Below are positions 1-32,431 of a stretch of 32,431 bases of DNA, one piece after another; within the stretch, counting starts at the first letter, position 1, and the number at the start of each line of letters is the position of its first letter. The translations under genes and the position numbers were made by a program. The DNA lies in contig JAAZAT010000042.1 of assembly GCA_012514185.1 (NCBI GenBank), positions 1-32,431 of the forward strand, given 5' to 3'. Below the pieces are notes generated by a model that saw only the letters and a list, made by a program, of their open reading frames with translations, did not search any database and was not told where the DNA came from. The DNA comes from Spirochaetales bacterium. GTDB lineage: Bacteria; Spirochaetota; Spirochaetia; Sphaerochaetales; Sphaerochaetaceae.

Positions 1-704
1 ATGGCCTTCACAGCCTTTGCATAAGCGCGATGGAAGCGCTTCAGCGCCTCACTCTTTTCCTTGACCGCCTTCTCGGTAAAGGCGATGATATTCAAGCTTT
101 CGGAAGGAATGCCTGGATAGAAGAGCTTCTCCAAGCCCCTGAGGGCCCCGATGGAGGCGAAGGGCTCGGGGAAAATGCCGGTGTCCAGCTGACCGGAGAT
201 TACTGCCTCAAGGCGGGCGGGGATTTCATTGATATAGACTTTCTTGACGGACTGGTTCTGCCCCAAATACTTGTCGATGAGGTAGTTTGTCACGCTGATC
301 TCCATCGTTCCGGCTGAAACAGCTTGCTTCTCCTGCAAGCCCGGCTTTGCCAGAAGAGGGAAGTCCCCATCGGTGGAGAGCGTACCGATGAGCTTGAAGT
401 CACCAGCTGTCTGGGTGATGAGGGCGACAAGATCGGTCATGGCCCCATCGACCTGGCCGGTCTGCAAGGCAGTCTGGCGGTTCTGTCCGTTGGTGAAGAG
501 CATAAGCTGCACATCGACCCCCGCCTCTTTGAAATAACCCTTCTGAAGGGCGACATAGAAGGGGGCGGCATCGACGGCGCTCATCATGCCCACCGTCAGG
601 GAGGGACTGGAAGCACTCTCACGTGCTTGCTGTTCAGATTTCCTGCAACCGGAAAAAACCAAGAGAATCGTGATGAAAAGGACAAGCAAAAACTTCTTAT
701 ACAT
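1..704 (-). CDS. ABC transporter substrate-binding lipoprotein, NMT1/TauA-like (3' end outside window)
   Basis: Only the first 234 codons are present; the gene runs off the left edge (family members are usually about 320 residues). The product should be an exported lipoprotein that captures a small organic solute (thiamine-precursor, sulfonate or nitrate-like) for an ABC importer. The N-terminus is Lys-rich, then hydrophobic, and ends in a lipobox-like FSGC with Cys20. After it come the typical NMT1/SsuA signatures: VGMMSAVDAAPFYVALQKG, a glycine-rich NGQNRQTALQTGQVDGAM segment, and a later LEAVISGQLDTGIFPEP stretch. The ATG at 704 is preferred because a GAGG lies 8 bases upstream; an in-frame ATG at 716 would add four residues. 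The permease and ATPase genes would be expected beyond the left edge. The exact substrate cannot be read from the sequence. Confidence 0.85.
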   Translation of the reverse strand, partial: MYKKFLLVLFITILLVFSGCRKSEQQARESASSPSLTVGMMSAVDAAPFYVALQKGYFKEAGVDVQLMLFTNGQNRQTALQTGQVDGAMTDLVALITQTAGDFKLIGTLSTDGDFPLLAKPGLQEKQAVSAGTMEISVTNYLIDKYLGQNQSVKKVYINEIPARLEAVISGQLDTGIFPEPFASIGALRGLEKLFYPGIPSESLNIIAFTEKAVKEKSEALKRFHRAYAKAVKA

Positions 705-721
705 TCTGGGCCTCATCGGTA

Positions 722-757
722 AATCAGCATACTCTACCATAGCCGAATATGCTGATT
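722..757. promoter_or_regulatory. 10-bp perfect inverted repeat upstream of the ABC lipoprotein gene
   Basis: AATCAGCATA (722-731) is repeated exactly inverted as TATGCTGATT (748-757), with 16 bases between. It lies 18 bases before the first possible start codon of the minus-strand lipoprotein gene. On that strand a possible promoter, TTGAAT with an 18-base gap to TAGAGT, overlaps the repeat. It could be an operator for a dimeric regulator or an mRNA hairpin; the arms are too far apart for a tight terminator and no T-run follows. Confidence 0.45.
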
Positions 758-856
758 CAATGCAGGAAGGAAGTTGGAAAGGAATCTGAAAACCATCGTG
801 ACACGCAAACCACAAAGAGTGCCTGGGTGCAAATTACCCTCTCACCTTTCTGTGCA

Positions 857-886
857 TTGTAAAACGATTTCAAATTCTGATATAAT
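857..886 (+). promoter_or_regulatory. Putative promoter of the GntR regulator gene
   Basis: A perfect -10 TATAAT at 881-886 follows a weaker -35 TTGTAA at 857-862 with an 18-base spacer. The GntR start codon is at 923. Just downstream, TTTAAGATAAA (890-900) resembles the CTAAGATA half-sites on the divergent dctP promoter, so the gene may be autoregulated. Confidence 0.55.
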
Positions 887-922
887 AGATTTAAGATAAA
901 ATAATGAGTATCAGGGAGCCTT

Positions 923-1615
923 ATGAAGCAGGAACCGGTTGCCGTAATTGATAAACGGAGTTTGGCGGAGCAAGTCTATCAGTATCTATGTGATTCCATC
1001 ATCGGTGGCCGATTCAACTATGGTGATACCTTGAGTACCAAGCAGCTGGCCAAGGAACTTGATGTCAGCATGATGCCGATCCGTGAGGCCCTGAAGCGGT
1101 TGGAAATCGATGGGCTGGTGGAAATCAGGCCCAGAAGCATGTGCTTGCTCAGGACGCCGACCAAGAAAACCATCCTCTCTGCAATTGCGATGAGGGAGTT
1201 GCTGGAAGTCTATTCCGTAAAGAGCATCTATGAAACCATTGAGAAAGAAAGGTTGGAACCCCTGAAGGCCCTCACTTCAGCGATGGCGGAAGCTCTGGCG
1301 CAAGAGAATCTCCCTACGTATATAAAATTCGACTGCCAATATCATCTCATGCTCTGCTCCCTGTGTGACAATGAGTTCATTCATCGGTCCTACAAGGAGT
1401 TGAACCTGCACCTGAATATGAAGTATATGTATGATATCGGAATCAAGCCGAACTACTCGCAGACGTTCCAAGACCATATCGATCTCCTGGAAGCCTTGGA
1501 ACATCACTCGCCGGTTGCGCTGCAAATCATAGAGAAGCATCTGCATACCAGCAAGAAAAACATCCTCAGCGGTGCTTTTCTTGCCGGCGATGAAGAAACT
1601 CAATCCATCAAGTAA
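923..1615 (+). CDS. GntR-family transcriptional regulator (FadR/FCD type)
   Basis: A 230-residue DNA-binding regulator. Residues 12-77 form the GntR winged helix, with LAEQVYQYLCDSIIGGRF, a helix-turn-helix TKQLAKELDVSMMPIREALKRLEIDGLV, and the wing after it. The remaining all-helical part contains the FCD-like pattern with several His residues (HLMLCSLCDNEFIHRS, DHIDLLEALEHH, EKHLHTSKKN), which in this family bind a metal and an organic acid ligand. GGGAG lies 5 bases before the ATG. It sits next to a TRAP transporter and dehydrogenase operon, so it most likely senses the transported acid or a metabolite of it. The gene converges on the SDR gene and their ends overlap by 16 bp. Confidence 0.88.
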   Translation: MKQEPVAVIDKRSLAEQVYQYLCDSIIGGRFNYGDTLSTKQLAKELDVSMMPIREALKRLEIDGLVEIRPRSMCLLRTPTKKTILSAIAMRELLEVYSVKSIYETIEKERLEPLKALTSAMAEALAQENLPTYIKFDCQYHLMLCSLCDNEFIHRSYKELNLHLNMKYMYDIGIKPNYSQTFQDHIDLLEALEHHSPVALQIIEKHLHTSKKNILSGAFLAGDEETQSIK

Positions 1616-2340
1616 CCACCATTGACGTTCAGCGTTTCCCCGGTGATGAAGGAAGCCTCATCAGAGGCCAGGAAGAGTACTGCAGCGGCTACCTCGCCGG
1701 ATGTCCCCATCCGCTTGAGAGGAATCGAAGCGACCACATTTCTTCGTTTCTCATCGGACCATTCAGCACTCATGTCCGTCTCAATGGCATGGGGAGCTAC
1801 GGCATTGACCGTGATGCCGTACTCCGCCAACTGGCGGGCAAGTGAACGGGTGAAGGTATTGACAGCACCTTTGGAGGTGCCGTATGCAGGACTTGCGGTG
1901 ATGTCGCCGATCTTTCCCGCTATGGACGTCACATTGACGATTTTCCCGCAGCGTTTGGCCACCATATCGGGCAGGAATGCCTTGCACATATAGAACGTTC
2001 CGTTCACATTGACGTCGATGACCTTGCGCCACTGCTGCGGGGTCAAGTCGAGGATTCCTTCCCGTGTGATGATACCTGCATTGTTCACTACAATATCAAC
2101 AGGACCTTTCCAGGCATGAACCTGTTGGACCAGGCGCTCCACAGCCTCAGCATCGGCAATGTCAACAACAGCGGACAACACATTCGGGCTGAAGCTTTGT
2201 ATTACTTGCTCGGTTTCGGCAGGAATCCGTACATCAACCAGGACTACTGCAGCACCCTCCTTTGCAAAGCGGATTGCAATCTCTCTTCCTATACCGCGGG
2301 CTGCACCGGTGATGACGGCAAGTTTTCCATCCAATTTCAT
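1600..2340 (-). CDS. SDR-family NAD(P)-dependent dehydrogenase (FabG-like)
   Basis: A 246-residue classical short-chain dehydrogenase. The cofactor motif TGAARGIG is at 11-18, NNAG at 86-89, catalytic Asn111, Ser139, Tyr153 and Lys157, and the C-terminal GETLNVNGGY tail is standard. Asp36 at the end of the second strand favours NAD over NADP. It is the last gene of the dctP-dctQ-dctM operon, 19 bases after dctM, so it should act on the imported compound or its first product, probably oxidising a hydroxyl group of a sugar acid. FabG-type fatty acid reduction is less likely because no fatty acid genes are nearby. The substrate cannot be read from the sequence. Confidence 0.88.
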   Translation of the reverse strand: MKLDGKLAVITGAARGIGREIAIRFAKEGAAVVLVDVRIPAETEQVIQSFSPNVLSAVVDIADAEAVERLVQQVHAWKGPVDIVVNNAGIITREGILDLTPQQWRKVIDVNVNGTFYMCKAFLPDMVAKRCGKIVNVTSIAGKIGDITASPAYGTSKGAVNTFTRSLARQLAEYGITVNAVAPHAIETDMSAEWSDEKRRNVVASIPLKRMGTSGEVAAAVLFLASDEASFITGETLNVNGGYLMD

Positions 2341-2359
2341 AGTCGACTCTCCTTATGAT

Positions 2360-3637
2360 TTACCCGAACAACAAGTTCGGCAGGAATAAAACAAGTCTGG
2401 GGAAGAACATCAGGATCACCACCAATACAATGACGGTGAAGAAAAACGCCCACATATCCTTGATGTAGTCGGTTATTGGAATATCGAGTATCTGGCACAC
2501 TGCATACATAGCCAAGCCCACCGGCGGGGTCATGTTTCCCATTGTGATGATGGTGCAGAACAGGATGCCGAAGTGGACCGGATCAATATTAACCGCCTTC
2601 GCCAATGGAAGGAAGATCGGGGTGAATAGGAGGATGATGACCGAACCATCCATGAACATGCCAAGAATAACCAAAATTCCGAGGATGATGAGCATGACCA
2701 AATATTGGTTTTGGGAAATACCCAATATTGCATCCGTAAGCAGTTTGGGGATGTTTTCCAGAGGAATCCCATATCCGAAAATACCTGAGAGGGCGATGAT
2801 GAACATAATAGCCCCGACATCGATGACCGTGTCTCCGAGTGTCCTGGCAATTTTGAGGAAGTCCAGTTCCCGATAGATGAAAGCGCCTATGATGATGGCG
2901 TAGATGCAGGCAAAGGCTCCCACTTCAGAAGGTGTGAAGATGCCGCTGCGGATGCCTCCCAACAAAAGGATGGGGAATAATAGAGCCCAAATGCTCTCTC
3001 CGATTGCAGAGAAGACTTCCTTTGTGGTCGCTTTCTTCCGTTCAGCCCCGTAGCCGCGGCGTGTGGAAGTGATCCAAACGGTCATCATCAGGCCGATCAT
3101 CATAAGCAGGCCCACCAGCATGCCTGAAGCAAAGAGCCGGCCGATGGAGACCTCTCCGACAGTCCCATACAGGATGATGCCCACCCCGGGAGGAATGGTT
3201 GCAGTAATGAGGGCCGTCCAGCTGATGACATTTGCGGTATACCCCTTTGAGTATCCCCGTTCGATCATATCAGGCCCAAGCACCCGTGCCTCCATGGAGG
3301 CATCGGCAATGGCAGAACCGGAAACCCCTCCCATGCAGGTGGAGAGCACCACGCTGACTTGTGCCAGTCCCCCGTGCATATGACCGGTCAGGACCGAGGA
3401 GAGCTTCATCAGGCGTTTTGTGATTCCCGATGAGTTCATCAGATTTCCTGCAAAAATGAACAGGGGAACAGCAAGCATGGCAAAGTTCTGTGTCTGGGAA
3501 ATGGGCAGCTGGACCGTGATGGTGAAGGGCAGCTCTGGATGCTGAAGAAAGAATGCCATTCCTGATATTCCGATTGCGAAGGCCACAGGCATGCCCATGA
3601 CAAGAAATACGATGAATAGGATTGTTACAAGCAGCAT
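2360..3637 (-). CDS. TRAP transporter large permease (DctM type)
   Basis: A 425-residue membrane protein of normal family length, with about 12 hydrophobic segments throughout. Family signatures include FAIGISGMAFFLQHPEL near the start, AMLAVPLFIFAGNLMNSSGITKRL, the GGVSGSAIADASMEARVLGPDMI segment, and MGNMTPPVGLAMYAVCQI near the end. It forms the sodium-driven translocation channel of a tripartite periplasmic transporter with DctQ and the binding protein. The ATG lies one base after the dctQ stop, with a GGAAGGGGG ribosome site, so the two genes are translationally coupled. Confidence 0.93.
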   Translation of the reverse strand: MLLVTILFIVFLVMGMPVAFAIGISGMAFFLQHPELPFTITVQLPISQTQNFAMLAVPLFIFAGNLMNSSGITKRLMKLSSVLTGHMHGGLAQVSVVLSTCMGGVSGSAIADASMEARVLGPDMIERGYSKGYTANVISWTALITATIPPGVGIILYGTVGEVSIGRLFASGMLVGLLMMIGLMMTVWITSTRRGYGAERKKATTKEVFSAIGESIWALLFPILLLGGIRSGIFTPSEVGAFACIYAIIIGAFIYRELDFLKIARTLGDTVIDVGAIMFIIALSGIFGYGIPLENIPKLLTDAILGISQNQYLVMLIILGILVILGMFMDGSVIILLFTPIFLPLAKAVNIDPVHFGILFCTIITMGNMTPPVGLAMYAVCQILDIPITDYIKDMWAFFFTVIVLVVILMFFPRLVLFLPNLLFG

Positions 3638-3638
3638 G

Positions 3639-4115
3639 TCAGACCCCCTTCCTGCAGCTCTGGAACAGATTCTTGAGTTTTAGAATCGAGGTGATGATCA
3701 TCAGCGTGCAACCAACAGGTACACAGAGAATCACCCAGGTATAACTGAAGCCTGGAATGCCCTGGAACACTCTTCGATAGGAGATGAAACTGAGCTTCAC
3801 CCCGTAGACTGCGAGAGCGGCAAGAAATGCGACGATGAGCAGATAGTTGATGATGGTGATGATTCTGGCACTCTTTTCCGAGATTTTGAGCAGCAACAGC
3901 TCCATTTTCACTAATTTGTCATGGCGCAATGCAACATCTGCAGCCAAGAAAACACTCCAAGCAAACAAGAAAAGAGAAAAATCCTGGGACCAGTTCACCG
4001 GCTTGTCCACCGATCTGGCCAAGGCGCCAATGAATATGAGCAGGCAGCTGGCCGACAGGAATACTGCCGAGACTATGACTTCCAGTCTACATATCCGTTC
4101 ATAGAATTTCCGCAT
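3639..4115 (-). CDS. TRAP transporter small permease (DctQ type)
   Basis: A 158-residue protein with four hydrophobic segments, the usual size and topology of DctQ. It contains the LFLFAWSVFLAADVALRHDKLVKMELL region that marks the family. The start at 4115 (MRKFYERICR) is chosen because AAGGGGG lies 7 bases upstream. An upstream in-frame ATG at 4148 would add eleven residues without a ribosome site. It pairs with the DctM subunit encoded one base downstream. A 130-base gap holding a strong stem-loop separates it from the upstream dctP gene. Confidence 0.9.
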   Translation of the reverse strand: MRKFYERICRLEVIVSAVFLSASCLLIFIGALARSVDKPVNWSQDFSLFLFAWSVFLAADVALRHDKLVKMELLLLKISEKSARIITIINYLLIVAFLAALAVYGVKLSFISYRRVFQGIPGFSYTWVILCVPVGCTLMIITSILKLKNLFQSCRKGV

Positions 4116-4162
4116 GGAAACCCCCTTTCTTAAGACTGCAGGAAACATGCATTGGTATCATG

Positions 4163-4191
4163 ATGCGGGAGCGTGTTGCACGCACCCGCAT
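4163..4191 (-). promoter_or_regulatory. Stem-loop between dctP and dctQ (operon 1)
   Basis: In the mRNA a 7-bp stem (ATGCGGG/CCCGCAT), one T-T mismatch, a 5-bp stem (GCGTG/CACGC) and a 3-base loop form a 29-base hairpin 54 bases after the dctP stop. No T-run follows, so it is not a typical terminator. It is better read as an mRNA 3'-end stabiliser or attenuator that raises binding-protein output over the permeases. A hairpin of the same build occurs at the same place in the second TRAP operon (28579-28606). Confidence 0.6.
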
Positions 4192-4245
4192 ACCTGGCAA
4201 AAGTGGTAAAAGAATACTGACTATACAAAGCGATACCATGCTTTC

Positions 4246-5259
4246 TTACTTGGCTTTGCCCATTTCAGCATAGATCTTGTCGCGGGCCGCCTGCAGGTTG
4301 AGTTTTACATAGGCAGCTTCTCCTGCAGCCTTGAATGCCTTCATGTCGATTTGCGCTTCAGGGATGACGGTCATGCCCCTGCTCTTCAGCAGCGCAAGGT
4401 TTTTCGGATCCAACTCCTCAAGATATTGGCGGGAAACTTCCAATCCTGCCTTGTTGCACTCTTCTTCCAAGATTTTTTGGTATTCGGGAGGCAATGAATT
4501 GAACCACTTGCTGCTGATGACCTCGAAATTAATCAGCAGGATATGCTTGGTCTCGTTCACATACTTGCAAACCTCATGGAAATTCCCTGCCGAGGTGGCG
4601 GTGAAGGAGAGCTCGAGTCCGTCGATGGCCTTGGTCTGTAGGCCGCTGAACATATCCCCGTAGTTCATGGCTACCGGAATGGCTCCGATGGCCCTGATGG
4701 ACTCCTGCCAAATCGGTGCTCCCGGCGTTCTGATACGCAGTCCATTCAAGTCTTTGGGGCTGGTAATCGGCTTATTGGTTACCGTTTGCCTGAATCCCTG
4801 CACCCAGAAGAATGAAAGGACCTTGAAGCCTTGGGTCCGTTCGAGCTCGGCTTTCCATGCCTGTACGGTCGGCAGCGTGTTCAGTTTTTGAACTTCATCG
4901 AGCGTCTCGACAAAGTAGGGGGCATTCATCACGGCCATGTCGGGAACATACATGCCCAGACGTGCTGCATCGGTATTCTGTCCGATGTTCGCTCCCTGAC
5001 GGATTTGCTCGAGGATGTCCTCTTCAACCCCCAACTGGGCGCTGGGATAGACTTCGACGGTCAAGCCGCCGTTTGTCCTTTCCTTGACCGCCTCTGCCCA
5101 TTTCAAGAATGCAGTATGATACGGATCTTGCGGTGTCAATACATGATTGAAACGTAAAACATACTTCTTTTGTGCGGGCGCTTCCTGTACCCCTGCGGCG
5201 GTAAGCAGTACGGAAGCGATGATGAGCAAGAGTGAGATGATACTGATGATCTTTTTCAC
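4246..5259 (-). CDS. TRAP transporter substrate-binding protein (DctP type)
   Basis: A 337-residue exported solute receptor. Residues 1-22 are a Sec signal peptide with a TAA-like cleavage site and no lipobox Cys. The mature part begins with YVLRFNHVLTPQDPYH and has the DctP core: FRQTVTNKPI with Arg157, and the LNGLRIRTPG segment whose Arg177 normally holds the ligand carboxylate, followed by NYGDMFSGLQTKAIDGLE. This indicates an organic acid ligand. The gene starts with GTG at 5259, six bases after a perfect AAAGGAGG. It is the first gene of the operon dctP-dctQ-dctM-SDR and is divergent from the mutarotase gene. Confidence 0.93.
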   Translation of the reverse strand: MKKIISIISLLLIIASVLLTAAGVQEAPAQKKYVLRFNHVLTPQDPYHTAFLKWAEAVKERTNGGLTVEVYPSAQLGVEEDILEQIRQGANIGQNTDAARLGMYVPDMAVMNAPYFVETLDEVQKLNTLPTVQAWKAELERTQGFKVLSFFWVQGFRQTVTNKPITSPKDLNGLRIRTPGAPIWQESIRAIGAIPVAMNYGDMFSGLQTKAIDGLELSFTATSAGNFHEVCKYVNETKHILLINFEVISSKWFNSLPPEYQKILEEECNKAGLEVSRQYLEELDPKNLALLKSRGMTVIPEAQIDMKAFKAAGEAAYVKLNLQAARDKIYAEMGKAK

Positions 5260-5282
5260 AACGAACCTCCTTTAGGCTTGCT

Positions 5283-5325
5283 GATATCTTAGATAAATGA
5301 TATCTTAGCATTGTCGATTTGTAAA
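5283..5325 (-). promoter_or_regulatory. dctP promoter with overlapping direct-repeat operator
   Basis: On the minus strand TTTACA (5325-5320), a 17-base gap and TATCAT (5302-5297) make a good sigma70-type promoter. A 10-base direct repeat, GATATCTTAG on the plus strand, occurs at 5283-5292 and 5299-5308, 16 bases apart, covering the -10 and the likely start site. Part of it, TATCTTAGATA, is also nearly palindromic. This arrangement fits repression, most plausibly by the neighbouring GntR regulator, whose own promoter carries a related AAGATA sequence. Confidence 0.6.
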
Positions 5326-5362
5326 GACTCTTGTTTTCACCATCACAGAAGGAGACGAAACG

Positions 5363-6286
5363 ATGAAAACAGCAGCACCTGTACACGTGCATCAGCTCTC
5401 CCAGACAGTTCGGATGGCCTCAGGGCCGGCTGGATTGAGCGTTCTCCTTATTGAAAATGACCAAGCCCGGTGCAAGCTGTTCCTACAGGGAGCTCATGTA
5501 GCCTCCTTCACTCCGAATGGCCAGGGCAATCTGTTGTTCATGAGTCCATACAGTGCATACGAGAAAGGAAAGCCGTTTCGGGGAGGCATTCCAATCTGTT
5601 TTCCTTGGTTTGGCAAGCATCCGAAAAGGGATGACCTGTATCTCCACGGCTTGGTTCGCACCAAGGCATGGGAACTGAGAGAGGTGAATGATATTGCCGA
5701 CGGTTCGACCAAGATCATCTTGGCCACTGAGGATGACGAATGCACCCGCTCCATTTGGCCGCATCGATTCTCCCTGCAGCTGACGATAACCGTCGCCGCT
5801 TTCCTGCGATTGGAGCTGCAGGTGACCAATACTGATGAACAGCCAATCTCCTTTGAAGAAGCCTTCCACACGTATTTTCACATCGGCAGCTTGCCGGATT
5901 GCTCGATCACCGGGCTGGAGGGATGTCCCGTCGTTGACCGAGCTGACGGCAATCGGGAGTACTCCCAAAACGGGCCTGTGTTCGTCGGCGGGGAGTTTGT
6001 TCGCATCTTTGAGCCTGCAGGACCGGTTGTGGTGCTCCACGATCCTATTCTTGGACGAACCATCCGAATGGAACAGGAAAACCTGAAACAGGTCTTTGTC
6101 TGGAATCCCGGTGATGAGAAAGCAAGGCAGAATCCAGAAGTATTGGATGCCTGGAAGGATTTTGTCTGTGTCGAGCAGGTCAACAGCGGGAAGGCCGCCG
6201 TGGTCCTGGAAAAAGGCCGAACCCATCAGAGCACACTTCAGATATCGTCACTACCGTATGGAAATCTAACAGGAGGGCACGCATGA
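5363..6286 (+). CDS. D-hexose-6-phosphate mutarotase-like aldose epimerase (YeaD family)
   Basis: A 307-residue beta-sandwich epimerase that would interconvert alpha and beta anomers of a hexose or hexose phosphate. The family pattern is clear: RGGIPICFPWFG, LHGLVRT with His95, FHTYFHIG with His169 (likely proton donor), and DFVCVEQ with Glu271 (likely base) near the C-terminus. GAAGGAG precedes the ATG. It overlaps the next gene by 4 bases (ATGA), so both are made together. Its place in a sugar-acid-like operon suggests it supplies or clears a sugar anomer for the same pathway. A housekeeping glucose-6-phosphate epimerase is the alternative. Confidence 0.82.
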   Translation: MKTAAPVHVHQLSQTVRMASGPAGLSVLLIENDQARCKLFLQGAHVASFTPNGQGNLLFMSPYSAYEKGKPFRGGIPICFPWFGKHPKRDDLYLHGLVRTKAWELREVNDIADGSTKIILATEDDECTRSIWPHRFSLQLTITVAAFLRLELQVTNTDEQPISFEEAFHTYFHIGSLPDCSITGLEGCPVVDRADGNREYSQNGPVFVGGEFVRIFEPAGPVVVLHDPILGRTIRMEQENLKQVFVWNPGDEKARQNPEVLDAWKDFVCVEQVNSGKAAVVLEKGRTHQSTLQISSLPYGNLTGGHA

Positions 6287-7377
6287 AAGAGGAAATCAGG
6301 ATCGGGCGAAACTCGTTGGAACAGTTTGTTGCAGGTGTTTTCAGCAACCTGGGCCTCTCATCCGAGGAGGCTGCTGATTCAGCTGAGATTCTGGTTGCAG
6401 CCGATGCCCGCGGCATCCCCAGCCATGGGGTGGCCCGGCTTTGGCGCTATGAGAATGGAATACGAAAAGGCATCATGGCAAGCTCTGTCATTCCGACAAT
6501 CCTCCGTGAAACACCGATTTCCCTGGTTCTGGATGCAAACGGAGCCATGGGTATGTACCTGAGCAAACAGACGATGACCAAGGTGATTGAGAAAGCGAAA
6601 GGAAGTGGGGCAGCATTTGCTTCAATTCGTAACAGCAATCATTATGGAATAGCCGGCTATTATGCGGAGATGGCTGCCAAACACGACATGATCGGCATCT
6701 GCATGACCAATACCGCTGCGTTGGGGGTGCCGACCTTCGGTCGGATGCCGATGTTCGGCACCAATCCCATTGCCTTCTCCATACCCGGTCACTCAGGCAA
6801 GCTCTTCACCCTGGATATGTCCACCACGGCGGTGACAAGAGGAAAGATTGAAGTATATGAACGCGAGCAACAGGAGCTGCCCAAGGGGTGGGCGGTTGAT
6901 ACCAAGGGACAAGTAACCAGTAATGCAAGCCAATTGCTCCAGGACATGCTCTATCAGAGGGGAGGAGGGCTCATTCCCCTCGGAGGTGCGGGAGAGCTCT
7001 TTGGCGGGCACAAGGGATATGGCTTGGCAGTCATGGTCGATATCATGACCGCTATCACCAGCGGCGGGGTATTCGGCAAGTCTGTCATGGACAGTGAGGC
7101 CACCAGTGCACGCGTCTGCCATTTCTTCGGAGCCATCCGCCTTGACGTATTCCGGGACCCCGAGGAGTTGAAAACCGATATGGACAGGCTGTTGGAAGAA
7201 TTGAACAACACCGAGCCCGCTCAAGGGTGTGAACGGGTCTATTATGCTGGTCAGAAGGAGCATGAAGCAGAAAGGAACAGCAACCTCAACGGTGTCCCCC
7301 TCTCATTGAAGGTGTATGAGCAGCTGAGCGCGATCGGGAAGAGGGCCGGGGTGGAGTTTCCCCAGCCCCTTTTGTGA
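6283..7377 (+). CDS. Ldh2-family malate/lactate/2,3-diketogulonate dehydrogenase
   Basis: A 364-residue NAD(P)-dependent reductase of the non-Rossmann Ldh2/YiaK/malate dehydrogenase family, at normal length. It has the DARGIPSHGV segment with catalytic His48, NSNHYGIAGYY, FGTNPIAFSIP, and the DMSTTAVTRGK loop used for the cofactor, then GGHKGYGLAVMVDI. Members reduce 2-oxo acids or 2,3-diketo acids, or act in the reverse direction. Coupling to the mutarotase gene and divergence from a TRAP operon fit breakdown of a hydroxy or sugar acid. The exact substrate is not readable. It ends 8 bases from the convergent VWA gene. Confidence 0.87.
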   Translation: MKEEIRIGRNSLEQFVAGVFSNLGLSSEEAADSAEILVAADARGIPSHGVARLWRYENGIRKGIMASSVIPTILRETPISLVLDANGAMGMYLSKQTMTKVIEKAKGSGAAFASIRNSNHYGIAGYYAEMAAKHDMIGICMTNTAALGVPTFGRMPMFGTNPIAFSIPGHSGKLFTLDMSTTAVTRGKIEVYEREQQELPKGWAVDTKGQVTSNASQLLQDMLYQRGGGLIPLGGAGELFGGHKGYGLAVMVDIMTAITSGGVFGKSVMDSEATSARVCHFFGAIRLDVFRDPEELKTDMDRLLEELNNTEPAQGCERVYYAGQKEHEAERNSNLNGVPLSLKVYEQLSAIGKRAGVEFPQPLL

Positions 7378-7385
7378 CCTGGTTG

Positions 7386-8027
7386 TCACCGCTTCTTGCT
7401 TCGGCGCTTCTCAAAATCCTGCTTGATCCCCTCATTCCAGTTCTCGGGAACCGCTTTGTAGGCGCGTACGCTGTAGACTGCATCGCATACCGCATCAAAG
7501 TTGGCCTCTATGCCCTCGCTGTCGGCATGAAAGCTCTGGGCACGGCTGGCATGGATGCCCAGGTTTGAGGCAGTCGCTATCGCATCGATGGTTGCACCCA
7601 GGAACAAGAATTCCCATTTCTCCTGTTGCTTTGCCTTGATCAGGTTCTGTATCGAATCGCTGGTGTACTCCCTGCTTGCATTCTCCTGCCCGTCGGTGAT
7701 GATGACCACCAGTACCTGCTGTGCCTGATATCCTGCCTCTAGATGCTTCTGGGCGTTCTCAATCTTATGCACTGTCCGCCCGATGGCATCCAGCAGTGCC
7801 GTACTGCCGCCCACGCAGTACTCGTTATCGGTAATCGGCTTCACCGCCTTGATCGGCAGTCGGTCATGCAGCAGCTCATACGTGTTGTCAAACAAGGCAG
7901 TGGTGATGAAGCACTCACCCTCAACACGCTTTTGCTTGTCCAGCATCGCATTGAATCCCCCGATGGTGTCGGACTCCAAGCCGCTCATCGAACCACTCTT
8001 GTCGAGAATAAAAACCAATTCGGTCAT
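7386..8027 (-). CDS. von Willebrand factor A (VWA) domain protein
   Basis: A 213-residue, apparently cytoplasmic single-domain VWA protein without signal peptide. The metal-ion-dependent adhesion site is intact: DKSGSMSG with Asp9, Ser11 and Ser13, the GGSTALLDAIG loop Thr, and ITDGQEN. It resembles the small TerY-like VWA proteins seen in stress and chelation gene clusters, which act as metal-dependent protein-binding scaffolds. AAGGAGG lies 8 bases before the ATG. It is the last of four minus-strand genes, 74 bases after the macro-domain gene, so it probably works with the ADP-ribose enzymes. The C-terminus is very basic (EKRRSKKR). Its partner is unknown. Confidence 0.85.
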   Translation of the reverse strand: MTELVFILDKSGSMSGLESDTIGGFNAMLDKQKRVEGECFITTALFDNTYELLHDRLPIKAVKPITDNEYCVGGSTALLDAIGRTVHKIENAQKHLEAGYQAQQVLVVIITDGQENASREYTSDSIQNLIKAKQQEKWEFLFLGATIDAIATASNLGIHASRAQSFHADSEGIEANFDAVCDAVYSVRAYKAVPENWNEGIKQDFEKRRSKKR

Positions 8028-8101
8028 ATCTGCGCCCTCCTTAGGCTAGGTAAGGAGTACCATGTCCTGTTTGGCTGAAGGTCACTTGGGAGGCGACATT
8101 T

Positions 8102-9052
8102 TCAACTGCCCAGAAGCGGCTGGTCGTAGCTGAACAGAATCTCGTTGATGGCGAAAATGTCGTAGATGTGCTCGGTTAGGCAGTATTCAACGATTACATC
8201 GAACTTGCTGGCATGGGATAAGGAGTACCCTGCCAAGCCCAAAAGCCATTGTGTCTCCCCAAGACTCAACTCCAATGCAACGGCAAGGGCAAGAATAGTC
8301 TTCTTGCCCGGCGTATAGCCGTTGCCGCTTCGGATCTTTGAGAAGTGCTTGCGGTCGAGGTTTGCCTTCTTGTACACCTGAACCTCTGTTTTCTTCTTCT
8401 GCCGGATAAGCCTGAGCAGTGAGTCGCAAAAGGGTTCATCCAGTGAGTGCAGCATATCATCGAGCGAGGGCTGCGGGCTGTAGACACAACCGTCCATTGC
8501 GACATCGAACAGCTGATGCTCCACAGCAGGGTCGTACACCGTATCAAGGTAACGATCCACATGCTCCCGCAGCGAACGTTCCGGTTGCAGCATTTCGAAG
8601 AGAACCAAATGGACCTCCATCTCATGGCTTTCAAGGAAAGCTCTGATCTCCTCGACGGCAATCCTGAGCGCCTCTTCTTTCGGATAGCCGTAGATGCCGC
8701 TGCTGATCAGGGGGAATGCGATGCTTTTGCACCGGTATTGCGCGGCAAGGGCGAGACTGTTTGTGTAACAGGCGCGAAGCTGTGCCTCTTCGCCGCTCTT
8801 GCCGTCCCGGTAGACCGGACCTGCAGTATGGATGACATACTTCGACCTCAGGTTGAAGGCTGGAGTAAGAACCGCATCCCCTGTTTTGATCGGGGCAAGC
8901 GGGGCGCAGGCCCTCTCCATCTCTTCCATCCCGGCTGCCTTGAATAACGCACCGCACACCCCGCCTCCCATCTTCAGGGATGTGTTGGCGGCATTGACGA
9001 CGGCGTCGGTCGAAAGGGTGGTAATGTCACCTCTGATGAGAAAAAATGGCAT
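8102..9052 (-). CDS. Macro-domain ADP-ribose-binding protein with C-terminal HTH-like domain
   Basis: A 316-residue two-part protein. Residues 1-180 are a MacroD-like domain that binds ADP-ribose: GDITTLSTDAVVNAANTSL with Asn20 and Asn23, the GGG loop at 29-31, KYVIHTAGP, and PLISSGIYGYP. The position ten residues after Asn23, which is the catalytic Asp in MacroD hydrolases, is Cys33 here. The enzyme may therefore be a reader rather than a hydrolase, or use another mechanism. Residues about 230-290 (YKKANLDRKHFSKIRSGNGY, then TILALAVALELSLGETQWLL) look like an XRE-type helix-turn-helix, so it may link ADP-ribose sensing to DNA or RNA. It lies 2 bases after the PARG gene, clearly in one operon. 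Confidence 0.85.
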   Translation of the reverse strand: MPFFLIRGDITTLSTDAVVNAANTSLKMGGGVCGALFKAAGMEEMERACAPLAPIKTGDAVLTPAFNLRSKYVIHTAGPVYRDGKSGEEAQLRACYTNSLALAAQYRCKSIAFPLISSGIYGYPKEEALRIAVEEIRAFLESHEMEVHLVLFEMLQPERSLREHVDRYLDTVYDPAVEHQLFDVAMDGCVYSPQPSLDDMLHSLDEPFCDSLLRLIRQKKKTEVQVYKKANLDRKHFSKIRSGNGYTPGKKTILALAVALELSLGETQWLLGLAGYSLSHASKFDVIVEYCLTEHIYDIFAINEILFSYDQPLLGS

Positions 9053-9054
9053 GC

Positions 9055-9984
9055 TTATCGTCCTTGGCTGGGTTCAAACACCTGCTGAAACGGCTTGAAG
9101 TTCCCTTCAGGGTTGAACCACGTATAGGTGTTGTGATCATCGAGAATGGCAAATATGATGTGCTCAAAGGCACCTTGGTAGAGAGGCTCCCCAAGAACCT
9201 CCTTGAACAACAGTGCAATATGGTTGGGAGGGTTGGCAAAAGCGCCGCAACCAAAAGCCCCAAGCACAAGGTTTGTGTGGTGGTGGACAAGGGCGATATT
9301 GAACATGGTCCTGATTTTGCACTTGGTCGGCTCGATGAAAGAACCTTCAAGCCAGTAGCGGTCGTCATGGTCGCGCAGCAGGTTGGGTTCATGAATGGCA
9401 GCCACCGCCATGAAGGAGAGCTTCAGCGGCTCATCGAGCTTGGGATAGCCTTCCTGTTCGGCCCCTCGGAACACCGTTACCCCGGGAGAGTAGATGCCTC
9501 CATGGTTTCGATCCAGCGGATAGGACTCCGGCCGTCTGGGAACATCGAAGGAATGACCGATATCACTGAATTGGTAAAGCGACCGATAGTAGTTGGAAAT
9601 GCGGAAAAGGTACTCTTCCTGGGAACCCGCGCCGCTGAGCACTCCACCTCCCGGTTGGTGGCGGTTGGCCATGTTCAGCACGACCGGGTTCTCCAAAAGC
9701 CTTGCAGCCTTGATGGTATCGATCTGTTTCACCTCTACCAAGGTAGTGCGTTTCTCTTTGGGCTTGCTTGATGCAAGCTGTTGCTGGTAGAGGACCGATC
9801 CTTCAAGCAAGGGCGCTTCATCATCAAAGGTAATCTTTCTTCCCCCTTTTGATGTATAGAAGCCCTTGCGTACATCCCCGATGGTATCGAGAAACACATC
9901 CCGCCTGAGCGCATGCAACTTGTCAAAGTCCTGTTCGCGAGAAGCCCGTTCGAATTGCTCATGCCATCTTCCAGCGTCCCACAT
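9055..9984 (-). CDS. Bacterial-type poly(ADP-ribose) glycohydrolase (TIGR02452/PARG family)
   Basis: A 309-residue enzyme of the microbial PARG family. The catalytic signature is complete: GGG at 112-114, seven residues, then QEE at 122-124, in which Glu123/Glu124 supply the catalytic acid. An N-terminal region (RREV-like ALRRDVFLDTIGDVRKG) and the later LGAFGCGAFANPP phosphate-binding loop also match. It should release ADP-ribose from ADP-ribosylated protein or nucleic acid in the cytoplasm. It stands between the methyltransferase fusion gene (9 bases) and the macro-domain gene (2 bases). No ADP-ribosyltransferase is visible in this window, so the source of the modification is unknown. Confidence 0.87.
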   Translation of the reverse strand: MWDAGRWHEQFERASREQDFDKLHALRRDVFLDTIGDVRKGFYTSKGGRKITFDDEAPLLEGSVLYQQQLASSKPKEKRTTLVEVKQIDTIKAARLLENPVVLNMANRHQPGGGVLSGAGSQEEYLFRISNYYRSLYQFSDIGHSFDVPRRPESYPLDRNHGGIYSPGVTVFRGAEQEGYPKLDEPLKLSFMAVAAIHEPNLLRDHDDRYWLEGSFIEPTKCKIRTMFNIALVHHHTNLVLGAFGCGAFANPPNHIALLFKEVLGEPLYQGAFEHIIFAILDDHNTYTWFNPEGNFKPFQQVFEPSQGR

Positions 9985-9993
9985 ACCTCTCTC

Positions 9994-11238
9994 CTACTGC
10001 AGTAATTCCTCCACATATGAAAGCATCACTTGTAGTGTATCACATAATTGGGCGATCAGCCTGATTTGGTTTTCGAAGGAAACAGGATGTTCAAACACTG
10101 TGCTGACAATGGCATCGACGCCCCGTCCCTTCTCGACCAACTGATACGGCTGCTGCACCCTGGGCCTGAGTTTCTCCCTCCAGATATCCTGCAGGCTGCG
10201 GTTCCTGGTAGCCAGCCAGAACTCGAAAGAGTTCTCCCTGTGCAGGTAGACGACGGCAAGCTTCAGTCCAAGAGGTTCAAATGCTTTGGGAACGAGGGCT
10301 ATATAGCTCATATCCAGATACCCTTGATAGAGAGCGATTATCTTAGCTTGGACAAACCGCAACTGCAGTTCTGCATGCAACTCATTGAAAAGGGAGATGA
10401 CCAGTCGATAGCCTCTTTGGGTCAAGTCAGACTGCAGACTCTGGGTATAGAGGCCCAAAAGGGCATCATTGCCAAGCTTTCGTTTTGCCACCACAAGCAT
10501 CTCAAAATCATCGGAGGAGAGCTCCTTCTCCCTGCTGAACGAGCCCAAAGTTGCACCGAAGAACTCAACCGAAGAGAAGCCGAGCCTGCCGAGCATTGTT
10601 TGGATTTCACTGGGGACGTAGAAGCGTTCCGTGCTGTGTATGGTGTGTTTTTCCAAATCGTCGTCGATGAAGGTGGTCGTATTCTCATCACGCATCGATA
10701 TCGCATCGAAGTGGTTTTGGGCGCAGACAGAGCCTGCATCCTCGACATTTTCGTAGAACTCTGCAAGCGGGTGGGTGAGAGCGAACAGCCCGTTGAGGGC
10801 AGTGAATATCAGAAGGGCGTCATCCTTGAGGGATCTTGCAATGCTGGTCAGTATCGCCTCGTTTTCCTCGTCGGTCTCCATCAGGCAGAATCCACCCTCA
10901 CAGAGCATGATTGCAGCATCGAACCGGCTTTCAAAGTCCAGATTCCGGGCATCGGCTTGGAGAAACTGGATGTTCAGGTTCTCTTGTTCGGCTTTCTCTT
11001 TCGCACGCCTCAGTTGCGCCTCGCTCAGGTCGATTCCGGTGACCGAATAACCACGTTTGGAAAGCTCGATGGTGTGCCTGCCGGTCCCGCAGCCTACATC
11101 CAGGACCTTGAGGCTCTTGTCACAGCCAAGCTCCTGTTCGATGAAGTCGCACTCGCCAATCGTACCTTGGGTGAAGGACTCATTGTCGTAGTGATGTGCG
11201 TAGTTCTTGAAAAGAGAGACATACCAAGGATCTGCCAT
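9994..11238 (-). CDS. Class I SAM-dependent methyltransferase fused to uncharacterised C-terminal domain
   Basis: A 414-residue fusion. Residues 1-250 are a Rossmann methyltransferase: motif I VLDVGCGTG at 45-53, VTGIDLSEAQL for the acidic ribose-binding loop, QADARNLDF, and FDAAIMLCEGGF as motif IV. Residues about 255-414 are a separate domain rich in aromatic residues (GYLDMSYIALVPKAF, KLAVVYLHRENSFEFWLATRNR, KGRGVDAIVSTVF). I believe it matches a family of stand-alone uncharacterised proteins (DUF7000-like), from memory only. AAGGAGG lies 6 bases upstream of the ATG. It heads the PARG-macro-VWA operon; the methylation target is unknown. Confidence 0.78.
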   Translation of the reverse strand: MADPWYVSLFKNYAHHYDNESFTQGTIGECDFIEQELGCDKSLKVLDVGCGTGRHTIELSKRGYSVTGIDLSEAQLRRAKEKAEQENLNIQFLQADARNLDFESRFDAAIMLCEGGFCLMETDEENEAILTSIARSLKDDALLIFTALNGLFALTHPLAEFYENVEDAGSVCAQNHFDAISMRDENTTTFIDDDLEKHTIHSTERFYVPSEIQTMLGRLGFSSVEFFGATLGSFSREKELSSDDFEMLVVAKRKLGNDALLGLYTQSLQSDLTQRGYRLVISLFNELHAELQLRFVQAKIIALYQGYLDMSYIALVPKAFEPLGLKLAVVYLHRENSFEFWLATRNRSLQDIWREKLRPRVQQPYQLVEKGRGVDAIVSTVFEHPVSFENQIRLIAQLCDTLQVMLSYVEELLQ

Positions 11239-11282
11239 GTGAAGCCTCCTTGTCTCAGTCTCGCTCGATTCAGGGCATTGGT

Positions 11283-12308
11283 CTAGAGCAGATACAACTC
11301 GTTTTCGATGAAAACACTCACCAGGGCGGAATCAAACTGTGTTCCACTGAAGAACTTGAGCTCTTCGATTGCTATCTCGGTGGGAAGGGCTGCACGATAA
11401 GCTCGACTGCTTGTCATGGCATCATACGCATCGGCAAGGCTCACAATGCGTACTTCAAGGGGGATATCCTCTGCCTTCAGTCCATCGGGATATCCCAGCC
11501 CGTCGACTCGCTCATGATGGCTTCGTACGATGGGGATGTAGCGTTTGAGGTAGGGAAGGTGGGTGATGATGCGTTGTCCGGCCTCCGGATGCGTCTTGAT
11601 GACCGCATACTCCTCTTCGGTGAGCGAACAGTCCTTGTTCAATATCTCCTCGGGAATGCTGATCTTGCCGATGTCGTGGAGCAAGGAGCCGCCTTCCAGA
11701 ATGTCCAAGGTCTCTTTCGGAAGATTCAGGACCTTGCCCAAGGCGACTGCAAGATTGCGAACCCGGTTGCAGTGCCCCTTGGTGTACGCATCCTTCTGCT
11801 CGATGGTTTCGCTGAAGGCTTCCAATGTGGCCATCGTAGTGTCCTGCAGCGAGGCGAGCACCTCCTTGAGCTCGGTTTCGAGCAACGCCTGCTGATGTTG
11901 CGCCTGATGTTGCTTCTGCAGTAAAAGCTGTACTTTCTCAGATTCCTGCAGCACCCGTTGTACGGTGGCAAGCAAGGCTTCGCGATGTACCGGTTTTGCC
12001 AGGTAATCGGCAGCCCCGAGGCGGATGGCACGCATGCCGGTATCGAGGTCGTTGAACGCAGTGATCATGATGATGGGAATCTGGGGATAGCTTGCGCGAA
12101 TCATCTCCAGCAGCTCGAGACCGGAGAATCCCGGCATCTTGATATCCAGCAGAATCAGGTCTATGGAGTTCTCGCTTATCTTGAGCAGGTTCAGAAGTGC
12201 GTTGCCTTCTTCACAGGCTGTCACCATATAGCCTTCTTTGCGAAGCATGATCTGAAGGATTTTTCGGATAGCAGGATCGTCATCGGTGGTCACAATATGT
12301 CTAGTCAT
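11283..12308 (-). CDS. Response regulator with HD-GYP c-di-GMP phosphodiesterase domain
   Basis: A 341-residue output regulator. Residues 3-120 are a receiver with acidic pocket Asp9-Asp11, phosphoacceptor Asp55, Thr83 and Lys105. A Gln/His-rich coiled linker (about 120-155) leads to an HD-GYP domain with HDIGK at 211-215 and the full HHERVDGLGYP at 264-274. Such enzymes hydrolyse cyclic di-GMP when phosphorylated. The start at 12308 is chosen because GGAG lies 9 bases upstream. A GTG at 12332 would have almost no spacing from its ribosome site. It is opposite a large histidine kinase gene, its probable partner, with only the small membrane gene between them. Confidence 0.9.
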   Translation of the reverse strand: MTRHIVTTDDDPAIRKILQIMLRKEGYMVTACEEGNALLNLLKISENSIDLILLDIKMPGFSGLELLEMIRASYPQIPIIMITAFNDLDTGMRAIRLGAADYLAKPVHREALLATVQRVLQESEKVQLLLQKQHQAQHQQALLETELKEVLASLQDTTMATLEAFSETIEQKDAYTKGHCNRVRNLAVALGKVLNLPKETLDILEGGSLLHDIGKISIPEEILNKDCSLTEEEYAVIKTHPEAGQRIITHLPYLKRYIPIVRSHHERVDGLGYPDGLKAEDIPLEVRIVSLADAYDAMTSSRAYRAALPTEIAIEELKFFSGTQFDSALVSVFIENELYLL

Positions 12309-12334
12309 TACGAGCTTCTCCGGTTTCGCCACCC

Positions 12335-12841
12335 CTAAAAAGGAATGAGGAAAGGTGTTGTCTTTTTGTAGGCCTCATATTCGGGAAACATTTTGGGAAA
12401 CAGCACTACATCTTCGATCACGATGAGAACGAAGTTACAGATGATGTAACCAAGACACACCCAAACAATAGGAGCATACCAGAAATACAGGGCAGTCAAC
12501 AAGGTAAAAAAAGAATACCACAGAAAGCCCGGATGCCTGCACAGGCTGTAGGTCCCCTTTGTATAGAGTGTTCCATCTCCATGCAAGGGGAGCTCAAGCA
12601 GGACCGAATAGAGGGTTAAAAGCAGAAATAGCCCCATCAGGACTAAAAGAAGCACCCGAAGCCCGACTGCATGGGGTGATTGGTAGAGGATGAAAAAGAA
12701 GATGAAAGGAACAAACGTCAGGAAGAATCCTGCAAAGAAAATCCTCACAAGCCAAGATTTTTTATACAACAAAGCAATATCGTATAGAGCTGCAAGCAAA
12801 TAACCGCATGCTCCCAGCAGAAATAGTTTGATTAAGTCCAT
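12335..12841 (-). CDS. Small membrane protein, isoprenylcysteine carboxyl methyltransferase-like
   Basis: A 168-residue protein with about five hydrophobic segments. The C-terminal half carries the pattern of the ICMT/phospholipid methyltransferase superfamily: LCRHPGFLWYSF, then IEDVVLFPKMFPEYEAYKKTTPF, where the RHP and the E...FPEY..Y elements bind S-adenosylmethionine and the substrate. In bacteria these proteins methylate lipids or unknown small molecules; the substrate here is unknown. It starts 59 bases from the divergent histidine kinase gene and ends 26 bases before the chosen start of the HD-GYP gene, so it is probably co-transcribed with that regulator. The ribosome site is weak. 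Confidence 0.6.
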   Translation of the reverse strand: MDLIKLFLLGACGYLLAALYDIALLYKKSWLVRIFFAGFFLTFVPFIFFFILYQSPHAVGLRVLLLVLMGLFLLLTLYSVLLELPLHGDGTLYTKGTYSLCRHPGFLWYSFFTLLTALYFWYAPIVWVCLGYIICNFVLIVIEDVVLFPKMFPEYEAYKKTTPFLIPF

Positions 12842-12900
12842 AAATTGACTCTATACTAATACAAATTTTACGCAAGTGAAAGAAAAAACGAGGAATCCTC

Positions 12901-15900
12901 ATGATTATTGATGTCTCAACTATCATCCCTGCAGTTGCGTTCGTCTTATATGTGTCATTTGTCATATTCGGGTTTCTCCAATACAAGAAAGATCGCTTCT
13001 ATTGGTCTTTCCAGCTCTACATGATTTTTGTGTCGATTTGGAGCTTCGGCTCGATGATGATGCACCTCAATAGTCCCATTCAGACTCCGCTGTTTTGGAA
13101 CCGCATCATGCTCATAGGCCTGCTGTCGGTTCCGTATGCACTGTGCAGCTTTGTGGTTGATATCCTGGAAATACAAAAACGCATGATCTTTGTGGTCATC
13201 AAGCTCAGCTATCTCTTGATTATCCCCTTGATGTACCTCAATTTTTCCGGCAACATCGTCAGCGATGCGGGATTCACCGCACAGGGAGAATTCTATTACC
13301 AGCTCGCCCCCGGGGCGCTGTCGGCGTATTCTTTGAGTTATGTCTATCTCATCTTCACCTTGGTCATGCTCCTGTTCGGGGCGAAACGACGTTCGAGCCA
13401 AGGCTTTCAAAAGAATCTGGTACTTCCTCTGATTGGTGTCGCGATCATGCTTGTCGGTATTTTCATGAACGTCTTTCCCGAGTTCGGCCGGTATCCCATC
13501 GATATTTTTGCAGCCACCATCAATGCTGTGCTTCTCTTCTATACCATCTACAAGTACAAGCTGATCAACTACTCACGCCTGGGGCTTTCCATCATCTACT
13601 CCACCATCCTGGCAATCGCCGCCTCGGTCGTGTACCTGTTGATCTTCTCGTTCATCCAACACAACAACTCCAACTTTGATCCAGGCAATATTTTCCAGCT
13701 CTCCTTCATCCTCGGTGTTGCAACGGTCCTGATCATTCATCCGCTGCGCAACCTGCTCTCCTATCTTGTCGACACCGTCATAATTCCCAAACGCCACCCG
13801 TATCAAACGACGATCAAGAACCTGAGCAAGCGGCTCACGACGATTGTCAATCTTCATGACCTGGGCAACGAAGTGGTCAAGAGCTTGAGTACGGGTCTGA
13901 AAACAGAGTGGGTTGTGTTTGTGGCAAAACGCTATGACGAGAGCCAAAAGTTTTTTTTGGTAGCCAACAACAACTGTCCATCCACCTGTAAAATCGGCCA
14001 GGAAATTGTTTTTACCTTTTCCAGTGAAGTCGAGCAGAAGCTGGAGCTGTACAAGAAGGAGAACCAAAGTTCGGTCATCAGTGTGACTCCTGACGAACAG
14101 CGCATAGAGGTCAGCAGTTCCCTGCCTCCGGCCGATGTGCTGATTCCCCTGGTTTTCCGCAAGCAGATCGCCGGCTACATTCTCATCGGCTACGATCACA
14201 CAAAGGCTTTGATCAGCGAAATAGAGCGCGAGGCGTTGGAAATACTGGCCGCCCAAAGCAGCCTTTCGCTTGAAAATGCACTTTCCTTTGAACAACTGCG
14301 CATCCAAGGTGATGAGTTGACTATGAGCAAGAACAAGCTCGAAGCCATTTTCAACGGCATCGCGTCGCCTGTATGCCTCATCGATATCGATTATACCATC
14401 CAGGAAGCCAATACTGCAGCGGTTAGCTTTTTCGGTCAGGATAGGGAAACGCTCATAGGCGGCAAGTGCTACCGTGCATTCTTCCACCGAAGCCGCCCCT
14501 GCCCGTTCTGCCAAGGGCTTGAATGCCTGCATACCGGGGTGCTGCAGGAAACCGAGGCCGATGTGGCCGAACAGGTATTCTCGTTCCAATTCCACTCGGT
14601 GCGTTCTCCTGACAAGAGCAAGAGCGTCTTCATTGAGATCATCAACGACATCACCGAGCAGAAGCACATGCAGGAGGAGCTGGTGCGGACCGAAAAAATG
14701 GCCGGCATCGGAACGCTTGCAGCAGGTATCGCCCATGAACTGAACAATCCGCTTGCAGGCATCGTGGGAACCGCAGAGATCATGCTCAGCGAGATGGATG
14801 AGCAGAGCCCGCATCATGAATATGTCCAGGATATTCTCACGTACTCAAAGACTGCCAGCGACGTCATCAAGGAGCTTTCCATCTACAGCCGCAAGGAAGA
14901 GGTGAAGCAGACCCAGCAGGTGGAGATTGTCAGGGTCTTGGAGTTCTCTTTGAGGCTTGCGCTTCGCGGTGTCGATTCCCAGAACATTCGTGTCGAGCGC
15001 AATTACCATGCACTTCCCTCCATCGAGGCCAATGAGGGTGAGCTTCAGCAGCTCTTCCTCAATCTCATCGTCAATGCCATCCAAGCGATGAACGGCAATG
15101 GTAAACTCACCCTCAGTTGCGTGGAGAAGGATGGCTTTGTCCAAGTGAAGGTCGGTGATACCGGCTGCGGGATTCCCGAAAAGCACATGAGCCAGATTTT
15201 CACCCCGTTCTTCACCACCAAGGCTCCTGGAAGCGGTACAGGTCTCGGGCTTTCCAACTGCTACAACATCGTAGAGAAGATGGGCGGGCGCATCAGGGTC
15301 AGGAGCGAGGAACAGGTGGGTTCGGAATTTACCACCATTTTCGCCCTCAACGAGGAGAACAAGGAGAACATCCGTTTCCAGCTCGTGAACGACCAGAACG
15401 GCATGAACGACGTGTTCTTCATCCAGCGTAAAGTGTTGGTGGGGGAGAAGGGCTATCTTGAGGAGTCAATCCATCGAAAGGTTGATGAGAAGGCGATGCA
15501 TATTCTTGCCTTTAGGGGCCTGCATCCGGTGGGGACAGTCTCGCTGATGACCAGCGAGCATTTCTGGCCGCTTCCGATCTCCAAATACTTCGATATCCAG
15601 AAAGTGCTCAAGACTCGCAAGGCGGCTGAGATCATCCGCCTGGCCGTGCTGCCCGAGATGCGCAACACCTCAGCGTCCATCGGCTTGATCATCCTGGTAT
15701 TCCTGCTTGCACGAGCAACCGGGGTGGAGGAGTTGATCATCGATGTGTTCGCCGACGATGAGAAGACGATCAAACTCTACAAGAAGTTCGGCTTCGTGGA
15801 AGTCGGCACCTACAACTCTCCTTCGGCTGTTACCGTGATGGTGCTGCAAAGCAAATCCACCCTTGAGAAGGATCGGAGCCAGCTCAGGCATTTTGTACGG

Positions 15901-16023
15901 CCTCTCTTTTCCCGACTCAGGGCGCTCTTTGATTTCGGTCCCTACACCCAGGCGGTCCATGACGAGATGGATCGCATCCTGAGCGTGGACAAGGATGAGG
16001 AGAGCGAGGTTCAAGTCATCTGA
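12901..16023 (+). CDS. Sensor histidine kinase (7TM-GAF-PAS-HisKA-HATPase) fused to FeeM-like acyltransferase domain
   Basis: A 1040-residue membrane sensor. Residues 5-290 hold about nine hydrophobic segments (a 7TM sensor module plus two). About 300-475 is GAF-like, 478-590 a PAS domain with Cys523, Cys534, Cys537 and Cys542. HisKA has phosphoacceptor His612 in HELNNP. The ATPase has the N box at 721-726, DTGCGIP at 753-759 and GTGLGLS ending at 785. Residues 823-985 are an extra GNAT-fold domain: a VGTVSLM strand, EIIRL with Glu910 and Arg913 (like the ExxR of LuxI/FeeM synthases), and LYKKFGF. GAGGA lies 5 bases before the ATG. The divergent HD-GYP regulator is the likely partner. Its end overlaps mscS by 13 bp. 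Confidence 0.88.
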
Positions 16024-17096
16024 GTGGATGCTTCGGCAGGAAGGATCCGCTGGGTCGGGTAGGCGAATTCAATTCCTTCTGCTCGGAAGCCTTCCACCAA
16101 CCTGAGATTGAACTCCTGTTGTACGTCCATGAAGGTGATGTAATCGGATGTCGGGATATAGTAGATGGTCTCAAAGACGAAAGCCGAGGCTCCGATGCTT
16201 TGGAAGTGCGACCTGTCGCAGACAACCCCTTCAACAACTTGAATTGATGCCAGTATGTCCTTGATGAGCTGTGGAATCCTTTTCAGCTTCTCCTCCGATG
16301 TATGGAAGGGGACCGAGATGGCAGAGACTACGCGCCTGCGTTGCATCTGCTTGTAATTGTGTATCCGGCTGGAGGTCAGATCGGAGTTGGAAATGATGAG
16401 CACCTCGCCGCTGAGGACCCTGATGCGGCTGCTCTTGATGCCGATCCGCTCGACTACACCCGACTTGTCCCCAAACACGATGAAGTCTCCGAGGGCGAAG
16501 GGATGGTCGAAGAAGATTACGAAGTAACTGAATAGGTCTCCCAGGATTCCCTGGGCGGCGATGGCAACGGCGATACCGCCGACTCCCAGTCCTGCAAGGG
16601 CTGTGGTGATGTTGAAGCCGAGGTTGCTGATCAAAATGAGAAAGCCGATTACCCACAACAACAATTTTACAAACGAGAGCAGCGGCTTGAGGTTCTTTTC
16701 ATGCTCGCGGTTGGCATACTCCTTCTCGAAATACTTGGAGAAACTCAGTTCAAGTGCTTTGTTGACCGAACGTACAATGATGATGGTCATGATCACCGCA
16801 AATACTATCTGAACTATTCGTTGTATGCCCTCCCCGAACGAGACGCTGTCGAGAAAGAGGGAGAGGGAGGCCAAAAAGAGCAGGGGGATGGCGATGCGCT
16901 TGATGAAGCGCAAGGCGGGCAGTGCGCGTGCCTTTGCATGTTTCTCATCCCTCATCTTGAGCTCTTCAAGTCCTTTGATGCGCTTGCCAAGGATTGCGTT
17001 TGCCGCAAGCAGCACCATCAAGGTGCCGAGGAGTATGAAGAAGGAGATCATATACTGCTCTTGGAAGGTTTGGAAAACGTGGGCGATGTTTGTCAT
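16011..17096 (-). CDS. Small-conductance mechanosensitive channel (MscS family)
   Basis: A 361-residue inner membrane channel that opens under membrane tension in osmotic downshock. Four to five hydrophobic segments precede the pore helix, seen as the Gly/Ala-rich ALAGLGVGGIAVAIAAQGIL, then the conserved LGDLFSYFVIFFDHPFALGDFI and the beta domain (GVVERIGIKSSRIRVLSGEVLIISN). It is slightly longer than E. coli MscS (286 residues) because of the extra N-terminal helices. No clear ribosome site precedes the ATG at 17096; an alternative start at 17051 would remove 15 residues. It lies 12 bases after the tocopherol-cyclase-like gene and may be co-transcribed with it. Confidence 0.9.
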   Translation of the reverse strand: MTNIAHVFQTFQEQYMISFFILLGTLMVLLAANAILGKRIKGLEELKMRDEKHAKARALPALRFIKRIAIPLLFLASLSLFLDSVSFGEGIQRIVQIVFAVIMTIIIVRSVNKALELSFSKYFEKEYANREHEKNLKPLLSFVKLLLWVIGFLILISNLGFNITTALAGLGVGGIAVAIAAQGILGDLFSYFVIFFDHPFALGDFIVFGDKSGVVERIGIKSSRIRVLSGEVLIISNSDLTSSRIHNYKQMQRRRVVSAISVPFHTSEEKLKRIPQLIKDILASIQVVEGVVCDRSHFQSIGASAFVFETIYYIPTSDYITFMDVQQEFNLRLVEGFRAEGIEFAYPTQRILPAEASTQMT

Positions 17097-17108
17097 GCAG
17101 TCACTATA

Positions 17109-18080
17109 CTATATTTTTTGTCTGCCATCCATCAGCTTGGAGGCCTCGCTGAACTCCAATCCGGCATGACTGCTGTCGCCTTCGAAGAGCAGGTCCCCTT
17201 GCAGCGTCTCCACCCTGAGATGGAGCATCCCATCGATACTCTCATAGATGGTCCGCTTCATATCACCTTGTTCTGGAGCGGCGAGGCCGCTTGCGCTGCC
17301 CAATGTGCCGGTGAGCGTAATCCGGTGTTCCTTGGTGGTGATCATCACCTCTGTGCGGTCATCCGAAATGTGAAGGATTGCATACCGTGCGCGCGTATAG
17401 GTGCCGAAACGGACCAAGGAGTCCTTGAGCTGCAAAAATCCTAGAAAACCGGTGAAGGAGAGCCCGTGGAAAGGAATGTGGGCGATGCTGAGCATGACTG
17501 ATACATCGGGTAATTGGAATGAGTTTGCCTGCATCCACAAGTAAGCTTTCGGAAACGAGGAGCCCCAATCTTTTTCCATGTATCCGCTTGCCTGGTCGAT
17601 GACGATACTGCGGCCGTTGAGCACAAACCTGCCGGTGACCGAGCAAGTGGTGGCTACAACGGCATGGAGGCACTCCATCTTCGGTACATAGGCATACCAA
17701 CCCATGATGCCCGGGCTGGAAAGTGTTACCGGATACTCCTTCACATCCGAGAACGTGAAAGCGCAGTCCAAAGCAAGGCTTGCTTCCTGGAGCCGAAGGT
17801 GCACCTGTTCCCTGCTGAAGGTGTTTTCTCCAATACGGATGAGAAACCGGTTCTCATCAGAGTGGAACGAAGAGAGGGGAAAGCGCACATACCACGGTTT
17901 GTTCCGGGAGCTTGAGACCACCTGGATGAAGGCATGAGAATCATTGGAGAGGGAGATGCCGGGGATGAGGCACAGTACCTCATCGTGCATGGCTATCTTG
18001 AAGTACCAGCCTTCGAAATAGTTGTTTCTTTTCTTTGCACCTTGGAACCGTTCGGGATGAAAGACCTTCCAGTTGCTCAT
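17109..18080 (-). CDS. Tocopherol-cyclase-like protein
   Basis: A 323-residue protein of the tocopherol cyclase family, which in bacteria without tocopherol has no settled function. The two hallmark motifs are present: NNYFEGWYFK at 19-28 and EKDWGSSFPKAYLWMQAN in the middle. The rest is predicted beta-rich, as in lipocalin-like folds, which fits binding of a hydrophobic molecule. The ATG at 18080 is preferred because GAGG lies 8 bases upstream. The open frame continues to 18287, but that extension is low-complexity and lacks a ribosome site. It is divergent from the aminomutase operon (269-base gap) and upstream of mscS. Confidence 0.75.
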   Translation of the reverse strand: MSNWKVFHPERFQGAKKRNNYFEGWYFKIAMHDEVLCLIPGISLSNDSHAFIQVVSSSRNKPWYVRFPLSSFHSDENRFLIRIGENTFSREQVHLRLQEASLALDCAFTFSDVKEYPVTLSSPGIMGWYAYVPKMECLHAVVATTCSVTGRFVLNGRSIVIDQASGYMEKDWGSSFPKAYLWMQANSFQLPDVSVMLSIAHIPFHGLSFTGFLGFLQLKDSLVRFGTYTRARYAILHISDDRTEVMITTKEHRITLTGTLGSASGLAAPEQGDMKRTIYESIDGMLHLRVETLQGDLLFEGDSSHAGLEFSEASKLMDGRQKI

Positions 18081-18349
18081 GGTTTTTCCTCTGTAATGGG
18101 TAGATGGTAGCAGAGCTATTGCAGCAAGGAAACAGAAATCGGAACCTTTGCAGAGACCTGGATTGTACGGTGCGAAGGGAGAAAGAAATGTGTGCATTTT
18201 TCCTGATGAGCGACCGTGCAAAATTCCTGTAAAACATGCAGAAAAACACACAAAATATAGCGACCTTTTTTTGCCTTGGTGATACACTGTCGATGACGAT
18301 CATAGAGAGTCGAAAGGACCGTTGGCATGGTCGTCAAGGACGATTTTTT

Positions 18350-19615
18350 ATGGGACAGTTCAATACTAACGAGCGTGTTATTATTGATGATGTCGAGCCT
18401 CCGCTCATACGGAGCGGTGCAGCCTCGGTTGCACCGGAACCTCAACACCAGAACGGCAGCCTTCATGAGTCGAGATTTCCTCTGGAAGGCAGAATCGAAG
18501 AGTTCAGGAAGCACTACTTCCCGGACGCGACCGATGCGATGTGGAATGACTGGCACTGGCAGCTTTTCCATCGGATCACCACCTATGCGGACCTTTGTCG
18601 GTTCCTCACTCCCACTCAAAGCGAACGTGAAGCCTTGGCGAGTGCAGACACCTTGTTCCCCTTCTCCGTAACCCCCTATTATCTCAGCTTCATCGATCCA
18701 GACGACCCGAACAGCGCAATTCGCAGGACCGTCATACCCTCCATTGAGGAGTCGTATGTTGGAAAAGGTGAGAGTGCAGATCCTTTGGCCGAGGAGCATA
18801 CCACCGCCGTACAGGGCTTGGTGCACCGCTACCCCGACCGTGTGCTTTTTTTGACCACCAGCTTTTGCAGCACGTATTGCAGGTACTGTACCCGTTCGCG
18901 CATGGTCGGAGGACATACCGAGGCCCTGCAAAAGCATTGGGAAGGTGCGTTGGAGTACATCAGAGAGCACTCGGAAGTGCGGGATGTGGTCATCAGCGGC
19001 GGCGATCCTCTTACTCTCTCCGATGAAATGCTTGATTACCTCCTCTCTGAGGTAACCGGCATCGAGCATGTAGAGATGGTACGCATCGGTACAAAGGTTC
19101 CGATGGTTATGCCCCAGCGGATCAATGAGAGCCTGCTTGCCGTTCTGCGCAAATACAAGCCGATTTACATGAGCATCCATGCCACCCATCCTGATGAGCT
19201 GACGAAGGAGGCGGCAAGAGCCTGCAATGCATTGGCTGATGCTGGTGTTGTTCTGGGCAGCCAGACCGTACTGCTCAAAGGTGTCAATGATTCGGTGCCT
19301 GTGCTGACCGATTTGTTTCACAAGCTGCTGCGGGTCAGGGTGAAACCCTACTACCTCTTTCAATGCGACCCCATTTCCGGTTCCGAACACTTTCGGACGA
19401 CGGTGGACAAGGGCAAGGCGTTGATGCAGGGACTGAGGGGATTTACCAGCGGCTACGCGATTCCCCAGTACGTCATTGACACTCCCGGAGGCGGCGGCAA
19501 GGTCCCTATCCTGCCTCAGTACGAAGTAGGACAGGATGATGAGCATCTGTACCTCAGAAATTATGAAGGAAAGGTGTTCTCCTATCCCACTGCAAGGGAG
19601 CATGCGTCGTGCTGA
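18350..19615 (+). CDS. kamA: Lysine 2,3-aminomutase (radical SAM, KamA)
   Basis: A 421-residue radical-SAM, PLP-dependent enzyme that should convert L-lysine to L-beta-lysine. The iron-sulfur motif is Cys173, Cys177 and Cys180 (CxxxCxxC). The lysine-binding acids are Asp340 and Asp377, and the PLP lysine is Lys384 in PGGGGK. Their spacings match Asp293, Asp330 and Lys337 of the clostridial enzyme exactly. Glutamate aminomutases lack this acid pair. The C-terminus stops soon after NYEGKVFSYP, so the zinc-binding Cys tail of clostridial KamA is absent, while the N-terminus is about 48 residues longer. The ATG at 18350 has AAGGA 9 bases upstream; 18293 is a poorer alternative start. It overlaps the first ligase gene by 7 bases. 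Confidence 0.88.
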   Translation: MGQFNTNERVIIDDVEPPLIRSGAASVAPEPQHQNGSLHESRFPLEGRIEEFRKHYFPDATDAMWNDWHWQLFHRITTYADLCRFLTPTQSEREALASADTLFPFSVTPYYLSFIDPDDPNSAIRRTVIPSIEESYVGKGESADPLAEEHTTAVQGLVHRYPDRVLFLTTSFCSTYCRYCTRSRMVGGHTEALQKHWEGALEYIREHSEVRDVVISGGDPLTLSDEMLDYLLSEVTGIEHVEMVRIGTKVPMVMPQRINESLLAVLRKYKPIYMSIHATHPDELTKEAARACNALADAGVVLGSQTVLLKGVNDSVPVLTDLFHKLLRVRVKPYYLFQCDPISGSEHFRTTVDKGKALMQGLRGFTSGYAIPQYVIDTPGGGGKVPILPQYEVGQDDEHLYLRNYEGKVFSYPTAREHASC

Positions 19616-20586
19616 TCGGAATGACTTATGATTTGAAGGACGATTACCTGAAAGAGGGGTACCCTCCTGAATTGGTTGCCGAGTGCGACAGCATTGTCAC
19701 CATCGATGCCATCGATGCGGCGTTGCAGAAACTTGGCCATGAGACGGTGCGGATCGGCAACGTGAAGGCCTTGGTGGGCTTTCTTGCTGCAGGGAAGAGC
19801 TGTGATTTGGTCTTCAACATCGCAGAGGGAATGCACGGCCTTTTGCGTGAGTCGGTGATTCCCGCCCTTCTGGATGCCTACCGGATTCCCTATGTCTTCA
19901 GTGATTCCTTTGTGCTGGCGATCTGCCTGCATAAAGGCTTTACCAAAGAGGTGGTCAGGAAGGCCAAAGTGGCTACTGCAGACTTTTGCCTGATCTCCCA
20001 TCCACAAGACTACAAGCAGGTTGATCTTCCGTATCCGCTCTTTCTCAAGCCTGTCGGCGGGGGGACCGGGATTGGGATTACTGCTTCCAACAAAGTCACC
20101 GACCGAGAACAGCTGAAGAACGTCTCTGAATCCTTGCTTGCGTCCTATGGGCAGCCGGTGTTGGTGGAGACCTTCCTCAGCGGCAGGGAGTTCACCGTCG
20201 GCATCACGGGAACAGGGGATGAGGCGGTGTGTACCGGGGTGATGGAAATCATCATCGACCACCACAGCGATGGAGGCATCTACTCCTACAAGACCAAACA
20301 GGAGTATGAAACAACCACACGCTATGAGAAGCCCGATTCGGCTGCATGGAAGGCATGCGAGAAAGTCGCCTTGACAGCCTGGCGTGCGCTCGGATGCCGG
20401 GACGGCGGAAGGATTGATGTGAAGATGGATGAGCAGGATGTGGTACACTTTTTGGAAGTGAACCCGCTTGCAGGCTTGCATCCCATCGACTCCGACCTAC
20501 CCATCCTCAGCCGGATGCACGGGCTGTCTTATGATGATCTCATCGGGCGGATTGTGCATTCTGCGCAAAAGAGGCTTGGCTTATGA
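19609..20586 (+). CDS. ATP-grasp ligase 1 (D-Ala-D-Ala ligase family)
   Basis: A 325-residue amino acid or peptide ligase that would activate a carboxylate with ATP and join it to an amine. It has the ATP-grasp lysine and glycine loop (LFLKPVGGGTGIGITASN), GREFTVGITG, and the metal-binding acidic end GGRIDVKM...FLEVNPLAGLHPIDSDLPI, close to the ENxxPG end of Ddl. The HGxxGEDG substrate loop of true D-Ala-D-Ala ligases is replaced by NIAEGMHGLLRESVIP, so peptidoglycan synthesis is doubtful. It starts with GTG inside the end of kamA (GGGAG 8 bases upstream) and overlaps the next gene by 4 bases. Beta-lysine is an obvious candidate substrate, by inference only. Confidence 0.85.
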   Translation: MLIGMTYDLKDDYLKEGYPPELVAECDSIVTIDAIDAALQKLGHETVRIGNVKALVGFLAAGKSCDLVFNIAEGMHGLLRESVIPALLDAYRIPYVFSDSFVLAICLHKGFTKEVVRKAKVATADFCLISHPQDYKQVDLPYPLFLKPVGGGTGIGITASNKVTDREQLKNVSESLLASYGQPVLVETFLSGREFTVGITGTGDEAVCTGVMEIIIDHHSDGGIYSYKTKQEYETTTRYEKPDSAAWKACEKVALTAWRALGCRDGGRIDVKMDEQDVVHFLEVNPLAGLHPIDSDLPILSRMHGLSYDDLIGRIVHSAQKRLGL

Positions 20587-21524
20587 AGGTTTTGATTCTC
20601 ACCGATGCCCGAAAAAGCGGTATGCGTGAGGATGAGGTGGATACCCTGGCACAGGTCAAGGCGGTAAAGAAAGCGTTGCAGCTCCTTGGCCATACAGTCA
20701 TGGTGGAAGCCTTCTCCTTGAACCTGATCCTTACCGCCCGCCGCATTGAGAAGTCAGGATGCGACTTCGTGTTCAATCTGGTGGAGAATCTCAGTTCCAG
20801 CCGTCTTTTGCATCTGGTTCCCCTGTTGTGCCAGTCCCTCTCTATTCCCTGCAGCGGGGGTGGTGCCTATACGCTTTCGATAACCGGAGACAAGGTGGTT
20901 GCCAAAAGACAGCTCGATCTTGCCGGCCTTCCGACTCCCCCTTGGCTTGAGGATGGCTGTGATGGTTCACGCTTTCTTGGTGTCCCCGTGATGGTTAAGC
21001 CCATCGCACAGGAGGCTTCGGTGGGGATCGGTGATGCTTCGGTGAGAACCTTTACGGATACCGATGAGCTCACAGCGTATCTGCGGGAGCACCCCGATTA
21101 TTTTGCAGAACGCTATATCGACGGCAGGGAGTTCAATCTCTCTGTGCTTCCGGGAGGCAGGGTGCTTCCGGTCTGTGAGATGTGCTTTGTTGACTATCCT
21201 GCGGATAAGGTGAAAATTGTAGGGTATGAGGCAAAGTGGCAGGAGCAATCATTCGCCTATCAGCATACCCAGCGCTCCTATACCTTCGGCAGAGAAGAGC
21301 AGGGTTTGATTGAAGAGTTGAAACGGCTAGCCCAAGCTGTGTATGTGCTGTTTGGAAACAGTGGGTATGCACGCGTTGATGTGCGTGTCGACCAACAGAA
21401 CAAGCCGTTCATCCTGGAGATGAACAGCAATCCTTGCATAGCAGCCGACAGCGGTTTCATCGCAGCTGCTTTGCAAGCAGGCATGACCTATTGCGAGGTC
21501 ATTGAGCACTTGCTCAGGAGATAG
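20583..21524 (+). CDS. ATP-grasp ligase 2 (D-Ala-D-Ala ligase-like)
   Basis: A 313-residue ATP-grasp enzyme, shorter in the middle than ligase 1. Visible elements are DFVFNLVENL, DKVVAKRQLDLAGLPTP, the ATP-binding VMVKPIAQEASVG, FAERYIDGREFNLSVL, and GYARVDVRVD...FILEMNSNPC for metal binding. It is more similar to the convergent ligase 3 than to ligase 1: FAERYIDGREF is shared exactly and the YEAKWQEQSF/YDAKWTEQTF segments align. It starts in the ATGA overlap with ligase 1, so the two are coupled and probably act in sequence on one product. The substrates cannot be read directly. Confidence 0.84.
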   Translation: MKVLILTDARKSGMREDEVDTLAQVKAVKKALQLLGHTVMVEAFSLNLILTARRIEKSGCDFVFNLVENLSSSRLLHLVPLLCQSLSIPCSGGGAYTLSITGDKVVAKRQLDLAGLPTPPWLEDGCDGSRFLGVPVMVKPIAQEASVGIGDASVRTFTDTDELTAYLREHPDYFAERYIDGREFNLSVLPGGRVLPVCEMCFVDYPADKVKIVGYEAKWQEQSFAYQHTQRSYTFGREEQGLIEELKRLAQAVYVLFGNSGYARVDVRVDQQNKPFILEMNSNPCIAADSGFIAAALQAGMTYCEVIEHLLRR

Positions 21525-21527
21525 TGG

Positions 21528-22001
21528 ATGCAATTTCGCGAACAACCAATATATGAGGATATGGAGGCTGTTGCTTCCATTTTGAAGCGCTCAGGCTTCT
21601 TCAACGAGGAAGAGCAGGAGGTCGGTGTATCGCTGGTGCGTGAAAGGCTCGAGCAGGGGGAGAAGAGCCTCTACTTCTTCCAGTTCGCCCAAGAGGGTGA
21701 GCAGGTGCTCGGATATACCTGTTTCGGACCTATCCCGGGAACACGATTCAGCTATGACCTCTACTGGATCGCTGTTGACCTGGCGTATCAGAGACAAGGT
21801 ATCGGGGGGCTGCTCTTACAGCAGACCGAGGCGGAAATTGAACGCAGGGGCGGCAAACGGATCTACATCGAGACCTCCTCACAACCCCTCTACATTCCCA
21901 CCCGCAGCTTCTATACCCGTCATGGCTACATCCTGGAAGGGCAACTGAAAGATTATTATGCCCCCGGTGATGACAAGCTGCTCTACGTCAAAGGATGGTA
22001 A
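21528..22001 (+). CDS. GNAT-family N-acetyltransferase 1
   Basis: A 157-residue GNAT protein. The acetyl-CoA loop is RQGIGG at 89-94, preceded by strand 4 (YDLYWIAVDLAYQRQ) and followed by FYTRHGYILEG, the usual C-terminal motif B. It should acetylate an amine, plausibly on a product of the upstream ligases or aminomutase. The length is that of a single-domain GNAT and well below the two-domain beta-lysine acetyltransferase AblB (about 270 residues), so it is not a direct AblB match. The CAGGAG ribosome site is inside the end of ligase 2, with a 3-base gap between the genes. Confidence 0.82.
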   Translation: MQFREQPIYEDMEAVASILKRSGFFNEEEQEVGVSLVRERLEQGEKSLYFFQFAQEGEQVLGYTCFGPIPGTRFSYDLYWIAVDLAYQRQGIGGLLLQQTEAEIERRGGKRIYIETSSQPLYIPTRSFYTRHGYILEGQLKDYYAPGDDKLLYVKGW

Positions 22002-22004
22002 GAC

Positions 22005-22463
22005 ATGGACATCCAAATTCAGAGCTTTCAACACACCTCTGATATCAATGATATCGAAGGGGTGCGCAGCCTTGTGAAACAGCAACTGACATTCATCGGA
22101 TATGAGCCGGATCAGCAGGCCATTGAAAGCGTCCTATCCAATGCCATGAAAGAGGAGAGTCGTGCGGTGCTCTGGGTGGCCTACCAACAGGACCGGGCGG
22201 TCGGCATGGCATTCGGCAATGTCTGCTGTGGTTTGGAGAGCGGCGGTGACTACCTGTGGCTCAACGAGCTCTATGTTGCAGAAGAGGCACGCTATCATGG
22301 TTTGGGAACGAAGCTGTTGGCCGAGGTCCAACGGTGGGCGAAGGAGATGGGTTGCACCTACCTTGCAATGGTGACCCATCCAAAGAACGAGCGGGCACAG
22401 AACCTCTATCGAACTGAAGGGTTTGAGCTTGAGAGCTTGGTCTGGGTGGACAAGTATTTATAA
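22005..22463 (+). CDS. GNAT-family N-acetyltransferase 2
   Basis: A 152-residue GNAT protein, different in sequence from the preceding one. The acetyl-CoA loop is RYHGLG at 96-101, after LWLNELYVAEEA, and motif B is AQNLYRTEGFELES. It has the layout of small aminoglycoside- or amino acid-acetylating GNATs. It follows the first GNAT gene by 3 bases and closes the kamA operon. Its last 6 bases overlap the end of the convergent ligase 3 gene. A role in tailoring, or in self-protection by acetylating the product of the cluster, is inferred from position only. Confidence 0.82.
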   Translation: MDIQIQSFQHTSDINDIEGVRSLVKQQLTFIGYEPDQQAIESVLSNAMKEESRAVLWVAYQQDRAVGMAFGNVCCGLESGGDYLWLNELYVAEEARYHGLGTKLLAEVQRWAKEMGCTYLAMVTHPKNERAQNLYRTEGFELESLVWVDKYL

Positions 22464-23390
22464 AATACCGGCTTGGTTAACCAGTGATACGATGATGTCT
22501 TCGAAGCTGAAACCCCACTCTTTGGCCAGGTGGTAGAATCCGTAGAAGCTCGGGTTTGCATTCAATTCCAGAATGAATGGCTTGTTGTTCCCATCGATTC
22601 TGAAGTCGGCTCGTGCATAGCCGTTGAGGTCGAAGGCCTTCCAGCACGCGCCGGCAAGTACTTCCAACTGATGGATAAGGGGCTTGTCCGCTTCGTCGTG
22701 GGTATACTTTGCACTGATGTGCTCATACCCGAAGGTTTGCTCGGTCCACTTGGCATCATAGGTTATGATTCTGGCCCGCTCTCCATAGTCGTTGAATACC
22801 CACTCATACGGCGGGAGGATGTGCACATCCTTCTTCGTGCCATACATGCAGACAGTGAACTCCCTGCCGTCGATGTACCGCTCGGCGAAGCAGGGACAAT
22901 GCAGCTGCTCCTCCTTCTCTTGCAAGAGTGCCTCTACCTCTTCGTGCTCGACCAGGCAGCGTTCATCAAGACCTACCGATGCGTCCTGGGCCGTGGGTTT
23001 GATGAGGTACAGCCCTTTCTCGCTCTCCTTGCTGTACAAGGCGGGAGTCGGCAGCTGATGGTCTGCCATCAACTTCTTGGCCAGGACCTTGTTGGTGGTT
23101 ACAAAGAGATTTGCCAGCGAGCAGCCGGTATATTTCAGGTTAAGGCTTTCAAGAATGCCTGGGACCAGATAGGAGAGCATCTCCTCCCCGGGTGCCGAGT
23201 CTACGAGATTGAAGACTACGACGTTTTTGTCCAGCTTTTCGAGTTCCGCAAGCGAGTAGGGAAGCAGTCTTGCAGAGAACCCTTTTTGGGTAAGAATTTC
23301 TTCAATCCATTGGGCTTGACGGAGAATGTCCAATACGTCCTCTGGGGCGTCTGAAGGGATCTGGTTGTGAAGGATGATGATCTGTTGCAT
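22458..23390 (-). CDS. ATP-grasp ligase 3 (convergent paralogue of ligase 2)
   Basis: A 310-residue ATP-grasp ligase on the opposite strand, aimed at the kamA operon. Elements: VVVFNLVDSAPGEE, NKVLAKKLMADHQLPTP, YLIKPTAQDASVG (ATP-binding), FAERYIDGREFTV, and GYARADFRID...FILELNANPSFYG. These match ligase 2 closely, so the two probably arose by duplication and differ in substrate. The ribosome site AAGGAA (23412-23407) is separated from the ATG by a 6-bp perfect hairpin (23392-23406), unlike the direct spacing seen for neighbouring genes. It is likely expressed separately from the kamA operon but serves the same pathway. Confidence 0.84.
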   Translation of the reverse strand: MQQIIILHNQIPSDAPEDVLDILRQAQWIEEILTQKGFSARLLPYSLAELEKLDKNVVVFNLVDSAPGEEMLSYLVPGILESLNLKYTGCSLANLFVTTNKVLAKKLMADHQLPTPALYSKESEKGLYLIKPTAQDASVGLDERCLVEHEEVEALLQEKEEQLHCPCFAERYIDGREFTVCMYGTKKDVHILPPYEWVFNDYGERARIITYDAKWTEQTFGYEHISAKYTHDEADKPLIHQLEVLAGACWKAFDLNGYARADFRIDGNNKPFILELNANPSFYGFYHLAKEWGFSFEDIIVSLVNQAGIL

Positions 23391-23391
23391 G

Positions 23392-23406
23392 ATGATGGTT
23401 CATCAT
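23392..23406 (-). promoter_or_regulatory. Start-site hairpin of ATP-grasp ligase 3
   Basis: On the mRNA, ATGATG-AAC-CATCAT forms a 6-bp stem with a 3-base loop exactly between the AAGGAA ribosome site and the ATG. Unfolded, the spacing is 16 bases, too long for efficient initiation; folded it is 1 base. It may tune translation, but the stem is weak. Confidence 0.25.
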
Positions 23407-23442
23407 TTCCTTGCGACTGATCTTTGTCAAGGATGGAAGAAC

Positions 23443-23481
23443 CCTTTTCAGGCATGATCGACATAGCTCATGCCTGAAAGG
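23443..23481. promoter_or_regulatory. 12-bp inverted repeat upstream of ATP-grasp ligase 3
   Basis: TTTCAGGCATGA (23446-23457) and TCATGCCTGAAA (23468-23479) are exact inverted copies with a 10-base spacer, and CC/GG extend the arms. It lies about 55 bases before the ligase 3 start codon. No T-run follows on either strand, so an operator or a 5'-leader hairpin is likelier than a terminator. The same sequence was not found in front of kamA. Confidence 0.5.
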
Positions 23482-23682
23482 ATTGTTGCCACAGTACAAA
23501 TACAAGCGATGGATGCGGATTCCGAAATGGCAACCCCAAGGTTATACTTCTAATTCATTCCATAGCTTTGCATAACAACCTCTTGCCAGAGGATTCTTTC
23601 CTTTATGAAAGCAACAATTCAGTGCCCTTGCACAGGTGAAGATAAGGGATGAAAAAACGTGCAAGCTACTTGGTTGGAAACC
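23482..23682. other. Intergenic region between ligase 3 promoter area and FAD gene
   Basis: No gene is recognised here. It holds a small CCTCT/AGAGG hairpin (23579-23592) followed on the minus strand by TTGTTAT, which could be a weak end signal for the long minus-strand operon, and a CTTGCAC/GTGCAAG inverted repeat further upstream with a long loop. None of these is strong. Confidence 0.35.
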
Positions 23683-25617
23683 TTATCCGATGTTGCCATT
23701 CTCCCTGAATGCCGACCAAACATTTTCAAAGAAGATCGGTTCATCCGGGATTGGATGAGGCTCTCTCCAGGTTATGTTACAATCGAAATCTGATAGTACT
23801 ATTTCTTGGATGTTGGTATTCGTAGTATCAGAAAGACAATATCGTAAGTCTGAGGGAAAATAATCATAGGGAATGGAACCCTTTTCATTGTAATAGAGGG
23901 CGCCACCACGGCTGATACCGACCTGTTCGGCATAGTCGATGAAGGCGGACAGGTACATCAGCTGGGTGTACAAAATCGTCCTGAATCGATAGAACAGCCC
24001 CAAATCTGCTATCGTATCGATGGTGATACCCTCAGGAAAAGTCTTGAGAGTATCTTTTACAGCAGTGAGGTGGTGATGCATGCTCTCTCTTTCACGGAAG
24101 GCTGAGGCAACTGTGCTCATTGTCGAAGTGAATGTGCAAAACATCTCATGAATGGAACCATGCTCTTGAACCTGGATCTGATCTGCCACATCTAATTCCG
24201 CTCGGATGATATGGTCAGCTTGTGTTGAAGCAGGCGGCTCTCCTTTACGCTTTTCAGCGATATACTCTGCTGCACGCAGGGAGCCGACCTGGCTTTCATT
24301 GAGTGCAGATCCTCCTGGACGATAGATTCCATGCGTTCCGCTTGCTTCTCCAGCAGCAAAGACTCCGGTAATATTCGTTTCCCACCAAAGATCAACAGCA
24401 AGTCCTCCGTTGTTGTGTTGTGCACACAGAGCAATCTGCAGAGGCTCTGAAGCGAGGTCTACACCTTTGTCGCTGTATAATTCTATTGCAGGTTTGTTGA
24501 GTTTTTTTAACCGCTCGTAGGGGTTTCCATAGCAGATGCCGGCTTGAAGCAGATATTCCCTACTCTCTTGCGGCAAGGAAGCGTAATCGAGGGATTCTTG
24601 TTTCCCCGGGTTGAACCGAAAGTCAAGGAACACTTTTCTTCCTTTCTTCTGCTCAAGGAAAACCAGGATATCAATCAAGGATGATCCATTTTTAATCTTA
24701 TTTACATCAAAAGGCCATTGATACCCCTTCATGAACACATTGTGCAAAAGCTGGGTTCGGTCAGAGAAATAGTCGTATAAAAATTCCCGTTCATCATCTC
24801 CATTGGAATCCGTTGAGATGAATCGTGGGAGAACCTGCATATACGAACCGGAAACGTTCCATCTAGGGGAAACTGAAGCCAATCCGTATTGCCACTCGGT
24901 CAAGTTGCGTCCTGCAACCCCCTCGGCAAAAGCCAAGCCAGAGCTTCCAAAGTGGTTTTCCGGGTACACACTTTCTTTGTAAATTCCTGCCGGTCCGCCG
25001 GTAGCAAAAATGATATTTTTTGCCTTGTAATACAGAAATTCGATGCTGTCTTCAGCGAGTTTTTTTAAATCCAAACAAAGGATGCCACATACCTGATTGT
25101 CAACTACCACCAGTTTTGTTGCCAATACATGGTCATGGAGAGGAATTCCCTTGGCGAGCACGGATGCTTCAAGTTTTTCGGTCATCATCTTTGAAGTATA
25201 AGGCCCGACACTTGTTCCTCTGGAGAAAGGATCATGGTCGGTTTTGTACCCGACATATTCTCCATACCGATTTTTCGGAAAAGGAACACCTAATCCAATC
25301 AGTTTGAAGAAGGAAGGCACTGAAAGCGCTGCTTCACAGAGAGCAATATCTCCATCCATTGCACCTCCCTGAATGAATGTCTGCGCCAGTTGGCGGGGGC
25401 TGTCACCCTCCGATCCACAGAGCGATAACTTGTAATACGTTTGCTTGTCAGAGCCTGCATTCCGCGAGGTGCCCCAATACCGGTTTTCTGTCACGATGAC
25501 GATATCTTTTTGGCCAAGAGCCCAAAGGCTGTCTGCTGCGTTGTAGCCGGCTGCACCAGTGCCGATAATCACTGTATTACAAGTAATTGTTTCTCTCAGT
25601 ATTGCTTTCTTCTTCAT
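23683..25617 (-). CDS. FAD-dependent oxidoreductase, fumarate reductase/succinate dehydrogenase flavoprotein superfamily
   Basis: A 644-residue flavoprotein. It starts with the FAD-binding GTGAAG at 19-24, and has GGPAGIY in mid-protein and the typical SdhA/AprA end of the FAD domain, HNNGGLAVD, then FAAGEASGTHG and RPGGSALNESQVGSLRAAE, with the Arg that usually holds the acid substrate. No twin-Arg or Sec signal is present, so it is cytoplasmic. No iron-sulfur or membrane-anchor subunit gene is adjacent, unlike respiratory fumarate reductases. It ends the TRAP operon, 14 bases after the SDR gene, so it probably reduces or dehydrogenates the imported cyclic acid. The substrate is unknown. Confidence 0.82.
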   Translation of the reverse strand: MKKKAILRETITCNTVIIGTGAAGYNAADSLWALGQKDIVIVTENRYWGTSRNAGSDKQTYYKLSLCGSEGDSPRQLAQTFIQGGAMDGDIALCEAALSVPSFFKLIGLGVPFPKNRYGEYVGYKTDHDPFSRGTSVGPYTSKMMTEKLEASVLAKGIPLHDHVLATKLVVVDNQVCGILCLDLKKLAEDSIEFLYYKAKNIIFATGGPAGIYKESVYPENHFGSSGLAFAEGVAGRNLTEWQYGLASVSPRWNVSGSYMQVLPRFISTDSNGDDEREFLYDYFSDRTQLLHNVFMKGYQWPFDVNKIKNGSSLIDILVFLEQKKGRKVFLDFRFNPGKQESLDYASLPQESREYLLQAGICYGNPYERLKKLNKPAIELYSDKGVDLASEPLQIALCAQHNNGGLAVDLWWETNITGVFAAGEASGTHGIYRPGGSALNESQVGSLRAAEYIAEKRKGEPPASTQADHIIRAELDVADQIQVQEHGSIHEMFCTFTSTMSTVASAFRERESMHHHLTAVKDTLKTFPEGITIDTIADLGLFYRFRTILYTQLMYLSAFIDYAEQVGISRGGALYYNEKGSIPYDYFPSDLRYCLSDTTNTNIQEIVLSDFDCNITWREPHPIPDEPIFFENVWSAFRENGNIG

Positions 25618-25631
25618 GTTTCATCCTGTGT

Positions 25632-26399
25632 TTATAATGATTTGATGTGAAACCCGCCATCCACATCTATATAGTTACCAGTGGAGTAACCAAAGCCTTC
25701 ACTGACCAAGAATGAAACAACATGGGCGACATCTTCCGGGGTCCCCCAACGGGCAATAGGGAATCTGCCTTCTTTGAACATATTGTCGTATTTGTCTGTT
25801 ACGGCGCTCGTCATATCAGTCCTTATTACTCCAGGTCGGACCTCATGAACAAGAATACCTTCTCTGGCTAAACGATCGGCATAGACAGTGGTAAGCATGG
25901 ATACACCTGCTTTAGAAATGCAGTATTCAGCACGATTTGGAGAGGACACAACTGCAGAACATGAGGAAATATTTATGATGGTACCCTTGCGGATGAAGCG
26001 TGAGGGCTGGCCGATCATCTGGTTTGCTACGATTTGAGTCATAAACATGGTCGATTTCGTATTGGTGTTCATGACGATGTCATAACTTTCCTCAGTCATA
26101 TTCAGAATATCATTTCTTTCTGGCGGTGCTATTCCCGCATTGTTCACCAATACGTCAACGCGACCGAACTCTTCGATGGCTTTGGCTAGAAGATTACTTC
26201 GATCTTCTCGATTTGCAATATTCCCTTGCACACAGATATAGGGGGCTTTCGTACGATCAAGTACTTCTCTACATTCAGAGTTTTCTTTTCGCGAGAAGAC
26301 TACAAGATTGTATCCATCCAACCCCAAGCGTTGGGAGATCGCCAAACCAATACCTCGGCTCCCACCGGTTATAATTGCAGTTTTTCGTAGTTCGTTCAT
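25632..26399 (-). CDS. SDR-family dehydrogenase (second TRAP operon)
   Basis: A 255-residue classical SDR. TGGSRGIG is at 11-18, NNAG at 86-89, and catalytic Ser146, Tyr159 and Lys163 have canonical spacing. Ser36-Arg37 at the end of the second strand suits NADP. The start at 26399 overlaps the cupin stop in ATGA, with AGGGGAAG upstream; the open frame continues to 26483 but runs inside the cupin gene. It probably reduces or oxidises an intermediate made by the AroE-like enzyme in this operon. The substrate is not readable from sequence. Confidence 0.86.
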   Translation of the reverse strand: MNELRKTAIITGGSRGIGLAISQRLGLDGYNLVVFSRKENSECREVLDRTKAPYICVQGNIANREDRSNLLAKAIEEFGRVDVLVNNAGIAPPERNDILNMTEESYDIVMNTNTKSTMFMTQIVANQMIGQPSRFIRKGTIINISSCSAVVSSPNRAEYCISKAGVSMLTTVYADRLAREGILVHEVRPGVIRTDMTSAVTDKYDNMFKEGRFPIARWGTPEDVAHVVSFLVSEGFGYSTGNYIDVDGGFHIKSL

Positions 26400-26776
26400 G
26401 AATTGGCTTCCCCTGCTTGTTCCTTGGCCCAGTGGTCCACAATTACTTGGGGAGCATATACAAACATTAATTGCAAGGTACAATCGCCGATATTAAGGAG
26501 GGAATGGTTCTTGTTTTTCTCAATGAAGACATAATCTCCTGCCTGCATGATTTGGCTCTCATCGTCAATGGTCATGCGACCTTTCCCTTGAAGGATAGTG
26601 TAGGATTCGACCGTCTCATGATTATGCATCGGAATGGATCCTCCGGGAATAATCTCTACATATCCCTGACAGAACTTCTCACCAAGGATGCTTCCATTCT
26701 GGCCAATCATGACACGGGTTCTTCTTCCTGTAGGGAACTCCATGTAGTCGATTGTTTTAATATTCTTTATTGTCAT
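26396..26776 (-). CDS. Small cupin-domain protein
   Basis: A 126-residue single-domain cupin. Motif 1 is GGSIPMHNHETVES with His51, His53 and Glu57; motif 2 includes AGDYVFI and His91. These four residues form a typical metal site. Single-domain cupins in sugar and aromatic acid operons act as isomerases, dioxygenases or lyases, but the exact reaction cannot be told from this sequence. It is separated from the upstream dctM by 22 bases and overlaps the SDR gene by 4 bases, so it belongs to the same catabolic unit. Confidence 0.82.
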   Translation of the reverse strand: MTIKNIKTIDYMEFPTGRRTRVMIGQNGSILGEKFCQGYVEIIPGGSIPMHNHETVESYTILQGKGRMTIDDESQIMQAGDYVFIEKNKNHSLLNIGDCTLQLMFVYAPQVIVDHWAKEQAGEANS

Positions 26777-26798
26777 TCTCTAGTCCTCATACTATGAA

Positions 26799-28064
26799 TT
26801 AAAATACTGTTGGCAAGAACAAACTGATTTGTGGTACAAAGGTAACGACTAAAAGGATGAAGATCAGGATTATCCAGATAGGTACCATCGGTTTTATCAC
26901 CTTGGTGATAGGTGTTTTTGTGAGGCTGGAAGAAACAAATAATGTTACACCAACCGGTGGAGTGGACATGCCGATTGCCAGGTTGATAGTAGTGATGATA
27001 CCAAAATGAACTGGATTGACACCAAGCTTGGTTATAACAGGCAAGAGAATTGGAACAATCAAGATGATAGCCGGGGTTGCATCGAGGATTGTACCTAAAA
27101 CCAATAATATCAGGTTTATCAATAGCAGGATTACAACTTTGCTTTCTGAGATGTTCAACATTGCTGTTGCCATTTTGGAAATGATCAACTCGGAAGTAAG
27201 TCCCCATGCCAAGACGTTGGTGGTAGCAATACAAAACATGATGGCAGCTGTAGTTTTGGCGCTCTGTGCAACTACGTCAAGAATGACTTTTCTGTTCAGC
27301 CCCTTATACACGAACTTACCGACAATCATGGCATATACTACAGCTACAACGGATGCTTCGGTTGCAGTGAAGAAGCCACCGAGAATTCCTCCCATGATGA
27401 TTACGACCAGGAACAAAGCCCATACGGAATTAAAGAAAGCTTTTCCCAACGATTTCAGCGTAGACTTTTTCCCTGCAGGCAAGTTGTGCTTGTGAGCATA
27501 GACGAAGCAATGAAGGATGATCCCAAGTCCAAGCAATAAGCCGGGAATATATCCTGCAAGAAATAAATCTCCTACAGAAACGTTTGCTGCAGTAGCATAT
27601 ACAACCATGACGATACTGGGCGGAATGACGATCCCTAATGGTCCACTGGTTGCAATAATGGCGGTTGAAAAGCTTTTATTGTATTTTTTTTCAACCATGG
27701 CGGGGAACAGAACCGCCCCAATCGCTGCGCTGGCTGCCGCTCCAGAACCTGATACTGCGCCGAACATCATGCAAGCGACAACACAGACCATTGCCAGACC
27801 GCCTTTTATGCGTCCAACAAGCTCTGAAGAGAGGTCAATAAGTTTCACTGATATTCCACCCTTATCCATGAGATTGCCAGCAAGAATAAAGAAGGGAATA
27901 GCCATCAGCGAGAACGAATCCGTCTGTGTAAACATTCTTTGAGCTACGATCTGGAGAGGAACGCCAGCCACCATAAGCCCACCAAGTGCTGCCAGGCCAA
28001 CGGCGTATGCAATTGGAACTGTCAGAATGCAAAGAACAGCCAATATGATAAAGGAAATACCCAT
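26799..28064 (-). CDS. TRAP transporter large permease (DctM type), operon 2
   Basis: A 421-residue protein with about 12 hydrophobic segments. It carries the DctM signatures: SFSLMAIPFFILAGNLMDKGGI, FGAVSGSGAAASAAIGAVLFPAM, and GMSTPPVGVTLFVSSSL. It is clearly homologous to the operon 1 protein but far diverged and with lower GC codon use. The dctQ stop and the dctM ATG share one base (TAATG), so the two permease genes are translationally coupled. It forms the sodium-driven channel for the ligand of the binding protein encoded upstream. Confidence 0.93.
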   Translation of the reverse strand: MGISFIILAVLCILTVPIAYAVGLAALGGLMVAGVPLQIVAQRMFTQTDSFSLMAIPFFILAGNLMDKGGISVKLIDLSSELVGRIKGGLAMVCVVACMMFGAVSGSGAAASAAIGAVLFPAMVEKKYNKSFSTAIIATSGPLGIVIPPSIVMVVYATAANVSVGDLFLAGYIPGLLLGLGIILHCFVYAHKHNLPAGKKSTLKSLGKAFFNSVWALFLVVIIMGGILGGFFTATEASVVAVVYAMIVGKFVYKGLNRKVILDVVAQSAKTTAAIMFCIATTNVLAWGLTSELIISKMATAMLNISESKVVILLLINLILLVLGTILDATPAIILIVPILLPVITKLGVNPVHFGIITTINLAIGMSTPPVGVTLFVSSSLTKTPITKVIKPMVPIWIILIFILLVVTFVPQISLFLPTVF

Positions 28065-28552
28065 TATGCAACCTCTTTTTGTTTTGATAGAAGGATTTTT
28101 AGATCATCGATGGCATTTTCGATGAGGTGGATGATAGACAACACACCATTGAGGGGCAGTACAAGATAGGGAATTGACATCGTTATACCGAGTGCAGGCG
28201 ATTTCTGGGTATATACCATACGAACAAGCTTTGCTCCGTAAATCACCAGGACGATCGAGAAGATAACCAAGGCAATCTGCACGATGATGTTGACAATCTG
28301 TACCCATCTGCCCTTGATGAACGCTGTCAGGATGTCCATCTTGAAATGACCACTTTCTGATACGATAAGGGCTCCCCCGATGAATGTCAGCCATACAAAC
28401 AAGTATCTTGACAATTCCTCAGTCCAAGCAAGCGGTTGCTTCAGGACCAGCCTGAACACCACTTGAAGAAATGATGAACATACCATTCCGAGCAATAAAA
28501 TAATGATAAAAACCAATTCGGTTTTCTTGATAATTTCCGTAGCTTTTTTCAT
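28064..28552 (-). CDS. TRAP transporter small permease (DctQ type), operon 2
   Basis: A 162-residue protein with four hydrophobic segments and the DctQ hallmark PLAWTEELSRYLFVWLTFIG. The start at 28552 (MKKATEIIKK) is chosen: AGGACAGGA stands just before it. The ATG at 28597 lies within the stem-loop after dctP and would give an atypical N-terminus. It is the small membrane partner of the DctM protein encoded next. Confidence 0.9.
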   Translation of the reverse strand: MKKATEIIKKTELVFIIILLLGMVCSSFLQVVFRLVLKQPLAWTEELSRYLFVWLTFIGGALIVSESGHFKMDILTAFIKGRWVQIVNIIVQIALVIFSIVLVIYGAKLVRMVYTQKSPALGITMSIPYLVLPLNGVLSIIHLIENAIDDLKILLSKQKEVA

Positions 28553-28578
28553 ATTTCCTGTCCTGTAAGAAAATAATA

Positions 28579-28606
28579 CCCTGCCCCATGTGCCCATGGA
28601 GCAGGG
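28579..28606 (-). promoter_or_regulatory. Stem-loop between dctP and dctQ (operon 2)
   Basis: In the mRNA CCCTGC/GCAGGG, one G-U pair, CCATG/CATGG and a 4-base loop give an almost perfect 12-bp hairpin seven bases after the dctP stop. A T-rich but broken tail (TATTATTTTC) follows, so partial termination as well as 3'-end protection is possible. It has the same layout as the hairpin in operon 1 with unrelated sequence. Confidence 0.65.
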
Positions 28607-28613
28607 TTGAGGA

Positions 28614-29612
28614 TTACTTATAACTCTGAACCTTGTTGATCAGGTCCTGACCGATAATTGCAGTATAATTTTCCCAGACAGATTTTGCAGCCGCTTGGAA
28701 GGTGGACTTGTCAACATCGTTGAATTGGACACCAGCAGCCTTCAGCCGTTCGTAGAACTTCATATCGGACTCAACCCACAATCTTCTTTCTTCCTGTTCC
28801 ATCTCTGCCGCAGCCTGCCAAATCGCCTTCTGGATATCCTGTGGCAGTGATTCGAGGTAGCTCCTCTTCATGATGATTACGTCAGGAGTCATGATATGCT
28901 GTGTGTATGAGAAGTACTTTGCAACTTCGAAGTGCTTCATACCATCATAGACGGCAAATGCGTTTTCAGCTCCATCAATCACACCAGTCTGCAGTGCAGA
29001 GTAGATATCTCCCATGGGCATTGGAGTTCCGGTTGCTCCAAAAGCTGCCATTGAGGACATATAGATGTTGTTCTCTGGCACCCTGAGCAAAAGGCCCTTG
29101 GTATCTGCAGTAGAGTAAATCGGACGAGTTTTATTGTAGATGCTTCTGCTTCCTGCATCGAACCAAGCAAGCGCAATGAAATCCTCAGCCGGGAAAATCT
29201 CATTGTTGAAATACTCGCCAACTTCACCATCTACGACTTTCAGCAAATGTTCGGTACTGTCGAACATGTAAGGAAGTCCGAAAACCTGAATTTTGGGAAA
29301 ATATGCTGAGAGGTCTGTAGCCATGCACTTGGTCATCTGCAGCGTTCCCATTTTAATTCCTTCGAGCATGTCCCTGTGGTTTCCCAAAGCGGAGTTCGGG
29401 AATACTTGTACCTCAACACGCCCATCAGTCAGCTCGGCCAATCTTTTGGCAAAAAAGTAATAGGATTGTGTCTGGGGATGTTCCTCTGCCTGGGTATCAC
29501 CCAATTTGAGTACAATCTTACCATCTTTTCCCTTTCCTTCACCCTGTCCGCCTGCAAAGATTGGTGTAACAATCAATGCAAATACCAACGCCACCAACAA
29601 TACTCTTTTCAT
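28614..29612 (-). CDS. TRAP transporter substrate-binding protein (DctP type), operon 2
   Basis: A 332-residue exported solute receptor. Residues 1-20 are a signal peptide ending IFA, then a Gly-rich linker. The core shows LKLGDTQAEEHPQTQ, FGLPYMFDSTEHL, DAGSRSIYN with Arg156, and KGLLLRVPEN with Arg177, the usual carboxylate-binding Arg, then PMPMGDIYSALQTGVIDGAEN. The ligand should be an organic acid; the AroE-like neighbour suggests a cyclic hydroxy acid such as a quinate or shikimate analogue. It lies 13 bases after the AroE-like gene. Confidence 0.93.
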   Translation of the reverse strand: MKRVLLVALVFALIVTPIFAGGQGEGKGKDGKIVLKLGDTQAEEHPQTQSYYFFAKRLAELTDGRVEVQVFPNSALGNHRDMLEGIKMGTLQMTKCMATDLSAYFPKIQVFGLPYMFDSTEHLLKVVDGEVGEYFNNEIFPAEDFIALAWFDAGSRSIYNKTRPIYSTADTKGLLLRVPENNIYMSSMAAFGATGTPMPMGDIYSALQTGVIDGAENAFAVYDGMKHFEVAKYFSYTQHIMTPDVIIMKRSYLESLPQDIQKAIWQAAAEMEQEERRLWVESDMKFYERLKAAGVQFNDVDKSTFQAAAKSVWENYTAIIGQDLINKVQSYK

Positions 29613-29625
29613 GTTCTCCTCCCTG

Positions 29626-30516
29626 TTATTGCTCGTTCCAAAACCGTAAAATATTTTCCTTCATTACAGAAGGACTAGCTTCTTTTTCAGTGTAATTCCA
29701 AAATGATACTGCACCCTGATGAACCAGAAGATCCAAGCCTTCCACTCCAATATGACCTCTGCTTCTTGCCATTTTCAGGAATCTTGTTTCCCTTGGTAGA
29801 TATACGGCATCGAAGAAAATCGTATCGGATGAAACACTGTCAAAGGGGAATATCTGATGCAAATCCCCCTTGTCCGCCATGCCATTCGGAGTCCCGTTTG
29901 CTACCAGGTCGCAGGTAGGCAGGATGGATTTCCACGTTTCAGGAATCCAGTCGACAAGCGTGATTCGTACAGTCGGGATATGAGCGAGAAGTCTTGTTTG
30001 GAACTTATGAAAACTTTCCATGAACGAAGTCTCTTCAAATCGGTTGGCTACCACAATCTCCTGTACTCCCTGGATTGCTGCCTGTGCAATTGCTGCTTTA
30101 CTGAAACCTCCACACCCAAGGACAAAAGCCTTGCGAATAGGTTTTTCTGCATCATTGGCTTGTTGGATGGCTTTCCAGAAACCAATACTGTCTGTGTTTG
30201 AGCCGATGAGCTTGCCGTCTTTACGAACAGCACAGTTGATCGCACCGATGATTTTTGCCTCTTGGGTCAACTCATCCATGTAAGAGACCGCAACTTCTTT
30301 AACCGGCATAGTGAACACAAAGCCTTCGAACCCCAGCTTCACCAATACGGGGAAAATCTCATGGAAATCTGTGAGATTTGCCTTCAACGCAAGGAATACC
30401 TTATCCATCCCCAGTTGTTCAAAATTCGAGTTCATCAGGACAGGAGACATTGCGTGAGCAATTGGATCCCCCAGGATTGCATACAAGGCTGTGTGTCCAC
30501 TAACCGTTTTTTTCAT
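29626..30516 (-). CDS. Shikimate dehydrogenase-like (AroE family) oxidoreductase
   Basis: A 296-residue AroE-fold enzyme. It keeps the catalytic Lys73 (TMPVK), Thr69, Asn94, Asp109 (SNTD) and the LVHQGA Gln region, plus the NADP-type VLGCGGFSKAA loop. The shikimate carboxylate pocket is altered: the first Ser of the HSxSP motif is Ala22, Ser24 is kept, and the Asn of the NVTMPHK motif is replaced (FVFTMPVK). A different acid substrate is therefore likely. It stands between the LacI regulator (1 base gap) and the TRAP binding protein gene, so it is catabolic rather than the biosynthetic AroE. Confidence 0.83.
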   Translation of the reverse strand: MKKTVSGHTALYAILGDPIAHAMSPVLMNSNFEQLGMDKVFLALKANLTDFHEIFPVLVKLGFEGFVFTMPVKEVAVSYMDELTQEAKIIGAINCAVRKDGKLIGSNTDSIGFWKAIQQANDAEKPIRKAFVLGCGGFSKAAIAQAAIQGVQEIVVANRFEETSFMESFHKFQTRLLAHIPTVRITLVDWIPETWKSILPTCDLVANGTPNGMADKGDLHQIFPFDSVSSDTIFFDAVYLPRETRFLKMARSRGHIGVEGLDLLVHQGAVSFWNYTEKEASPSVMKENILRFWNEQ

Positions 30517-30517
30517 T

Positions 30518-31537
30518 TCATTTCACCTCTGACAATTTTACTGATTCTCGAACGATTACCTTTGTTTCGAAAATCAGATTGGGCTCATTCCGTTTGTTTG
30601 GGTTCTCAATTTGGGCTACCAAGAGCTTTACAGCTGCTTTACCCATCTCAAAAAAGGGTTGTTCGATGGTAGTCAAGGATGGATAGAAGATTTCCGAGAC
30701 TCTGAGATTGTCGAACCCAATCACCGATACTTGTTCAGGGACGCTGAGCTTGCAATCATGAAGTGTTTTCAACAAATCAATAGCAAGCGGGTCACTGGCA
30801 CAGAAAATTGCTTTCGGGCATTTCCCCGATTCAATTTTCTCTTTTGCCACCTGACTCACAATTCTTTGTGTTCCTTTGAAACCTGGCCAAACCAACTCGT
30901 CAGAGTAGGGGATGGAATGTTTCTTCAATCCCTTTTTATATCCAGCAAAACGTTCTTGGTAGAGCTCAAGATTATCCGAACCTGCAATAAAAACAATTTC
31001 TCGATGGCCTTGTGCAACAAGGAAATCCACTGCTTTTTCTGCTCCAAGGGTGTTATCGACAATGACAGAGTCTGTATTGTCCGGTGAATTTCGCATGAGA
31101 CTGACACAGGGATAATTAAGGCTCTTCAGATAGGTAATCGCTTCGTTGTTCAATCCCTTCCTGAGTGAGGTAGAGAAGAGAAACCCATCTACAAAGCGGG
31201 ACTGCAACTGTCTGACATACTTATTCATTAAATCAGGGTCATCGAAAGTATTGCAAAGCAACAAGGAATAACCAAGTGCGCGAGCTTGTTTCTCGACAGC
31301 AACAGCGAGGGAAGGGTAGAGAAGGTTCTCAATATCAGGAATCAAATATGCCAATGTCATACTTCCCTTTGTTTTCAAACTTCTGGCGATATAGTTGGGA
31401 GAGTATTCCAGTTCGTCGGCGATCTGCCTGATTCGCTCTTTGGTTTTTTCACCGATGTGTGAATTATCAGCCAGTGCACGAGATACAGTGCTGATTGATA
31501 CTCCAGCTCTCTTAGCCACATCTTTTAAGGTAGACAT
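30518..31537 (-). CDS. LacI-family transcriptional regulator
   Basis: A 339-residue repressor. The first 22 residues form the helix-turn-helix (TLKDVAKRAGVSISTVSRAL), followed by the hinge helix region SPNYIARSLKTK. The rest is the periplasmic-binding-protein-like ligand domain (LAYLIPDIENLLYPSLAVAVEKQA, NTLGAEKAVDFL, PEQVSVIGFDNL). It should bind a sugar- or acid-derived effector and control the operon it heads. The start at 31537 is set by GGGGGAG 8 bases upstream; the frame continues to 31600 but through the operator. Its gene is first in the operon, so it represses its own synthesis through the two operators upstream. Confidence 0.92.
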   Translation of the reverse strand: MSTLKDVAKRAGVSISTVSRALADNSHIGEKTKERIRQIADELEYSPNYIARSLKTKGSMTLAYLIPDIENLLYPSLAVAVEKQARALGYSLLLCNTFDDPDLMNKYVRQLQSRFVDGFLFSTSLRKGLNNEAITYLKSLNYPCVSLMRNSPDNTDSVIVDNTLGAEKAVDFLVAQGHREIVFIAGSDNLELYQERFAGYKKGLKKHSIPYSDELVWPGFKGTQRIVSQVAKEKIESGKCPKAIFCASDPLAIDLLKTLHDCKLSVPEQVSVIGFDNLRVSEIFYPSLTTIEQPFFEMGKAAVKLLVAQIENPNKRNEPNLIFETKVIVRESVKLSEVK

Positions 31538-31556
31538 GTTGTATTCTCCCCCTCTT

Positions 31557-31572
31557 ATGCAATCGTTTGCAT
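31557..31572. promoter_or_regulatory. LacI-type operator O1 (promoter-distal copy)
   Basis: ATGCAATCGTTTGCAT is a 16-base near-palindrome with a central CG step, the typical layout of LacI-family operators. It lies 20 bases before the LacI start codon and just upstream of the ribosome site. Nineteen bases including the flank (ATGCAATCGTTTGCATTAC) are identical in the second copy. Confidence 0.75.
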
Positions 31573-31619
31573 TACCAGAAACACCAACAAATTCACTCAA
31601 ATCAGTACATAAAATTTCT

Positions 31620-31625
31620 ATTGTA
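31620..31625 (-). promoter_or_regulatory. Possible -10 of the LacI-headed operon
   Basis: TACAAT on the minus strand lies between the two operator copies. The -35 is not clear; a weak TTGTAC sits too close to it and could instead serve a -10 of TTTTAT about 18 bases downstream. A start between the operators would fit repression by looping. Confidence 0.35.
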
Positions 31626-31651
31626 TATCTCGGTACAACTGAAGGTGCTCA

Positions 31652-31667
31652 ATGCAATCGTTTGCAT
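31652..31667. promoter_or_regulatory. LacI-type operator O2 (upstream copy)
   Basis: An identical copy of the O1 palindrome, with the same flank on the right side. The centres are 95 bp apart, close to nine helical turns, so one repressor tetramer or two dimers could hold both sites on the same DNA face. Confidence 0.75.
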
Positions 31668-31682
31668 TACTGGACAAATAAA

Positions 31683-32262
31683 AACAAAATTAAAAACCAA
31701 TAAATTTTGTTCCTGCTACTATGAGTACCATAGGTTTTAGGGTTTGTCCAATTCTTTTTTCAAAAAAATGAAAGATTTTTGTATGGGATAAAACTAGGAA
31801 AATACTACAAATTAATACATTTCTCATCCATCAGATTTATTCTATTACTGTATTTCTAAACCAAGATTGCAACTTAGTGAATTCCTTCAGGTTTGTAGAT
31901 TTTGGAAAGGGCATACTATTCATGTAGAATAAATTACAGAGTACACTATGAGATATGGACTTGTATGATACCGTATAACTAATGAGTAAATTCCGGGGTG
32001 CCAGAAAAAGAGAATTTGTACACTCAGCCCTATGTAGTAGAATAGTAGGGTATACAGTATGAGCGGGGTGTCGTCAGTGGACGGCTGCCTGTAAAACATG
32101 TCGGCTGGGATTGAAAATGAGAACATGTTGTGAATTCTTGCAGCCGCTCCATGAGGGCTGAGCGGATATCCTGATGGCTTAGGACATCAAAAAGTATAAT
32201 CAAGACAATCGAGGAAGCAGGCAGCTTCACCAGCACTATGCCTTCTTTTTCCCAAGAGCATG
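31683..32262. other. AT-rich intergenic region without recognisable gene
   Basis: About 580 bases in which the open frames are short and lack family signatures or ribosome sites. At 31683-31711 AACAAAATT and AATTTTGTT form an inverted repeat with an 11-base spacer and a T-rich tail on the minus strand, a weak terminator candidate. On the plus strand, TTGTAC with a 16-base gap to TAGAAT (near 32018-32045) could be a promoter; no gene follows it, so a small RNA cannot be excluded. Confidence 0.4.
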
Positions 32263-32286
32263 AAAAAGGAGCCCTTTCGGGCCCCC
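32263..32286 (-). terminator. Rho-independent terminator of the RRM protein gene
   Basis: On the minus strand a 7-bp stem (GGGGCCC/GGGCTCC with one G-T pair), a GAAA tetraloop and TTTTT follow the RRM gene stop by about 20 bases. This is a textbook intrinsic terminator. Confidence 0.88.
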
Positions 32287-32306
32287 TATGCTGCTTGAGG
32301 TAACGT

Positions 32307-32431
32307 TTAGTATCTGTTGTTGTAAGAAGGTCTGCGTTCGGTTCTTTCTTTTGCGATGGCTTCGTTGACCCTGAGGTTTCTTCCATCGAGCTCACGGCCG
32401 TCAAGCTGGCTGATTGCTGCAACAGCTGCGC
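32307..32431 (-). CDS. RNA-binding protein with RRM domain (C-terminal fragment; 5' end outside window)
   Basis: Only the last 40 codons are in the window, from the right edge to a TAA at 32307. The visible part reads AISQLDGRELDGRNLRVNEA followed by AKERTERRPSYNNRY. This is the final helix and strand of an RNA recognition motif (the alanine-rich AAVAAISQLDG and the LRVNEA strand) with a short basic, aromatic tail, as in small bacterial glycine-rich RRM proteins of 80-110 residues. These act as RNA chaperones, often induced by cold. The RNP motifs are beyond the edge. Confidence 0.85.
   Translation of the reverse strand, partial: AAVAAISQLDGRELDGRNLRVNEAIAKERTERRPSYNNRY

Follow-up and report, generated by a model that had tools for sequence, protein, structure and literature searches.

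The locus and its parts

What is made by a block of genes in which a KamA-family aminomutase adjoins three ATP-grasp ligases and two GNAT acetyltransferases? The question is raised by the segment 18350..23390 of the window, by which we mean the whole analysed stretch of 32,431 nucleotides. On the plus strand, kamA (18350..19615; 421 aa, with the start ATG at 18350 chosen by alignment with relatives), which encodes a radical SAM/PLP aminomutase according to Pfam and NCBIfam, is followed by the genes for two Ddl-fold ATP-grasp carboxylate-amine ligases, namely ligase 1 (19609..20586), the usual partner of kamA, and ligase 2 (20583..21524), the partner of GNAT1. The acetyltransferase genes GNAT1 (21528..22001) and GNAT2 (22005..22463) come next, and the gene for ligase 3, another ATP-grasp protein, converges on GNAT2 from the minus strand (22458..23390). 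The spacings of -7, -4, +3 and +3 bases and the 6-bp convergent overlap given in the initial annotation were reproduced from the gene coordinates, and its family assignments agree with the Pfam and NCBIfam models, which detect the KamA/radical SAM protein, three Dala_Dala_lig_C ATP-grasp proteins and two GNATs. Further upstream on the minus strand, and discussed here as context, lie genes for a tocopherol-cyclase-like protein (PF14249; 17109..18287), divergent from kamA, and for an MscS-type mechanosensitive channel (16011..17096), both common to close relatives.

A widespread core and an accessory cassette

A chance arrangement of the block is excluded, because the same gene order recurs in distant phyla. 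Conservation of the gene order was confirmed among relatives, where kamA accompanies ligase 1 in 29 of 100 genomes (that of the window counted), and an alignment scan with ligase 1 provided 80 loci from many phyla, in which kamA is present in 71 and directly upstream of ligase 1 in 66, while ligase 2 comes next in 65 and GNAT1 occurs in 58; a single-protein scan with ligase 2 yielded no confirmed locus. Among the carriers is a cultured organism, Prolixibacter denitrificans DSM 27267 (L109). Natural fusions found in other genomes (ligase 1 with ligase 2, ligase 2 with a GNAT, and a deacetylase with GNAT1) tie the parts of the block together.

GNAT2 and ligase 3, on the other hand, form a separable unit. 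They stand tail to tail in all 16 loci that contain both genes, they are confined, among the loci examined, to the family of the window, and in five draft genomes they lie on a different contig from kamA. The block is thus modular, with a widespread kamA-ligase 1-ligase 2-GNAT1 core and an added GNAT2/ligase 3 cassette, so that the adjacency of the six genes described in the initial annotation is real, but the six do not constitute a single unit.

The core itself has exceptions. No kamA is in view in 9 of the 80 ligase-1 loci, some of which are at contig ends and one of which (L081) retains a kamA-like frame that is merely short. Conversely, kamA adjoins ligase 2 in L189, L190 and L203, where no ligase 1 was recognised. 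Judged by matches to ligase 2, which give upper figures that include some lone ligases, the core operon would occur in at most 33 of 118 genomes from one phylum (that of L124), 15 of 118 from a second, and 21 of 198 from the phylum of the window. Among 20 genomes inspected out of the 48 with a match in the two 118-genome phyla, selected so as to include both strong and weak matches, ligase 2 stands alone in L183 and L184, and kamA is absent from the stretch inspected in L191, L192, L193 and L196; among 9 inspected out of the 21 in the window's own phylum, ligase 2 is alone in L207 and L208, and L206 has no kamA. The ligase-2 matches in these cases without kamA have E values above 1e-80, except for L196 (1e-104) and L206 (1e-105), and a ligase 2 match alone does not equal an operon.

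The aminomutase

The window protein belongs to the KamA family of radical SAM enzymes (331.4 bits with TIGR00238, above the cut-off of 199.2), and the radical SAM residues Cys173, Cys177 and Cys180 are present in 91 of 91 aligned rows of cluster KamAs, a set that includes five duplicate contigs. With the equivalog models it stays below the cut-offs for AblA (TIGR03820; 435.5 against 525.4 bits), glutamate aminomutase (423.3 against 650) and arginine aminomutase (357.2 against 600). Four other cluster KamAs likewise fall under all equivalog cut-offs, reaching 467-499 bits with TIGR03820, while two AblA proteins of the window's genus score 751 and 760 with the same model. For all five cluster proteins the AblA model is the best-scoring equivalog, in the window KamA by only 12 bits over the glutamate model. 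In addition, all 91 cluster rows have Lys249, as opposed to Arg in all 16 other KamAs compared. Sequence comparison thus assigns the cluster KamA to a separate subfamily adjoining the AblA lysine 2,3-aminomutase, with the lysine-binding acids retained.

These acids, Asp340 and Asp377, and Lys384, to which the initial annotation had drawn attention, are indeed conserved throughout the 91 cluster rows, and they align with residues of the Clostridium subterminale enzyme (2A5H), in which we take the Asp counterparts to hold the lysine side chain and the Lys counterpart to be the PLP lysine. However, the three residues do not discriminate, being found in all 107 KamA rows compared. The Asp pair also occurs among these rows in a KamA paralogue without assigned function, and its universality is therefore no proof of lysine as the substrate.

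The ligases

All three window ligases share the fold and the ATP-binding and metal-binding residues of the D-alanine--D-alanine ligase superfamily, from whose namesake they differ in low scores with a curated model, in an altered acceptor motif and in gene context. With NF002528 (Ddl, cut-off 262 bits) ligases 1, 2 and 3 obtain 103.4, 55.6 and 49.7 bits, whereas the genome's own Ddl, encoded on another contig, passes with 275.3; TIGR01205 and NF002378 are poor yardsticks, as this Ddl itself misses both (238.2 of 245.65 and 189.5 of 243 bits). In an alignment with the own Ddl, its acceptor-site motif NTSPGMT is altered in all three proteins, the corresponding segment reading NPLAGLHPIDSDLP in ligase 1, NSNPCIAADSGF in ligase 2 and NANPSFYGFYH in ligase 3. 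We therefore reject the window ligases as candidates for the Ddl of this cell. Of the three outcomes named in the initial annotation as refuting its proposal, two were put to the test, and neither the gene order nor the relation of the ligases to Ddl came out against it.

The acetyltransferases and the deacetylase

GNAT1 is a near relative of PDB 2r7h, with which it aligns over 152 residues (E = 2.7e-34 alone, 1.1e-54 with a profile). That entry is described as a "putative D-alanine N-acetyltransferase of GNAT family", the word "putative" being that of its own depositors, and our literature search found no paper on it. Some of the operons, L105 and L137 among them, also include a gene for a deacetylase of the HDAC type whose motifs are intact, in keeping with a product that is N-acetylated. 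A close copy of the HDAC part (55% identical), lacking the N-terminal part, is encoded in one genome (G060) from which the core genes are absent.

The proposed pathway and its competitors

Tentatively, and with nearly even confidence, we read the operon as an assembly route to a small peptide that contains beta-lysine and is N-acetylated, likely a cytosolic solute or store. KamA would convert L-lysine to beta-lysine. Ligase 1 would use ATP to turn one amino acid into an acyl phosphate and couple it with the amine of a second, with beta-lysine as either the first or the second, and ligase 2 would attach a further residue. GNAT1 would then acetylate a free amine, most likely that of a side chain, leaving a small net-neutral peptide. 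In the family of the window, the module of ligase 3 and GNAT2 may extend this product and cap it again, and in several other lineages the HDAC-type protein may strip the acetyl groups and so recover the peptide. We observe the gene content and order, the fusions, the phyletic links, the folds and the conserved catalytic residues, and we infer the substrates, the order of steps, the product and its role. Conserved gene order, fusions and the co-occurring deacetylase argue for the beta-lysine-based, concerted action of ligases and GNATs proposed in the initial annotation, and its osmotic component fares less well (see below). That the product is a beta-lysine peptide seems rather probable, an acetylated di- or tripeptide being the best reading; that it serves as an osmolyte or store is possible but on the doubtful side. 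The role would likely be that of an intracellular solute or nitrogen store, a chemical alternative to the N-epsilon-acetyl-beta-lysine made by KamA and AblB.

Speaking against a solute or store, the MATE exporters beside the block in several genomes of the family would fit export, and the product could accordingly be an acetylated peptide released as a signal or antibiotic-like amide. In six loci of the family a MATE-like gene faces GNAT1 tail to tail (the MatE assignment was confirmed for L049 and L053), and in three, including L047 and L062, one lies upstream of ligase 3; in L074 an MFS protein follows ligase 1. Nonetheless, we regard export as unlikely: the MATE genes are on the opposite strand or apart from the core and none adjoins the window's block, no type of transporter recurs among the same-strand genes that abut the block in the wider set of 80 loci, 9 of them on its upstream and 12 on its downstream side, and an occurrence in up to a quarter of one sampled phylum suits basic physiology better than a strain-specific antibiotic.

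It is also quite unlikely that the aminomutase acts on ornithine, arginine or glutamate, or on lysine in acylated form, giving a peptide of a different beta-amino acid. The separate clade of the cluster KamAs and their scores under the AblA, glutamate and arginine cut-offs would agree with this, as would the arginase-family domain fused to GNAT1 in L096, but both side-chain-binding Asp residues are invariant in the 91 rows and AblA remains the top equivalog for the five proteins tested. To our knowledge, glutamate aminomutase lacks this Asp pair.

Synthesis of a cell-wall or surface peptide with beta-lysine, such as a modified cross-bridge or stem, is improbable. The Ddl fold would be compatible with it, four loci have a FemAB-like gene next to the ligase 3/GNAT2 cassette (confirmed in L060, L064 and L066), and a Mur ligase lies downstream in one (L128); yet FemAB is limited to those four loci, a Ddl proper is encoded elsewhere in the genome and the window ligases lack the Ddl acceptor motif, and an acetyl cap combined with a deacetylase is better suited to a free small molecule. 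Finally, modification of a protein, e.g. beta-lysylation of EF-P, with no free metabolite is very improbable, even though the KamA-family enzyme EpmB serves EF-P modification in other bacteria, since the window KamA is under the EpmB cut-off (TIGR03821; 264.8 against 369.3 bits), on which ground we reject this role, the block has no aminoacyl-tRNA-synthetase-like gene, and its ligases and GNATs are small and single-domain.

Relation to known systems and the osmotic question

The proposed beta-lysine peptide pathway resembles the AblA/AblB pathway for N-epsilon-acetyl-beta-lysine of methanogens and some bacteria in that a KamA-family aminomutase stands beside an acetyltransferase. It differs in its aminomutase, which falls in a separate clade under the AblA cut-off, in having a different, short GNAT in place of AblB, and in its two or three ATP-grasp ligases. 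In pairing a GNAT with an amide ligase of the ATP-grasp type, the cluster recalls N-acetylglutaminylglutamine synthetase (TIGR03103), whose product is an osmolyte, but the window cluster has KamA, and no window protein reaches that model: GNAT2 obtains 18 bits (cut-off 569), and TIGR03103 is absent among the matches listed for the three ligases (the best 25 of 37 for ligase 1 and the best 25 of 28 for ligase 2). A search at the level of titles and abstracts found no paper on a KamA/ATP-grasp operon; outside its coverage, Iyer et al. 2009 (Mol BioSyst) reportedly surveyed gene neighbourhoods of ATP-grasp amidoligases and could mention it.

Does the cluster replace AblB? AblB is found in genomes of the window's genus, and in the window's own genome, a draft of 85.9% completeness, the best match to TIGR03827 has 20.8 bits (cut-off 205.1) and lies on another contig. 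Among 16 genomes of the genus, cluster and AblB alternate (Fisher p = 0.003, with a completeness limit set after the table had been seen, 90% or 92% giving the same 16), but this value is pseudo-replicated, because a tree built from a single gene of 26 genomes (24 from the genus) places all eight genomes that have only AblB in one clade. Over the whole genus, in which three genomes have both and four neither, the association has p = 0.045, and across all 100 relatives it is absent (p = 1.0). As the alternation mostly reflects one clade switch, we reject a strong functional replacement. In the phylum of L124, AblB occurs in 3 of 118 genomes and in none of the 33 with ligase 2, which says nothing, as about 0.8 co-occurrences are expected.

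An osmotic role had been suggested by the neighbouring genes, and the channel and tocopherol-cyclase-like genes do adjoin the cluster, but among the relatives fetched they do so in only six other genomes of one genus, and therefore say little about the wider pathway; outside the genus, no osmotic gene recurs in the flanks of the wider loci. The osmotic role is thus weakly supported. A wider scenario, which we consider somewhat unlikely, is a new class of phylum-spanning, non-ribosomal beta-peptide solutes: modular ligase-plus-GNAT cassettes would make beta-lysyl peptides of two to four residues, N-acetylated by dedicated acetyltransferases and, in some lineages, uncapped by deacetylases of the HDAC fold. 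Across many bacteria of anaerobic habitats and sediments, such peptides would take the place of the single compound N-epsilon-acetyl-beta-lysine. The metabolite of the core operon may be common in such bacteria. If it is an osmolyte, predictions of salt tolerance based only on AblB, ectoine or betaine genes would overlook it; a role as store or signal would mean new beta-peptide chemistry. For biogas reactors, passages of PMC10785759 report opu transporters in two bins assigned to Sphaerochaeta, which may be the genus of the window, whereas the ablB genes reported there belong to other organisms.

Organization and conservation of the gene block

The block comprises kamA (18350-19615), ligase 1 (19609-20586), ligase 2 (20583-21524), GNAT1 (21528-22001) and GNAT2 (22005-22463), all on the forward strand, with ligase 3 (22458-23390) in reverse orientation. 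The gene coordinates reproduce exactly the overlaps described in the initial annotation, and Pfam and NCBIfam agree with its assignment of each gene to the KamA, ATP-grasp ligase or GNAT family. A separate, higher-scoring Ddl is encoded on a different contig of the same genome and exceeds the NCBIfam Ddl cut-off (275.3 bits vs 262).

The neighbourhood is conserved among relatives: kamA and ligase 1 share a block in 29 of 100 genomes, the window's own included. In the fetched stretches kamA adjoins ligase 1 in 28 other genomes, counting L058, where the same block ends with kamA (ligase1-ligase2-GNAT1-kamA); the order kamA-ligase1-ligase2 is unbroken in 22 of these 28. The block of L070 is interrupted by a contig end, and four loci (L071-L074) have the kamA-ligase1 pair with no adjoining ligase 2. 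Two of the latter genomes (G092, G073) carry a ligase-GNAT1 pair on a different contig (L057, L061; the L061 ligase matches ligase 3 best), while a third (G068) encodes, at a separate place (L067), a fusion of a GNAT with a protein resembling ligase 2. Searching the 100 relatives, own genome counted, with ligase 2 gave hits in 56, but many of the hits are low-scoring and fall on ligases of a general kind.

A scan of species genomes with the ligase-1 alignment returned at least 580 stretches, at least 564 of them encoding relatives, of which the best 80 were analysed; five of these (L076-L079 and L138), judged by the length of their contigs, duplicate contigs already counted among the relatives. 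Among the best 80, kamA is present in 71 (66 of 75 without the duplicates) and lies directly upstream of ligase 1 on the same strand in 66 (61 of 75), ligase 2 follows ligase 1 directly in 65 (61 of 75), and GNAT1 is present in 58 (54 of 75). Ligase 1 stands alone, with none of the other block genes, in L088, L141 and L154, and kamA is missing from six further loci, some at contig ends, one of which (L081) has just a short kamA-like frame. The sources, mostly metagenome bins, include Bacteroidales, Deltaproteobacteria, Acidobacteria, Planctomycetota, Aminicenantes, Neomarinimicrobiota, Sumerlaeota, WOR-3, Gammaproteobacteria and others; the full core is present in a named strain, Prolixibacter denitrificans DSM 27267 (L109).

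Ligase 2 was found in 33 of 118 evenly drawn genomes of the phylum of locus L124 (E up to 1e-70), in 15 of 118 of the Prolixibacter phylum, and in 21 of 198 of the phylum to which the window belongs (E up to 1e-60). These prevalences are upper figures for the operon, since kamA is in view in 14 of the 20 loci fetched from the 48 matches in the first two phyla (11 of 15 and 3 of 5, respectively) and in six of the nine fetched from the 21 matches in the third. A full-text literature search, with small coverage of subscription journals, found no description of the operon; the enzyme families and the beta-lysine theme are known, and we could not find their combination and likely product described.

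Cassettes and fusions

Wherever both genes are present (16 loci), GNAT2 and ligase 3 are arranged tail to tail. The pair abuts the core in ten of them and lies away from it, on a different contig of a genome that also has the core, in L060 (G029), L063 (G054), L064 (G039), L065 (G041) and L066 (G056); in L062 the contig ends within the region. We therefore read the block as three cassettes: kamA with ligase 1, ligase 2 with GNAT1, and ligase 3 with GNAT2. Among the loci examined, which for other phyla are loci rather than whole genomes, the last cassette occurs only in the window's own family. A FemAB-like gene adjoins it in four family genomes (L060, L064, L065, L066; Pfam confirms three).

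Ligases 1 and 2 are fused in a single frame in L200 and L201, and L112, with two ATP-grasp stretches in one frame, was counted with them. Ligase 2 is fused to a GNAT in L118 and L134, GNAT1 to an HDAC-type protein in L145, and GNAT1 to an arginase-family hydrolase in L096 (12653-14146), whose operon also has an HDAC-type protein. Such fusions indicate that the partner proteins work together, but not the identity of the product.

Deacetylase and possible role

An HDAC-type protein is encoded in the operon in 11 of the best 80 loci (of at least 564), and all 11 proteins carry the GHHAE, DxDYHHGNG and EGGY motifs. The histone-deacetylase domain PF00850 was found in the proteins of L105, L058 and L059, the N-terminal part giving a weak GNAT score in the first two and none in the third. 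Full-length orthologues occur in five of the 100 relatives (G042, G057, G084, G089, G092), all five with the cluster; shorter matches (55-57% identity) occur in G060, where the core is absent, and G073, where it is present. None was found in the window's genome at E 0.001. Mainly because HDAC-fold enzymes deacetylate such amines, namely lysine side chains and polyamines, we would by analogy place the acetyl group of the product on an aliphatic amine.

Within the genus (26 genomes), the cluster is found in 14 genomes and true AblB, the acetyltransferase of N-epsilon-acetyl-beta-lysine synthesis, in 11, with both in three and neither in four; all 16 genomes at least 90% complete have one or the other. 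This alternation looks like replacement, but in a single-marker-protein tree the AblB-only genomes form one clade and the cluster label switches three times, so the association statistics are inflated; over all 100 relatives, cluster and AblB show no association (p = 1.0). In G015, which has both, ablA is broken into two frames by an in-frame stop (L165, 4691-6022). The block is flanked by mechanosensitive channel and tocopherol-cyclase-like genes in six further genomes of those fetched, each a member of the same genus; elsewhere in the family, MATE exporter and FemAB-like genes border parts of the block. On the AblB comparison and these flanking genes we consider a solute or store the likeliest role, followed by export and then by a cell-wall role.

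Related systems and neighbouring genes

In two class relatives, a protein of 718 residues that has an ATP-grasp domain resembling ligase 1 (L035, 301-2457, the same gene as L235, 5723-7879; and L236, 5757-7913) is encoded by a gene overlapping an HDAC-like gene. The rest of the L035 protein, the one tested, is a family S58 peptidase, a family that includes beta-aminopeptidases. The pair looks like a sister system for making and breaking acetylated peptides. The 12-kb stretches around these genes (L235, L236) yielded no kamA. A methyltransferase is fused to a Ddl-like ATP-grasp ligase in L036 (313-2451) and L237 (2194-4332).

In the window, the forward-strand gene at 12901-16023, kept near the cluster in close relatives, encodes a histidine kinase (7TM, PAS, HisKA, HATPase) whose C-terminal domain is of the GNAT/FeeM-like N-acyl amino acid synthase type, an unusual fusion of sensor kinase and acyltransferase. 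On the reverse strand, a macro domain protein and a microbial PARG-type protein (PF01661, PF10021) are encoded by adjoining genes (8102-9052 and 9055-9984), probably an ADP-ribose removal pair.
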